Positions 1 through 64,000 of a stretch of 64,000 bases of DNA are shown piece after piece (the stretch's first letter is position 1; every line of letters starts with the position of its first letter). The stretch lies in the NCBI GenBank assembly GCA_903827245.1, contig CAIKHO010000042.1, forward strand, positions 62,001 through 126,000, given 5' to 3'. Position numbers and translations under genes: made by a program. The notes below the pieces were generated by a model, which saw nothing but the letters and a program-made list of their open reading frames with translations, did not search any database and had not been told where the DNA came from. The DNA is from an uncultured Opitutia bacterium (GTDB taxonomy: Bacteria > Verrucomicrobiota > Verrucomicrobiia > Opitutales > Opitutaceae).

Positions 1-7
1 ATGCTTT

Positions 8-1231
<1,224 letters not shown>

Positions 1232-1477
1232 GGGAGCGCCAAACGTGGGCGCTCGGCCGCGGCGAATCAACGGCGAACTTGGCGGCCGGAACCAGCGCGG
1301 GCCGGTCTGGCCCGCACACTCCGCCGGTTTTCCCCTGACGCTTCTGACCATTGCTCGGTCCCCTCGCACCATGGACTCGGGTTCGAACCGCAAATAATGC
1401 TCGTCCGCCTGCGTAACGAACCGCTGTTTGTGTCCGTCAATCCAACGCTTCCAACCAACCCCAAAGGGAGAAACCCC

Positions 1478-2482
1478 ATGCAACCTCACCACCTCCGCCC
1501 TCTTGGGCGCGCCTTCCGCCCGATCCCGATCAGCCTTGGCCTGCTGGCGCTGCTGGGCAGCAGCCTCGGCCTGGCCTCCCTTGGCGTCGCGGCAGAACAG
1601 ACGGTGCCGGCCAATCCGCCGGCCCGCAGCGGGCAACCGCCCGCCGGTCCACGCGCCGGTTTGCCGCCGTTCCCGGTGCCGGGGAACAAACACGCCTCCT
1701 TCAAGGAAGGCCTGCCCACCTTCTGGATCGTCGGCGACTCGACCGCAAAAAACGGCCGGGATGATGGCAGCGAGGGCGGACGCTGGGGCTGGGGCCATGA
1801 AATCGACCGCTATTTCGACCTCGGCAAAATCAACGTGGAAAACCAGGCGCTGGGCGGCACCAGCAGCCGCGATTTCATCACGCGCGGCCATTGGGAGAAG
1901 GTGCTGGCCCAGGTGCAGCCGGGCGATTTCGTGGTCATCCAGTTCGGCGCCAACGACGGCGGCGGCAAGATCGACGACCAGCGGGCGAGAAAATCCATCG
2001 ACGGCAACGGCGACGAGGCGCAGCACGTGAAGCTGACCACCGGCAAGGAGGAGGATGTCCACAGCTACGGCTGGTATATCCGCAAGTACATCCAGGACAC
2101 GCAGGCCAAGGGGGCGACGGCAATCGTCTGCTCGCTGATCCCGCGTGACGACTGGAAGGACGGGAAAATCGTCCCGGCCCAGGACGATTCCTACGTGCTG
2201 TGGGCCGGCCAGGCCGCGCAACAGGCCGGTGCGTTCTACATCAACATGAATCACGTCATTTGCGATCAGCTGAATGTCATCGGCGAAAAACTCACCAAGG
2301 GCACGCTCTACCGGGCGGATGATCACACTCACACGACGCTCCTCGGGGCACAGTTGAACGCCCGTTGCGTGGTGATGGGTGTCAAGGGTCTCGCCCCCGG
2401 ACTTAAGCTGGGCGGATTCCTTTCCATCACCGCGGAACCGGTCGATCCCGCACCGGCGGAGAATATCGCCGGACCAAAATAA
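1478..2482 (+). CDS. Secreted SGNH/GDSL hydrolase, rhamnogalacturonan acetylesterase-like
   Basis: Probably removes acetyl groups from pectin (rhamnogalacturonan) or a similar plant polysaccharide outside the cytoplasm. The 334-residue product begins with a long hydrophobic signal segment (about residues 10-35) ending near VAAEQ. It carries all SGNH blocks: GDST with the nucleophile serine, [15 protein letters not shown], and the C-terminal DDHTH with the Asp/His pair. The start at 1478 is supported by an AAAGGGAG Shine-Dalgarno at 1463-1470; a longer open frame from 1397 has none. It is divergent from trpB. The family (CE12-like) is clear; the substrate is inferred. Confidence 0.85.
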
Positions 2483-2514
2483 CCTTGGCCGAAACGGCTC
2501 CGGGATGCCTGAAC

Positions 2515-2580
2515 GTAGGGGCGTCCCTTGTGGACGCCCTTCCGGGTTTCAAACCGGGCGTCCGCCAGGAACGCCCCTAC
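2515..2580. repeat. Palindromic intergenic element, family A copy 1
   Basis: A near-perfect 66-bp inverted repeat that starts with GTAGGGGCGT and ends with ACGCCCCTAC. It sits between the convergent 3' ends of the acetylesterase and phosphatase genes, where it could act as a bidirectional terminator. A second copy lies at 9786-9854, also between convergent genes. Confidence 0.85.
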
Positions 2581-2593
2581 ATCCGGATCGGGT

Positions 2594-4033
2594 TCACACC
2601 CGACGTACCGTAACGAGCGTGAAATCGTCCCGCTGATCGGTATCGCCCGTGAACCGGCGTACCGTCTCGAGGATCCCGTCGTTCATCTCGTGCGCGGGAC
2701 GGCTGTGCAGCGTGCGCACGGCATCGGCCAGGCGATTGCCGGAGAACTCCTTGTCCTCCTCGTTGGGGGCCTCGGTGATGCCGTCGGTGTAAAGCACGCA
2801 CACGTCGCCGCGCGAGAACGGCTCCGTGCGGTCCACGATGGTCGCCGCAAACAATTCATCGGGGACCATCCCGAGCGGCATGCCCTCGGAGCCGACAAAT
2901 TCCGTGAGATAGACCCCGCTCGCCTGGTCCCGCCGCGCAAACAGCGGCAACTCGTGCCCCGCGCGGGCGAAGGTCACCGTGTTCGCCGCCGTGTCGATCA
3001 CGGCATAGAGCATCGTGACGAAGAGGCCCGCGTCGATTTCGGCCGCCAGCACCCGGTTGAGCTCGGTCAACACCCGCGCCGGTGAACCATAACGCGGCGC
3101 GATCTGGCGGAGATTGGTGCGGCAGATCGCCATCAGCAGCGACGCCGGGATGCCCTTGCCCGACACGTCGGCGACCACCACGGCAAGCCGGGTGTCCGAG
3201 AGCACGATCAGGTCGTAGAGGTCGCCGCCCACCTTCTGCGCCGGCGTGTAGCGCGCGTCCAGGTCCAGCCCGGGCGCATCCGGCGCGGCGCGCGGCAGCA
3301 GCATCTGCTGGATGCCGCTGGCCAGCGAAAGATCGAGGTCGAGCTGCTTGCGCTCCAGCTGCAGGTGCAGGAACTCCGCGTTGTGCAGCGCCAGCGCGGC
3401 CTGCTCGGCCAGCGACTGCAACAGGGCGAAATCGGTGGTGGAAAACGGCAGGTCGTCGGCCGGATTCGTCACGGCCAGCACGCCGAAGGAGTGGTCGCGG
3501 AACACGAGCGGGACGGCGATGACCGACCGCACCGCCAGCGCGGGATCCTCGTGCTTCACGATGCGCGGGTCGTTCGCCGCGTCGGTCAGCAGTTCGCCAA
3601 TGCCCGTCAGGGCCACGCGGCCGACAATCCCCTCGCCCACCGGAAATTCCTCGGACTTCAGGACATGCTCGATGAACTTGGCCCGGGTGGTCAGCTTCTC
3701 CCGGGCCACGCTGTCCAGCGGCCGGTGCGGCGGAAACAGGCCCTCGACGGCCACGCCGCGCATGGTGTTCTTATCGGTCTTCTCGAAGATGCACGCGCTC
3801 AAGGCCCCGGACGAGAGGATCGAGGCGTGGACTATGCGCTGCAGCAGGGCCTGCCGCGTGAGTCCCTCGCCGAGGGCCTCCACCATGTGGTGCATGAAAT
3901 CCACCACGCGTTCGCGCTCCTGCTGCATCTGCTGCCGTTCCTCCTCCGCGCGATCCAGCGACCGGGTCAGGCGGTCAACCACCGCGAGCAGCGCACACAC
4001 GCCGGCGATCAGGAGACAAATCAGGAGAAGCAT
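2594..4033 (-). CDS. GAF-domain PP2C/SpoIIE-type serine phosphatase (RsbU-like)
   Basis: Likely dephosphorylates a STAS anti-sigma-factor antagonist in a partner-switching cascade. The 479-residue protein has one N-terminal membrane segment (residues 1-18), a short coiled coil (about 20-48), a GAF domain (about 50-215), and a C-terminal SpoIIE phosphatase domain (about 245-479). Metal-binding acidic motifs are visible: KVGGDLYD, VADVSGKG, LYTDGITEA and QRDDFTLV. The next gene upstream on the same strand (4784-4275) encodes a STAS protein, the expected substrate type, though a palindromic repeat separates the two. No anti-sigma kinase is present nearby. Confidence 0.88.
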   Translation of the reverse strand: MLLLICLLIAGVCALLAVVDRLTRSLDRAEEERQQMQQERERVVDFMHHMVEALGEGLTRQALLQRIVHASILSSGALSACIFEKTDKNTMRGVAVEGLFPPHRPLDSVAREKLTTRAKFIEHVLKSEEFPVGEGIVGRVALTGIGELLTDAANDPRIVKHEDPALAVRSVIAVPLVFRDHSFGVLAVTNPADDLPFSTTDFALLQSLAEQAALALHNAEFLHLQLERKQLDLDLSLASGIQQMLLPRAAPDAPGLDLDARYTPAQKVGGDLYDLIVLSDTRLAVVVADVSGKGIPASLLMAICRTNLRQIAPRYGSPARVLTELNRVLAAEIDAGLFVTMLYAVIDTAANTVTFARAGHELPLFARRDQASGVYLTEFVGSEGMPLGMVPDELFAATIVDRTEPFSRGDVCVLYTDGITEAPNEEDKEFSGNRLADAVRTLHSRPAHEMNDGILETVRRFTGDTDQRDDFTLVTVRRV

Positions 4034-4140
4034 GGAAGGAAAGTTGTGACAGCACAGACAGAGCCGGGCAATCGCCGATTATCCCCGCGGAGTGCGCAGT
4101 ATTCCGAGCAGGATGCCACCACCCATCCTTTCAACCCCGG

Positions 4141-4230
4141 CGGATTTTTAGCCACAGATTACACGGATGGGCACAGATGATGGCATCAACAATTTGTTCC
4201 CATCCGTGTAATCTGTGGCCAAAAATCCGC
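4141..4230. repeat. Palindromic intergenic element, family D copy 1
   Basis: Inverted repeat with arms of about 30 bp. The left arm contains GCCACAGATTACACGGAT (4151-4168) and the right arm its complement (4202-4219), both flanked by a matching CGGATTTTTA. It lies between the STAS and SpoIIE genes. A diverged relative lies at 59630-59709. Confidence 0.85.
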
Positions 4231-4274
4231 CGAATTACAGAGGGACCGCTCTGCTTGAAAAACCGGACCCTTCC

Positions 4275-4784
4275 TTACCGCTGCTCCACCCGGTTCTTCA
4301 GGAAGGCGAGCACATCCTGGAACTTGCTGCGGTTACCCTCATCGACCGTCACGAGGTTCTCGTGGGCCTCGAGTACCAGCCGCGCACTTTCCAGTTCCGA
4401 ACGGTCCGGGCAGTGCAGCGCGGTGTCGCACTTGTCGAAATTCATCGGGAAATCTCCCGCGTCCACGGTGAGGAGGCGGTGGAGGCCAAGGTTGCGGATC
4501 AGCTCCAGGTTCCGCTGGCCGACCCTGGCCAGCACCATGCTGCCGGCCGGCGTCTGCTTGCGCAGCACCAAGGCTGCGCCCGCCAGCACGCCGAGAAAGG
4601 TGCTGTCCATGCTCGTGCAATGCTGGAAATCCAGCACGAAGCGCGTTTTACCCTGCGCGGCCAGCTCGCCGATGAAGTCGCGCAGGCAGGCGCTGTTCTG
4701 GAAGGACGCCCGCCCGTCAATGCGCACAATCACCGGGTCGGAGTAGGCATCGACGAGATAGACCGGTTTGCCGTTGTCGGACAT
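4275..4784 (-). CDS. STAS-domain protein, putative anti-sigma factor antagonist
   Basis: Probably the phosphorylatable switch protein acted on by the neighbouring SpoIIE-type phosphatase. The STAS fold covers about residues 8-115. The segment HCTSMDSTFLG, with Ser58 in the usual phospho-acceptor place, matches the SpoIIAA/RsbV signature. A tail of about 50 residues follows the STAS domain and is longer than in simple SpoIIAA proteins; I do not recognise it. The gene is transcribed in the same direction as, and upstream of, the phosphatase. The target sigma factor is not in the window. Confidence 0.82.
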   Translation of the reverse strand: MSDNGKPVYLVDAYSDPVIVRIDGRASFQNSACLRDFIGELAAQGKTRFVLDFQHCTSMDSTFLGVLAGAALVLRKQTPAGSMVLARVGQRNLELIRNLGLHRLLTVDAGDFPMNFDKCDTALHCPDRSELESARLVLEAHENLVTVDEGNRSKFQDVLAFLKNRVEQR

Positions 4785-4872
4785 GAGATTAGTTTATGAA
4801 AGGAAGTGAAAAATGCAAAGCCTGGGGGGCCGGCCGCACGGCCAGCCGATGGAACTCAGGACCGGTCCGGAA

Positions 4873-7716
<2,844 letters not shown>

Positions 7717-7741
7717 CGAGAATGGTTCAGGAAACAGTGAT

Positions 7742-7797
7742 CTGGAGCGGCGACGTCTCCGTCGCCGGAACCGCGACAGGGACGTCGCGGCTCCAAG
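7742..7797. repeat. Palindromic intergenic element, family J
   Basis: Imperfect inverted repeat with arms GGAGCGGCGACGTC (from about 7744) and GACGTCGCGGCTCC (to about 7795). It fills the gap between the peroxiredoxin and acnA genes. A short similar piece, GGAGCGGCGACCTC, occurs at 26810-26823 near rdgB. Confidence 0.75.
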
Positions 7798-7804
7798 GAT
7801 GCAA

Positions 7805-8281
7805 TTATTGGGCCGCCAGTGCCGCCTTGACCGCGGCGAAATTAGGCAGGTCCTTCGGGGTCGGTGTCTGCTCGGCGTATTTCACCACGCCGTCCTTGCC
7901 GATGACGATCGCCGCGCGGGCCGCCGTCTCATACATGCCGGCGAGCGTGGGGAAAACGACCCCGTAGGCCTTGATCACGGTCTTGTTCAGATCGCTCAAC
8001 AGCGTGATGCCGATGTTGTTCTGCTTGGCCCAGGCCTCCTGCGCGAAGGGACTGTCCACGCTGATGCCGTAGACCTGCGCACCCAGCTTCGCATACTCGC
8101 CGAGGCCGGCCGTGGTGTCGCACAGCTCCTGGGTGCAGACGCTGGTGAAGGCGGCGGGGAAAAAAAGCAGCACGGTCTGGGTCTTGCCGAAGCCATCGCT
8201 GAGTTTGACGTCCTTCGGGCCGTCGGCGGTTTTCGTCTTGAGGGTGAAATCAGGGGCTTTGGTTCCGACGGCGATGGGCAT
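7805..8281 (-). CDS. Peroxiredoxin (AhpC/TSA family)
   Basis: Thiol peroxidase that reduces hydrogen peroxide or organic peroxides in the cytoplasm. The 158-residue product has the thioredoxin fold with the active-site segment [14 protein letters not shown]; Cys49 is the peroxidatic residue and Cys54 a possible resolving cysteine, as in AhpE- or Bcp-like enzymes. A second in-frame ATG two codons upstream (8287) is equally possible; neither has a good ribosome site. It is upstream of acnA on the same strand, a plausible pairing because aconitase is peroxide sensitive. Confidence 0.92.
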
Positions 8282-8476
8282 GAGCAAGTGGTTGAGGATT
8301 GCAGACTGGATCCGCGCGGACCGGGCCGCCGGAGTGAAGGGACCAAGTTGAGCCCCGCCGCGGGCCGCGGCAAATTGTTTTTCCCACCAGAAGCCCGGTT
8401 TCTATTTTGCCACCCCGCCCCATTAGAAACGCTCTTGCGCGCCCGCTCCCCCGCCCCGTTTACTCCCGGCTTCCGC

Positions 8477-9754
8477 ATGACCCTCCTCGAAGATCTCCAG
8501 TGGCGCGGCCTTCTGGCCGATTGCACCGACCTCGACGCGCTGACCCAGCGCCTCGGTCAAGGCCCGGTGACACTGTATTGCGGCTTCGACCCCACCGGTG
8601 ACTCACTGCACGTGGGGCACCTCGTGCCGCAGCTCACCCTGCGGCGTTTCCAGCTGGCTGGGCACCATCCGCTCACGCTCGCTGGCGGAGCGACCGGGAT
8701 GATCGGCGACCCGGGCGGCAAATCCGCCGAGCGCAACCTGCTCACCCGCGAACAACTAGCCTTCAATCTTACACGGATCAAAGCGCAGCTCGAACGCCTC
8801 CTCGATTTTTCCGCCGCCGGTAATCCAGCCCGGATCGTGAACAACGCCGACTGGACCGCCCAGATCAGCTTCCTCGATTTCCTGCGCGATGTGGGCAAGT
8901 ACTTTTCCCTCAGCAGCATGATCGCCAAGGACAGCGTTAAGTCGCGCCTCGGGAGCGAATCCGGCATAAGCTTCACCGAATTCAGCTACCAGCTCCTGCA
9001 GGCGAATGATTTTTGCCACCTGCGCCAGACGCTGAACTGTGAGCTCCAGATCGGCGGCACCGAACAATGGGGCAACATTACTGCCGGCACCGATCTCATC
9101 CGCAAAAAACTCGGCCTGTCCGCCTGGGGCTGGACCTTTCCCCTGATCACCAAGACCGACGGCACCAAGTTCGGCAAAACCGAGGGCGGCGCCGTCTGGC
9201 TCGATCCGGAGAAGACCAGCCCCTACAAGTTCTATCAGTTCTTCTTGAACACGGAGGACGCAAAGGTCGCCGAATATCTCCGCAAATTCACCTTCCTTAC
9301 CCGGGCCGAGATCGAGGCCCTCGAGGCGGCGCACACCGCCAATCCCGGTATCCGTGAAGCCCACAAGGCCCTCGCCCGCGAAGTTACGCGACTGGTTCAT
9401 GGCCAGCCCGCGCTCGACGCCGCGGTCAAAGCCAGCGAGGTCCTCTTTGGCGCCCCGCTGGACGGCATCACCGAGGAAATCTTCCGGGATGTCGCAGGGG
9501 AAATTCCGACAAAGAACCTCGAAAAGACCAAGCTCGCCGGTGCCGGTACTCCGCTAACGGATCTCCTCGTGCATAGCGCCCTTTGTCCCTCCAAGGGTCA
9601 GGCCCGCAAGGATCTCGAAGGCGGCGGGATTTACCTGAACAACGTCCGCGTCGCCGAGGCCGCCCGGGCCGTCACAGTCACCGACCTGCTCTTTGGAAAG
9701 TACCTCCTGCTGCGCAAGGGCAAGCGGACCTATGCGGTGATCAACACCGTCTAG
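8477..9754 (+). CDS. tyrS: Tyrosyl-tRNA synthetase
   Basis: Charges tRNA-Tyr. The 425-residue length fits bacterial TyrRS. Class I signatures are HVGH at residues 45-48 (after YCGFDPTGDSL) and the KMSKS-equivalent KFGKT at about residues 231-235. The C-terminal S4 RNA-binding domain contains GGIYLNNVRV. The frame is open far upstream through the reverse strand of the peroxiredoxin gene, but homology begins at the ATG at 8477. Confidence 0.97.
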   Translation: MTLLEDLQWRGLLADCTDLDALTQRLGQGPVTLYCGFDPTGDSLHVGHLVPQLTLRRFQLAGHHPLTLAGGATGMIGDPGGKSAERNLLTREQLAFNLTRIKAQLERLLDFSAAGNPARIVNNADWTAQISFLDFLRDVGKYFSLSSMIAKDSVKSRLGSESGISFTEFSYQLLQANDFCHLRQTLNCELQIGGTEQWGNITAGTDLIRKKLGLSAWGWTFPLITKTDGTKFGKTEGGAVWLDPEKTSPYKFYQFFLNTEDAKVAEYLRKFTFLTRAEIEALEAAHTANPGIREAHKALAREVTRLVHGQPALDAAVKASEVLFGAPLDGITEEIFRDVAGEIPTKNLEKTKLAGAGTPLTDLLVHSALCPSKGQARKDLEGGGIYLNNVRVAEAARAVTVTDLLFGKYLLLRKGKRTYAVINTV

Positions 9755-9785
9755 CCTCCGCTCGGCGAGGATCGTGCGATCGGAG

Positions 9786-9854
9786 GTAGGGGCGTTCCTC
9801 GCGGACGCCCGGTTTGCAACCATGAAGCGGGCGCCAGCCTGGAATGCCCCATAC
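9786..9854. repeat. Palindromic intergenic element, family A copy 2
   Basis: Second copy of the 66-bp palindrome at 2515-2580. It begins GTAGGGGCGT and ends with a degenerate right arm, GGAATGCCCCATAC. It sits between the convergent ends of tyrS and the HExxH protein gene, the same kind of place as copy 1. Confidence 0.8.
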
Positions 9855-9864
9855 GTGAAGCCGC

Positions 9865-10638
9865 TCAGAACTGGATCGCGCGCGCCCAGAAGCCGTCGTC
9901 CAGTTGCGGGCAGAATTTGAGTAGCCGTGCCTTCAGGAGCGCCACCTTGGCCGCGAGCACATTGTCTCGCTTGACTAGGTCGCGCGCCTGCAGGTCGTTG
10001 AACATGAGGTTGGAAAACAGCTCGGCCTTGTCCTCGCGGGCGTCCGCCATAGAGTAGCGCGTGAGAAATCCCGCGGCCGGATGGGTGACATCGGAGGACG
10101 GCCCGTGCCCCGCGGCGGTGGCCGTCGCCGGGCTGTAGGCAATCCCGGGCGCGTTCAATGCCTCCCACTCCGTGTCCTCGTCGAGGCCGAACGAGGCGAA
10201 GTCGATGATATGGAAAAATTCATGGTGCATGAGCTTGCGCCGGAAACGCTCGGAAAAAACGCCGCTGCGCACGTTGAGGTAAACCGTCGCATTGTCGGAA
10301 ACGGCCACGCCACTGCGCCGCCCGCCACCGTGCAGCAGGTCGCTGCAGAACACGATGCGCTTCAGCCCGGACAACCGCAGCAGCTCCGGCGGGTATTTGC
10401 CGAACTCCTTGCGGAACATGTAGAGGAACAGGTCGATGTCCCCGGGGTTGGCATTCACGCCGTCAATCCGGTCGTGCTCGGTCACAAAGGGAAATTTCTC
10501 CGTGCCGGCCACCAGCTCGACGCCGGCCTTGTCCAGGTACTCCCTTTTCAGCTGGTCAAACAGCTCGCTGCCGCGGGCTGGGCCCGCCGCCATCACGAGG
10601 GCGAAAACCAAGACTGCCGCGCGCACAATTTTGACCAC
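9865..10638 (-). CDS. Secreted putative zinc metallopeptidase (HExxH)
   Basis: Exported protein of about 257 residues with a signal segment at the N terminus ending near AGPARGS. The motif HHEFFHIIDF near residue 140 is a zinc-binding HExxH, and a downstream Glu in EDKAELFSNL could be the third ligand. The substrate is unknown. The frame extends to 10704 inside the PEP-CTERM gene; I chose the GTG at 10638 because it lies after that gene's stop and directly before the signal peptide. The gene follows the PEP-CTERM gene by 22 bases, so the two may be co-transcribed. Confidence 0.7.
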   Translation of the reverse strand: MVKIVRAAVLVFALVMAAGPARGSELFDQLKREYLDKAGVELVAGTEKFPFVTEHDRIDGVNANPGDIDLFLYMFRKEFGKYPPELLRLSGLKRIVFCSDLLHGGGRRSGVAVSDNATVYLNVRSGVFSERFRRKLMHHEFFHIIDFASFGLDEDTEWEALNAPGIAYSPATATAAGHGPSSDVTHPAAGFLTRYSMADAREDKAELFSNLMFNDLQARDLVKRDNVLAAKVALLKARLLKFCPQLDDGFWARAIQF

Positions 10639-10660
10639 GGATGATCGCTGTCCGCCGCTT

Positions 10661-11482
10661 TCAACGACGCCGGCGGCGCAGCACCAGCACGACCACGCCA
10701 CCAAGGCCCAGCAGCGCGAACGTGCTGGGTTCCGGCACCGCCACGAAATACGCCATGGTGTTCAGGGCCAGTATGCCGTTGGCGTTGAGCGACGGGGAGT
10801 ATGGATTCTGATTCCAGTTTGAAATCATGTCGACGTCGCTGAAGATCACCAGTGCACCGGAGCCAGGCGCAAATGCGCCCTTGGCCCAGTAGGCGATGGT
10901 TACCTGGCCCGATGAATTCATGCCTCCGATGGTGCCACCCAAGGCAAGGATCGTCGTGGGATTGAACTGGTCGAAAGCCCCGAACGTCGCGGTATTGGTC
11001 GCCGTCCCGAAGCGTCCGTTGAAGAATGGCGCCGATCCGTTCGAGGGCGTGCCATCTGCCGTGGAGGAAACGATGCCGAGGGCGGTGCCAATGCCGTTAT
11101 GGCCCGAGTCATCCTCCAGCAGCCAGAGATCCATGCCTGAGCGGAAGGCACTGATGATCGCAGACTGATAAGGCGCGCTTTGCGTGTTGTTCCACCACGG
11201 CTCCATAAAACCGTTCAACCCGGCCAGAGTCGTTGGCGTGATGGACGTCAGGTCGACCACGGAAATCGGTTTGTTGACCGTCCCGGAAGGCCCGAAATAG
11301 CTGGGATTGGTGATCGCCCCGCGAAAACCACTCATGTTGGAGGAATCCAAGGACCAAGTGTCACTATTGAGCGTACCATTGGGACTTCCCAACACATATT
11401 GGGCGGCCGCCGGGAGCGTGACGGACGCCAAGGCCGCACATACGCCGGCAATTTTGAGCAACATTATGGGTGGGCGGATCAA
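10661..11482 (-). CDS. PEP-CTERM sorting domain protein
   Basis: Exported surface or secreted protein with a C-terminal PEP-CTERM tail: VPEPSTFALLGLGG, a hydrophobic stretch, then a run of arginines at the end. The signal peptide runs from about LLKIAGVC to LPAAAQ. The body (about 220 residues, rich in Gly, Ser, Asn and Thr) is not recognised. PEP-CTERM proteins are normally processed by an exosortase and often tied to extracellular matrix; no exosortase is in the window. The start is a TTG at 11482 chosen for its ribosome site; the ATG at 11464 is the alternative. Confidence 0.85.
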   Translation of the reverse strand: MIRPPIMLLKIAGVCAALASVTLPAAAQYVLGSPNGTLNSDTWSLDSSNMSGFRGAITNPSYFGPSGTVNKPISVVDLTSITPTTLAGLNGFMEPWWNNTQSAPYQSAIISAFRSGMDLWLLEDDSGHNGIGTALGIVSSTADGTPSNGSAPFFNGRFGTATNTATFGAFDQFNPTTILALGGTIGGMNSSGQVTIAYWAKGAFAPGSGALVIFSDVDMISNWNQNPYSPSLNANGILALNTMAYFVAVPEPSTFALLGLGGVVVLVLRRRRR

Positions 11483-11490
11483 ATTGAAAT

Positions 11491-11496
11491 CTCCTC
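11491..11496 (-). promoter_or_regulatory. Shine-Dalgarno site that favours a TTG start
   Basis: On the minus strand GAGGAG lies 8 bases before the TTG at 11482 but about 26 bases before the first ATG at 11464. The spacing favours initiation at TTG for the PEP-CTERM gene. Confidence 0.55.
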
Positions 11497-11611
11497 GATT
11501 TACGTGAGCTTTCGCGGGGCAAAGCCAGCAAGTCAAGATATTGCAACCAACTTGCCCGATATGCTGGCCGTCCTAATCGCGAACTGAGCCGTTTAGGCCC
11601 CGCTTATGGCT

Positions 11612-12595
11612 TCAAAAAAACATCGCCTCGCTCAACGCGTTCTCCGGCGGCAGCAGGCTGACGGACGCCGGCAGTGTCGTGCGGCCCGTGCCGAAATCGG
11701 CCTCGAAGAACGCCTGACCCTTCGTGATGTCGCCCTTCCATTTGAAGAATTTGGATCCGGTGTACGTGAACGCGACGTTGAACGAACCCGCGACGTCCGC
11801 CGGCAGCGACTGGAGATCGAACTTCGCCTGGTTTTTCCCGAACTGGCCCACCCGGTCGCGCAGCCAGCCGAGCAGCACCCGTCCCTCGGCAGCCAGCGCC
11901 GGCGTGTGCGCGACCGAGACTGCTAGTAGTCCTTCGCAAATTGCCTCCATCGGGTACCGGCTGAGAAACTGGCCCAACGACTGCCGCAGCGGCAACAGGC
12001 GCGCATAGACCAGGTCGCGCACAGCCTCGGGCCGCGGCCAAGGATACGTCAGCGCATCGGCCGGGGCGATGGCGCTGTCGATCAGCACGCGCCGGGCACT
12101 GGTGAGCAGGTACCGGTAATCCGCGAGCTTGGAACTCTCCGTGAACCGGTGCGGCCAGTAATAAAGCGGCAGGTCGGTCGAGAGGCAGATGGACACCTGG
12201 CTCTCCAGAAATTCCCGCGCGCTGCGCGGGTAGCTGAGCATCACAAATTCGACACAACGCTTGTCGCTCTTCGATTTGCCGAGGTGACATTCGCCGTAGA
12301 CCTTGGCCCGGATTTCGGTGCCCCCCTCCTCCCGGCTCAGGGGCGACAACACGACCACCCGGCTCGGATAACGCTGGGAAAAGCGCACCGCGGTCTGGAA
12401 CTGCACCGCCGCGTCCTCGGGCGTGGTGTTCAAGCCAAGGTGCAGGACAAAATTGACCTGGGTCGCCTTGGCGTCATCGGCCTCCGGCGCGGGTCCGCCG
12501 CTCGCCGCGGTACTGGCCCACATGTCGGTCAGGCTCTTCGAGATCGAGTCCACCGGGACCTCGATCCCGGGCAAGGCAGTGAAAATGGAGGGCAT
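11612..12595 (-). CDS. opcA: OpcA-like glucose-6-phosphate dehydrogenase assembly protein
   Basis: Probably an activator or assembly factor for glucose-6-phosphate dehydrogenase, as OpcA is in cyanobacteria and actinobacteria. The 327-residue product has the family's central region (STDLPLYYWPHRF, about residues 143-155) and the C-terminal WKGDITKGQAFFEADFG. It directly follows zwf on the same strand (147-base gap), the usual genomic partner, which strengthens the call. Sequence likeness to OpcA is moderate by eye. Confidence 0.8.
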   Translation of the reverse strand: MPSIFTALPGIEVPVDSISKSLTDMWASTAASGGPAPEADDAKATQVNFVLHLGLNTTPEDAAVQFQTAVRFSQRYPSRVVVLSPLSREEGGTEIRAKVYGECHLGKSKSDKRCVEFVMLSYPRSAREFLESQVSICLSTDLPLYYWPHRFTESSKLADYRYLLTSARRVLIDSAIAPADALTYPWPRPEAVRDLVYARLLPLRQSLGQFLSRYPMEAICEGLLAVSVAHTPALAAEGRVLLGWLRDRVGQFGKNQAKFDLQSLPADVAGSFNVAFTYTGSKFFKWKGDITKGQAFFEADFGTGRTTLPASVSLLPPENALSEAMFF

Positions 12596-12600
12596 TATTT

Positions 12601-12727
12601 AAAAATTCCAAATTCCAAGCACCAACATCCAATGAAACCTCAAGGGCTTGAAATCTTCAACCACCGGCTGAAAAGCCGGTAATGAAGTCTTGTTTTGGAG
12701 CTTGAAGGTTGGTCCTTGGAGCTTCCC
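12601..12727. repeat. Imperfect palindromic element, family F
   Basis: The zwf-opcA gap holds an imperfect inverted repeat. The left arm reads AATTCCAAGCACCAACATCC (about 12611-12630) and the right arm, near 12695-12723, contains GGTTGGTCCTTGGAGCTT. A small GC hairpin (CCGGCTGAAAAGCCGG, 12664-12679) sits between the arms. Confidence 0.6.
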
Positions 12728-12742
12728 GGCGCCTCGCGCCGG

Positions 12743-14284
12743 CTACGGCTGCCGCCAGACGTGGTTGTTCTTGGCGACCAGCGCATCCGCCGTCGGCGGC
12801 CCCCAGGATCCGGCGGCATAGCTGTCGATGCCGGTGCGGCCGGCGGCGGCCCACGAGTCGAGAATGGGCGTGCACAGTTTCCACGACGCCTCGGTCTCGT
12901 CGCCCCGGATAAAAAGCGTGCCGTCGCCAATCATCGCGTCGAGCACCAGGCGCTCGTAAGCCTCGGGCGTGTTGGAGCCGAAGGTCGTCGCGTAGCGGAA
13001 ATTCATCTTCACCGGCTGCGTGCGGGTCTCCAGCCCGGGGATCTTCGTGTTGAGGATCAGGCTCAAGCCCTCGTCGGGCTGTATCTGGAAGGCGAGCGTG
13101 TTGGCGGCGAGGTCGAAGTGGGCGCTCTGCTCGGCAAAAAGCGTGCCGGGGGGACACTTGAAATTGATCGCGATCTCCGAGACGCGGCGCGCGAGGCGCT
13201 TGCCGGAGCGCAGGTAGAACGGGACACCCTGCCAGCGCCAGTTGTTGATCGAGAGGCGCAGCGCAGCGTAGGTCTCGGTGGCGGACTGCGGGTTGATGCC
13301 CTCCTCCTGCAGGTAGCCGGGCACGGCCTTGCCACCGGTCATGCCCGCGGCGTACTGCGCGCGGGCGACGTCGCCGCCCGGGCCGAGTGCGAGCGGCTGG
13401 ATGGCCTTCAGCAGCTTGACCTTCTCATCGCGGATGGCCTCGGGATCGAGCGACACCGGCGGCTCCATCGCGGTGAGCGCGAGCAGCTGCATGGTGTGGT
13501 TCTGGATCATGTCGCGCAGGCAGCCGCTCTGCTCGTAATAACCGCCGCGCGTGCCCACGCCCACCTCCTCGGCCACGGTAATCTGGACGGACTCGATGAA
13601 ATTCCGGTTCCACAGCGGCTCGAAAATCGAGTTGGCGAAACGCTGCACGAGCAGGTCCTGCACGGTCTCCTTCCCGAGGTAGTGGTCGATGCGGTAAACT
13701 TGGGATTCCTCCAGGACGGAACGGATCGTGACGTTCAGCTGTTGCGCGGAGGTGAGGTCGCGGCCGAAGGGCTTTTCGATGATCACCTTCGCCTGGTGGG
13801 GCTGGCCGCGGTATTTGGCGGCGAGGCCGCTCGCACCGAGGTTGCGCAGGATCGGGGCGAAGACCGAGGGCGGCGTGGAAATGTAGAACAACGGCTGCAC
13901 CTCGCGGCCGATTTTCTTCTCGATGTCCACGAGATGCGCGGCGAGCCGGTCGAACGCGGGCTTCTCGTCGTAGCCGCCGGCCACGTAGCTGGTGTTGGGC
14001 GCGAGCCGGCTCCAGATGTCCGGGTTCAGCTCGCGACGGGAGAATTCCTTCACGGCGTCGGACGCCAGCGCGCGGAACTCATCATCCGGGATCGGCTTGC
14101 GGCCGAAACCAACAAGGAAGAAGTCGGCCGGCAGGAGATTGTCGTAGCTCAGGTTGTAGACCGCAGGGATGAGCTTGCGCGCGGTGAGGTCGCCTGACGC
14201 GCCGAAGATCACGACGACCGTCGGCGGTGCGCCGCGGTGCTTGCTGAGCCCTTGGAGAAAAGGATGACGCGGAGAGTCGGCCAT
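12743..14284 (-). CDS. zwf: Glucose-6-phosphate 1-dehydrogenase
   Basis: First enzyme of the oxidative pentose phosphate pathway, producing NADPH. The 513-residue product has the expected length. The dinucleotide-binding loop GASGDLTARKL lies at residues 28-38, and the active-site segment RIDHYLGKE at about 196-204 carries the substrate lysine and histidine. EKPFG and the C-terminal AYERLVLDAMIGD are also typical. It precedes opcA on the same strand. Confidence 0.97.
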   Translation of the reverse strand: MADSPRHPFLQGLSKHRGAPPTVVVIFGASGDLTARKLIPAVYNLSYDNLLPADFFLVGFGRKPIPDDEFRALASDAVKEFSRRELNPDIWSRLAPNTSYVAGGYDEKPAFDRLAAHLVDIEKKIGREVQPLFYISTPPSVFAPILRNLGASGLAAKYRGQPHQAKVIIEKPFGRDLTSAQQLNVTIRSVLEESQVYRIDHYLGKETVQDLLVQRFANSIFEPLWNRNFIESVQITVAEEVGVGTRGGYYEQSGCLRDMIQNHTMQLLALTAMEPPVSLDPEAIRDEKVKLLKAIQPLALGPGGDVARAQYAAGMTGGKAVPGYLQEEGINPQSATETYAALRLSINNWRWQGVPFYLRSGKRLARRVSEIAINFKCPPGTLFAEQSAHFDLAANTLAFQIQPDEGLSLILNTKIPGLETRTQPVKMNFRYATTFGSNTPEAYERLVLDAMIGDGTLFIRGDETEASWKLCTPILDSWAAAGRTGIDSYAAGSWGPPTADALVAKNNHVWRQP

Positions 14285-14369
14285 GACAGTGGCAAATCCT
14301 CATCGGCCCGTCACGGCGCAGGCAAGGGAAATGGGCCCGCGACCGATTCGTCGCCCTGATGGTTTCGTT

Positions 14370-14798
14370 TCACGGCCGCCACTGCCGCGGGAAGAGCGGG
14401 ATATTGGAAAAATGCCGCACCTCGGGCGCCGCGCCGCAGGCCGCATTGGCCCCGGGAAGCGCCACTTCGACGATGTCAAAGCGCACTGTGCGCGGCTTGA
14501 GGCGGAGGCCGGCGAGGTAGGCTTCGATCGCGCGGCGCATGACGGCCTTCTTGCGCTCGTCGACCGCATGATAACCCGTCACGAGTGCCCCGGCCGCCCG
14601 GGTCTTCACCTCCACAAACACGAGCACCTCACCGTCACGCGTCACCAGGTCGAGTTCGTCGCGACGGTCCCGCGGGCTGCGCCAGTTGCGGGCCACGATG
14701 CGGAAACCCCGCTCCCGCCGGAGCCAGGCTGCCGCCAGCCGCTCACCCCGCTCGCCTGAGCCCGCGGGTTTGAAAAAGGCGCGCAATCGCTTAAACAT
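14370..14798 (-). CDS. YraN-family (UPF0102) endonuclease-like protein
   Basis: A 142-residue protein of the YraN family, which has a restriction-endonuclease-like fold and a poorly known role. The core pattern [20 protein letters not shown] (about residues 48-67) supplies the acidic and EVK-type residues of such nucleases. The N terminus has the family's [21 protein letters not shown]. It lies 85 bases upstream of zwf on the same strand and diverges from the PilB-like gene. Confidence 0.85.
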
Positions 14799-14880
14799 AC
14801 GTCATCCTCGTCACGCAATTGTCATTGCGGATGCGTGCACGCGCTGACAATTCAAGATTCAAGGTTCTCCGTCCCCATCC

Positions 14881-17063
14881 ATGGCCTCCGCCAATATCGC
14901 CAATACCCTGCGCCGCTCGCTCCTGATCAAGCTGATCTCGAAGCCGGCGCCCAGCCGTGAGGACGTCAATTCCGTGATCGAGCTCACCGCGACCAAGGTG
15001 GTCGAGGCGCTGCAAGCGCAGTCGATGACGCTCTACCTCATCGAGGGCAACGACATCGTCTTCAAGCACGTCTACTATTCCCCACCCTCTGGGCCAAGGA
15101 CCCGCCGCTGGAAAAAAAGCTGCAGGAGACCGCCGCCAAGCTGCTCACCCTCAAGCTGCCCCTCGGCACCGGCGTGGTCGGCAAGGTGATCTCCTCCGGG
15201 GAACCCGTGTTCTTCCAGAACACCGACAGCCAGGCGCCGTTCATGTCGACCATGGCCAAGAGCACCGGGTTCGAGGTGTGCTCGATGCTCACCGTGCCGC
15301 TCAAGGCCAACACCGTCATCGGCGCCATCCAGGTGCTCAACAAGGAGGAGGCGGCCGGGACCAACGGCGAGTTCGTCGACAAGGATCTCACGCTTCTCCA
15401 GGAGGTCGCCGAGTATTCCTCCACCCTCATGCAGCGGATGCTGGACCCGAAGTTCCAGCTCAGCGCCGAGGACACCGCCAAGTTCGTCGCCAAGCTCACC
15501 GACCTGCCGCTCGTCACCAAGGTCGAGGAGATCGAGTGCGACGAGAAGCTCATCGAGAGCACCGGCGAGGCCATCATCCGCCGCGAGGGCATTTTCCCCT
15601 ATAAAAAACTGGACGGCAACGCGATCGCCGTGCTCATGGCCAACCCGCTCGACTACGCCAAGCGCGAGTCGTTCCAGCAGGCCACCGACTACTCGATCGA
15701 TGACGTGCGGGTCGCGCCGGCCACCCTGATCGAGGTCCTGATCAAGAAGTTCTTCAAGGACTCGAAGACGGGCGCGAACAGCGAGGTCGATATCGGCGCA
15801 GTCGCCGATGTCATCAGCACGGCCTACAGCTCCGACCCCGCCGGCGCCGCGGTGTCCGCCGCAGATCTCGAGAGCGAGGACTCCGCCCCCATCGTCCAGC
15901 TCGCCAACCGCATCATCGAGGACGCCTACATTTCGGGTGCATCCGACATTCACATCGAGCCGATGGAAAAGGACCTGCTCATCCGGTACCGGATCGACGG
16001 CCTGTGCCAGGAAAAGCTCCGTCTGCCCAAGCAGGTGACCAACTCCCTCGTCACCCGCCTGAAGATCATGTGCAACCTCGACATCTCCGAGCGCCGGTTG
16101 CCGCAGGACGGACGCATTGTCTTCAAGAAATACACCAAGAAGAACATCGACATCGATCTCCGCGTCGCGACCGGGCCGATGAACCATGGCGAGAAGATCG
16201 TCATGCGTATTCTGGACAAGACCAAGAGCACCCTGCCCCTCCCCGCGCTCGGCTTCTCCGATGAAAATCTCGCCCGCTACCGCGAGTGCATCCGCCAGCC
16301 CTACGGCATGATCCTCCACTGCGGCCCGACCGGCTCCGGCAAGTCGATGACGCTTTACTCCGCGCTCGGCGAGGTGAACACGCCCGACGTGAACATCCAG
16401 ACCGCCGAGGACCCGATCGAATACACGCTCGCCGGCATCAACCAGATGCAGATGAGCCGCCAGATCGGCCTGACGTTCGAGCGTGCGCTGCGCTGCTATC
16501 TCCGTATGGATCCCGACATCATCCTCGTCGGTGAGATCCGCGACAAGGAAACCGCCGGCATTGCCGTCGAGGCCGCGCTCACCGGCCACTTGCTCGTGTC
16601 AACGCTGCACACCAATGACGCCCCGTCCACCGTCGCCCGCATCGGTGAAATGGGCGTGGAGCCGTTCAACATTTCCGCCTCCCTCGTCTGCGTGTGCGCC
16701 CAGCGTCTGCTCCGCCGCATCTGCAAGAGCTGCAAGCAGCCGCATGAGCCGAAGGACCGCGAAAAGGAGCTGATCGAAAAGGCAATCGGCTGGAGCGGCT
16801 CGATCTTCAAGGCCAACCCCCAGGGCTGCCCGACCTGCAATGGCACGGGCTACAAGGGCCGCGTCGGCATCCATGAGCTCATGGTCAACAGCGAGGAACT
16901 GACCGAGGGCATCAACAAGGAGGTCGAGGTCGCCCAGCTGAAGCGCATCGCCATGAAGAACGGCATGAAGACGCTCCACCAGGACAGCATTCTCAAGGTC
17001 AAGCTGGGCCTGACCACCGTCGAGGAAGCGCTCTCGAACGTCCCGCCGGACTTGATTCTGTAA
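14881..17063 (+). CDS. GAF-domain PilB/GspE-type ATPase (one-base frameshift)
   Basis: Cytoplasmic ATPase of the type IV pilus/type II secretion family. As written the gene is split: the first frame runs from 14881 and the second continues to 17063. Restoring one C in the C run at 15080-15083 rejoins them as [17 protein letters not shown] and gives a 727-residue protein. Order of domains: GAF (about 15-190), MshEN-like N-domain (about 210-290), then the ATPase with Walker [11 protein letters not shown] (about 482-491), Walker [11 protein letters not shown], the His box [11 protein letters not shown], and the zinc-type CKSC...CPTC cysteines. The frameshift may be a sequence error, since downstream codon use is intact. 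No pilin or other pilus genes are adjacent. Confidence 0.85.
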
Positions 17064-17099
17064 GGGCGGTCTCGCCCCGGGACAGGATGATTCCAGCCG

Positions 17100-17213
17100 G
17101 TAGGGCGCGGACTCCGTCCGCGCCGGGCCGAAGGACAGTGCTTTGTCCGGCCACCAGCGGCTCCGGATCGGCACTAGAGACATTCCCCGCGGCAAGCGGA
17201 GTCGCCGCCCTAC
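17100..17213. repeat. Palindromic intergenic element, family C copy 1
   Basis: About 114 bp bounded by GTAGGGCG and CGCCCTAC, with GCGGACTCCGTCCGCGCC on the left and GCGGAGTCGCCGCC on the right. It fills the gap between the convergent PilB-like and menD genes. A second copy lies at 36495-36617. Confidence 0.8.
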
Positions 17214-17232
17214 CGGCGGAACGATCCGGCCA

Positions 17233-18975
17233 CTACAACACCGCCGCCACTTCCGTGAACAACCGCTCGCGCGTCTTCACGTCCTTTTTCCGATCCGTGC
17301 GCAGCTCCACCACCCACACGCCGGCCGTGGGCAGGTCCGAGATCAGCGTGGTGAAATGTGCCCAGTCGTCGACGCTCACATGCCCGACGCCATAGGCCGC
17401 GCATAGCTTCGCAAAATCCGCCTCCTGCGGCGTGGCCATGAACTCCTCGAACGGCGGGTCAAACTGCGACACGGGCAAATGCTCGAAAATGCCGCCACCC
17501 CGGTTGTTGATGAGGACAATCGTGAGGCTCCCGCGAAATTTCGGCCGGATCAGGAATCCGTTGGTGTCATGCAGCAGCGCCAGGTCTCCGGTCAGCAGCA
17601 CCGCGGCCTGACCGCCGTGCGCCACGCCAAGCGCAGTCGAGAGCGTCCCGTCGATCCCGTTGGCCCCACGGTTGCAGAACAGGGCAAACCGGCGGTCGCC
17701 CGGCGGCCAGTAAAACTCCACGTCGCGCGCCGGCATGCTGTTGGCCACGAAGACCGGGGTTTCCGCCGGCAGGTGCTGCGCGAGGAGCCAGGCCGCGCGC
17801 CCTTCGAACATTTCCGTCATCGCCCCCAGCCGTCCGTCGATCCCGGCCCGGGCCTTGCGTTCGAACGATGCCCACAACTGCTGGTAGCCGTTGGGCCCGT
17901 CCGTCGCCGGCAGATGCTCCGCCAGCAGTGCCGGTGACAGCGGGCAATGCCGCGTGCGTCCATGCAGGGCATCGCGGTTGTCCGGCCGGTCGGTCAGGAG
18001 CCAGACAGGCGCGTCGGCCTCCTCCACCCACCGCCGCAGCACCTTGCTGGTCGGCCAGCCACCCAGGCAGAGCACGATTTCCGGGCTCAACCGCTCCGCC
18101 GTCGCCGGATGGCGCAGGATCATGTCGTAGGTGGTGACGAGGTTCGGATTCAGCCCCGCATGATGCCGCAGCGGCGACAGCGTGTCCGCCAGCACCGGCC
18201 AGCCCAATTTCAGCGCGAGCAGGGCGACGGTCCGGGCGTATGCTTCCGGATCCGCGCGTTGCTCCGGGCCGGCGATGATGACCCCATGCACCTCCGGGAC
18301 CAGGCGCGGCGGCGCCGCCAGGACATTACCCGGCCCCGTCACAGAGCCGACCTGCGCGAAAAAACGCGGCCAGTCGATCGCGGCCGCGAGTTTTTCCGCG
18401 GCGCCGCCATCCGGCAGCGGCGCCAGCGGATCGCGAAAGGGCGCGTTCAGGTGCACGGGGCCGGAGCCGCCCTGCAGCGTGCGCTCGACGGCATGCAGCA
18501 GCGTCTGCCGCAGGTAGCGCAGGAGTTTTTCGCTCAGCTTCGGCACCGCAAGCTCGTGATAAAAATTCACATGGCCGCCAAAGAGTTTCTGCTGGTCGAT
18601 CGTCTGGCCCGAGGCGCAGGCCCGCATTTCGGGCGGCCGGTCCGCCGTGATGACCAGGAGCGGCGCGCCGCTTTCCTGCGCCTCGATGACCGCGGGAAAG
18701 AAATTCGCCGCCGCCGTCCCGCTCGTGCACACCAGCACCGTCGGACGGCCATTCCGCCGGGCAAGGCCCAGGGCAAAAAACGCCGCCGAGCGCTCGTCGA
18801 GGACGGAAATCGCCTCGATCCCCGGATGCCGCGCAAAGGCGAACGCCAGTGGCGTGGAGCGCGAGCCCGGCGCGATCACGGCATGGCTGACTCCACAACG
18901 CGCCAGCGTCTCCGCCAGCACGCCGCACCAGAGCGAATTGACATTACTGGCGTCGAGGTGGTCTGGCGGGTTCAT
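17233..18975 (-). CDS. menD: 2-succinyl-5-enolpyruvyl-6-hydroxy-3-cyclohexene-1-carboxylate synthase
   Basis: ThDP-dependent enzyme of menaquinone synthesis that joins isochorismate and 2-oxoglutarate. The 580-residue product shows IAPGSRSTPLAFAFA near residue 35, DERSAAFFALGLAR, the CTSGTAAANFFPAV segment, and ITADRPPE, all typical of MenD. The C-terminal ThDP region contains TGDLALLHDTNG and NNRGGGIFEHLP. It overlaps the upstream menF by 4 bases, so translation is probably coupled. Confidence 0.96.
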   Translation of the reverse strand: MNPPDHLDASNVNSLWCGVLAETLARCGVSHAVIAPGSRSTPLAFAFARHPGIEAISVLDERSAAFFALGLARRNGRPTVLVCTSGTAAANFFPAVIEAQESGAPLLVITADRPPEMRACASGQTIDQQKLFGGHVNFYHELAVPKLSEKLLRYLRQTLLHAVERTLQGGSGPVHLNAPFRDPLAPLPDGGAAEKLAAAIDWPRFFAQVGSVTGPGNVLAAPPRLVPEVHGVIIAGPEQRADPEAYARTVALLALKLGWPVLADTLSPLRHHAGLNPNLVTTYDMILRHPATAERLSPEIVLCLGGWPTSKVLRRWVEEADAPVWLLTDRPDNRDALHGRTRHCPLSPALLAEHLPATDGPNGYQQLWASFERKARAGIDGRLGAMTEMFEGRAAWLLAQHLPAETPVFVANSMPARDVEFYWPPGDRRFALFCNRGANGIDGTLSTALGVAHGGQAAVLLTGDLALLHDTNGFLIRPKFRGSLTIVLINNRGGGIFEHLPVSQFDPPFEEFMATPQEADFAKLCAAYGVGHVSVDDWAHFTTLISDLPTAGVWVVELRTDRKKDVKTRERLFTEVAAVL

Positions 18976-20411
18976 GCGGAGAGCAGGGCATCCTCCATGG
19001 CTTTAAACTTCAGCTCCGTCTCCGCAAACTCGTTCTCGGGGACCGATCCCGCCACGATGCCGGCGCCGGCGTAAAGCCGTGCCCGCGCGCCATCGACCAA
19101 GGCCGAGCGCAGGCCGACAAAAAACTCGCCGCCGCCGCGCGCGTTGAGCCAGCCGAGCGCACCGGCATAGAGACCGCGCGGAAAACCCTCGAGCTCCCGG
19201 ATGTGCGCTACCGCCGCCGCCTGCGGCGTGCCACCGACGGCCGGCGTGGGGTGCAGGGCGGCCACGGCCTCCAGCAGGCGCACGGAAGCCGGCAGGACGG
19301 CGCGGACCGGCGTGTGCAAGTGCTGCACATTCGCGAGCCGCCTCACGCCCGGCTGCGGGGAAAACTCCGGCTTCAGCCCCAGTTGTGCGAGCCGGTTCGT
19401 GATGGCCTCCACGACGAGCTGCTGCTCACGGAGATCTTTGTCGCTGTGGCGCAGTTCCGCCGCCAGCGCGGCGTCTTCGCTCGCACCGCCCCCGCGCCGG
19501 ATCGAGCCCGCCAGCGCCTCGGTTTCAAGCACACCCTTGCTCACCCGCACCAGCCGCTCGGGGCTGGCGCCGATAAAGCTCTGTCCGCGGCCGTTCGCCA
19601 GGGAGAAGGCATAACAGCTGGGAAAGCGCTGGCGCAGGCCGTTCAGGAGCCGCAGGGGATGCAGCGGCCCGCCGGCCGCGAGATCGCGCGCCCGCGCGAG
19701 CACGATCTTGCTGAATTCGCCGGCGGCGATGCGCTCCAGGGCCCGGGCCACGGCCGCACGGTAGTCGCCCGATTCATGGGACTTATAGGTCTCATCGGTC
19801 CCATTGGACCTATGAGTCCCATCCGCCAGGGCGCCCTCGCCTTTCACGTACTCGAAACCCCGGAATTTCTCATGCGCATTCCACACCCGCCCGGCCAACG
19901 CCGCCAAGTCGGCGTCCGGCGCCACCAGCAGGTTAGCGACGGCGGTCGTGACAGCGCCCGCGCGCGCGACCTGCCACCGCGGCACAAACACGCGCGCCGC
20001 CGGAAAGGGCTCGCCGGCCTCCACCTCGTCGCCAAACGCAAAACTCGCAAAAAAATGCGGTCCGCCGAACGGGGCGTCCACGGCACCGACGGCGAGGGTC
20101 CGCTCCAGCACCCCGTCGATCCAGCGCTGCACCGCGGCGAACCGGTCCGGACCGCGCGTCTCGAATTCCACCGCCACCTCCGCCCCGGCGATCGCCGTCT
20201 CGAGGTCCGGGCGCTCCGTGTAGAAGTGCGGCTCGTCCGGTTCAAAGATCGACTCCAGCACCGCCAGTGGGTCGAGCGCGTCGACCTGCAGCGAAATGCT
20301 CACGAGCTGCGGCCGTCCCGTGCGCACCGCCACCGCCTGGCACTGCGCGAGGAACGCGTGCAATGCCTCCGGTGTGGCATTGGCGGCGAGGTCGAGCGGA
20401 AGGATGGTCAT
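18972..20411 (-). CDS. menF: Isochorismate synthase
   Basis: Converts chorismate to isochorismate, the entry to menaquinone synthesis. The 479-residue product has the chorismate-binding fold in its C-terminal half: IVLARARDL, IGASPERLVR, ETEALAGSIRRGG, HSDKDLREQQLVV, and the final YAGAGIVAGSVPENEF. The gene overlaps menD by 4 bases. A palindromic repeat (19776-19822) lies in frame and encodes about residues 197-212 in the linker before the catalytic domain. Confidence 0.94.
   Translation of the reverse strand: MTILPLDLAANATPEALHAFLAQCQAVAVRTGRPQLVSISLQVDALDPLAVLESIFEPDEPHFYTERPDLETAIAGAEVAVEFETRGPDRFAAVQRWIDGVLERTLAVGAVDAPFGGPHFFASFAFGDEVEAGEPFPAARVFVPRWQVARAGAVTTAVANLLVAPDADLAALAGRVWNAHEKFRGFEYVKGEGALADGTHRSNGTDETYKSHESGDYRAAVARALERIAAGEFSKIVLARARDLAAGGPLHPLRLLNGLRQRFPSCYAFSLANGRGQSFIGASPERLVRVSKGVLETEALAGSIRRGGGASEDAALAAELRHSDKDLREQQLVVEAITNRLAQLGLKPEFSPQPGVRRLANVQHLHTPVRAVLPASVRLLEAVAALHPTPAVGGTPQAAAVAHIRELEGFPRGLYAGALGWLNARGGGEFFVGLRSALVDGARARLYAGAGIVAGSVPENEFAETELKFKAMEDALLSA
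19776..19822. repeat. Palindromic element inside menF
   Basis: A 47-bp inverted repeat with 15-bp arms, ATGGGACTTATAGGT and ACCTATGAGTCCCAT. It is read in frame on the minus strand as part of the stretch THRSNGTDETYKSHES of MenF. The encoded segment has odd composition and lies between domains. It resembles an inserted repeat tolerated by the protein. Confidence 0.75.
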
Positions 20412-20422
20412 CGGTGAGGAAG

Positions 20423-20503
20423 CCAGAGGTCAGAAGTCAGAGGCCAGAAGTCGGTGACCGGAAACAGAACGGCTATTTGCTGACATCTGACTTCTGACCT
20501 CTT
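20423..20503. repeat. Palindromic intergenic element, family L
   Basis: Inverted repeat between metG and menF. The left arm contains AGAGGTCAGAAGTCAG (20426-20441) and the right arm TGACTTCTGACCTCT (20487-20501). It lies in the 96-base gap between two genes on the same strand. Confidence 0.75.
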
Positions 20504-20507
20504 TCAC

Positions 20508-22034
20508 CTATTTCGCGGGCGCCGGCCGCGGGAACAGCACCAGCGCCTCCGCGACCTTCGCACCCGTCAATTTCGTGCCCCAGGTCAGCTCTTCGCGCCA
20601 CACCGGGCCGGGCGTGTAGCCGAGCACCGCGTTGATCTTCTCCGTGGTGGCTGGCATCACGGCCTGCAGCAGCGCGGCGGCGAGGCGCAGCGCCTCCGCC
20701 ATCGTCGCAAGCGACGTGCGCAGCAGCGCCTGGTCCTTGGGCTCGGCCGATTTGCCGAGCTTCCAGGGTGCGCGTTTCTCGATATAGGCGTTGGTCGCCG
20801 TGATGAAGCCGAAGGTTTTCTCGAGGGCCGTGTGGAACTGGAACCCCTCGCAGAGCGGGATCACCTCGCCCCGCGTTTTCTCCCACAGCGCCTGCAATTC
20901 CTGCTCGGTCTCCTCCGTCGGTCCCGCCGCCGGCACGATGCCGCCGCCGAAACGATTGGTCATGTTCAGCGTGCGGTTCACGAGGTTGCCAAAGTTATTG
21001 GCGAGTTCGCTGTTGTAGCGGACGAGAAACTGGGCGCGGGTGAAATCGCTGTCCTGCCCGACGTTCATCTCGCGGACCAGGAAATAGCGCAATGCGTCGA
21101 CGCCGAATTCGCCGGTATAGTCCCCCGGGACGATGAAGTTGCCCGTGCTTTTCGACATCTTGACGCCATTGACCGACCACCAGCCATGCACGAGGAGCGC
21201 CTTGGGCAGAGGCAGCCCGAGGGCGTGCAGCATGATCGGCCAGTAAACCGCGTGTGGCGGCAGCAGGATGTCCTTGCCGATGACGTGGAAATCCGCGGGC
21301 CAGAAGCCAGGCCGGTCTGCCACCGCCGAGTAGTAGTTCACGAGCGCGTCAAACCAGACATAGGTGACGTACTTTTCGTCAAAGGGCAGCGGGATGCCCC
21401 ACTCCAGCCTCTCGCGCGGGCGCGAGATGCAGAGGTCGTTGAGCGGCTCCTTGAGAAATTCGAGCACCTGCTTCTGGCGGTAGCGCGGGAAGATGAAGTC
21501 ATCGTGCTTGGCCAGGAAGTCCACGAGCCACTCCTGATACCGCTGCAGCTTGAAGAAATAATTCGTCTCCGTGATCTCCGTCACCTCGCCGAAAATCTCG
21601 GGCCAGGAACCGTCGGGCTGGCGGTCCTTCTCCTGGAGAAACTGCTCCTGCCGCGTGGAATAAAAGCCCTTGTACTCGGCCAGGTAGATCTCGCCCTTGT
21701 CAAACAGCTGCTGGAGCAGCTGGCGGACGACGCGCTTGTGCCGCTCCTCGGTCGTGCGGATGAAGTCGTCGTTCGAGATGTTCAGCTGCGGCAGCAGCGC
21801 CCGGAATTCACCGCTCACCTCGTCGACGTACTGCTGCGGCGCGATACCGCGGGCCCTCGCGCTCTGCTGCACCTTCTGCCCGTGCTCGTCGGTGCCGGTC
21901 AGGAAATGCACGCGATCGCCCATCTGCCGCCGGAACCGGGCAATGACGTCCGTCAGCACCTTTTCATAGGCATGGCCCAGGTGCGGCGAACCGTTCACGT
22001 AATCGATCGCGGTGGTGATGTAGAACGACTTCAT
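20508..22034 (-). CDS. metG: Methionyl-tRNA synthetase
   Basis: Charges tRNA-Met. The 508-residue product is the short MetRS form without the C-terminal tRNA-binding domain. It has the HIGH equivalent HLGH (in GSPHLGHAYE), LTGTDEHGQK, and the KMSKS signature VKMSKSTGN. The cysteines of the zinc knuckle are not seen in the connective region. The start at 22034 fits homology; the frame continues upstream for 12 codons. Confidence 0.96.
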   Translation of the reverse strand: MKSFYITTAIDYVNGSPHLGHAYEKVLTDVIARFRRQMGDRVHFLTGTDEHGQKVQQSARARGIAPQQYVDEVSGEFRALLPQLNISNDDFIRTTEERHKRVVRQLLQQLFDKGEIYLAEYKGFYSTRQEQFLQEKDRQPDGSWPEIFGEVTEITETNYFFKLQRYQEWLVDFLAKHDDFIFPRYRQKQVLEFLKEPLNDLCISRPRERLEWGIPLPFDEKYVTYVWFDALVNYYSAVADRPGFWPADFHVIGKDILLPPHAVYWPIMLHALGLPLPKALLVHGWWSVNGVKMSKSTGNFIVPGDYTGEFGVDALRYFLVREMNVGQDSDFTRAQFLVRYNSELANNFGNLVNRTLNMTNRFGGGIVPAAGPTEETEQELQALWEKTRGEVIPLCEGFQFHTALEKTFGFITATNAYIEKRAPWKLGKSAEPKDQALLRTSLATMAEALRLAAALLQAVMPATTEKINAVLGYTPGPVWREELTWGTKLTGAKVAEALVLFPRPAPAK

Positions 22035-22140
22035 GGATGGAGCCCGCCAAGGAAACCCGCCACGGGCCAAATGTCGAAAGTTTTGACGTGCGCCCCCGGC
22101 TGCCGCAGCGTGCGGCCGGCCTCAGTCCCGCGGGGCCCGC

Positions 22141-22845
22141 ATGAATTCCCTCACCCGGCTCGTCGGCTACTCCGTGCTGCTGCTCCTCCTCTTCCTCGGG
22201 GCGGCGTTCGCGGCGCAAGGATGGCTGCTCCGGCAGACCCGGGAACTTCGGGCCGAAGCGATCGAAGCCAAGCGGGCGCAATTTGTCGCCGCCATCAAGG
22301 CCGCCGCCCCGGCCGGCAGGCCGTGGAGTGCCGCGGATGAGCCGGTGCTGGGCGCACTGGTTGGCGGCACCGTGACGATTTCGAAGGGCTCCGAGATCGC
22401 TCCACCCAAGGACCCTTCCGCGCTCTATTTTGACCAGGCATTGCCGGGTCCGGCATTGAGCCCGGCCTCGGCCCGCGTGACGATCGCCGCGGCCCCGCTC
22501 ATGCGGCTCATCGCCCTGCAGCAGCGCGTCGTGGTCGGCCTGGCGCTGCTCGCGGCGGTCCTCCTTGGGCTTTGGTTCATGCTCGTTGCCTTCGCTTGGC
22601 GACGCCCGGCGCATGAGGCCGCGTCCCACTCGCCGTGGTCACTTTCCGTCTCCCCGATGATCACGCCTACGCGGCGGCCAGCATCGCCCGCGTGGTATGG
22701 CGCCTGTCCTTCACCACGCTGCCGGCGATGGTCCTGTTGTTCAGCACCGCCCCGCTCCTGCACGGCTGGCTCCGCCGCCGGGGCGAGGAAATCCCTTACT
22801 ACCTCTACGCCGTCTCCAGCGCGGGCAGCCTCGCGGCCGTCGTGA
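22141..22845 (+). pseudogene. 5' part of a membrane sensor histidine kinase, truncated
   Basis: The first ~165 residues look like the input half of a sensor kinase: a membrane helix (about 8-26), an extracytoplasmic sensing region with FDQALPGPALSPASARV, and a second helix (about 127-150) followed by WRRP. No dimerisation or ATPase domain follows. From about 22640 the frame reads Arg/Pro/Ser-rich sequence with no sign of selection, while another frame takes over with a membrane enzyme (from 22635). The kinase was probably cut by a deletion or rearrangement near 22.63 kb, or the assembly is wrong there. Confidence 0.6.
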
Positions 22846-24476
22846 TCTATCCTTTTTTTGTCGAGCCTTCCCTGCGCCTCGGCGAGCAGACATTCTACTG
22901 GCATGGCTGCCTGACCGTGGTTGCCGGCCTCCTCGCCGCCGCCGGTTACCTCTTTCGGCAGTCTTCGAATGCCGCCGGCGCCCGATCCCAACCCGAGGAC
23001 GAGGTTCGTGAGCCCGTTGCCTTCGGGACGGGCGTACTGTGGCTCTGGCTGAGCGCGCTCACCTGCGTCGGCATGCTGGGCGCCACGTATCATCTCACCG
23101 CGGAAATCGGTTCCAACCCCCTCGCCTGGGTCGGGCCGTTCGGACTTTACCTGCTCAGCTTCACCGTCGTGTTCTCCGGGCGCTGGCGCCGCTGGATGAC
23201 CCTGACCACCCTGGTCTGGCTCGCCGTCAGCCTGAGCGGGTTCATGGTGGCCAAGGGATTCACCGCCGCCACCGTCAACGCCGCCACTGCGTGGTGGCTG
23301 CTCTCGCTCACGGCCAGCGGCAGCTTCCTCGGCAATGCCCTGCTGTACCAGTTGCGGCCGGCAAAACGTTTTGAGACTTTTTACCTCGTGCTCGCGGCCG
23401 GCGGGGTCCTCGGCGGGCTGGTGTCCGGTATGATCATCCCCGTTCTCCTCTCCCAGCCCATCGAGTTCGAGCTGGCTTCCGTCGCGCTCCTGACGACCGG
23501 CATGCTCTGGTTCGCCGGCCGCCGCGATCCCGCCTTTGTGGCCGTCACCACCTGCGTGCTGCTGGTTCCCGTCCTCATCCTCGGCCTGCATCAGCGCCGG
23601 GGCGAGGCCCTCGGGCAGAGCAAGCTCGTCCATCTCCGCGACCTCTATGGGCACCTGATGATCAAGACCGACGCACGCAGCGTGGTGCTGTCCAGCGACA
23701 CCACCCTGCACGGCACGCAGCTGACAAGCGATGCGGCGGCCCGGCACCGGCCCACCCGCTATTACACCGAAAGCACCGGCGTCGGCCGCACCTTGGAAAA
23801 ACTGCAGGCCGCCCGGCCGCGGATGAACGTGGGCGTGATTGGCCTCGGGGCCGGCACCCTGGCCGCCTATGCGCGCACCGATGACACCTACGATTTCTGG
23901 GACGTCGACCCCAAGGCGCTCCGTGTCGCGCGCGAGAACTTCTCTTTCGTCGCCGAGTCAGCCGGCCACGTCAACCTGGCCGAGGCCGACGGGCGCAAGG
24001 CGCTCGAGGATTCCAAGACCGACTACGACCTTCTGGTGGTCGACGCCTTCACTGGTGGCGGCGTGCCCTCGCACCTGCTGACCCACGAGGCGCTGGCGCT
24101 CTACCTGCGCCGGCTGGCCGCCCGGGACGGCCTGCTGGTCGTGCATACGCCTTCCCGCTATTTCCGGTTTTTCCCCGTGGTGGAGGCAACGGCGCGCACG
24201 CTGGGCCATTCCGCCATCAATGTGACCACGGACATCAGCGACGCGACCGCGGACCGCGACTGGGATCCCACACATACCGAATACGTCATCGTCTGCCGCG
24301 CGGAACAATTGAAGGCCATCTCCGACTGGTTCCCCGCCGAGGAGGACAAGGGCCGGGTCAAGCACCAGCTCGACATTATCCAAGCCCCCTTGATCAACGC
24401 GCAGCTCATCTGGAGCGACGAGCGCAACGCGGCCATCGATACCATTAACGTGGGCCAGTTTTTATTCGGGCCGTAG
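22635..24476 (+). CDS. Membrane protein with spermidine-synthase-like domain, N-terminally shortened
   Basis: The 613-residue product has several membrane helices (about residues 25-370), then a Rossmann methyltransferase-like domain related to spermidine synthase (about 390-590): MNVGVIGLGAGTLAAYA, FWDVDPKALRVARENF, and LLVVDAFTGGGVPSHLLT. In related fused proteins further helices precede the segment that here begins RLPDDHAYAA, so the N terminus is probably missing. The GTG at 22635 is merely the first possible start and overlaps the truncated kinase frame. Catalytic function is unproven; a polyamine product should not be assumed. Confidence 0.65.
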   Translation: MVTFRLPDDHAYAAASIARVVWRLSFTTLPAMVLLFSTAPLLHGWLRRRGEEIPYYLYAVSSAGSLAAVVIYPFFVEPSLRLGEQTFYWHGCLTVVAGLLAAAGYLFRQSSNAAGARSQPEDEVREPVAFGTGVLWLWLSALTCVGMLGATYHLTAEIGSNPLAWVGPFGLYLLSFTVVFSGRWRRWMTLTTLVWLAVSLSGFMVAKGFTAATVNAATAWWLLSLTASGSFLGNALLYQLRPAKRFETFYLVLAAGGVLGGLVSGMIIPVLLSQPIEFELASVALLTTGMLWFAGRRDPAFVAVTTCVLLVPVLILGLHQRRGEALGQSKLVHLRDLYGHLMIKTDARSVVLSSDTTLHGTQLTSDAAARHRPTRYYTESTGVGRTLEKLQAARPRMNVGVIGLGAGTLAAYARTDDTYDFWDVDPKALRVARENFSFVAESAGHVNLAEADGRKALEDSKTDYDLLVVDAFTGGGVPSHLLTHEALALYLRRLAARDGLLVVHTPSRYFRFFPVVEATARTLGHSAINVTTDISDATADRDWDPTHTEYVIVCRAEQLKAISDWFPAEEDKGRVKHQLDIIQAPLINAQLIWSDERNAAIDTINVGQFLFGP

Positions 24477-24773
24477 GCGGGCGGCGGACCAGGGATAGGT
24501 TTTCCTGCGCCCACTTGTTTCTTGAGCGGGCGTTTAGTTGCGGAAACGATCCGCCATGCCTCTTTCATTGCTCCAGGCTTCGGGCGGGCGACGCTTGGCG
24601 ACGAGGACAAAGTCTGTTCCTTCCAGGCCGGATTCATGCCGTTGGATCGTTTGCGGAGAGGTAACAGCCGAGGTGACGAGGCTGAGTTTGGGCCATGCAG
24701 CTCAATCCAGCCTCCTCACCTCGGCTGCTACGTTCAACGGCACGATCCCGGCTGAGAACGATACCCGCCACTG
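24477..24773. other. Intergenic gap with palindromic element, family I
   Basis: The 297-base gap before the membrane protein gene holds an inverted repeat. The left arm contains CAGCCGAGGTGACGAGGCTG (24665-24684) and the right arm CAGCCTCCTCACCTCGGCTG (24708-24727). I see no convincing gene in the rest. A half copy reading GCGAGGTCACGAGGCTGA is at about 26784-26801. Confidence 0.7.
24661..24732. repeat. Palindromic intergenic element, family I
   Basis: Inverted repeat with arms of about 26 bp centred near 24696. It lies about 40 bases upstream of the start of the polytopic membrane protein gene, so it is within that gene's leader. Confidence 0.75.
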
Positions 24774-26777
24774 ATGCTTGCGCTGCTTCAGCTTCTTCTC
24801 ATCGGCGTGCTGGCTTACCAGCTGCAGGACCGCGCGGCGCTGCTGGAGTCGTTCAAGGGGCTTCCCCGCTACCTTTTTTCGCTCGGCCTCACGCTCTTCC
24901 TCGCGACCTGGGCCAATTTTCTCTTCTACGTCGTCTTCGGCTGGGGTGGAACCCAGCAGCTTTTCTCATGGGCCGCGCTCCTGCTGCCCCTGACGTGGCT
25001 GTTGCTCACAAGGAACCCCGGCGCCGCACCGGGGCTCGCGGCGTCCGCCCCGGCGCGTTCATCCCCCCGCGGGAACGGGTGGTTTTTGTTTCTGGCAGGC
25101 TTTGTCGTCATTCGCTTTGCCACGGGCCTGATCGTGGACCGGGAGGGCAACATCTGGACCAATTTCAATTTCGTCGACACCGCCTTCCATCTCTCGGTCG
25201 CGAATGCCTTTCTGGCGGCGCCACGCTTTCCCCCGGTCGACCTCGACATGGCGCCATTCCCGCTGAAATACCACTTTCTGGCGGACTTCCAGCTCGCCCA
25301 TCTCGTGCAGCTCGGTCTTTCGCCCCTCAAGGCGATCTGGCTGATGAACCTGATCAGTGCGGCCGCGATGGTCGGCGCGGTCTGGGCGGCATTCGAGCGC
25401 TGGCTGCGGCTCCCTCCCCGCTGGGTGATGCTCGGCGCCTTCATCTTCCTCTGCCTGAACCCGGCCCTGCTCAATTTCATCCATTACCTCGCGCTCCATC
25501 CCCCCTACTTCAATCCGGACGATCCGTTTTACGGCATCGTGCGGTTTCCTTACTTCAACTTTGAATTCACGCTGACCAACCTGCTGGAACCGCAGCGTGG
25601 ATTGCTCTTTAGCCTTCCGGTCGCGCTTTTGATCCTCCACGGCACCTTTGGGGACGGAGACCCCGCCGCGCCGGGGTCGTTGTCGCCGCGCGACCGGACC
25701 CGGACGCTCCAGTCGTTCTGCCTGGTCTGCCTGCTGCCCCTCGCCCATATCGTCGCATTTGCGGTACTGGCACTCGCCCTCGCACCGAAGTTGTGGCGGC
25801 ACCGCGGGTGGTTTTTCGCCCGTTGCGGCTGGTGGCTGCCGGTGTTCGCGGTCGGTGTACTGCAGCTCTTCTATCTTCTCTTCTACGGCCCCGCAGGCAA
25901 CCCGGCCTACTCGGGCTGGGATGTCGCCCTGTCATTGCCCCTGGGGGATTTCTCCGCCTTCCCCGCCTTCACCCGCCGGATCGTTTTCTGGTTTTTCGTC
26001 GACGGGGATTTCCTGTTCTGGGGCCTGCTTTTATCCGGGCTGGCCTTGGTGCGCCGGCCGGCGCACCCGGCCGGATCCGATCAATCCCCGCCGCTGCGGA
26101 ATTTCCTGCGGCAATGGCAATGGTACTTCGCCGCCTGCGGCTTCTGCTTCGCCCTCATCAACGTCTACCGCTACAGTTTCACCTGGGGCGACAGCAACAA
26201 GTTCATGATTTTCGTCAACCTGGGCCTGTCGCTCGTGATCGTCCTGGGCGCCGCGCAATGGCCCGGACGCCGGCAGGTCGTGGCGCGGACGCTCTGGTGG
26301 TTCTTCCTGATCCTGTGCGTGGCGCCGCCGGCCTTTGAGTTCTATCGCGAGGTCGCCTCCGCCGCCCATGGCAAGATCCTCATGTTCCACCGGAACGTCC
26401 GCGCCGCGGCGGCCTGGCTCAGGGCCAACACCGAGCCCTCCTCCGTCGTCCTCACGTCGGCCTACAACGACATCCACTTTGTCACGGCCCTCGCCGGCCG
26501 GCCGACTCTTGCCGGCATCTACGGGGACTCTAATCCCTACCGGCGCGATGAGCAGCGGGACGAGATTCGCCGCACCTACGAGCAGGCGGACTTCGCCAGC
26601 CTGCGCGTGCTCCAGGCCCGCTATGTCTGCGTCTCCGGCTACGAACGCCTGAAGTACAAGCTGGACCCCAAATGGACCGATCTCATGACCAGCGGCACCG
26701 CGGTGCTCTTCCATGTCGGCGGCGGCCCGGATGACCACGACTCAGTTTATATCTTCGACGCGACCCAGCTCAAGTAG
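24774..26777 (+). CDS. Polytopic membrane protein, GT-C glycosyltransferase-like
   Basis: A 667-residue inner-membrane protein with about 11-13 hydrophobic helices. The first large loop has acidic residues (DREGNIW and FNFVDTAFHLSVANAFL) in a position used for catalysis by lipid-linked GT-C glycosyltransferases. The C-terminal ~150 residues are soluble, with LRANTEPSSVVLTSAYND, as in that fold's extracytoplasmic domain. I recognise the architecture but not a named family, so function is inferred. It stands alone between two intergenic repeat pieces. Confidence 0.6.
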   Translation: MLALLQLLLIGVLAYQLQDRAALLESFKGLPRYLFSLGLTLFLATWANFLFYVVFGWGGTQQLFSWAALLLPLTWLLLTRNPGAAPGLAASAPARSSPRGNGWFLFLAGFVVIRFATGLIVDREGNIWTNFNFVDTAFHLSVANAFLAAPRFPPVDLDMAPFPLKYHFLADFQLAHLVQLGLSPLKAIWLMNLISAAAMVGAVWAAFERWLRLPPRWVMLGAFIFLCLNPALLNFIHYLALHPPYFNPDDPFYGIVRFPYFNFEFTLTNLLEPQRGLLFSLPVALLILHGTFGDGDPAAPGSLSPRDRTRTLQSFCLVCLLPLAHIVAFAVLALALAPKLWRHRGWFFARCGWWLPVFAVGVLQLFYLLFYGPAGNPAYSGWDVALSLPLGDFSAFPAFTRRIVFWFFVDGDFLFWGLLLSGLALVRRPAHPAGSDQSPPLRNFLRQWQWYFAACGFCFALINVYRYSFTWGDSNKFMIFVNLGLSLVIVLGAAQWPGRRQVVARTLWWFFLILCVAPPAFEFYREVASAAHGKILMFHRNVRAAAAWLRANTEPSSVVLTSAYNDIHFVTALAGRPTLAGIYGDSNPYRRDEQRDEIRRTYEQADFASLRVLQARYVCVSGYERLKYKLDPKWTDLMTSGTAVLFHVGGGPDDHDSVYIFDATQLK

Positions 26778-26839
26778 CTGGCGAGGTCACGAGGCTGAAT
26801 CGAAGCGATGGAGCGGCGACCTCCCGGTCTCCACCCGGC

Positions 26840-27445
26840 TCACCCGGAACGCCGCCGGACCCATTCGGCCAGCCGGGCCCAGGCGCGGCCGCGGTGGCTG
26901 AGCCGGTTTTTCTCCGCCTCGGGCAGCTCCGCAAAGGTCCGCGCCAGGCCGTCCGGCACGAACAGCGGATCATAGCCAAAACCGCCGCCGCCGCGCGGCT
27001 CCCGTTCCAGTCGCCCGCCGACCAGGCCCTCGAAGACCTGCTCCAGCCCGCCGGGTCCAAGCACGAGCAGCACGCAGACGAAATGCGCCCCGCGTTCCGC
27101 CGCCGGCACGTCGCGCATCACCACCACGAGCTTGGCGAGATTCGCCGCGCCGTCGCCTTGCGGCCCGGCGTAGTAGGCCGACTCGACGCCCGGCGCGCCT
27201 TCGAGTGCGTCGACGCACAATCCGCTGTCATCGGCCAGCACCCAGGCGTCGTCGGGCAGCTTCGCGCGCAATGCCTGCGCCTTCTTCCGCGCGTTGCCGG
27301 CAAACGTGCCGGTGTCTTCCTCCACCGGGGGCATGCCGCCCGTGGCCGCTGCAGAAACCACCGTCACGGCCAGGCCCGACGCGGCCGCCAAGGCCCGGAA
27401 CTCCTCCGCCTTGTGCGCGTTGCCCGAGGCAAGGTGAAATTTCAT
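26840..27445 (-). CDS. rdgB: Non-canonical purine NTP pyrophosphatase (RdgB/HAM1)
   Basis: Hydrolyses dITP, XTP and similar nucleotides to keep them out of DNA and RNA. The 201-residue product has the nucleotide-binding start SGNAHKAEEF, the acidic metal region VLADDSGLCVDALEGAPGV, and the late segment GFGYDPLFVPDG. It ends with LSHRGRAWARL. The ATG at 27445 gives the standard N terminus. It lies 23 bases downstream of ribD on the same strand. Confidence 0.95.
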   Translation of the reverse strand: MKFHLASGNAHKAEEFRALAAASGLAVTVVSAAATGGMPPVEEDTGTFAGNARKKAQALRAKLPDDAWVLADDSGLCVDALEGAPGVESAYYAGPQGDGAANLAKLVVVMRDVPAAERGAHFVCVLLVLGPGGLEQVFEGLVGGRLEREPRGGGGFGYDPLFVPDGLARTFAELPEAEKNRLSHRGRAWARLAEWVRRRSG

Positions 27446-27468
27446 GCCGCTTTCCGCCGGCCGCCCCC

Positions 27469-28626
27469 TCAACGGGAACCGAACACGGTTTCATCCACCG
27501 GCATTTTTTCGGGAAAGGTCACGCGCCCTCGCATGAGCTCGTCGTCGCCGAAGGCTTCGTGCCGGACATCCGCCAGCCGCACCGCCTGGTCGAGCCGCTC
27601 CGGGCGCAGCCCGCTGAAAATGCTCCGCGCCTTGTCGTCGGCGAGCAGCACCGGGGCCCGGTAGATGAAAAGGTAGTCGAGCTGCTTCGCCCGCAGGAGT
27701 TCGCTCAACAGCTGGGCGCCGCCCTCGAAGTAGACGCCGGAAATTCTTTCCTCCGCGCAGCGCTGCCGGAAATCCGCGAAGGCCACCCGCTGCGTGGGCG
27801 AGTTGAACACCCAGACTTTCACGCCGAGATCCTGCAGCTTCCGCACATAGCCGAGTCCGCCGTGGGGCGTCGTCACCACGATCGTGCGTTCGTGAAACTC
27901 ATCCGTGTACACCCGCGGCAGGTTCTGGTCGACCACCGTGCGCAGCAGGCCGTCGAACACAAAGCGCCACGGGCACCACTCCTCGCTGCCCCGGCGAGCC
28001 GTCAAGCGCGGGTTGTCCCGCAGCACTGTCATCGCCCCCACCGCGATTCCGGGAAAGAGCCGGCGCCAGCGGTGCACGTCGGCGCGCGACTGCTCGTTCG
28101 TGATCCAGCGCGACTCACCCGTCCGGCTCGCGATCTTGCCGTCCAGCGTCACCGCCGCCTTGGCCGCGATCAGCGGGCGTTCCCGCGTGATCCAGTGGTT
28201 GAAGATCAGGTTCAGGTCGGTGCATTCGTCCTCCAGCACGCCGGTCACTACCTCCACCCCCGCCGCGCGCAGCACCGCGAACCCGCGGCCGGCATGGGCG
28301 GGATTGGGATCCGTCGCCCCGACGACGACGCGCTTGATCCCGGACGCGATGATCGCATCGGTGCAGGCCCCCGTTCGTCCCTCGGTCGAACAGGGCTCGA
28401 GCGTCACGTAGAGGGATGCGCCCGGCCGCGGCGTCTTGCCGCGCGCGAGGAGCGCCAGCCGCTCCGCGTGCGGCCCGCCGTCGGGGGCGGTGGCACCTTC
28501 GGCCACGATCTTGCCGTCCTCGACGATGACGGCGCCGACCATGGGATTGGGGTGGGTGGCGCCCCAGACACTGCGCGCCTGGCCAAGGGCGTGGCGCATG
28601 AAGGTCTCGTCGTCAGGCAGGGACAT
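27469..28626 (-). CDS. ribD: Bifunctional riboflavin biosynthesis deaminase/reductase
   Basis: Carries out the deamination and side-chain reduction steps that follow GTP cyclohydrolase II in riboflavin synthesis. The 385-residue product has the zinc deaminase half (HAERLALLARG; LEPCSTEGRTGAC, about residues 50-90) and the reductase half from about residue 150 (KAAVTLDGKIAS, VGAMTVLRDNPRLTAR). The ATG at 28626 is chosen by homology; the open frame continues upstream in the MBL gene. It overlaps the MBL hydrolase gene by 14 bases. Confidence 0.95.
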   Translation of the reverse strand: MSLPDDETFMRHALGQARSVWGATHPNPMVGAVIVEDGKIVAEGATAPDGGPHAERLALLARGKTPRPGASLYVTLEPCSTEGRTGACTDAIIASGIKRVVVGATDPNPAHAGRGFAVLRAAGVEVVTGVLEDECTDLNLIFNHWITRERPLIAAKAAVTLDGKIASRTGESRWITNEQSRADVHRWRRLFPGIAVGAMTVLRDNPRLTARRGSEEWCPWRFVFDGLLRTVVDQNLPRVYTDEFHERTIVVTTPHGGLGYVRKLQDLGVKVWVFNSPTQRVAFADFRQRCAEERISGVYFEGGAQLLSELLRAKQLDYLFIYRAPVLLADDKARSIFSGLRPERLDQAVRLADVRHEAFGDDELMRGRVTFPEKMPVDETVFGSR

Positions 28627-29248
28627 GGGGGTTGTGGGCTTTTTCCTCGGCCACCGTCGTTTCCGGGCCGTGCCCGGGATGGATCGCCGTCCGGTCTGGC
28701 AGGGAATAAATCTGCCCGCGAATCGATTTTTCCAGCGTCCCAAAATCCCCGCCCGGCAGGTCGGTGCGGCCGACATTGCCCCGGAACAGGGCGTCGCCGA
28801 CGAAGGCCGCATGCACCGCGGGAAAATAAAACAGCACATTGCCCAGACAGTGGCCGGGCACGTGCCGCACTTCCACCGTCGCGCCGAGCGCCTGGAAGGT
28901 TTCGCCCGGCGTGACCCAGTGGTCCACGTGGATCGGTTCAAGGTGAAGCTCCCCGCCCATGAAGCGCTTCATCACATCCGGGGTCTCGATCAGGACGCGA
29001 TCCGCCACATGGGCCCGGACCTTCGCGCCAGTTGCGCGCACCACCTCGGCACCGCCCTGGGTGTGATCCCAATGTCCGTGAGTGATCCACAGTTCCTTCA
29101 GCACGCACTTCTCCGCCGCAAGGATCGGCGCCACGTCTGCCCAGACCCCGCCCGGCGCGTCGATCAGCACCGCCTCGCCGCGCTCCGGCGCGGTCAGCAG
29201 GTAGGCATTGGTCTGAATCGGGCCGGCGGGCAGGACATGCAGGTTCAC
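28613..29248 (-). CDS. MBL-fold hydrolase (glyoxalase II/YcbL-like)
   Basis: Metal-dependent hydrolase of about 211 residues, probably cytoplasmic and acting on thioesters or a related substrate. Metal ligands are visible in THGHWDHTQGG, in HVPGHCLGNV, in FVGDALFRGNVGRTDLPGGD and in HPGHGPETTV. I chose the GTG at 29248 because it starts right before the first beta strand (LHVLPAGPIQTNAYLL); the frame remains open further upstream through a repeat. It overlaps ribD, suggesting one transcript MBL-ribD-rdgB. Confidence 0.87.
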   Translation of the reverse strand: MNLHVLPAGPIQTNAYLLTAPERGEAVLIDAPGGVWADVAPILAAEKCVLKELWITHGHWDHTQGGAEVVRATGAKVRAHVADRVLIETPDVMKRFMGGELHLEPIHVDHWVTPGETFQALGATVEVRHVPGHCLGNVLFYFPAVHAAFVGDALFRGNVGRTDLPGGDFGTLEKSIRGQIYSLPDRTAIHPGHGPETTVAEEKAHNPHVPA

Positions 29249-29310
29249 GCCCGCCAATCCATGCGGTTTGCCCCGGCCGGCAATGCCAAAGCGTTTTTCT
29301 TTCAAACCGG

Positions 29311-30613
<1,303 letters not shown>

Positions 30614-30749
30614 GGCAGAGAGGCGCCGGATTCGGCCAGCAGACGGTGCCCGGGACCAAGCTCTGGGATGCACCCCTTTCAGCCGGGTGAAACCGGCTGC
30701 CGTCCTCCCGTAGTCCCCTCGGCCGGGGATCCCTGCGGGCCGGGCCGGA

Positions 30750-32795
30750 TCAGCCCAGCTTGGATTCCGTCAGGGCACGATGCGCAGCCACGCCGAGCGA
30801 CTGGAGCGAGTGAGGCTTTAGCAGCAACTCCCGGATGCCCAGTTCGCGGACCCGCGCGGCGGTAAGGCCCGCGTTGAAACCGGTCGTCAGGATGATCGGC
30901 AGGTCCGGCCGGAGCGCGAGCAGTTCGACGGCAAAGTCGAGACCGGTCATCACCGGCATTGTCAGGTCGGTGATCACCAAGGCAAAGCCCCGCGGGTCCG
31001 CGCGGACCCGGTCCAGCGCCGCGAGCACGCTGCTGGTGCTTTCCACCTCGTAGCCCAGGTGTTCGAGCATCCGGTGCCCGAGTTCCGCCAGCGGTTTCTC
31101 GTCGTCGACGAACAGCACGCGTTCGCCCCGGCCCCGCGGCACGTTCGCCGGGCCCTCGACGGTTTCGAACGATTCCGCCGCATGCACCGGAAAGTAGACG
31201 TGAAACGTGGTGCCGCGGCCCAGCTCGCTGTAGACCGTGATCGCCCCGTCGTGCCCCAGGATGATCCCGTGCGCCACGGACAATCCCAGTCCCGTGCCTT
31301 CCCCCGGCGGCTTGGTGGTGAAGAACGGCTCGAAAATTCGGGCCTGGGTCTCGCGGTCCATGCCGCGACCGGTGTCGGTGACCGTCAGGCGCACGTATTC
31401 CCCCTCCCGGAGCCGGGGGTTGCTCCCCGCCATCAGCGCATCGACCTCCACCTTCGCCAGCTGCACGTGCAGCCGGCCCGCGCGGGGCTTCATCGCCTGC
31501 CAGGCATTCGTGCAGAGGTTGATCACCACCTGGTGGATCTGGGTGGTGTCGGCCAGGACGGACGGAAGGTTGGGCGCGAGCTCGATGTCAAACTCGATGA
31601 TCGACGGGATTGTCGCGCGCAGCAGCTTGAGGGGTTCCACCAGCGCCTGGTTCAGCTGCACCGGGTGCCGCTGCTGGTCGTCGCGACGGCTGAAGGACAG
31701 GATCTGCCGGACGAGGCTGGCCGCACGCCAGCTTGCGGTCAGCACGGAGTCGATGTGCTCGCACGCCTCCCGGTTGCCCTCGGAGGTGAGCTTCGCCAGC
31801 TCAGCGAAGCCGCTGATCGCCGTGAGGATGTTGTTGAAATCATGCGCAATCCCGCCCGCGAGGGTGCCGATCGCCTCGAGCTTCTGCGCCTCGCGAAACT
31901 GCTCCTCCAGGCGGCGACGGTCGGTGATGTCCTCCGCGGTTCCGACCATCCGGTAAACGCGCCCCTCCTGGTTGCGGATGGGGAACGCCCGGTCCCGGAT
32001 CCAGCGCTGCGAACCGTCCGGCCGGACAATGCGATAGGATTCGTCGTACAACCCGTCGGCCTGCGTCTGCGCCGCCGCCCGTACCCGTTCGCGCTCCTCG
32101 GGATGAATCGCCTCCAGCCAGCGCTGGGGAGACTCGTACAGGCTCTCGCGGCTGCGCCCCCAGATCGCGACGTAGGCCGGGCTGACGTAGAGCATCGTCC
32201 CGGTCCGGGGGTCCGTCATCCAAAACACCTCGGTAATGTTCTCGGCGATCTGCCGGAAGCGTTCCTCGCTCTCCCGCAGCGCTGCCTCCGCCTGCCGGTG
32301 CTCGGTGATGTCCACCACGATGCCCTGGGTACCGGTGATCCGGTGGTCGGAGTCGAAGACGGGCGACTTCACCACATGGAAAAACAGCGTCTTGCCGTCA
32401 GCCCGGTGATATTCGTCGATCACCACCGCGCCGTCCCGGATGCAGCCGGCGGCCAGCTCCTCCCCGATTTGCCCGGTGAGCACGATGACCGGAATCTGCG
32501 GCGTAAGGCTCCGCGCCAGCCGGATCGCCGCGGGCCCGTCAAACTGCGGCACGTTATAGTCGGAGAGGATGACGTCCCAGGACTCCTCCAGGGCGGATCG
32601 AAACGCCGGCTCGGTATCGACCCGGCGCCAATCCACCGTCCGCCAGGATCGGCGCAGCTCGCACATCGCCAGTTCTGCGTCGCTGGATTCATCCTCCAGG
32701 ATCAGGACCCGGAGGGACGCAAAGGAGACCGCCGATGCGGGGCCTGCCTCGGCCATCGCTTCCTTCAGGGCGGCGCCGGCAATTCCCGCGGTCAT
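30750..32795 (-). CDS. Hybrid sensor histidine kinase (REC-PAS-PAS-HK-REC) with fused REC/PAS junction
   Basis: Cytoplasmic two-component kinase of 681 residues without membrane helices. It has an N-terminal receiver (about 28-140), a PAS remnant (about 145-190), a full PAS/PAC (about 200-310), HisKA with [18 protein letters not shown], an HATPase domain ([30 protein letters not shown]), and a C-terminal receiver ([28 protein letters not shown]). The first receiver stops at CIRDGA without its final strand and runs straight into [16 protein letters not shown], the late half of a PAS domain. That looks like an internal deletion. It overlaps the preceding receiver gene by 4 bases. Confidence 0.87.
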
Positions 32796-33199
32796 GGGCT
32801 AACCTCCGCCCTGGCCGCCGCGGTGGCAAGCGCCGTCTGCAGCGTTTCGATCTGCACCGGTTTGCTCACATAATCGTCCATCCCGGCGGCCAGGCATTTC
32901 TCGCGGTCGCCTTCGAGTGCATGCGCGGTCATCGCGATGATGTGGGAACGTTGCCCGCCGGGTCCGGGGTGCACGACCTCGCGGATTCGGATCATGCGCG
33001 TGGCCTCGTAGCCCTCGATGTCGGGCATCTGGCAATCCATCAGCACAACGTCAAAGTGCATCTTCTCGCAGGCGGCGACCGCCTCCCGCCCGTTGATCGC
33101 GACCTCGGCATCGTAACCCAGTTTATGGAGCTGGCCGAGCGCGACCTTTCGGTTCACGAGGTTGTCTTCCACCAGCAGGATGCGCAGCGGGCGCGGCAC
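32792..33199 (-). CDS. Response regulator receiver protein
   Basis: A 135-residue stand-alone receiver domain: [13 protein letters not shown], the phospho-acceptor region [22 protein letters not shown], and DDYVSKPVQ. It starts with GTG at 33199 and ends in an ATGA overlap with the hybrid kinase. The same frame stays open for about 32 codons upstream of the start with Pro/Ala/Arg-rich linker-like sequence. It may therefore be the surviving end of a once larger hybrid kinase. Confidence 0.85.
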
Positions 33200-33753
33200 G
33201 GGGCGCGCCGTGGCGGCCTGCGGTGCGAGGGGCGCCCTGTTCGGGACCCCGGCGAGACAGCGGGTCAGGCTGTCCAGCAGCCTTACCGACAGCTAGTGCC
33301 ACCGGGTGGATATTAGTTGGTGCGGAAGGCATACTCATCGCAGACCTAGCCGTTAGATCGCTGAAGCGACGTCAGAATGCTCGCTTCATGGACCCAGGGC
33401 AACGCCTAAAATACCACAGACGCGCGAGTTCCGTACCTGTCTGACCCTGACAGGTCCAAAGGCCGGGAGGTATCGTCGCTCCTTGATCTCAGGAGCGTGC
33501 GAGGCGTACCGATCGGTTGTGGCGCGACAACCCAAGCCTTCGCCCGGGCTTCCGCCCAAATCGGACGGTTTCGCGGCGCTTGAATCGAAGTCGTTCCTTT
33601 TCTTGTTCCTCGTTCTCGGCTTGGCATACGGAGCGAGAACGAGAAACAGAAAGATTTTGGAATTCATGCGGGGAAATCCGGTCACAACCGGCCCCATTCC
33701 CCTCTTGCCTCCCTCCGTTCCGTCCTCTGTCCTCCGCCCTCTGACTCCGCCGC
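33200..33753. other. 554-base divergent gap upstream of alaS
   Basis: No gene could be supported here. It holds several short hairpins: ACCTGTCTGACCCTGACAGGT (33434-33454) is one clear stem-loop. A second, looser palindrome around 33595-33650 pairs CTTGTTCCTCGTTCTCG with CGAGAACGAGAAACAG. Base composition from about 33300 to 33500 is less GC-skewed than the genes around it. The promoter and leader of alaS must lie within this stretch. Confidence 0.5.
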
Positions 33754-36498
33754 ATGACTTCCGCTGAAATCCGCCAGAGCTTCCTCGATTTCTTCGCCGC
33801 CCACGGCCACACCATCGTGCCGTCGGCGTCGCTCCTGCCCGATTCGCCCGGTCTGCTTTTCACCAACGCCGGCATGAACCAGTTCGTGCCGATCTTCCTG
33901 GGCGACCGGCAGGCCGACGTTTCGAAGTGGGCCGGGGCCAAGGCCGGCAAGGATACCCGCGCCGCCGACACCCAGAAATGCATCCGCGCCGGCGGCAAGC
34001 ACAACGACCTCGAGGACGTCGGCTTCGATACCTACCACCACACGATGTTCGAGATGCTCGGCAACTGGTCCTTCGGCGATTACTTCAAGAAGGACTCCCT
34101 CGAGTGGGGCTGGGAACTCATCACCAAGGTCTGGGGTATCCCGCCCAAGCGTCTGTTCGCCACAGTCTATTCCCCCGACAAGTCCAAGGGCGATCCCTCC
34201 GACTTCGACCAGGAGGCCCACGACATCTGGGCCGGTATCTTCACCCGCGCCGGGCTCGACCCGAAGGTCCACATCGTCAACGGCAACAAGAAGGACAATT
34301 TCTGGATGATGGGCGACACCGGCCCCTGCGGCCCGTGCTCCGAGATCCACTTCAACCTGCTCCCGGCCGACGACGAAACCGAAGGCCGCAAGGGCGTGAA
34401 CTCCTCCAGTCCGCGCTGCATCGAGATCTGGAACCACGTCTTCATCCAGTTCAACGCCAACGCCGATGGCACGTTCTCCCCGCTCGCCGCGAAGCACGTC
34501 GACACCGGCATGGGCTTCGAGCGCGTCGCCGGCATTTACGCCACGACCAAGGGCTTCAAGGACTTCACCGCCGAGCCCTCCAACTACGAGGCCGACGTCT
34601 TCGCTCCGCTCTTCGCCAAGATCACCGAGCTCTCCTCCGGCAAGACCTACGGCCGCACCGTCCCCACCAAGCGCGAAGGCCTCAGTGAGCAGGAACAGAC
34701 CGACGTCGCCTTCCGCGTCCTCGCCGACCACGCGCGCTGCGTGTCGTGCGCGATCGCCGATGGGATCCTGCCGGGAAATGAAGGGCGGAACTATGTGATT
34801 CGGCGGATTCTTCGGAGAGGCATCCTCTATGGCACCAAGCTTGGATTGGCTCCGGGCTCCTTCGAGCATTTGGTTGATCCAGTTGTCTCGTCACTCGGCG
34901 AGGTCTTCCCGGAACTCAAACAACAGAAAGACATTATTCGTCGCGTTGTGCGCAGTGAGGAGGAGAGTTTCGGACGAACTCTTACGCGTGGAATGGAACG
35001 ATTCAACGAAGGCATCGGCCTTCCGCGTGATCGTGCATCCAGACTGAATTTTGGAGGCGTACTTTCCAAAGTGTCCGGAAAACTGGCATTCGAACTCTAT
35101 GACACTTACGGATTCCCGTTGGACATGACTCAACTGCTCGCTACCGAGTTGGGTCTGACCGTCGACTCTTCGGGCTTCGAAACCGAAATGGAAAAGCAGC
35201 GCGAGCGGGGCCGTGCGGCGCAGAAAAAGGAGGTCATCGTCGCCGCGACCGAGGGCGAGGCTACTGGCCTGGAGGCGACCAAGTTCCTCGGCTACACCGC
35301 CACCCATTCGCACGCCAAGGTCATCGACGTCATCAAGACCGAGAAGGCCACGTTCCTCGTCTTCGACCAGACCCCCTTCTACGCCGAGATGGGCGGCCAA
35401 GCCGGGGATTCCGGCACGGTACTCGGCAATGGAAAGCTCCTGCACATCACCGACACGGTGAAGGACAAGGCCGGCCGTCACTTGCACAAGGTCGAATTGG
35501 ACCGCGATGTGGGCCCTTGGCCGTGGAGCGTGGCCACGCCGGTTGAACTCGCCGTCGACGTACCACGGCGCCGCGCGATTTCGCGCCACCATTCCGCCAC
35601 CCACCTCCTTCACTGGGCTCTGCGCAAGGTACTCGGCACCCATGTTCGCCAGGCCGGCACGCACAAGACGCCCGACCGCCTTCGGTTCGACTTCTCGCAC
35701 TTCGAGGCTGTCACCCACGCCCAGCTGCGGGAGATTGAGCAGCTCGTGAACGAGCGAGTGATCGACAATGCCAAGGTCGAAAGTTACGAGACCGAGTTCG
35801 ACAAGAAGCCCGAGGGCACCCTCGCCTTCTTCGGCGACAAGTACGGGAAGATCGTCCGCGTGGTCGACATCGGCGGCTTCAGCCGCGAGCTCTGCGGCGG
35901 CACGCATGTCGCCACCACGGGCGAGATCGGCCCGGTCAAGATCGTCGCCGAGATGGCGATCGCCGCCGGCACGCGTCGCATCGAGGCCGTCGCCGGGCAG
36001 GCTTCCCTCGATTTCATCGCCCAGCGCGAGGCCGCCCTCGCGGCCGTGAGCGAACACCTCACCGCCGGGCCGCAGGATGTCGTCAAGAAGCTCGAGTTCG
36101 TCCTCGCCCACCAGAAGGAGCTCGAGAAGCAGCTCAAGGTCTTCCAGCAAAAGGCCGCTGCCGGCCTCGCCGAGGAACTTGCCGCCCAGGCTGTGACCCG
36201 CGACGGCCTGAAATTCGTCTCCGCCGTTGTCACGACCGACGCACCGGATTCGCTCCGCTCGCTCGGCTCACAGGTGCTCGCCAAGCTCGGCGAGGGCGTG
36301 GTCACGCTCGGCACCGTGCTCGGCGACCGCGTCAGCCTCGTCGCCTTCTGCTCCCCCGCTGCGATCAAGGCCGGCCACCAGGCCGGAAAACTGGTCAACG
36401 AGCTCTCGCTGAAGCTCGGCGGCAAGGGCGGCGGCAAGCCCGACTTCGCCATGGGCGGCGGCAAGGACACGGCGAAGCTCGCCGAGGTGCTGCGGTAG
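33754..36498 (+). CDS. alaS: Alanyl-tRNA synthetase
   Basis: Charges tRNA-Ala. The 914-residue product is full length. It has the class II catalytic core at the N terminus (FTNAGMNQFVPIFLG; DTGPCGPCSEIH), the editing domain with HHSATHLLHWAL and the zinc motif ELCGGTHV, and the C-terminal DHHA1-type domain ending GGGKPDFAMGGGKDTAKL. From about 34775 to 35195 the codons switch from strong C/G-ending bias to a mixed set (GGA, GAA, AAA, CGT, CTT), unlike both flanks. The stop TAG at 36496-36498 is part of an intergenic repeat. Confidence 0.97.
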   Translation: MTSAEIRQSFLDFFAAHGHTIVPSASLLPDSPGLLFTNAGMNQFVPIFLGDRQADVSKWAGAKAGKDTRAADTQKCIRAGGKHNDLEDVGFDTYHHTMFEMLGNWSFGDYFKKDSLEWGWELITKVWGIPPKRLFATVYSPDKSKGDPSDFDQEAHDIWAGIFTRAGLDPKVHIVNGNKKDNFWMMGDTGPCGPCSEIHFNLLPADDETEGRKGVNSSSPRCIEIWNHVFIQFNANADGTFSPLAAKHVDTGMGFERVAGIYATTKGFKDFTAEPSNYEADVFAPLFAKITELSSGKTYGRTVPTKREGLSEQEQTDVAFRVLADHARCVSCAIADGILPGNEGRNYVIRRILRRGILYGTKLGLAPGSFEHLVDPVVSSLGEVFPELKQQKDIIRRVVRSEEESFGRTLTRGMERFNEGIGLPRDRASRLNFGGVLSKVSGKLAFELYDTYGFPLDMTQLLATELGLTVDSSGFETEMEKQRERGRAAQKKEVIVAATEGEATGLEATKFLGYTATHSHAKVIDVIKTEKATFLVFDQTPFYAEMGGQAGDSGTVLGNGKLLHITDTVKDKAGRHLHKVELDRDVGPWPWSVATPVELAVDVPRRRAISRHHSATHLLHWALRKVLGTHVRQAGTHKTPDRLRFDFSHFEAVTHAQLREIEQLVNERVIDNAKVESYETEFDKKPEGTLAFFGDKYGKIVRVVDIGGFSRELCGGTHVATTGEIGPVKIVAEMAIAAGTRRIEAVAGQASLDFIAQREAALAAVSEHLTAGPQDVVKKLEFVLAHQKELEKQLKVFQQKAAAGLAEELAAQAVTRDGLKFVSAVVTTDAPDSLRSLGSQVLAKLGEGVVTLGTVLGDRVSLVAFCSPAAIKAGHQAGKLVNELSLKLGGKGGGKPDFAMGGGKDTAKLAEVLR

Positions 36499-36617
36499 GG
36501 CGCGGACTTCCACCTCCGCCAAGGCTACGGTGGACAGGCCGTTCCGCGCGGGGCAGATCCTTGAGTAAATTCGAAGCCCCAAGATAAGCCCGGCGGCGAA
36601 GGGACTCGCCGCCCTAC
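36495..36617. repeat. Palindromic intergenic element, family C copy 2
   Basis: About 123 bp bounded by GTAGGGCGCGGAC and GACTCGCCGCCCTAC. Its second to fourth bases (TAG) are the stop codon of alaS. It ends 8 bases before the AlkC gene. It is related to the element at 17100-17213. Confidence 0.8.
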
Positions 36618-36625
36618 CAAAATCC

Positions 36626-37711
36626 ATGGCCGACCCACTCAAGGAACTGTTCAATGCCGCGCGTTTCCGCCAGATCGCGGATCTCCTCGCCGACATCGAG
36701 CCGGGCTTCGACAGCCGGCGGTTTCTCCGACTTGCGACCACCGGACTGGAGCCCCTTTCCCTCCTCCAGCGCATTCGGCACGGCACGGTCGCTCTCCGCG
36801 CCACCCTGCCCCAGGACTACCCTACGGCGCTGGCGGTCCTGCGAAAACTGGCGCCCCGCCTCGACGGGGGTTTCACCGGGCTGATGCTGCCGGATTTTGT
36901 CGGCGTGCACGGTCACGGCCATTTCGAGGAATCCATGGAGGCCCTGCACTTTCTCACCCGTTTTTCCTCGGGCGAATTCGCCATCCGCGAGTTCCTGCGG
37001 CGGGACCTTCACCGCACCCTCGCGGTCATGCGCCAGTGGGCGGGCGACGGGAACGAGCATGTCCGCCGCCTCGCCAGCGAGGGTTCCCGTCCGCGGCTGC
37101 CGTGGTCATTCAGGCTCGAGGCCCTTGTCGCGGATCCGGCACCCGCGGTCCCGATCCTTGAGCAGCTCAAGGCCGACCCGAGCCTCTATGTGCGCAAGTC
37201 GGTCGCCAATCATCTCAACGACATTTCCAAGGATCACCCGGAGTGGCTGCTCGGCTGGATCCGTCCGTGGGACCAGGCACAGCCCACCACCGCCTGGATC
37301 CTCAAGCGCGGCCTGCGCAGCCTGATCAAGGCCGGCGACGCGCGGGCGTTGCGCGTCTTCAACTTCACCGCCCGTCCCACGGTGCGCCTGAAGAATTTCC
37401 GGCTGTCACCGGCGAAACTGCGGCTCGGCCAGGTGCTGGAGTTTGGGTTCGACCTCGAGTCAACCTCCGCCCGGACCCAGCGGCTGGTCGTGGACTACGC
37501 GCTGCACTACATGAAGAAAAGCGGCGCCACCGCGCCCAAGGTCTTCAAGCTCCGCGAGGTCACCCTCGCGCCGCACGCGACCATGAAGCTGTCCCGCCGG
37601 CAGCGCCTGCGCGACTTCACCACCCGCAAGCACCACCCCGGCCGGCACCGCGTCGAGATCCTGGTCAACGGCCGCATTCTGGGCGGCGGCTCGTTCGTGC
37701 TGCACACCTAG
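36626..37711 (+). CDS. alkC: DNA alkylation repair protein, AlkC-type with Ig-like C-terminal domain
   Basis: Probable DNA glycosylase of the HEAT-like-repeat AlkC/AlkD superfamily, which removes alkylated bases. Helical repeats span about residues 1-250, with EFAIREFLRRDL and GNEHVRRLASEGSRPRLPW typical of AlkC. From about residue 255 the protein becomes beta-rich (LKNFRLSPAKLRLGQVLEFG to GRHRVEILVNGR), matching the Ig-like domain of AlkC proteins. The 361-residue length agrees. The gene begins 8 bases after a repeat, so its promoter may lie in or before that repeat. Confidence 0.85.
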   Translation: MADPLKELFNAARFRQIADLLADIEPGFDSRRFLRLATTGLEPLSLLQRIRHGTVALRATLPQDYPTALAVLRKLAPRLDGGFTGLMLPDFVGVHGHGHFEESMEALHFLTRFSSGEFAIREFLRRDLHRTLAVMRQWAGDGNEHVRRLASEGSRPRLPWSFRLEALVADPAPAVPILEQLKADPSLYVRKSVANHLNDISKDHPEWLLGWIRPWDQAQPTTAWILKRGLRSLIKAGDARALRVFNFTARPTVRLKNFRLSPAKLRLGQVLEFGFDLESTSARTQRLVVDYALHYMKKSGATAPKVFKLREVTLAPHATMKLSRRQRLRDFTTRKHHPGRHRVEILVNGRILGGGSFVLHT

Positions 37712-37779
37712 GGCCGCGCCGGTGGGGATCCGTTCCTCTTCCCGCCCGGCGGTGACTCCGCGACCTTCGGTCGTGGTCA

Positions 37780-37943
37780 TTTCGCGCAGAGACGCAAAGA
37801 CAAGTCAATTTCACACAGAGGCACGGAGGACACCGAGATCAATCATCGGCTAACTGCTCTGTGTCCTCCGTGCCTCTGTGTGAAATTCCTGATTCCGAGC
37901 CCAACCGCTGCCTTGCTCCGTGGCTTGGCGCCTCTGCGCGAAA
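37780..37943. repeat. Nested palindromic element, family E copy 1
   Basis: Compound element with two nested inverted repeats. The outer arms are TTTCGCGCAGAGACGC (from 37780) and GCGCCTCTGCGCGAAA (to 37943). The inner arms, TTTCACACAGAGGCACGGAG at 37809 and its complement ending at 37885, enclose a 77-bp unit. It occupies much of the 390-base gap between alkC and the lipoprotein gene; no gene is seen in the rest of that gap. A near copy lies at 62561-62733. Confidence 0.85.
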
Positions 37944-38101
37944 CCGGCTTGGAATGAAGCCGAAACGGCACCCCCACTCGATATTCCCTTCGTGTTTCAG
38001 ACGAAAGGAAACAAACCTGCCCGGCCCGCTGTCGGCGGGATGATTCCGCGATCCTCCCTTTCGCTTTGCCTGCGTTGCCGCCTTGTGACCGTATTTTTTC
38101 C

Positions 38102-40348
38102 ATGATTGTGACGTTACTCCCCCGTCCAGCCGCCTTCTTCCTGATCCTCACGGCGCTCCTGGCCGGGTGTAACGCGGTGGGCCCCGCCGCCCGGCGATCC
38201 GCGGCCGCGGAATCCAACCCGACCCACCGCGCCCAGCTCCGCCAGGCCCTCGCCCACGCCGACCGCATGACCATTGCGGCCTCGGGCCCCGACGGCGCCA
38301 AGTCCGCGGTGGTTGAGTTGCGAACGCCCGCCGCCGTGGCGGATTTCCTCGGGAATGTCGCGTTCGACGAGGCCTACGGCCCGGTCCGGTGCGACAGTCC
38401 GCAGGACGCGGTGTTCTCCTTTTATGTGGGCGACAAGCTGCTCACCAGTCTCAGCCTGCACCGCCTCGGCTACCTGCGTTGGGCGAACGGCCCCTGGGTC
38501 GGCGACACCGTGCTCACGCCCGAGGCGGCCCAATGGCTCCAGGAATGGAGCAAACTCGCGGGTGCCGACGCGTCGGTCATGCTGCAAGGCGTCGCCACGC
38601 AGGAGGAACAAAGGAGCGAGGCCGCCAAACGGCGCTTCCTGATGAATTTCACCCCGGCGGCCCGCGCGGTTTTCGCCCAGGCCGACACCGTGGTCTCCAA
38701 CGGCCACCACCTCCGCCGGATCGCCACGCCGCTGGCGGAACTCTACGAGGACAAGGCGGCCCTGGCCGAGGCGGGCCTGCGCGCGCTCGGTGACAGCCCG
38801 CAGCGCTGGATGGAGGACGACTGGGCGGTGGGCGCCGTGCAAACCACCCTGCTGGAACTCGACCCGGCCGTGGTCCGCGCGGCCATGGACCGGCTGAAAA
38901 ACCAGGACAACGCCCTGCTCGGCTGTGCCCGTTTTTTCTTCCGCGCCGGATTTGAGGCCCAGTTTGCGCCGGCGGAACGCGACGCCTGGGCCGGCCGGCT
39001 GGCCGACCTTGTGCTGCGCGCGGGCCGCGACTCCGACAAGCATGCGCTCCTCGAGTACCTCGCGATGATTCCCGGTGAATCGACCGCGAATTTCCTGCGG
39101 GCCATCGCGCGTGGGGAAAAATCCTACACTTACGCCCCGCCCTGGGACGAGCTCACGCTCAATATCGAGGAACCCGGTTTGAGGTATGCGGCCGCCCTGT
39201 TCCTCGCCAAGCGCGGCGACGCCGGCACGAGGGAAATCCTCCAGTCCCTCGCCGGCCTGCACCCGTTCGGCCCGGACCAGGCCGCCCTCGAGGTGGCCGC
39301 GGCGCTCATGGACGGGGCCGCACCGCTCAAGCCCGCGCACTTCAAATACCACTCGCGCACGCTCGGCCTGGCCGCCCTGTCGGCCCTCGAGTGGCGGCCG
39401 GGTTCCGGCATTCCCCTCGACGTGCTGGGCGCGGCCTGCGCGCATTTCCAGGACGACGTGGCCGTGCGCGCGGAAAAAATTGCCCAGCACTACCAGCTGC
39501 AGCGGGCCGACGACGGGACCGACGACCAGGAGCCCGCGATCGACTACGATCCGCTGCTGGCGACCTCCTACCCGCGCCTCGCGGTGGAGGAATATTCCGC
39601 TCTGATCCCGAAGGTCCGCGGCCTGACCCTCGCGCGCCTGTACACGCTGCGCGCGCAGGCCCATTCCAATCTCCACGAATACGCGGAGGCCGAGGCGGAT
39701 TACGCGAACGTGGCCAAGACCTCCTTCGCGGACGGCACGGACGTCCGCACGCGCCTCGCCTGGGTGCAGTGGTACCTGGGCAAGTTCGACGACGCCGAGC
39801 AAACCATCGACGACGCGCTGCAGGCCAGCCCCAGTGCCGATCTTGTTTTGCTGCGGGGCATCATGCACTACAGCCTCGGCGATTTCCAGCGGAGCACGGA
39901 AGCCGACCTGGTCGCGGCCCGGGTGCTCGACCCGAAGGAAGGCTATGCCGCGCTTCTCCAACACCTCGTGTCGGCCCTGGGTGGACGTCCTGAACAATCG
40001 CAGCTCAAGGCCTATCTCGCCGCCACGCCGGATCTCGCAGACTGGCCGCGCCAGCTCACCGGGTTCCTGCTCGGCTACATCGACGCCCCGCGCCTGCTCG
40101 ACATGGCCGCCGCCAGCGAACCCAACGAGATCGCCTGGCATACGTGCGAGGCGAACTTCTACGCCTCTCAGGCCGCCCGCGTGGCCGGCCGGGCCGAGGA
40201 GGAGCGCAAATATCTCGAGCAATGCGTGGCCAGCAACCAGCCCGATGTGGCGGAATTCTGGGTGGCGAAGTTCCGGCTCGAGCAGCTCCGTCCCGGACGG
40301 ACGCTGCCACCGGTGAGGTCACGCTCCCTCGGGATACCCGCGATCTGA
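38102..40348 (+). CDS. Large lipoprotein with TPR-like helical repeats
   Basis: A 748-residue predicted lipoprotein of unknown function. The start MIVTLLPRP leads into a hydrophobic stretch and the lipobox LLAGC with Cys23. Residues after about 500 show TPR-like helix pairs (LARLYTLRAQAHSNLHEYAE; VQWYLGKFDDAEQTIDDALQ; LRGIMHYSLGDFQRSTEADL). The N-terminal region is not recognised. The frame begins further upstream (38066), but only the ATG at 38102 gives a proper signal peptide. A nested palindrome lies ahead of it. Confidence 0.65.
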   Translation: MIVTLLPRPAAFFLILTALLAGCNAVGPAARRSAAAESNPTHRAQLRQALAHADRMTIAASGPDGAKSAVVELRTPAAVADFLGNVAFDEAYGPVRCDSPQDAVFSFYVGDKLLTSLSLHRLGYLRWANGPWVGDTVLTPEAAQWLQEWSKLAGADASVMLQGVATQEEQRSEAAKRRFLMNFTPAARAVFAQADTVVSNGHHLRRIATPLAELYEDKAALAEAGLRALGDSPQRWMEDDWAVGAVQTTLLELDPAVVRAAMDRLKNQDNALLGCARFFFRAGFEAQFAPAERDAWAGRLADLVLRAGRDSDKHALLEYLAMIPGESTANFLRAIARGEKSYTYAPPWDELTLNIEEPGLRYAAALFLAKRGDAGTREILQSLAGLHPFGPDQAALEVAAALMDGAAPLKPAHFKYHSRTLGLAALSALEWRPGSGIPLDVLGAACAHFQDDVAVRAEKIAQHYQLQRADDGTDDQEPAIDYDPLLATSYPRLAVEEYSALIPKVRGLTLARLYTLRAQAHSNLHEYAEAEADYANVAKTSFADGTDVRTRLAWVQWYLGKFDDAEQTIDDALQASPSADLVLLRGIMHYSLGDFQRSTEADLVAARVLDPKEGYAALLQHLVSALGGRPEQSQLKAYLAATPDLADWPRQLTGFLLGYIDAPRLLDMAAASEPNEIAWHTCEANFYASQAARVAGRAEEERKYLEQCVASNQPDVAEFWVAKFRLEQLRPGRTLPPVRSRSLGIPAI

Positions 40349-40366
40349 CGGCCCGCTGCGCCCTCC

Positions 40367-40606
40367 ATGGACCTGCGCCTGATCATCGAGGAGATCGCCA
40401 GCGAGGCCGATGATTTCCTAGCCGGCGCCACCAGCCGCGAACAAGCCCGCGCCGGCATCGCCGAGCTGCTCAACGCGGACTACTTCCACCTCGCCCCGGC
40501 CGATGGCCAGAAGGTGATTGAGGGCGTCATGGCCATTCTTGACTACGAGGACTTTTTCGGGACCGAGTTCGCCGGCGGCTCCTTTGACGAAGAGACTGAA
40601 GCCTGA
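40367..40606 (+). CDS. Small acidic protein of unknown function
   Basis: A 79-residue acidic protein, predicted to be mostly helical, with no signal peptide or cysteines. Its codon use matches the neighbours, and it follows the lipoprotein gene by 18 bases on the same strand, so I take it as a real gene. It ends in an acidic tail, SFDEETEA. I do not recognise the family. Confidence 0.6.
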   Translation: MDLRLIIEEIASEADDFLAGATSREQARAGIAELLNADYFHLAPADGQKVIEGVMAILDYEDFFGTEFAGGSFDEETEA

Positions 40607-40622
40607 GCCGGATCATTCCGTT

Positions 40623-40646
40623 GTAGCAGCGGCTTTATGCGGCGAT
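40623..40646. repeat. Half copy of family B element
   Basis: GTAGCAGCGGCTTTATGCGG is a diverged single arm of the palindrome at 54915-54984. It lies upstream of ispH. Confidence 0.5.
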
Positions 40647-40701
40647 GGGCCGCTTGGCCCACTTGACCGATGGCGGGCGGAGGTGTTGCCTGTCGGCTTC
40701 C

Positions 40702-42444
40702 ATGTCGCCGGCTCCCGTCGATTCTTCCGCCCTCTGCTGCATCCTCGCGTTCAACCCGGGCAACCAGCTGGCCGTGCGCCAGCGGGACGGCAAGGCCGGA
40801 CTGGCTTTCACCGGCCCCGACTTGGCCGGCGCCACCGCCATGCTCGCTTCCGTCTTCGCCCGGCACACGGCGCCCGCGGAATATTTCTCGACCCGGATCG
40901 ACGGCCGCCCGTACCGGGTCTTTTTTGCCCAGGTGGACGCGGTGCCCGCCGACGCTGGGATTTCCTTTCACTCGCTCGATGACCTCGCGGCCCGGACCGG
41001 CGGAACGGACGCACCACTGAACGTGATCCTGGCCGGGCTGGAGCCGTACCTCATCGAGATACCCTACCTGCACCTCGGCGAAAACGACTTCATCTACAAG
41101 TTCCGCCCGGAGAAGGAGCGCAACACCTCCATTTACGCCCAGGACCCGACGGCCAGCGCGCTCTACCAGTCGCAACTCTGCACCGCGATCAAGGCGCTCG
41201 CCCGCCAGCAGGAGCGCTCCGCCGCCGCGCCGGTCACGCTCGATTTTGGCGCGGTGCACCATGTCATTCCCAGCCATTTCGGCTTCTGCCTCGGTGTGAA
41301 GAACGCCATCGAGCGCGCCTACGAGACCCTGGCCGAAAATCCCGGCCGGCGCGTCTTCATGCTTTCCGAGCTCATCCACAACCCGTTTGTGAATGAAGAC
41401 CTCCTCCGCCGCGGCCTGCGGTACCTTCAGACCGACCGCGGCGTGGCCTATGGGACCGATAATCGCACGGCCCAGGACGGACGGCAGCTTTGGGACACAC
41501 TCACCCCCGCCGACATCGTCATCACCCCGGCCTTCGGCGCGACCGACGAGGACAAGGCCCGCCTCGTGCGCAAGGGCATCCCGGTCTGCCAGTATGACGC
41601 CACCTGCATGCTCGTGGAAAAAGTCTGGAAAGCCGCCCGGGCCTACGGCCGGGAGGGCTACACGGTCATCATCCACGGCAAGCACGAGCACGAGGAGACC
41701 AAGGCCACCTTCTCCAACACCCGCCGGCATGCGCAGGCGGTCATCGTCCGCAATCTCGACGAGACGCGCCAGCTGGGGGCGATCATCGCCAGCGAGGATC
41801 CGGTCTTCCGGGCCCGGTTTTATGAGATTTTTGCCGGCCGGTTCACTCCCGGCTTCGACGTGAATCTCCATCTCGGCCGCGTCGCGGTCGTCAACCAGAC
41901 CACGCTGCTGATGAACGAGACCCTCGCCATCATCGACAACCTGCGCGGTGTCTATCGCGCCCGCTACGGCGACGATGCCTGCGTGGGTGGCAGCACGCGG
42001 CGCGACACGCTCTGCTATGCCACCCAAGTCAACCAGGATGCGCTCAGCCGGGCGCTGGCCGAACCCCTCGATGCGGCGTTTGTGATCGGCGGGAGAAACT
42101 CGTCGAACACCTACCAGCTTTTCCGCCTCTGCGAGCAGCGGCTCGGGGCCAAGGCCTTTTTCATCCAGTCGGAGCACAGCATCCTGTCGCGCGACAGCGT
42201 GGAGCACTACGTTTACTCCGGCGGCGGCCAGGGCCACACCGAGCCTCGCGCGCTCTGGCCTGCCGGCGCCGGGGCTTTGGCGGGCGCTCCCGGCGATCTT
42301 CCGGCGAAACGCGTGCTCATCACCGGCGGGGCCTCCTGCCCCGACGGCATCATCCAGCAGGTGATCACACGCATCAACGGCTTCTTCCCCGCCGGTCAGC
42401 TCCGCACGGTCGACTCCGTCCTGCGCGACCTGGCCACGGCATGA
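40702..42444 (+). CDS. ispH: 4-hydroxy-3-methylbut-2-enyl diphosphate reductase with N-terminal extension
   Basis: Last enzyme of the MEP isoprenoid pathway; an iron-sulfur reductase. The catalytic part starts at about residue 178 and has the three cluster cysteines in HFGFCLGVKNA, YDATCMLVEK and GGASCPDGIIQ. IHGKHEHEE supplies the substrate-pocket His/Glu residues, and GGRNSSNTYQL is also typical. The product is 580 residues against about 310 in E. coli. The extra N-terminal ~178 residues (including YLIEIPYLHLGENDFIYKF) are unrecognised. The ATG at 40702 is preferred, but one at 40645 is possible. Confidence 0.92.
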   Translation: MSPAPVDSSALCCILAFNPGNQLAVRQRDGKAGLAFTGPDLAGATAMLASVFARHTAPAEYFSTRIDGRPYRVFFAQVDAVPADAGISFHSLDDLAARTGGTDAPLNVILAGLEPYLIEIPYLHLGENDFIYKFRPEKERNTSIYAQDPTASALYQSQLCTAIKALARQQERSAAAPVTLDFGAVHHVIPSHFGFCLGVKNAIERAYETLAENPGRRVFMLSELIHNPFVNEDLLRRGLRYLQTDRGVAYGTDNRTAQDGRQLWDTLTPADIVITPAFGATDEDKARLVRKGIPVCQYDATCMLVEKVWKAARAYGREGYTVIIHGKHEHEETKATFSNTRRHAQAVIVRNLDETRQLGAIIASEDPVFRARFYEIFAGRFTPGFDVNLHLGRVAVVNQTTLLMNETLAIIDNLRGVYRARYGDDACVGGSTRRDTLCYATQVNQDALSRALAEPLDAAFVIGGRNSSNTYQLFRLCEQRLGAKAFFIQSEHSILSRDSVEHYVYSGGGQGHTEPRALWPAGAGALAGAPGDLPAKRVLITGGASCPDGIIQQVITRINGFFPAGQLRTVDSVLRDLATA

Positions 42445-42578
42445 TGTCACAGGGACTCAGCCGGTGGCCGTGGCAGGAGCCTGCCCGCCCGTTCGACGGG
42501 CCCAAGTCCCCGAGCTTGTCGTGGGCCACGCGATTTATACCCATCCTCTATAGCTTTTAGGGGTTCCAAGGGCGGTCG

Positions 42579-42752
42579 TACCAGCGTCCGTTGGTTTTAG
42601 ATTTATGTCACGCAGGGTGGCCGCCCACCTCCAGGCGGCGGTGTGGCACATCGGTCACCCGGAATCCGCCGCCCGGAGGTCGGCGGCCACCGGTGCCTAC
42701 TCTTATGAATTGCCAGTAGGCAAAAGTACAAAACTTAGCGGACGTTGGTATT
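42579..42752. repeat. MITE-like nested inverted repeat, family H
   Basis: Non-coding gap element. The outer arms pair TACCAGCGTCCGTTGGTTTT (42579-42598) with AAAACTTAGCGGACGTTGGTA near 42730-42750. The inner arms pair GTGGCCGCCCACCTCCAGGC (from about 42617) with CCGGAGGTCGGCGGCCAC (to about 42690). It fills half of the 359-base gap between ispH and the outer-membrane-like gene; nothing else is recognisable there. Confidence 0.65.
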
Positions 42753-42803
42753 AGCTCGGTCCACGCCACTCATCACCTGCAAGCAAGCTCCTGCCGCACT
42801 GGG

Positions 42804-44015
42804 TCAGAACTTGAAGTTCACACCCATACGGAATCCTTGGAGGCTGCTGAGGTCGACCTTGGTCGAGTAACTCGTGGAGTCCGTGTTGAGGGTTTGCACG
42901 TACTCGCCGCTGTTCTGGTAAACCGCACCCAGGTAAAAGCCGGTGCGCCCCGACAACCATAATTCCATGTTGGCATCGACATAGTAACCCGGCAGCAGGC
43001 GGTTCTTCGTGTTCGAGACAAAAGAGATGATCTCATTGTCCGTCGCGGGCGTGAAATCCTGTTCCACCGTGTAGGTCGTGCCCGAATAAACCAGCACGGC
43101 CCCGAGACTCAGCGTCGCACGCAGGGCGCCGGTGATGGGCATGATCAGCGTGGGGCCCGCGCGGAAGGTATAATAGCCGCCCTTGAGGCGGTAGTGATTG
43201 GTGACACTCGTCGTGTCGACCGTTGTCGTGGTGGTCCGGCTGACCGGGGTGTTGCCCAGCAGCGGAGCGTTGACCGTCAGGGTCTGTTGGGAACCATCGA
43301 CGTTCAGGATGGGATTCCCGCTGGAATCGACCAGGTTCACGACGCTGGAGGCCGGTCCGTTGTAGGGCGGCGCTGGCGCGGGCGCGCCATTGAGCGAATA
43401 GACGTCCGTCACCGTGGTGATCGTGGCCTTCTCCGTCGACGTGAGCTTGGAGCGGATATCGTTGAGGCTGAGCCCGGCGGCCACGTTCCAATCAAAGCGC
43501 GAGGTGATTTTGCCCAGGTCGCGGGCCACCGTGAGCTCAATCCCGGCGGAGGAACCGGGATTTTTCTGCCGCGGGCCGCCATCGGACACCGTGGCCGAGT
43601 AGCTATGCATTGCGATCGAGCCGTCGGACAGGATTTGCGAGGCCTGGGCAAAGCCCCAGGTGTTGGTCTGGCCGTCGGGGGTGATGGGCAGGCTGGTATT
43701 GGCGCCATTGCCGTCGTCGACCACCACCGTCCGTGAATCGATGCCAACGATGCCGTCATGATAGATGCGCTGGGCATTCGTGCTGGTCGTATCGCCGCCG
43801 ATCGACTGTCCCGTGTCCGTGATGATACCAATGCCGCCGAACGACGATTTGGCCCCGCTGAGTCCCCGCGCCCCAAAGCTGATCGAGAACTTCGGCTCGT
43901 AGATGTAGACATCCGTGTCGAAGAACAGGTTGGAGGGCGGTTCCGGCTGCGAGTCAGACTCGGCGAAACCGACGGTAGCGGTGAGCAGGCAAAGCGCGAC
44001 GAAGCGTTTTTTCAT
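42804..44015 (-). CDS. Predicted outer-membrane beta-barrel protein
   Basis: A 403-residue exported protein with a signal peptide (MKKRFVALCLLTATVGFAES). The mature part has many alternating hydrophobic strands and ends in GVNFKF, with the C-terminal aromatic residue needed for outer-membrane insertion. Two low-complexity stretches rich in Thr, Ser and Pro (around the PAPAPPYNGP and TTTTTVDTTS segments) suggest surface loops. The start at 44015 is set by the signal peptide. Family and substrate are unknown. It lies downstream of the ParA-linked genes on the same strand. Confidence 0.65.
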   Translation of the reverse strand: MKKRFVALCLLTATVGFAESDSQPEPPSNLFFDTDVYIYEPKFSISFGARGLSGAKSSFGGIGIITDTGQSIGGDTTSTNAQRIYHDGIVGIDSRTVVVDDGNGANTSLPITPDGQTNTWGFAQASQILSDGSIAMHSYSATVSDGGPRQKNPGSSAGIELTVARDLGKITSRFDWNVAAGLSLNDIRSKLTSTEKATITTVTDVYSLNGAPAPAPPYNGPASSVVNLVDSSGNPILNVDGSQQTLTVNAPLLGNTPVSRTTTTTVDTTSVTNHYRLKGGYYTFRAGPTLIMPITGALRATLSLGAVLVYSGTTYTVEQDFTPATDNEIISFVSNTKNRLLPGYYVDANMELWLSGRTGFYLGAVYQNSGEYVQTLNTDSTSYSTKVDLSSLQGFRMGVNFKF

Positions 44016-44128
44016 GTAGAGTCGGTCCAAGACAGCGGGAAGATCGGCAAGGTTCAAGAAAAGTCGTGCACCGGGGGCGATGAGGCCGGTTTGCGTCCAA
44101 AAACCGCGGCGGGGACCCGTTCCCCGCC

Positions 44129-44851
44129 CTATTCGTTGAACTCGTCGGCCTTCTTGGCCGCCGCGGCCTCGTCCTCGGCCTTGTGCGCCGCGGCCACCTG
44201 CGGATCCAGGGCGGCCTCGCGCTCGCGCAGTTTCTTGTCGCGCTTCCGGATATCGTCCGCCTGTTGCTCCAGCTCGGTCTCTTTTTCCTGCTGCTGCATC
44301 ATCTTCTCGAAAAGCTTGGACTCGTTCTCCTCCATGAAGCGCTCGCGTTCGAGCATCGCCGCCTTCTGCTCCTTCAGCGACGCCTCCTGCTGGTCCAGCG
44401 TGGCCTTGAGCTGCTCCAGGGCGGACTGCTCCTCCCGGGAAACCGGCGCCTTCGCCGCTGCCGGCGCCGCGCTCCGGCGCGACGCAGCCATCAGCTTCTC
44501 GCGGGCCAGCAGCAGCGCCTCGGCCTCCGCGAGATCCCGCTCCCGCTCCGTCTGCCTCGCCTCCGTCTCCTCCACCGCATGCTCCCGCTCGACCAGTCGC
44601 GCCTCCAGCGAGCGCAGCGAGCGTTCCAGCGCGGTCATCTGCTCCGTGCTGACCACCGCCGGCTGCCCAAAGGGCGATTGCGTGGCCGCGACAATCTGCG
44701 CGATCTGCTTGCGTGCCTCCAGCGAGGCGGCGGAGAGCTCGAAGGGCGAACGCGTGACCGGCCGCCGGCGCGGCAGGGTCAGCGCGGGTCCCGCGCCCGA
44801 CGGACGGACGGGAAACTTGATCGGGCTCGGTGGAACCGGCGCATCCGGCAT
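44129..44851 (-). CDS. Coiled-coil protein downstream of ParA-like gene
   Basis: A 240-residue protein with a proline-rich N terminus (PVPPSPIKFPVRPSGAG) and long heptad-rich helices from about residue 75 to the acidic C terminus (ADEFNE). No enzyme motif is visible. The start at 44851 lies 5 bases after the preceding gene's stop, so the two are almost certainly co-transcribed. It may be a scaffold or positioning partner for the ParA-like ATPase; that role is inferred only from context. Confidence 0.7.
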   Translation of the reverse strand: MPDAPVPPSPIKFPVRPSGAGPALTLPRRRPVTRSPFELSAASLEARKQIAQIVAATQSPFGQPAVVSTEQMTALERSLRSLEARLVEREHAVEETEARQTERERDLAEAEALLLAREKLMAASRRSAAPAAAKAPVSREEQSALEQLKATLDQQEASLKEQKAAMLERERFMEENESKLFEKMMQQQEKETELEQQADDIRKRDKKLREREAALDPQVAAAHKAEDEAAAAKKADEFNE

Positions 44852-44856
44852 GGCGG

Positions 44857-45705
44857 TTATTTCTTGAAGAGCTTCGAAAACGAGCCGAAGAGGCCGGCCT
44901 TCTTTTCGCCGGCCGCGCCCCGCCCGGATCCCAAGTGCGGCTTCAGCAGCTCCGCGACCTTCGCCTCCAACGGCGGGTTGCCCAGCACGGCCAGGTTGCG
45001 GGCCAGCGTGCCGCCAGCGGCCAGGTCCTGCTTCAGCGCCTCCAGCTCGGACTTGAACCATTCGGAGGCCTGCGCCACCCGTTCGGCCGGCGCGGGCGCG
45101 GCCGAGGCCTGCGCCACCGCCTCGATCAGGTGCAGGCCCTTCGCCCCCGGGCGGAAGGGCACGCACTCCGCCAGCGTGCGCTCGTCGATGTGCGAAAGGG
45201 AATTGAGAAGTTTGCGGAAATCGCCGCCGACGATCACGTTTTGCGACATGTCCTGGGCGAAGATCGCGAATTCCCCGAGGGTGGTGAGCTTTTCCAGCTT
45301 GCAGAATTCGCGCGTGTCCGACCCGAGCGCCGTCAGGGCGATCGGGAACGTCTCCGGGATTTCCAGCCGCGCCATGTTCTTGAGGAGCTGGTTGTCTTTT
45401 TTTTCCGCCGCCTCGGTCTGGGCCACCATGTCGCCGAACGGGTCGTCGAAGGCCAGCGTTTCCTTGAGGATGCCGACCAGCTGGTCGGCGCGCCCGGGCG
45501 GCTGCCCCTTCAGCGCCAGCAGCTCAATCATCTCGTCATAGGAAAGGTCGACATACTTCGCCGGCGTCTCCTCCTTGCCCTTCACCGGCCAGTCGGGCCC
45601 GTCCAGATTCTGCGCCAGGCTGCTGAGCGCCGTGTTGACCATGATCGAGGCGGAGAAGGCGGAACGGATCTCGTCCCAGTCCTTGGCATTGTATTTGGCG
45701 GGCAT
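44857..45705 (-). CDS. Unrecognised protein between ParA-like and coiled-coil genes
   Basis: A 282-residue mostly helical cytoplasmic protein that I do not recognise. The N-terminal region has NAKDWDEIRSAFSASIMVN, and the C-terminal part has WFKSELEALKQDLAAGGT and a basic tail, SFSKLFKK. The ATG at 45705 is preferred to 45771 because sequence with protein-like composition starts there. It follows the parA-like gene by 62 bases and precedes the coiled-coil gene by 5. Confidence 0.65.
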   Translation of the reverse strand: MPAKYNAKDWDEIRSAFSASIMVNTALSSLAQNLDGPDWPVKGKEETPAKYVDLSYDEMIELLALKGQPPGRADQLVGILKETLAFDDPFGDMVAQTEAAEKKDNQLLKNMARLEIPETFPIALTALGSDTREFCKLEKLTTLGEFAIFAQDMSQNVIVGGDFRKLLNSLSHIDERTLAECVPFRPGAKGLHLIEAVAQASAAPAPAERVAQASEWFKSELEALKQDLAAGGTLARNLAVLGNPPLEAKVAELLKPHLGSGRGAAGEKKAGLFGSFSKLFKK

Positions 45706-45767
45706 GACGTCGGCGGTTGGATGAATTGGAGGTGAAACGGCGGGAAGCGCGAGGGTCCCGGGCCGGG

Positions 45768-46663
45768 TCAAAGCTGGGCGCCCTGACGGACAATCTCGGT
45801 GGCGAGCTTGCGGTAGTCGCTGACCACGCTGTCCTGGGCGGTTTCATCCGTGGCGTCGCCGACGAGGATCACCGGCAGGCCGAGCGTGACCGCGCGGCGC
45901 ACGACCATCGCGTCGCGGATCTGGGTGTCGAAGATCTTTGCGTTCTGGCCGACGCGCTTGGCCGAGCGGAATTGATTCAGGCGAAGCTGCATCCGCATCT
46001 TCGGCACCTCGATGTCCACGCCGGTCTTGATCGAGTTGAAGATCAGGCCCTGCACCTGCGCCGGCACACCCATGGTCGACTTGCGGAAGCTCGCGGAGAG
46101 CTGGTGGAACTTGCCGAGCTTCTCGACCAGGAGGGTGAAACCGATCAGGCTCAGCGCGTCGGGGTTGGACGGCACATAGATTTCATTCGCGGAAAAAACG
46201 CCGCACTGCGAGGCCCGCAGGATGTTCGGCGGGCAGTCAAAGAGGATGAAATCGTAGTTCGCCTCAACCGTGGCGAGCTGCTCCGCAAATATCACGTAGG
46301 CCGGGCGCTTCGGGTCGCCGCTGTATTCGTTCTCGAGGTCGACGAGGTTGAAGGTCGTCGGCGCGACGTCGAGGCCCGGCAGGAGCTTCTCGCCCGCCTT
46401 GCCCTCGACCACGTCCTTCACGATGAGGTCCTTCAGCTGCGCCGTGCCGGGATCGAAGATCGAGTAGACGCACCCTCGCCATTGGCGTTGATCTTGTTCC
46501 AGCGGTCGAGCCGCAGCAGCCAGATGCTCGCGTTGGACTGCGTGTCGAAATCGCAGAGCAAGACCCGCTTGCCCTGCTTGGCGAGACAGGCGGCCGTGTT
46601 GACGATGAGCGAGGTCTTGCCGACCCCGCCCTTGTAATTGATAAAAGCGATCTTGCGTGCCAT
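45768..46663 (-). CDS. ParA-family ATPase (one-base frameshift)
   Basis: P-loop ATPase of the ParA/MinD family, normally a positioning or partition motor. The N-terminal part (46663 to about 46476) has the deviant Walker A YKGGVGKTS and the DFDTQSNAS loop. The rest, in another frame, has the Walker B-like FILFDCPPN and the late helices. Restoring one base in the C run at 46473-46475 joins them (NGEGCVYSIFDPG) into a 298-residue protein of normal length. No parB or parS-like repeat is seen next to it, so it is unlikely to be the chromosomal ParA. The break may be a sequence error. Confidence 0.82.
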
Positions 46664-46871
46664 CCAAATTAAAACGTTAAGGAGCGTTCCCTGAGCCGGT
46701 TGAAGATGTCATCTCGACCCGGTCGCGCGAGCCAAAAAAAAGCGGGGCGCGCTTTCATCTAATTTTTGCACATGGCCCCGGTCCGGCGTCTGCTCCCAGC
46801 CGCCGAAGTTTGCCGCAATGTCACCGATCCGCCACCCGTCCGCCACGGCCCCGGGCGATGCTGGCGTGCCA

Positions 46872-47267
46872 ATGCCTGCCACCATTCTGACCGTGGATGA
46901 CGAACGCGATGTCACCGACCTGGTCCATTTTCACCTCACCAAGGCCGGGTACCGGGTGCTGACGGCGTCCTGCGGTCGCGAGGCGCTTGAGACCGTCCGG
47001 CTCATCTCGCCCGACCTGATCCTGCTCGACCTGATGCTACCCGACGTGGACGGCTTTGCGATCTGCGAGATCCTGCGCCGGCAGGCCGCGACCGCCACGA
47101 TTCCCATCGTCATTCTCACCGCCTGGGCCACGACCGACGCCCAGAGCCTCGGCCTTGAGCTCGGGGCGCTCGACTACATGACAAAGCCCTTCAGTCCCCG
47201 GGAAATGGTCGAGCGGGTCCGGCGCTTGCTCGACCTTCGCCCCGCTTCCGCTAGCGTCGGCGGGTGA
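46872..47267 (+). CDS. Response regulator receiver protein
   Basis: A 131-residue receiver domain: ILTVDDERDVTDLV, LILLDLMLPDVDGFAI with the phospho-Asp, VILTAWATT, and DYMTKPFSPREMV. The ATG at 46872 gives the standard N terminus; an earlier start at 46818 adds only linker-like residues. Its end overlaps the next gene (Gre-like) by 4 bases, so translation is coupled. No kinase is adjacent. Confidence 0.87.
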   Translation: MPATILTVDDERDVTDLVHFHLTKAGYRVLTASCGREALETVRLISPDLILLDLMLPDVDGFAICEILRRQAATATIPIVILTAWATTDAQSLGLELGALDYMTKPFSPREMVERVRRLLDLRPASASVGG

Positions 47268-47743
47268 ACAAGTCCGCCCTCCGCGAACAAATCCTCTCCC
47301 GCCTCCAGGCCGACCTCGCCCAGCAGACCGCCGCCGCCCACCTCGCGCGCGACGAGGCGATCAGCGAGGAAAGCCGGCCCGAGAACCAATACGACACGCA
47401 CAGCCTCGAGGCCGGCTATCTCGCGGAAGGCCAGGCCCGGCTGGCCGCGGAGATCCGCGCCAGCATTGAATTCTACCAGGCCCTCGTGCCCGCCGATTTC
47501 GGCCCGGGCGTTCCGGTCGCGGTCGGCGCATTGGTCGAGTTGCAGGCCCGCGGGCAAGGCTCATGGTATTTTCTGGGACCGCGCGCGGGTGGCCTCGAAA
47601 TTCCGCTGGATGGCACCACCGTGCTCGTGCTCACGCCTCAATCGCCCCTCGGCCGCGAACTGCTCGGCCGACGCGAGGGCGACCAAGTGCGAGTTCCCGG
47701 CCGTGGCGGCTCCACCGCCCACCGCATCACGGTCGTGCGCTAA
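47264..47743 (+). CDS. GreA/GreB-like transcription elongation factor
   Basis: A 159-residue protein resembling the Gre family. The N-terminal half is a helical hairpin (ALREQILSRLQADLA; then LEAGYLAEGQARLAAEI), as in the coiled coil that enters the RNA polymerase secondary channel. The C-terminal half ends with SPLGRELLGRREGDQVRVP, typical of the Gre C-terminal domain. It starts with GTG inside the stop of the receiver gene. It could instead act as a Gre-like inhibitor of polymerase; residues at the hairpin tip (EESRPEN) include acidic ones. Confidence 0.65.
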   Translation: MNKSALREQILSRLQADLAQQTAAAHLARDEAISEESRPENQYDTHSLEAGYLAEGQARLAAEIRASIEFYQALVPADFGPGVPVAVGALVELQARGQGSWYFLGPRAGGLEIPLDGTTVLVLTPQSPLGRELLGRREGDQVRVPGRGGSTAHRITVVR

Positions 47744-48009
47744 GCCGGAATGATGTGTCAGCCGCCAGCGGCACCCTCGGTGCCGCGAGTCGTCCGGGCC
47801 CTGCCAGCTGGGGAAACATCCCCGGGTCCGGCCACCTTGGCCGGGGAGTAAGGTGCCGTCGGCTTACGCTCGGGTGGCAGGGGGAAGCCCCCGGCCTCGG
47901 TGGTTGAAGTTTATTCCTGATACGGGCCGAAACCCGCTTTCCTCGCGCGTGTATTAATAAATTAACACGTGATGCCTGCCGAACCAAACAATGCTAATAT
48001 CAGGTAAAA
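47744..48009. other. Hairpin-rich gap
   Basis: Contains several GC hairpins, such as GCGGCACCCTCGGTGCCGC (47768-47786), then an AT-rich palindrome GTGTTAATTTATTAATACAC on the minus strand (47949-47968). It could carry a terminator for the Gre-like gene and a promoter for the next gene. I could not match it to a known riboswitch. Confidence 0.4.
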
Positions 48010-48726
48010 ATGAGCGTATCGGACGAACGGTACAGGAGTTTGGCCGGGGATTTGCATCCGACCCCGCGGTCACGCATGCTCATCAGCGTCCACATTCCCA
48101 AGTGCGCCGGGACCAGCTTCCGCCACGTGCTGGAGGCGGTCCACGGCGGTGGCCTCTGGCTCAACTATGGGGTCATTTTCACCCGTGAACAGGCCGCCGC
48201 GGGCCTGGTCCCGGCGGCCGCCGCCTGCATCCACGGGCATTTTTTCGCGGACGCCTTCGACTCGCTATATCCGGGGCGCCAGCTCGCGGTCTGGCTGCGC
48301 CACCCGGTCGAGCGCGTGGTGTCCAACTACCATCACTTCCTCCGGAGCCCCGATCCGCGCGACGACTGCTGCCGCCAGCTGCACGAGCGTCGGCTGTCGC
48401 TGCGCGAGTTCGCCGCGCTCGACTGGATGCGCAACGAGTCGGCGCGCTACCTGGGCGGGAAGCCGCTCGCCGATTTCGACTTTGTCGGCGTGGCCGAGCG
48501 CTTCGCCGAATCCCTGTCGGTGTGCCGCCGGACCTTTGGCTGGCACACCCCCGTTCCGCTGCCCTGCGTCAACACCAACCCGGAACGCGTCACGGACCGG
48601 TATGCGCTTTCCCCGCAGGATTTCTCCCATCTGCTCGACCTGAATGACGCCGACCTCGCGGGGCACGAGGAGGCCGTGGCCCGGCTGGACGAGTCTGTGC
48701 AGCAACTCCAGGAACACGCCGCCTAG
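48010..48726 (+). CDS. Sulfotransferase family protein
   Basis: A 238-residue PAPS-dependent sulfotransferase-like protein. The 5'-phosphosulfate loop is HIPKCAGTSFRHVLE (about residues 28-42 from the start used), and the 3'-phosphate segment is LRHPVERVVSNYHHFL. These motifs fit membrane or carbohydrate sulfotransferases of the Sulfotransfer_2 type. The acceptor is unknown. A start at 48076 (MLISVHIPKCAGT) is also plausible. It stands alone after a hairpin-rich gap. Confidence 0.78.
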   Translation: MSVSDERYRSLAGDLHPTPRSRMLISVHIPKCAGTSFRHVLEAVHGGGLWLNYGVIFTREQAAAGLVPAAAACIHGHFFADAFDSLYPGRQLAVWLRHPVERVVSNYHHFLRSPDPRDDCCRQLHERRLSLREFAALDWMRNESARYLGGKPLADFDFVGVAERFAESLSVCRRTFGWHTPVPLPCVNTNPERVTDRYALSPQDFSHLLDLNDADLAGHEEAVARLDESVQQLQEHAA

Positions 48727-48791
48727 GATCCGGCGGCACCGGTCGAATTATTTGGTTCCTTTGCGGCGCCGTTGCTTCCCAGAGTGCCGGC

Positions 48792-49472
48792 ATGCTGAAA
48801 CCGGGCCTTCTCCTGCTGCTCCTGCTGCACGTCCTGCCGCTGCAGGCAGAATCCCTGCCGCCGGACCTGGCAGCCGCGCTCAAGGATTTCCGCTCCGATG
48901 GTCCGAAGGGCTGGGGCTATACCCAGACCACGGTCGCGGGCAGCGAAAGCCTCGTGGAGCGTTTCAACCCGGCCGAGCCCGATTTCCAGCGCTGGACCCT
49001 CGTCCGGAAGAACGGCCAGGCGCCCACGCCCGACGAAACCCGGGATTACAACGAGGGCCGTTCCCGTCGCTCCTCCGGCGCCACCGCTCCGCGCCTGCAG
49101 GACCAGCTCGACGACACCTCCGCCACCTTCGTCAGAACGGAGGGGGAACGGACCGTCTGGCACTTCCGCCTGCAATCGGGTGGCCTCGACGACCGGGCCG
49201 CTTCCTTCATGGCCGTCACCATCACCTTTCATCAGCCCACCCGCACCATTGAACAGGTGGAAATCGCCAGCATCGCCCCCTTTTCCCCGGTGTTCGGCGT
49301 GAAGATAGCCGGCACCATGACCCGGATGCACTACAGCCTGCCCACGCCCGAACGGCCCAGCCTGCTGCTCGCGGTCACAATCCAGGTCCGCGGCCGTGCC
49401 TTCTGGTTCAAGTCCCTCGACCAGGACATGACCGTGACCTACACCGATCAAACCTACCCGTTCAAAAAGTAG
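48792..49472 (+). CDS. Secreted protein of unknown function
   Basis: A 226-residue exported protein with a leucine-rich signal peptide ending near LPLQAES. The mature part is beta-rich with no cysteines and no recognised catalytic motif. Its layout (FNPAEPDFQRWTLVRKNG, then TFHQPTRTIEQVEIASIAPF) recalls small periplasmic proteins that bind or carry a hydrophobic ligand, but I cannot name the family. The stop is followed by partial repeats. Confidence 0.6.
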   Translation: MLKPGLLLLLLLHVLPLQAESLPPDLAAALKDFRSDGPKGWGYTQTTVAGSESLVERFNPAEPDFQRWTLVRKNGQAPTPDETRDYNEGRSRRSSGATAPRLQDQLDDTSATFVRTEGERTVWHFRLQSGGLDDRAASFMAVTITFHQPTRTIEQVEIASIAPFSPVFGVKIAGTMTRMHYSLPTPERPSLLLAVTIQVRGRAFWFKSLDQDMTVTYTDQTYPFKK

Positions 49473-49520
49473 ACGGTTCAACCCTGGGATCCTTGCCGGG
49501 TCGTGTTTCAGTTTGAAACT

Positions 49521-49600
49521 GTAGGAGCGGCTTTACGCCGCGAGGGTTGGGCACGCCGGGGAGGGACAATTTCACGCAGAGGCGCCGGGAACGCAGAGTA
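49521..49600. repeat. Partial family B and family E elements
   Basis: A single family B arm, GTAGGAGCGGCTTTACGCCG (49521-49540), is followed by a single family E arm, TTTCACGCAGAGGCGCC (about 49570-49586). They lie in the 208-base gap ahead of the sensor kinase gene. Two different families occur side by side. Confidence 0.6.
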
Positions 49601-49680
49601 AGGCATGATCGTACCGCCACTCAGACTGGCCCGCCTCAATCATCCGTCCGTCTACTCGTTTAGAGCCACGCCTTTTCGCA

Positions 49681-52128
49681 ATGCTTAATGTAAGTCGTAT
49701 GCCCCTGCGGTGGCGGCTGACCCTGCTGATCACCCTCGTCAGCACGCTTACCCTCGGAGCGGCGTTCGGCGGTTATTTCGGCTTCGAGGTGCTTCGACTC
49801 CAGGACGATGTCACGAAGAACTCGCAGGAATTCACCAGCCAGCTCGCCGTCACGGTCAGCGACTTCCTTGCCAGCGGGTCCGAACCCAGCACCAAAGACT
49901 GGCAGAACTGGATCACCAACCACGACACGATCGTCGCCGTGGTGGTCTATTCACCAACCGGGAAAGTCCTTTCGAGCTATATCCGTCCCGGCTCGGGGGC
50001 ATCCATCGGTTCGCTGCGGTCGGCCTATGTGAATTTTTCCACCGATGAGGCAGTGATCCCGACCAAGCTGGTCGACCGGAACAACCGCCGGCTCGGCACC
50101 CTTGTGCTGACAGCGCGTGCAACCGAAGAGGCCTCGACCCGTCTGAACGAGCCGCTGAAGGCCATGGGAGCGCTTTTCCTCCTGTCGATGCTGGGCTCGC
50201 TCTTCGTGTCGCGCTTCCTCCAGCGCGGCATCTCGGAGCCTATCACCCAACTCGCGCAAATCGCCCGCCGCGTCGCCGACCAGGGCGACTATACGGTCCG
50301 CGCCGAGGCCAAGGGCGGTGGCGAGACCGTCGTCCTCGTCGAGGCGTTCAACTCGATGCTGACCACGATCCAGCAGCGCGATGCCGAGCTGGTGGTGGCG
50401 AAGAACAACGCGGAAAAGGCCCGCGAGCGGCTGGCGGAGATCAACGCCATGCTCGAGGAGGCCAACCGCACCCTCGAGGCCAAGGTCGCCGAGCGCACCG
50501 TCGAGCTGCACAAGGCGATGACTGCCGCGCGCGACGCCAATCAGGCCAAGAGCTCCTTCCTCGCCAAGATGAGCCATGAGCTGCGGACGCCGATGAACGC
50601 CATCATCGGTTATGCCGAGATGCTCATCGAGGACGCCGGCGACCGCGGCGACAACGCCGCCATCGCCGACCTGCGCAAGATCCTCAGCGCCGCCCGCCAC
50701 CTCCTCGGCCTGATCAACGACGTGCTCGACCTCTCCAAGATCGAGGCCGGCAAGATGGACCTCTACCTCGAGTCCTTCGATGTCGCCACGCTCGTCCACG
50801 ACGTCATTCCCACCGCGCAGCCGCTGATCGACCGCAACAAGAACCAGTTGACGGTGGATTGCCCGGAAACGTTCGGCACCATGCGCGCCGATGCCACCAA
50901 GCTGCGGCAGATCCTGCTGAACCTGCTGAGCAACGCCTCGAAGTTCACCGACGAGGGGGTCGTCGCCCTCGAGGTGGTGCGCGACCAGACCGGGCCGCGG
51001 GAAATGATCGTCTTCCGGGTGCGCGACAGCGGCATCGGGATGACCCCGGAGCAAATGAGCCGGCTCTTCCAGGTCTTCAGCCAGGCCGACCACTCGACCT
51101 CGGCCAAGTTCGGGGGTACCGGACTGGGTCTCGCCATTTCCCGGCAGTTTGCCCGCCTTATGGGCGGCGACATCACCGTGGACAGCAGGATGGGCGACGG
51201 CTCCGTCTTCACCGTGCGCATTCCCGCGGAAGTCGCCCCGGTCAAGGCGACGCCGGATGAACCCGCCCCCGCCGCCGAACCGGCCAAGCCCGCCGCCGCC
51301 ATTCCGCCGCCGGCCCCCGCCGCGCGCCGGGGCCGCGTGCTGGTCATCGACCGCGATGATGCCGTGAGCACCATGCTGCAGGACCTGCTCGGGCACGAGG
51401 GCTACGCCGTCAGCTGCGCCCGCAGTGCGGAGGAGGCCGTCACCCGCGCCCGCGAAGCCACGCCCCATGTGGTGATTCTCGACATCCTGACCCCCGGCGC
51501 CGAGGGCGGTAACATCCTGGTGCAACTCAAGGCCCATCCCATCTTCGCCAACCTGCCCTTCGTCCTGCTGACGATGAATGCCAACGCTTCCGGCGGACTC
51601 GTCGCCGGCGCCGAGGACTATGTGACCAAGCCGATCGACGGCGCCCGCCTGCTGGCCCTCCTGGCCAGGCGCAACGCCGCCCGGGGCGAAACCTCGATCA
51701 TGGTCGTGGAGGACGACACCCCGACCCGGGACATGATTGTGCGCCTGCTCGAACGCGAGGGCTGGCCCGCGCTGCAGGCGGAAAACGGCCGCGTCGCCCT
51801 CAGCCTGCTCGAGCAGCACACTCCGTCCGTCGTGCTCCTCGATCTGCTCATGCCCGAGCTCGACGGCTTCTCCGTGCTGCGCGCCATGCGCGCCCATGCC
51901 GTGTGGCGCGACATCCCGGTGGTCGTGCTCACGTCCCTCGATCTCACCGCGGAAGTCCGGGGCTTCCTCGAGCAGCAGGCCGAGCGCGTGCTGCAAAAGG
52001 GCAGTTACTCGCGCGATGAGCTGCTGCGCGAGGTGCGGGACTCCGTGGAGGAATTCACGCGCCGCCGCGGACGCAGCCAGGCGCCCTTTGCCACCCGCCC
52101 GGGCGCCGTGACCGCCACCACCAGCTGA
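49681..52128 (+). CDS. Membrane hybrid sensor histidine kinase with two receivers
   Basis: An 815-residue sensor kinase. It has TM1 (about 12-34), an extracytoplasmic sensor loop, TM2 (about 160-180), HAMP, a coiled coil (about 235-285), HisKA with [12 protein letters not shown] (His299), HATPase ([29 protein letters not shown]), a Pro/Ala linker, and two receivers. The second receiver has [14 protein letters not shown]. The first has [14 protein letters not shown] and ends in DYVTKPIDG. It begins a three-gene run with a single receiver 12 bases downstream and an adenylate cyclase. Confidence 0.93.
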
Positions 52129-52140
52129 CCTTTCATTCCC

Positions 52141-52515
52141 ATGGCCAAAATATTACTCGTCGAGGACAACGAAATGAACCGTGACATGCTCGGGCGCCGC
52201 CTCGAGAAGCGCGGCTACAAGCTGGCCATCGCCGCGGACGGTCCCACCGGCCTCACCCTCGCCCACAGCGAAAAGCCCGACCTGATCCTCATGGACATGA
52301 GCCTGCCTGGCATTGACGGGTGGGAAGCGAGCCGCCAGCTGAAAGCCGACCCCGCCACCGCCTCGATCCCCATTATCGCGCTGACCGCCCACGCCATGGC
52401 CGAGGATCGCGAAAAGGCCTTGGCCGCCGGTTGCAACGAATACGAAACCAAGCCGGTCGAGCTGACGAGCCTGCTAGCCAAGATCGAGGCCTTGCTGCCC
52501 AAACCAGGTGCATGA
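52141..52515 (+). CDS. Single-domain response regulator
   Basis: A 124-residue CheY/DivK-like receiver with LLVEDNEMNRDMLG, LILMDMSLPGIDGWEA with the phospho-Asp, LTAHAM, and ETKPVELTSL. It lies 12 bases after the hybrid kinase and overlaps the cyclase gene by 4 bases (ATGA), so it probably shuttles phosphate between them. This link is inferred from order. Confidence 0.93.
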   Translation: MAKILLVEDNEMNRDMLGRRLEKRGYKLAIAADGPTGLTLAHSEKPDLILMDMSLPGIDGWEASRQLKADPATASIPIIALTAHAMAEDREKALAAGCNEYETKPVELTSLLAKIEALLPKPGA

Positions 52516-54143
52516 GCGGAGACCCGTCCAGCAACGTTGCCCCTGAGGCTGTCACGTCGGAGCACACCCGCCCGCTGTGGCCCTTGCCGCCCGGGATCGA
52601 TGAAGAGGCGCTCAAGCGGCTGCGCCACGACCTGCGCACCCCCCTCAACCAGATCATCGGCTACACCGAGATGCTGATCGAGACCGCGGCCGAGGGCGGC
52701 TCGACCACGCTCGCCGAGGATCTGCAGCACCTCCACGCCTCGGGCAGCCAGATCCTCGCGCTGCTCAACGAGGGACTCGCGCAGTGGAAGGTCGAGGCCG
52801 GCAAGGTCGACCTCATCGCCCTCCGGCGCAGCCTGCTGGGCCCCCTCAATGGCGTCCTCGGCTACCGCGATCTCTGCGAGGAAACCGCCCGCGCCCTCGG
52901 CCTGGCTGAAACCGTGGCCGACCTCGAGAAGGTCTCCCTCGCCTCGCGCAACCTCCGGAAAATGCTCGAGCAGGAATCGTTTGCCGAGCGCTACCACCTG
53001 GGCACGCCCCAGCCGATGACGGGAGGATCCGTTCCGCCCATCCCCGCCGGCGGCACGCGCAGCGCGGGCGGCGGCCCCAACAGCTCCATCACCCCCATCA
53101 CCGGACACCTGTTGATTGTCGACGACGAGCCGCTCAACCGCGAAATGCTCGTGCGCCGCCTCAATCGCATGGGCTTCACCGCCGTCGGCGCCGAGAACGG
53201 GCTGGTCGCCCTCGATGTCATCACCCGGGAATCGTTCGACCTCGTCCTCCTCGATATCCTCATGCCCGTGCTGGACGGCTTCCAGACGCTCGAGCGGCTC
53301 AAGGCCGACGAGAAGCTGAAACACATCCCGGTCATCATGCTGACCGCCCTCGACGAGGTGTCCGCCACCGTGCGCTGCATCGAGGCCGGCGCCGAGGACT
53401 ACGTGCCCAAGCCGTTCAACCCCGTCATTCTCCGCGCCCGCATCGGCGCCTCCCTGGAAAAAAAGCGCCTGCGCGACAAGGAACGCGCCCACCTCGTCGA
53501 GATTCAGGCCGAGCGCGCCAAGTCCGAGCGACTCCTGCTCAACATCCTGCCGAAGGCGATCGGCGACCGCCTCAAGGGCGGCGAGGAAACCATCGTCGAC
53601 GCGGTGGCCAACGCCACCGTCATGTTCGCCGACATCGTCAACTTCACCGGCATCGCGGCCGAGCTCTCGCCCGCCCGGACCGTGGCGCGGCTCAACGAGA
53701 TTTTCTCGGACTTCGACCTGCTCGTCGAGGGCATGGGCGTGGAGAAGATCAAGACCATCGGTGATTCGTACATGCTGGTCGGCGGCGTTCCCCTCCCCGT
53801 GCCGGACCACGCCGTGCGCTGCGCCGACATGGCCCTGGCGATGCTCGAGGTCATGTCCGTCTTCAACCAGCGCAACAACGTGAACTGGCAGATCCGGATC
53901 GGGATGCACACCGGGCCGCTCGTCGCGGGCATCATTGGCTCCAAGAAATTCGCCTACGATCTCTGGGGCGATACCGTCAACATCGCCAGCCGGCTCGAGT
54001 CGCACGGCGAGGCGGGCGTCATCCAGGTCTCGGACGCCACCGCCGAACTCCTCAAGCCCCACTTCATCCTCGAGCCCCGCGGCGCAGTCGAGCTGAAGCA
54101 CCGCGGCCAGATGACGGCCTACCGCCTCGTCAGCCGGAAGTAG
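52512..54143 (+). CDS. Class III adenylate cyclase with phospho-acceptor and receiver domains
   Basis: Probably makes cAMP under phosphorelay control. The 543-residue product has an N-terminal HisKA-like helix with RHDLRTPLNQIIGYTEML (His39) but no ATPase domain. A receiver (about 197-315) has LLIVDDEPLNREM and VLLDILMPVLDGF. The cyclase domain (about 360-540) has both metal aspartates (MFADIVNFTG; IKTIGDSYM), the adenine-selecting Lys and Asp (VEKIKTIGD; AYDLWGDT), and NIASR at the transition-state site. The ATG at 52512 overlaps the preceding stop. All catalytic residues are present. Confidence 0.92.
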   Translation: MSGDPSSNVAPEAVTSEHTRPLWPLPPGIDEEALKRLRHDLRTPLNQIIGYTEMLIETAAEGGSTTLAEDLQHLHASGSQILALLNEGLAQWKVEAGKVDLIALRRSLLGPLNGVLGYRDLCEETARALGLAETVADLEKVSLASRNLRKMLEQESFAERYHLGTPQPMTGGSVPPIPAGGTRSAGGGPNSSITPITGHLLIVDDEPLNREMLVRRLNRMGFTAVGAENGLVALDVITRESFDLVLLDILMPVLDGFQTLERLKADEKLKHIPVIMLTALDEVSATVRCIEAGAEDYVPKPFNPVILRARIGASLEKKRLRDKERAHLVEIQAERAKSERLLLNILPKAIGDRLKGGEETIVDAVANATVMFADIVNFTGIAAELSPARTVARLNEIFSDFDLLVEGMGVEKIKTIGDSYMLVGGVPLPVPDHAVRCADMALAMLEVMSVFNQRNNVNWQIRIGMHTGPLVAGIIGSKKFAYDLWGDTVNIASRLESHGEAGVIQVSDATAELLKPHFILEPRGAVELKHRGQMTAYRLVSRK

Positions 54144-54177
54144 GCCGTCCCGATTTGCGGTAGGGTAAGTTTTTCGT

Positions 54178-54234
54178 TTGCAGTCCCGGCTCCAGCCGGA
54201 ATTTCGGACCGGCTGAAGCCGGGACTACAAACGG
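54178..54234. repeat. Palindromic intergenic element, family K
   Basis: Inverted repeat with arms GCAGTCCCGGCTCCAGCCGG (54180-54199) and CCGGCTGAAGCCGGGACT (about 54211-54228). It follows the cyclase gene and could terminate the cassette. Confidence 0.7.
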
Positions 54235-54384
54235 GGCGCCATAAAAATGCGCCGCTACCCCTTCTTGGCTCTCCCATGACCGTCGACACGCAAACGTAAC
54301 AATTGGGCGATTGCCGGGTCTGGGTGCCAGCCGTTGCATCATTGTAACAGTACCCGCCGGTACGGTCACTCCCGCCCCGGCCAC

Positions 54385-54390
54385 AAGGAG
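54385..54390 (+). promoter_or_regulatory. Strong Shine-Dalgarno for a mini-ORF
   Basis: AAGGAG lies 5 bases before the ATG at 54396, but 19 bases before the ATG of the lysine-rich protein at 54410. It therefore serves the mini-ORF directly and the downstream gene only by coupling. Confidence 0.6.
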
Positions 54391-54395
54391 CAACC

Positions 54396-54413
54396 ATGAA
54401 TCCCCCGTCATGA
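54396..54413 (+). CDS. Five-codon mini-ORF (MNPPS) overlapping the next start
   Basis: A short frame of five sense codons preceded by a good ribosome site. Its TGA stop (54411-54413) overlaps the next gene's ATG as ATGA. It may couple or limit translation of the histone-like gene, since the two prolines could slow ribosomes. It is seen only as a sequence pattern; the peptide itself need not have a function. Confidence 0.4.
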   Translation: MNPPS

Positions 54414-54898
54414 AAAGCCGTCCCCAAAGCACCTCCGGCCCCGCGATCACGCAGAAGCCAGGAAAACTTGGCCTGAAGCTTACGGCGGCCAAGCGCCGCG
54501 CCGAGGCCGCCGAGTTCCGGGCCCAGGCGGCCAAGGCCGATTTCAAGAAGGCGCGCAAGGCTCACAAGCACGCGAAGAAACTCGCCAAGGCGGCGCGCAA
54601 GAAATTCAAGGCCCTGAGAAACGCACTCATGCCCGCCGATTACCCGGTGCAAAAACCGGCCGCGGCGCGCGTGAAGCGTTCCGCATCAAAGCCAGCCCGG
54701 AAGCCAGGCCCGAAGTCGCCGCGAATGGTCCGCCCCTCTCGCTCCACTGCGGCTAAACCCCGCTCGTCACCCGTTCTAGCTTCGCCTGAGACGACGGTTA
54801 TCACTCCCGAAGCGATCGCCCCCATGGCCACTCCCGAAGCCACGCCCGCCCGGATCGCCGAGATTTTCCCAACGCCGTCTGGACCACCCACGACGTAG
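54410..54898 (+). CDS. Lysine/alanine-rich histone H1-like protein
   Basis: A 162-residue very basic protein. Residues about 20-75 form a charged Ala/Lys/Arg helix (AKADFKKARKAHKHAKKLAK), and the middle is Pro/Lys/Arg-rich (KPARKPGPKSPR), as in bacterial H1-like DNA-binding proteins. The C-terminal part is Thr/Pro/Ala-rich and less basic. I infer DNA or RNA binding from composition only. The ATG at 54410 overlaps the mini-ORF stop. It is monocistronic between two palindromes. Confidence 0.6.
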   Translation: MKSRPQSTSGPAITQKPGKLGLKLTAAKRRAEAAEFRAQAAKADFKKARKAHKHAKKLAKAARKKFKALRNALMPADYPVQKPAAARVKRSASKPARKPGPKSPRMVRPSRSTAAKPRSSPVLASPETTVITPEAIAPMATPEATPARIAEIFPTPSGPPTT

Positions 54899-54914
54899 TG
54901 CAGGGTCTAAAACG

Positions 54915-54984
54915 GTAGGAGCGGCTTTACGCCGCGATGATTGGTCCCTCGGTTCGAAGCATCGCGGCGTAAAGCCGCTCCTAC
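54915..54984. repeat. Palindromic intergenic element, family B complete copy
   Basis: Perfect 24-bp arms at 54915-54938 (starting GTAGGAGCGGCTTTACGCCG) and 54961-54984, with a 22-base loop. It lies between the convergent ends of the histone-like gene and the esterase gene. Single arms occur at 49521 and, diverged, at 40623. Confidence 0.9.
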
Positions 54985-55001
54985 CACGGAATGACTCCGG
55001 C

Positions 55002-56180
55002 TCAGGGCGTCTTCCGCGGGGAATAATCCTTCCACAGCCACTCCAGCGCCTCGGGCAGGATTTGCGCGCGGGCATTGCTCACGCCGTGGCCCGCATCGAG
55101 ACAGAAGACATACTGGTAGTGATAGCCCTTGGCCTTCAACACGGCGGCCATGCGGTTGTTGGCCTCGACCCAGTCGTGCATGCCGTCACGCATGACATTC
55201 GGGTTGAGCAGATCGCGGTCGCCGACCGCCATCCAGAGGCGGATGGGCTTCTTCGCGCCTTGGGGAATCAGCTTCGCGTGAAAATCCCACGCGCCGTCGG
55301 GCGTCTCGGGGTTGAACGGCCACTGCTGGTTCACATACGTGCCGGAAAAGGTCAGCACGCGGTGATACAGCTCCGGGTGATACCACGCCATGATAAGCGC
55401 CGCCGACCCGCCCGAACTCGTGCCCATCGTCGCGCGCCCCTCGGGATCATGGGTGAGCGTCACGCCGTAGTTTTTTTCCACGAGCGGCAGGATTTCGGCC
55501 TCGATGTACTCCGCATACAGGCCGGACATCGTGTCGTACTCGCGTCCGCGCTCGTGACCCTGCGCATCGCCGCCGCCGTGGGCGATCATGATCGCGATCA
55601 TCGCCGGGACGCGGTGCTGGGCGATCAGGTTGTCGAGGACGTGACCGAAGCTCAGGTCCGGGCGGCCCAGCGCGGGGCCATCGTGCAACACGATGAAGGG
55701 CGCCGCAGTGCCGGGCACGTATTGCGCGGGGATGTAGACGGTGACGGTGCGCTTGTAGTCAATCGGGTGGGTTTCCACGATGACCGTCTTGGGATTCTTA
55801 GGATCGACGGTGCCGAAGGGAACGTCCCGGGCGATTCCCGGGTTGTAGAATTTGCTGTCCTTCGAATCCATGCTGAACTGCTGCACCTTCCCCTGCGGCA
55901 CGCCCTCGACGACCTTGAACTCGGGCGCCTGCACATAATTCGGTCCAACCAGAAAATCACCATCCACCGTGGGTGGCGGATTGGTCCCGGGCTTGCGGTC
56001 GAGTCGCGTGAAACTCGGCGAGCCCGGCGCGTCGAACGCGCGAGTCGGCGGTGTTGGCCGTGCCGCCGCTTGCGGCGGAGGCGCGGGCTGCGCGTCGGCG
56101 CCGCTCATAGAGGGGGACAAAACGAACGGGGTGATGCAGCCAATAGTCAGGGCAAGGCCAAGCGGAGTCGTCTTTTTCAT
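55002..56180 (-). CDS. Secreted alpha/beta-hydrolase esterase (PF00756-like)
   Basis: Exported esterase of 392 residues, related to the enterochelin/feruloyl esterase group. The signal peptide is MKKTTPLGLALTIGCITPFV onward, followed by a Pro/Ala linker. The catalytic serine is in MGTSSGGSAALI, and the histidine is in LDAGHGVSNA; an acid in GDRDLLNP may complete the triad. The N-terminal beta domain precedes VTVYIPAQYVPG. The start at 56180 is set by the signal peptide. The substrate is unknown, perhaps a plant-wall ester. Confidence 0.83.
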   Translation of the reverse strand: MKKTTPLGLALTIGCITPFVLSPSMSGADAQPAPPPQAAARPTPPTRAFDAPGSPSFTRLDRKPGTNPPPTVDGDFLVGPNYVQAPEFKVVEGVPQGKVQQFSMDSKDSKFYNPGIARDVPFGTVDPKNPKTVIVETHPIDYKRTVTVYIPAQYVPGTAAPFIVLHDGPALGRPDLSFGHVLDNLIAQHRVPAMIAIMIAHGGGDAQGHERGREYDTMSGLYAEYIEAEILPLVEKNYGVTLTHDPEGRATMGTSSGGSAALIMAWYHPELYHRVLTFSGTYVNQQWPFNPETPDGAWDFHAKLIPQGAKKPIRLWMAVGDRDLLNPNVMRDGMHDWVEANNRMAAVLKAKGYHYQYVFCLDAGHGVSNARAQILPEALEWLWKDYSPRKTP

Positions 56181-56267
56181 AGGGGTAGGAAAGACCCAAC
56201 CGTGGCAGGGCATTCCCCCCTGAATCAACAGGAAAGCCCCAAGGGAGCCGCGGGCAGGTGGAGAAAA

Positions 56268-56498
56268 TCAACTTCCAGCCGCCCGACACCTTCGGTTCGT
56301 CCGCGCCTTTTCCTCCGCGCACTTGTCCGCGATCATCGTGATCGCCTTCCCGATCCTTGCCTTCCGGGTCTCCTCCCGCTTCGCCTCGCCGATCCACCGC
56401 ACATACTCCCGCCGATGCGCCGGCGTGCAGCCAGCGAAGAAGTCGGCCAGCCCGGCCGTTTTCAGCGCCGCTTCGAGATCGGCCGGGGTGTCATTCAT
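56268..56498 (-). CDS. Short YdeI/OmdA-like protein
   Basis: A 76-residue protein matching the C-terminal helical part of the YdeI/OmdA family: ADLEAALKTAGLADFFAGC, HRREYVRWIGEAKREETR, RIGKAITMIAD. Full-length family members have about 190 residues, and the N-terminal domain is not visible upstream. It may be a natural short form or a remnant. It lies between the esterase and lptC-like genes. Confidence 0.65.
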   Translation of the reverse strand: MNDTPADLEAALKTAGLADFFAGCTPAHRREYVRWIGEAKREETRKARIGKAITMIADKCAEEKARTNRRCRAAGS

Positions 56499-56550
56499 GG
56501 GCTAGGCTGTGACGCTAATCATCCAGCCGATACCAAAGCAGTCAGCTGGA

Positions 56551-56633
56551 AGGTGTCAGGCCATTACAACTTAATTCCTGCCGGACCTGCAGCAGCCTCC
56601 GCTGGAAAATTAAGTTTTAATGGCCTGACACCT
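56551..56633. repeat. Palindromic element, family G, overlapping the lptC-like 3' end
   Basis: Inverted repeat with arms of 26 bp (56551-56576 and 56608-56633), containing GGTGTCAGGCCATTA and its complement. The right arm encodes the last residues and the TAA stop of the lptC-like gene (stop at 56617-56619). Confidence 0.85.
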
Positions 56634-57348
56634 TCGGCTCGGCTTTCAGATCGATCTCATAGAATCCTGAAGCGACTTCCGTGACGACTTTGTCGCCGTT
56701 TTTCCAGATAGTCACCGGCGTCTTCAAAAACAGCTTTTGTTGTTCGGCGCTATAGTGGGCGAGGTCGGTCTCAGCTCGATCAAATGGTAATTTTGACGTG
56801 CCCGTGCGCTCAACCATCACGCTGCCGGTCACCACCGCCTCCTTGATCAGGTCGGTCTTGCCGGTTCCTTTGGGATCAAAATGAATCTCTCCCTGTTTGC
56901 CGGTCAGGCGAACATCATCAGACGAAAACTTCACCTCCGATCCAAGCTTGAGCAGACCCGTATCCAGCCAGCACTCGTAACGCCTGCCCGAAACCGTTCC
57001 CTGAGGACTGACGAGCCTGATGGTGTCGCTACCGCGGATGCTCTCATCGGTTTTTCGATAAAGGGCCTGCTCGAAATCAAGCACAGCTGTCGGCCGGTCC
57101 GGCGATTCCGGCGCAAAAAACTCAACCTTCCCCTTGTCTAGGCGGGGCGAGTCAACGGGGCCCGTCGCAGAACCGGCTGTCAGCCGCCGGGTCAAATGTC
57201 CCGCCAAGTCAAAGACGGGAGCCTTAAGGCCGTCCGCCTTAAAGTTGATATCCGCGGCACCGAGCGGAGCGACAACGAGGAGGTGAACGAGCCACGCCAG
57301 GACAAACGCGTTGAGGACACGCAGGACTGGAATCCGTTTCCGAGGCAT
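56617..57348 (-). CDS. LptC-like periplasmic lipopolysaccharide export protein
   Basis: A 243-residue protein with one N-terminal membrane/signal segment (about 8-32) and a repetitive beta-rich periplasmic domain. DTIRLVSPQGTVSGRRYECW and VRLTGKQGEIHFDPKG resemble the LptC/LptA beta-jellyroll used to pass LPS across the periplasm. The family call is moderate. An lptD-like gene starts at 62825, but no lptA, lptB or lptFG is adjacent. The last codons lie in a repeat. Confidence 0.6.
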   Translation of the reverse strand: MPRKRIPVLRVLNAFVLAWLVHLLVVAPLGAADINFKADGLKAPVFDLAGHLTRRLTAGSATGPVDSPRLDKGKVEFFAPESPDRPTAVLDFEQALYRKTDESIRGSDTIRLVSPQGTVSGRRYECWLDTGLLKLGSEVKFSSDDVRLTGKQGEIHFDPKGTGKTDLIKEAVVTGSVMVERTGTSKLPFDRAETDLAHYSAEQQKLFLKTPVTIWKNGDKVVTEVASGFYEIDLKAEPKVSGH

Positions 57349-57368
57349 CTTGGATCAACGTCTAAATC

Positions 57369-59579
57369 TTAACCCGCCGTCCACTTGAAGATCGTCGTGG
57401 TCAGCGCGGGGAGCGTCAGGACGATGCTCTGGCTGCAGCCGTCGGCGGGGACGTCCTCCGTCAGGCGGCCGCCATCGTTGCCGACCCCGGTGCCGCCGTA
57501 GTACTGGCTGTTGGTGTTGACCACTTCCTTCCAGAAGCCGCGGCGCGGCACGCCGAGGCGGTAGCCCGGGCGGACGATCGGCGTGAAGTGGCCCACGACG
57601 GCGAAGAGGGTCTGCTCGAAGGGATCCGTCCGCAGGTAGGCCAGCACGCTCGCCTCGGAGTCGTGGCAGGCCAGCCAGCGGAAGCCCTGGGGATTGAGGT
57701 CGTTGCGGCTAAGCACGGGCTCGCTCGTATAGAGTTTGTTCAGGTCGCGCACCAGCAGGCGCACGCCCTCGTGGTCGAGGTACTGGCAGAGGTGCCAGTC
57801 GAGGCTCGTGGTGTAGTTCCACTCGGCTGTCTGCGCGAACTCGCCGCCCATGAAGATCAGCTTCTTGCCCGGCCAGCCCCACATGTGGCCGTAAAGCGCG
57901 CGGAGGTTCGCGGCCTTCTCGGGGATGTGCCAGGCGCCCATCTTGTAGAGGAGCGACGCCTTTCCGTGCACGACCTCGTCGTGCGAGAACACAGTGACGA
58001 AATTCTCCGCGTACTGGTAGAGCATGCCGAAGGTGAGGTCGTTCTGGTGCCACTTGCGGTGGATCGGCTCCTTCTGGAAGTAACGCAGCGTGTCGTGCAT
58101 CCAGCCCATGTTCCACTTGTAGTCGAAGCCGAGCCCGCCGTCCTTCACCGGCCGGCTCACGCCCGCGAACGAGGTCGACTCCTCCGCGATCATGCGCACG
58201 CCGGGATAATACCGGTGCACGAGGTCGTTGGTCTCGCGCAGGAACGCGATGGCCTCGAGGTTCTCCCGGCCGCCGTGCTGGTTCGGGATCCACTGCCCTT
58301 CCTGGCGCGAGTAATCGAGGTAGAGCATCGAGGCCACGGCGTCGACCCGCAGGCCGTCGAGGTGGTAGCGGTCGCACCAGGCCAGCGCGTTCGCGATCAG
58401 GAAGCAGCGCACCTCGTTGCGGCCGTAGTTGAAGATCAGCGTGCCCCAGTCCATGTGCGCGCCCTGCCGCGGGTCGGCGTGCTCGTAGAGGTGCGTGCCG
58501 TCGAACTCCGCCAGCGCGAAGCTGTCGCGCGGAAAATGCGCGGGCACCCAGTCGAGGATGATGCCGATGCCGCGCTGGTGCAGGTGGTCGACGAAAAACG
58601 CGAAGTCCGCCGGCGTGCCGAAGCGCTGCGTTGGCGCGTAGAACCCCGTGACCTGGTAGCCCCACGAGCCGTCGAACGGGTGCTCGGCCAGCGGCATCAC
58701 CTCGATGTGGGTGAAGCCCATCTCCACCACGTAGTCGGCCAGCACGGGCGCGAGCTCGCGGTAGCTGAGCGGGCGGTTGGCGTCCTCCAGCTTGCGGCGC
58801 CAGGAGCCGAGGTGGACCTCGTAGATCGACATCGGCCGGTCGAGCTCGCCGGCCGCGGCGGCGCGCTGCTCCAGCCAGGCCGCGTCGTGCCACTGGTGGT
58901 TGCGCGCGTTGCAGACGATCGAGGCGTTGTTCGGCGGCGCCTCGAAATAAGTCCCGTACGGGTCGACCTTCAGGTGGAGGTTCCCGCGCTGGTCGCGCAG
59001 CTCGAACTTGTAGAGCTCGCCCTCCCCCAGCCCGGGGATGAACAGCTCCCACACGCCCGACGCGCCGAGGGAGCGCATCGGGTGGTAGCGTCCATCCCAG
59101 CGGTTGAAATTCCCGACGACCGACACCCGCGCCGCGCTGGGCGCCCAGACCGCGAATGCCACGCCGGGCACGCCGTCGATCACGCGCAGGTGGGCGCCGA
59201 GCTTCTCGTAGATGCGGTGCTCCGTGCCCTCGTTGAAGAGGTAGAGATCCTGGGCGCCGAGCGTGGGCAGGAAAGAATAAGCATCGAAAAACTGGCGGAT
59301 TTCGCCGCCCGGCCGCGTGACCCGGAGCTGGTAGCGGAACACCGCCGGGCAGCGCGGGATGAACACCTCGAAAAAGCCCTCGGGGGCGAGCCGGGTCATC
59401 ACGAAGGACTCGCCATTCGCCAGGTTGACCACGGCACAACCCTCCGCGTCGCTGACCAGGGCCCGGACCACCACGCCCTGACTGCGCTTCCGCACGTGCG
59501 GGTGCATGCCGAGATGGTCGTGGGGGGTGGCGTGCTTCGCGGCGAGGAACGACGCAAGTTCAGCCTTGGGGAGAATCAC
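57369..59579 (-). CDS. glgB: 1,4-alpha-glucan branching enzyme
   Basis: Makes alpha-1,6 branches in glycogen. The 736-residue product is the long GlgB form. It has an N-terminal CBM48 (FAVWAPSAARVSVVGNFNRWDG, about 140-160), the GH13 barrel with WVPAHFP, GLRVDAVASML carrying the nucleophile Asp near residue 412, the acid MIAEESTSF, and FSHDEVVHGK. The C-terminal sheet domain follows. It lies 20 bases upstream of the lptC-like gene; no other glg gene is in the window. Confidence 0.97.
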   Translation of the reverse strand: MILPKAELASFLAAKHATPHDHLGMHPHVRKRSQGVVVRALVSDAEGCAVVNLANGESFVMTRLAPEGFFEVFIPRCPAVFRYQLRVTRPGGEIRQFFDAYSFLPTLGAQDLYLFNEGTEHRIYEKLGAHLRVIDGVPGVAFAVWAPSAARVSVVGNFNRWDGRYHPMRSLGASGVWELFIPGLGEGELYKFELRDQRGNLHLKVDPYGTYFEAPPNNASIVCNARNHQWHDAAWLEQRAAAAGELDRPMSIYEVHLGSWRRKLEDANRPLSYRELAPVLADYVVEMGFTHIEVMPLAEHPFDGSWGYQVTGFYAPTQRFGTPADFAFFVDHLHQRGIGIILDWVPAHFPRDSFALAEFDGTHLYEHADPRQGAHMDWGTLIFNYGRNEVRCFLIANALAWCDRYHLDGLRVDAVASMLYLDYSRQEGQWIPNQHGGRENLEAIAFLRETNDLVHRYYPGVRMIAEESTSFAGVSRPVKDGGLGFDYKWNMGWMHDTLRYFQKEPIHRKWHQNDLTFGMLYQYAENFVTVFSHDEVVHGKASLLYKMGAWHIPEKAANLRALYGHMWGWPGKKLIFMGGEFAQTAEWNYTTSLDWHLCQYLDHEGVRLLVRDLNKLYTSEPVLSRNDLNPQGFRWLACHDSEASVLAYLRTDPFEQTLFAVVGHFTPIVRPGYRLGVPRRGFWKEVVNTNSQYYGGTGVGNDGGRLTEDVPADGCSQSIVLTLPALTTTIFKWTAG

Positions 59580-59629
59580 GCCCGCATCGTGCGCGCTTAA
59601 ACGGATGCCGTCTAGCGTGTTTTCAATCG

Positions 59630-59709
59630 CCGGAAATTTTTAGCCACAGATGGCACAAATCCGGATTCAGCATTGGTGTCATCCGTACCATCTGCGGCGG
59701 AAAATCCGG
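59630..59709. repeat. Palindromic intergenic element, family D copy 2
   Basis: Diverged copy of the 4141-4230 element. TTTTTAGCCACAGATGG opens the left arm, and CCATCTGCGGCGGAAAATCC closes the right. It lies between glgB and ppc. Confidence 0.75.
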
Positions 59710-59710
59710 C

Positions 59711-62485
59711 TTACCCGGTGTTCTTCAAGCCGCCGGAAATGCCGTTGATCGTCAGCTCGATTACCCGGCGCGTCTCATCGGCCTCCTCCGCGGTGAGTTT
59801 CTTTTCGCCCTTGCGCAGGCGGCGGATCATTTCGACCTGCAGGTAGTTCAGCGGATCGATGTAGGGATTCCGCAGCTGCACGGACTTCAGGAGCACCGGC
59901 TCCCGCGCGAGCAGCTGCCGCTGGCCGGTGACCGCGAGGATCGCCGCCTCGGTGCGCGCGAATTCCGCCTGCAGCAGCCCGAAGATCCGTCGGCGGATCT
60001 TCTCGTCCTCCACCAGGTCGGCGTAGAGCGCCGCGATCGTCATGTCGGCCTTGCGCATCGTGAGCTGCGCGTTGTCGATCAGCGTCTGGAAGAACGGCCA
60101 GCCGGCATGCATCGCACGGAGCAACTTGCGGCCTTTTGGTCCCTGCTTCAGCACGGCGTCGAGCGCGCTGCCGAGGCCGAACCAGCCGGGAAAGACAAAC
60201 CGGCCCTGCATCCAGGAAAACACCCAGGGGATCGCGCGCAGGTCGTCGACCGTCTGCGCGGCGCGGCGGTAGGTCGGGCGCGAGCCGAACTTCAGGTTGC
60301 TGATCTCGTCGATTGGCGTGGCCTGCCGCCAGAACACGAGGAACTCCGGGTCGTCGTGCACCAGCGCCTTGTACGCGGCAAACCCGGCCGCGCTCATCGT
60401 CTCCATCGCGGCGGTCCACTCGCCCGGCACATTGGCCGGTGCCTGTGCCGCGTGCGTGCCGAGCATCACGCCGTACGCCATCTGCTCGAGGATGCGGTGG
60501 GCCAGGTCGGTGTCGTGGTACCGCGTCGACAGCACCTCGCCTTGCTCCGTCACGCGGATCGCGCCGTCGCGCAGGCCCACCGGTTGCGCCAGGATCGCCT
60601 TCGCGGCCGGGCCGCCGCCGCGCGCGATGCTGCCGCCGCGGCCGTGGAAGAGCGACAGCTTCACGCCATGCTCGCGGCCCACCCGGGCGATGGCGTCCTG
60701 CGCCTTGTAGAGCGCCCAGTTGGCCGTCAGGTAGCCGCAGTCCTTGTTGCTGTCGGAATAGCCCAGCATCACGTGCTGCCAGCGCCCGTGCCCGTCCAGC
60801 TGGGGCGCATAATCCGGATGCACAAACAGCGCGGCGAGGATCTCGGGCGCGCGCTCGAGGTCGTCCAGCGTCTCGAACAGCGGCGCAATGGGCAGCCGGG
60901 CGCCGGTGAGTTTCATCAGCAGCTGGACCTCCAGCACGTCCGACACGCCGTCGGTCATGCTGATGATATAAATGCCGAGCGCCTCGGGGCCGCACTTGGC
61001 CACGACATTGCCCACGAGGAGCAGCGGCTCCAGGACGTGCCGCGTGGCGGGGGACCACTGCGCCGCCGTGGCGACGGGCCGGATGTCCGCGAGCGCGGCG
61101 CCCAGCACCTTGATTTTTTCCACCTCGGCCAGCCGCGGATAGTCGGTCCGGCCGAGTACCTCGGCGACCGCCTGTTCGTGCTGCGCCGAGTGCTGCCGGA
61201 GATCGAGGCGGGCCGTGTGCAACCCGAAAACCTCCAGCTGCAGGCCAACGTCCTGGAGTTCGCCGTCGGCAAGGGCGGCGCCGCGGCCGGCCTGCAGGCT
61301 TTCCTCGATCACCCGCAGGGTGTCGACCACCGTGCCCTGGTCGAGACAGGTGTCGTCGCCGATCGTAGGAGCGGAGAGCGTCGCACCGTCCTTCACCTCC
61401 GCCACCGCCTGGGCCAGCCGCTCGCGCAGCACACCAAGGACGCGCCGGTACGGCTCGTGCGGATAACGCTGGCCAAGCTGCTCGACGTGCCGGGAAAAAT
61501 GCAGGGTCTCGCGCAGGTATTTCTCCACCGCGGGCGAAACCTCGTCGCGCCGGTCGCTCACGGTGAGCGAGCGGGCGAGGTCGCGCGCACCGAGCCGCAG
61601 CTTTTCGATGGCGAGGCGGCGGTGCAGCAGCAGGATCTCGGCGGTGATTGCGGCGGTCACGTTCGGGTTGCCGTCGCGATCGCCGCCGATCCAGGAGCCG
61701 AACGTCAGCCAGCGGCGCGGTGCCTTCACGCCGGGATAATGCCGGGCCAGCGCCCGCTTCATGTCGTCCTGGAGGCGCGGCAGCGTGTCGTAGATCGCGG
61801 TGTCGAAATACCACAGGCCCGTCCGGGCCTCGTCGGTCACCTCCGGGCGCTCGACCCGGTTGCGGTCGGTCAGCCAGAGCGAGATGATCTCCCGCTCGAT
61901 GCAGGCCGGGTCGGCCAGCGTCGGGTCAGCGAGTCCGGGCACGGCGCGCTGGCGGAGGATCTCGCCCAGGCGCTTGAGCTTGGTCAGCAGCGTGCGGCGC
62001 TTGGACTCGGTCGGATGCGCGGTGAAGACCAGCTCGATGGCGAGGCGGTCGACCAGCTCCTGCATGGCGGCGGGCTCGACGCCGCGCTGCTTCAGCTCGA
62101 TCACGGCGGACTCGATGCCCTCGCGCATCGGCCGCGCGTTCGCGGCCCCGCCGAGGAGCGCGGCCCGGCGGTGGCGCAGCAGGAGGATGCGGAAATTTTC
62201 CTCGGCCAGGTTCACCAGCTCGAAATAAAGGGTGAACGCCATCGCCTGATTGAACGCCTCGCGGGGCGTCAGGCCCGACACGACCTTGCTCAATTCCGCC
62301 GCCGCGGCCGTGTCGCCGGCCCGGCTGGCCTTGGCCAGCTTGCGCAGGTGCTCGACGGTTTCGAATGACGCCTGCCCCTCCAGCCGGGTGATGATGCGCC
62401 CGAGGGTGCGGCCGAGTTCCCGGATCTCGGCACCCAGTTGGGGCATGGCCTTGAGCGCGGAGGAGGGACGGGAGGTTTTGGCCAT
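59711..62485 (-). CDS. ppc: Phosphoenolpyruvate carboxylase
   Basis: Forms oxaloacetate from PEP and bicarbonate, replenishing the TCA cycle. The 924-residue product has VFTAHPTESKRRTLL near the N terminus, GGDRDGNPNVT, HGRGGSIARGGGP, and LRNPYIDPLNYLQ, and ends SGGLKNTG as expected for PEPC. The ATG at 62485 is set by homology; the longer frame reads into a repeat. Confidence 0.97.
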   Translation of the reverse strand: MAKTSRPSSALKAMPQLGAEIRELGRTLGRIITRLEGQASFETVEHLRKLAKASRAGDTAAAAELSKVVSGLTPREAFNQAMAFTLYFELVNLAEENFRILLLRHRRAALLGGAANARPMREGIESAVIELKQRGVEPAAMQELVDRLAIELVFTAHPTESKRRTLLTKLKRLGEILRQRAVPGLADPTLADPACIEREIISLWLTDRNRVERPEVTDEARTGLWYFDTAIYDTLPRLQDDMKRALARHYPGVKAPRRWLTFGSWIGGDRDGNPNVTAAITAEILLLHRRLAIEKLRLGARDLARSLTVSDRRDEVSPAVEKYLRETLHFSRHVEQLGQRYPHEPYRRVLGVLRERLAQAVAEVKDGATLSAPTIGDDTCLDQGTVVDTLRVIEESLQAGRGAALADGELQDVGLQLEVFGLHTARLDLRQHSAQHEQAVAEVLGRTDYPRLAEVEKIKVLGAALADIRPVATAAQWSPATRHVLEPLLLVGNVVAKCGPEALGIYIISMTDGVSDVLEVQLLMKLTGARLPIAPLFETLDDLERAPEILAALFVHPDYAPQLDGHGRWQHVMLGYSDSNKDCGYLTANWALYKAQDAIARVGREHGVKLSLFHGRGGSIARGGGPAAKAILAQPVGLRDGAIRVTEQGEVLSTRYHDTDLAHRILEQMAYGVMLGTHAAQAPANVPGEWTAAMETMSAAGFAAYKALVHDDPEFLVFWRQATPIDEISNLKFGSRPTYRRAAQTVDDLRAIPWVFSWMQGRFVFPGWFGLGSALDAVLKQGPKGRKLLRAMHAGWPFFQTLIDNAQLTMRKADMTIAALYADLVEDEKIRRRIFGLLQAEFARTEAAILAVTGQRQLLAREPVLLKSVQLRNPYIDPLNYLQVEMIRRLRKGEKKLTAEEADETRRVIELTINGISGGLKNTG

Positions 62486-62560
62486 GGTTGCGGGCGGAAG
62501 ATGAGTGGAGGAAACACCTCCGGAAAGCGAAAAGTGGGCCACTTTGCGGTCGTGGTAGAA

Positions 62561-62733
62561 TTTCGGGCAGAGACTTAAAAACAGAGCGAAAAGGCAAATT
62601 TCACACAGGGGCACGGAGGACACAGAGATCAATTATCGACGAACTACCCTGTGTCCTCCGTGCCTCCGTGTGAAATCCCGGATTCCGAGCCCAACCCCTG
62701 CCTTGCTCCGCGGCTTTGCGACTTTGCGCGAAA
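62561..62733. repeat. Nested palindromic element, family E copy 2
   Basis: Near copy of the element at 37780-37943. The 77-bp inner palindrome (62599-62675) and the downstream tail, including GATTCCGAGCCCAACC, are shared with only a few changes. It occupies the 339-base divergent gap between ppc and lptD; no other gene is visible there. Confidence 0.85.
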
Positions 62734-62824
62734 CCTGCCTGGAAGGATTGGCCCCAAATGGCACCACGATCCCCGTGTGCTGGGAGCTTGCTTGCCTGCG
62801 GCGCGATGCCTTTGCTGCGGCCCT

Positions 62825-64000
62825 GTGACCCGCCGTTTTGCGCTATTCCTCGCCGCCCTCGTCTCCGCCCTTCCAGTGGTCCGTGCTGCCGACCTCCAGA
62901 TCACGGGCGATAGTCTTGATGGCGATCTGAAGACTAAGGAGGCCGTCTATCGGGGCCACGCCCGCCTGCAGGGCGCGGACTTCCTCCTCACCGCGGACGA
63001 GATCCACTTCAACCAGGCCACCCAGGTCGCTACCGCCCTCGGCCATGTGGTCATCACCCGCGGCACCGAGCGCCTGCTGGCCGACAAACTCGTGTACAAC
63101 GAGCGCGACGGCACCTTCAGCGCGGAAAACATCCGCGTGGGTTCCTTCCCCATCTACGTCGAGGGCACCTCGGCCACCGGCTCGATCCGCGGTGACATCA
63201 GCGTGAACCACGCCACCGCCACCTATGGCGAGCCCGGCCCGTGGCAGCCCACGCTCACCGCCGAGCAGATCATCTACTCGCCCGGCAAGCGCCTGCGCGC
63301 CGAGCAGGCCAGCCTCGGCATCGGGCCGGCCCGGGCCATCCGCCTGCCCCATTTCGAGCAGAGCCTGCACGAGCCGGCGCAGCTGTCCTATGTGTCACTC
63401 GCCGGGGGTTACCGCTCCTCCCTCGGCGCCTATGTGCAGGCCGGCCTGCATCTGCCAGTGGTGCCCGGCTGGAAGCTGGGCGGCGAACTCGGCTTCTACT
63501 CCGCCCGCGGGCTGATGTTCGGCCCCTCCGGCGAATACACCTCGGTCTCCGATCCCGCCGCGCTCTCCGGCATCTTTCGCTCAGGCTTCATCAATGACCA
63601 CGGCGACAAACTCACCGACGTGCTCGGCCGCCCGGTGCCCGAGAACCGCGGCTATGTGGAATGGGAGCACCGCCAGCAGTTGTCCGAAAACCTGAGCGTC
63701 ACCGCCCAGCTCAACTACTGGAAGGACTCCGAGATCGTGCGCGATTTCCGCCCGGACTCCTTCCTGAATGTGCAGCAGCCGGACAGCTTCATCGAATCCG
63801 TCTACACCGGGAAAAACTACTTCGTTTCGCTCTTCGCCCGCTTCGAGCCGAACAACTTCGAGCTGGTGCAGCAGCGGCTGCCCGAGCTGAACTTCGACCT
63901 GGTGCCCCTCGCCGTCGGCCAGGGTTTCTACGAGCAGTTTCACGCCGGCGCCGCCCTCCTGCGCGAGGATCCGCTGACCGTCGGCCCGACGCTGCGCAGC
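62825..64000 (+). CDS. lptD: LPS-assembly protein LptD-like, partial at window end
   Basis: Outer-membrane LPS insertion protein. The frame is open from the GTG at 62825 to the window end (392 codons) with no stop. It has a signal peptide (TRRFALFLAALVSALPVVRA) and then an OstA/LptA-like N-terminal domain (AVYRGHARLQGADFLLTADE; LADKLVYNERDGTF). The start of the barrel follows with alternating strands. GTG is used because no in-frame ATG is closer. The C-terminal two-thirds lie outside the window. Confidence 0.78.
   Translation, partial: MTRRFALFLAALVSALPVVRAADLQITGDSLDGDLKTKEAVYRGHARLQGADFLLTADEIHFNQATQVATALGHVVITRGTERLLADKLVYNERDGTFSAENIRVGSFPIYVEGTSATGSIRGDISVNHATATYGEPGPWQPTLTAEQIIYSPGKRLRAEQASLGIGPARAIRLPHFEQSLHEPAQLSYVSLAGGYRSSLGAYVQAGLHLPVVPGWKLGGELGFYSARGLMFGPSGEYTSVSDPAALSGIFRSGFINDHGDKLTDVLGRPVPENRGYVEWEHRQQLSENLSVTAQLNYWKDSEIVRDFRPDSFLNVQQPDSFIESVYTGKNYFVSLFARFEPNNFELVQQRLPELNFDLVPLAVGQGFYEQFHAGAALLREDPLTVGPTLRS

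Follow-up and report, generated by a model that had tools for sequence, protein, structure and literature searches.

What use could a nucleotide cyclase make of the phospho-acceptor histidine of a kinase when it has no ATPase domain of its own? The question is raised by three genes that follow each other within a window of 64,000 nucleotides (positions 62,001 to 126,000 of contig CAIKHO010000042.1, from an uncultured Opitutia bacterium), and that encode a membrane hybrid kinase, a lone receiver and a class III cyclase headed by HisKA and receiver (REC) domains.

The operon and its three products

The gene borders, the short gap and the overlap (Table 1) are exactly as an earlier reading of the sequence alone (the sequence-only reading) had given them, and its outline of the first two products also holds, since Pfam finds HAMP, HisKA, HATPase_c and two Response_reg stretches in the kinase, to which hydropathy adds two hydrophobic stretches (residues 13–31 and about 158–180), and one Response_reg in the small protein between kinase and cyclase. 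The canonical receiver set (acid pair, phospho-Asp, Thr/Ser, Lys) is complete in the lone receiver, where E8, D9, D52, T82 and K104 are each kept in 35/35 relatives, and in the receiver of the cyclase, where D204, D205, D248 and K300 are each kept in 36/36; REC1 of the kinase is partly degenerate, as it departs from this set in some relatives and has Arg558 in the window.

Table 1. Positions in the window of the three genes and of their functional parts
Feature	Position	Strand	Basis
Membrane hybrid histidine kinase, 815 aa: HAMP, HisKA (His299), HATPase_c, REC1 (Asp601), REC2 (Asp721)	49681..52128	+	Pfam, hydropathy, residue conservation
Kinase phospho-acceptor His299	50575..50577	+	His in 31/31 relatives, next Glu in 31/31
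Gap of 12 bases, kinase to receiver gene	52129..52140	+	
Single-domain receiver, 124 aa, phospho-acceptor Asp52	52141..52515	+	Pfam, one Response_reg
ATGA overlap of 4 bases, receiver stop and cyclase start	52512..52515	+	
Cyclase protein, 543 aa: tandem HisKA, REC, class III cyclase	52512..54143	+	
First HisKA hairpin, residues 30–99, His39 at 52626–52628	52599..52808	+	Pfam HisKA, E 1.2e-11
Second, degenerate HisKA-like hairpin, residues 100–165, Arg106 at the His position	52809..53006	+	hhalign
Cyclase receiver, residues 201–311, Asp248 at 53253–53255	53112..53444	+	Pfam
REC-cyclase linker, residues 312–364, taken as helical	53445..53603	+	Many invariant columns in 36-row alignment A1
Class III cyclase catalytic domain, residues 365–539	53604..54128	+	Pfam PF00211, E 1.1e-58; catalytic residues 36/36

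In the cyclase protein, Pfam places HisKA at residues 32–87, Response_reg at 201–311 (E 2.6e-28) and Guanylate_cyc at 365–539. Class III cyclases of the adenylate type use two metal-binding Asp, an adenine-selecting Lys and Asp, and a transition-state Asn and Arg; the six residues (D374, K414, D418, D483, N490 and R494) are present in the window and in 36/36 relatives, and by these sequence criteria the protein is an adenylate-type class III nucleotide cyclase, with cAMP as its predicted product. That it could be a kinase itself is ruled out because, although the phospho-acceptor His is present, HATPase_c is absent (no Pfam match at E up to 1). Nor does Pfam Hpt (PF01627) match, at E up to 1, either the whole protein or a query of residues 1–203, so that the front end, not being a Pfam Hpt, could at most work like an HPt.

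The trio was followed through 36 relatives from Opitutae/Verrucomicrobia. The receiver lies directly upstream of the cyclase in 35 of the 36, the kinase lies above cut-offs in 31 (with a kinase fragment in 4 more), and both genes adjoin the cyclase wherever the contig leaves room, so that the search for the trio in other genomes, suggested with the sequence-only reading, ended in its favour and the absence of these neighbours, named there as the finding that would speak against it, was not encountered among these close relatives. In one locus (L037) the lone receiver is fused to the kinase, and an in-frame NTGA overlap joins receiver and cyclase in 36/36 loci holding both genes, in the form ATGA in 26 of them. 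A chance pattern or a mis-called gene is ruled out by the kept overlap, by the Pfam E-values and by the fact that 35 relatives show the arrangement again, the last two being the argument against chance; a scan for promoters and terminators was uninformative, with 1 promoter and 4 terminator sites where shuffled sequences gave 0.6 and 3.3.

The duplicated hairpin before the cyclase

The architecture first proposed for the cyclase, a HisKA-like helix with His39 and no ATPase domain, then a receiver and a cyclase with all catalytic residues, is upheld by Pfam and by the alignment, except that HisKA stands there twice in tandem and the second hairpin had been missed. The second repeat aligns with the first over 63 columns (hhalign Prob 98.9, E 2e-17), while five control segments each stayed below 1% against either repeat; taken alone, it is recognised by Pfam HisKA in 13 members out of 21 that were scanned, the window's own copy giving no match. 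His39 is kept in all 35 relatives having that position and Asp248 in all 36, and thus no close relative was found that lacks either of the residues on which the sequence-only reading had made its relay depend. Because four relatives, and also the loci L082 and L152, have a His in both copies, one His per tandem is a tendency and no rule.

The hairpins of the cyclase and the kinase are close kin, since the tandem profile, run on the window's own genome, gives the adjacent kinase (G000:C42:112551) as its second match, and in most of the further genomes listed with a tandem match the next one is a kinase-sized frame about 2 kb away. The residue that follows His39, however, can be A, D, S, E or T: it is acidic in 15/35 cyclases and lost as such in 20/35, against 31/31 partner kinases that keep an acidic residue after their His (Fisher p 8e-8, the rows not being independent). 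On account of this loss in the cyclases and retention in the kinases, phosphotransfer would fit the front end better than kinase action.

These features are consistent with a co-translated phosphorelay that sets cAMP, in which the tandem HisKA would be an HPt-like front end between the lone receiver and the receiver of the cyclase, a reading on which our confidence is evenly divided. The membrane kinase, to judge by its intact motifs, would autophosphorylate on His299; the phosphate would then go to Asp on the kinase's own receivers or to Asp52 of the lone receiver, the likelier carrier, from there to His39 in the cyclase front end, and finally to Asp248, and the phosphorylated receiver would act on the cyclase dimer through the linker, taken to be helical. 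The front end is a duplicated kinase hairpin, usually with one copy keeping its His, and a single chain with its two hairpins could fold into the four-helix bundle for which a kinase needs two chains, in other words a home-made histidine phosphotransfer domain. The sequence itself shows the operon, its domains, the duplication, the conserved phospho-sites and the exchange of outputs, whereas the transfer of phosphate, the order of its steps, the bundle and the sign of the effect on cAMP are predictions.

In favour of this relay we count the kept trio and overlap, the conservation of His299, Asp52, His39 and Asp248, the internal repeat, the fusion in L037, the want of HATPase in the cyclase and of any Pfam Hpt match in the window's kinase, and, from the wider survey below, the reversed placement of His in rhizobia and the swapping of outputs; SdrG-PhyT-PhyR, Spo0B and ChpT are precedents for placing a kinase-like His protein between receiver and output regulator. 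Against it we count sister trios without HisKA, Hpt matches elsewhere in the genome, single-hairpin forms, relatives with two His and the partly degenerate REC1. The Hpt matches are two frames of 124 and 160 aa, and a free HPt of this kind could serve the window's kinase; the lone receiver could also be a DivK-like allosteric regulator. As for a CRP-type cAMP receptor, the window's own genome has no HTH_Crp_2 match; among the relatives' genomes 30/38 match at E 0.001 and 18/38 exceed the family cut-off, trio-bearing ones (G011, G017, G018 and G022) among them.

Distribution, outputs and rival explanations

Tandem loci are also found in rhizobia, Sinorhizobium meliloti 1021 (L159) included, and there the order is reversed, with the degenerate copy first and the His-bearing copy second in 8/8 loci read. 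Six more cyclase-sized tandem matches lie outside the loci read (G109, G152, G185, G304, G359 and G387), and a sweep of the class of L082 matched only the genome of L082 itself (1/369 at E 1e-30, where the phylum had been swept at the looser cut of 1e-17). Among more distant proteins there are REC-cyclases with no HisKA: two of them (L073, from the cyanobacterium Oculatella, and L164, from Rhizobium sullae) have a kinase with two receivers and a lone receiver as neighbours, and two (L072 and L163) stand beside a kinase without that kernel. HisKA is therefore not needed in every such system, and a scan of four kinases, namely two of the three at L073 and a single one at both L164 and L072, revealed no Hpt that might compensate. 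The relay as first read thus keeps its phospho-sites and neighbours in close relatives, and loses its generality in the sister trios without HisKA, as well as its single helix.

These HisKA-less trios would suit a rival reading in which the tandem is a mere platform for dimerisation or docking that takes the cyclase to the kinase, with the kinase phosphorylating Asp248 directly and His39 a structural relic, and the archaeal census of HisKA response regulators without HATPase, in the part available, holds that such proteins likely form dimers (PMC5847659). However, His39 is kept in 35/35 while its next residue varies, which would be odd for a purely structural residue, and in the eight rhizobial loci the His persists in the other copy, so that we consider the platform unlikely.

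HisKA-REC front ends akin to this one are also joined to SpoIIE, to HD-GYP, to an ATPase-bearing module or to no output at all, and the tandem is not essential, because the SpoIIE forms and L155 carry a single hairpin. In G021 and G301 the output-less proteins adjoin the same kind of kinase and receiver, as would suit a phosphate sink in which the lone receiver and His39 drain Asp248 and the relay lowers cAMP instead of raising it; but the sequence does not tell which way the phosphate flows, the coupling of receiver and cyclase synthesis favours neither sign, and such a reset seems to us quite improbable. Least probable is a split kinase, in which kinase and cyclase would share a mixed bundle and the ATPase of the membrane kinase would phosphorylate His39 in trans, for His39 then to feed Asp248 and the lone receiver. 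The kinship of the hairpins would allow it, but the acidic residue that a kinase reportedly requires to phosphorylate its His (PMC11371814, in the portion available) is the one missing in 20/35 relatives.

A more general and more novel proposal may be put forward, tentatively and with rather more doubt than belief: (i) that the dimerisation hairpin of a kinase, duplicated in one chain, would make its own four-helix bundle and thus a new phosphotransfer module; (ii) that one copy, first or second according to lineage, would tend to lose its His; (iii) and finally, that module and receiver together would be a front end to be plugged into outputs that are unrelated to each other (cyclase, SpoIIE phosphatase, HD-GYP, ATPase module), with one and the same kernel, a two-receiver hybrid kinase and a lone receiver, serving each of them. 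The reversed His of the rhizobia suggests a route from a dimeric kinase part to a one-chain phosphotransfer domain.

Relation to known phosphotransfer systems

A literature search by title and start of abstract, with most subscription papers outside it and hence no proof of absence, found neither a HisKA-REC-cyclase described together with a kinase and a receiver as partners nor a tandem HisKA regulator; the term HisKA-REC occurs 12 times in PMC12096822, the "Tandem DHp" of PMC3899027 is, in the part available, DHp plus CA, and the available parts of two S. meliloti cAMP papers (PMC13001267, PMC10463352) gave no passage on the trio.

In the cyanobacterial CyaC, kinase, receivers and cyclase form one protein. 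This adenylate cyclase is reportedly activated by autophosphorylation and then phosphotransfer, to go by the title of Kasahara and Ohmori from 1999. The likeness lies in an adenylate cyclase tied to phosphotransfer, and the difference in the three genes of the window, with a cyclase that has no ATPase domain.

The archaeal census proteins also have REC and HisKA without HATPase; as far as the available text goes, their partners are unknown, they are unstudied experimentally, and they carry PAS/GAF (PMC5847659), in contrast to the partner genes, tandem HisKA and enzyme output of the window. Here, ATPase-less HisKA regulators come with likely partner genes and a defined enzyme output, also in S. 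meliloti 1021, and therefore their role becomes directly testable.

In sporulation the relay runs in the order Spo0F-Spo0B-Spo0A. Spo0B and ChpT are kinase-like His proteins that receive phosphate from a receiver upstream of them and hand it on to an output regulator, being, in the part of the source available, separate proteins with a four-helix bundle from two subunits and, in ChpT, an ATPase-like domain (PMC3433190), whereas the cyclase protein of the window has two hairpins in one chain, fused to the output and with no ATPase remnant found. The Pak-SdrG-PhyT-PhyR system of Sphingomonas melonis has, from what is available of its description, the same order as that proposed for the window's trio, from kinase to single-domain receiver, to a kinase-derived phosphotransferase and to an output regulator, but PhyT is membrane-anchored with a degenerate ATPase domain, the genes of the kinase and of SdrG lie scattered, and sigma-factor mimicry is the mode of output (PMC5898713). 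The front end of the cyclase is best read as an exchangeable adaptor for phosphotransfer, joined in one protein with its output, which would follow the logic of Spo0F-Spo0B-Spo0A or of SdrG-PhyT-PhyR.

The three genes and their recurrence in relatives

The assembly that holds the window comprises 3.55 Mb in 91 contigs, and in the contig scan the cyclase has its best named relatives among the Opitutae. The three genes lie where the sequence-only reading had placed them, the coordinates, the strand, the 12-base gap between kinase and receiver and the ATGA overlap between receiver and cyclase all being in agreement, and its description of the cyclase as carrying a HisKA without an ATPase domain is borne out as well, with Pfam finding HisKA, Response_reg and Guanylate_cyc in this protein and no match to HATPase. 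Two stretches of hydropathy above 1.6 occur in the kinase and none in the cyclase.

Response-regulator, kinase and cyclase genes in the window
Feature	Position	Strand	Pfam domains or remark
kinase	49681-52128	+	HAMP, HisKA, HATPase_c, two Response_reg stretches
receiver	52141-52515	+	single Response_reg
cyclase	52512-54143	+	HisKA, Response_reg, Guanylate_cyc
further receiver	46818-47267		single-domain receiver (Pfam), ~2.4 kb upstream of the kinase

A single scan of genome contigs with the cyclase, from which the best 80 of 270 loci were kept, gave 36 loci encoding a HisKA-REC-CYC protein (REC, receiver; CYC, class III cyclase), all from Opitutae or Verrucomicrobia; one of them, L067, is cut at its start, and L006-L009 (same proteins as L043, L047, L051 and L064), L068 and L071 (HisKA lost to the contig end) and relatives with another output had been removed before counting. 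The search for the trio in other genomes that had been proposed found the receiver in 35 relatives, with a kinase above the cut-offs in 31 of these 35 and fragments in four, of which three (L040, L050, L058) run off the contig start, and the fourth (L049) starts at the contig start and also ends early, without its receivers. In all 36 loci with both genes (35 relatives and Oculatella L073), the stop codon of the receiver lies in an in-frame NTGA shared with the cyclase frame, which reads ATGA in 26. In locus L037 (2050-4881), kinase and lone receiver are fused into 943 aa, the lone receiver being the third receiver of a hybrid kinase; receivers some kilobases upstream of the trio also occur in several relatives, e.g., L047, L048, L053 and L054. 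In the congener G002 (L118 = G002:C22:46000-58000), with synteny on both flanks, the receiver is kept and little cyclase is left: kinase residues 1-218 are without a match, and of the cyclase only residues 1-99 match, leaving a kinase that lacks its sensor part and a cyclase that stops after its first hairpin, a reduction which, in this single assembly, is possibly decay or misassembly.

Conserved residues and a duplicated hairpin

The proposed conservation check gave His39 in 35/35 relatives having that position and the receiver Asp248 in 36/36, as also D204, D205 and K300 of the cyclase REC and the six class III cyclase residues. His39 is followed by A in 14, D in 13, S in 5, E in 2 and T in 1, that is, by an acid in 15/35 cyclases, versus a His followed by Glu in 31/31 partner kinases (Fisher, p 8e-8), counts and value being inflated by kinship, since the 36 relatives are not independent. 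The lone receiver keeps E8, D9, D52, T82 and K104 in 35/35, whereas the first receiver of the kinase has lost its first acidic residue to A or G in 6/31 (Arg558 in the window, at a position acidic in most relatives) and its Thr/Ser in 3/31, so the lone receiver is the more strictly constrained; the phospho-Asp is present in 30/31 in this first receiver and in 30/31 in the second, where the remaining one is a gap.

Judged by its sequence, the cyclase front end consists of two copies of one hairpin: residues 30-99 can be aligned with residues 100-165 free of gaps over 63 columns (Prob 98.9, E 2e-17), and five control segments of the same cyclase score below 1% against either repeat. Repeat 2 by itself was scanned in 21 members (the window, 19 relatives out of the 36, and the Betaproteobacteria locus L082), and 13 of them gave a Pfam HisKA match; the window's own repeat 2 gave none. 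In the 36 relatives, the residue of repeat 2 that corresponds to the His is R in 23, H or Q in 4 each, E in 2, and L, S or D in 1 each. At least one His is retained in every tandem read over both H-boxes.

The order is reversed in rhizobia. A tblastn search against plasmids (PLSDB, E 1e-30) matched 129 records (89 Sinorhizobium; 74 in which the match spans 80% or more of the query), and of ten stretches then read, eight encode REC-CYC with a tandem HisKA, among them S. meliloti 1021 (L159). All eight have Gln at the His position of the first copy and a canonical second copy (LRHDLRTP or FRHDLRTP); the repeat is recovered by hhalign (Prob 97.4, E 1.2e-11; five of the eight used), and Pfam marks two HisKA stretches in R. 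gallicum and one in S. meliloti 1021. Receiver and kinase lie upstream of the cyclase in all eight; the receiver match is partial in L161, and L157 and L160 have a kinase gene broken into two frames. The remaining two, Cupriavidus L163 and R. sullae L164, encode REC-CYC without HisKA.

A proposed phosphotransfer front end, its outputs and the known systems

Three features together point to a front end that works by phosphotransfer: a His kept in a protein with no ATPase, an acid that is often missing after it, and a lone receiver whose residues are strictly kept; PMC11371814 describes the acidic residue after the His as needed by a kinase. The phosphate would pass from the kinase to an aspartate carrier, to His39, to Asp248 and so to the cyclase. 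From the duplication, and from the His retained in every tandem read, we infer that both hairpins may form a bundle within one chain. Against a phosphorelay through His39 stand L073 and L164, where kinase and lone receiver accompany a REC-CYC that lacks HisKA; the kinases scanned at these two loci gave no Hpt match. Also on the opposing side, not every front end is a tandem, and some tandems have His in both copies. The window's own genome holds two Hpt matches elsewhere (frames of 124 and 160 aa, L167 and L168; G000:C70:47194-47430 and C44:4491-4718), and the trio kinase could thus be served by a separate HPt protein.

Related HisKA-REC front ends, near a like kinase and lone receiver in varying gene order, are followed by other outputs: SpoIIE in genomes G007 and G008 (single hairpin), HD-GYP in L082 (two HisKA stretches, each with its His), a HATPase-bearing module (G144, L152; here, too, two HisKA stretches with His in each), and none in G021 and G301; in G342 (L155) the contig stops before any output. 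G301 has an output-less HisKA-REC in the trio and a separate HisKA-REC-CYC ~4 kb upstream (L154:3668-5260 and 9599-10561), possibly a split of relay and output. Across the phylum, a tandem profile matches 18 of 387 genomes (E 1e-17), a figure that takes in kinases and is thus not a count of tandem proteins. As to receptors of cAMP, the own genome has four class III cyclase domains, a 117-aa single-domain and a two-domain cyclic-nucleotide-binding protein (L119:1459-1812, L120:880-1839), and no match to a CRP-type helix-turn-helix in a search positive in 14/14 control genomes; such a match occurs in 30/38 relatives' genomes at E 0.001.

In the literature searched, neither a HisKA fused to REC and cyclase with partner genes, nor a tandem HisKA front end or a reversed His position, was found, and these features are apparently new. 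ChpT (PMC3433190) and PhyT (PMC5898713) are described as kinase-derived phosphotransferases, and HisKA-bearing regulators without ATPase are noted in archaea as experimentally unstudied in PMC5847659. Already known, then, are kinase-derived phosphotransferases, ATPase-less HisKA regulators and phosphorylation-controlled cyclases. CyaC is reportedly a cyclase under phosphorylation control, and it is this control that it would share with the window cyclase, for which it is proposed here.
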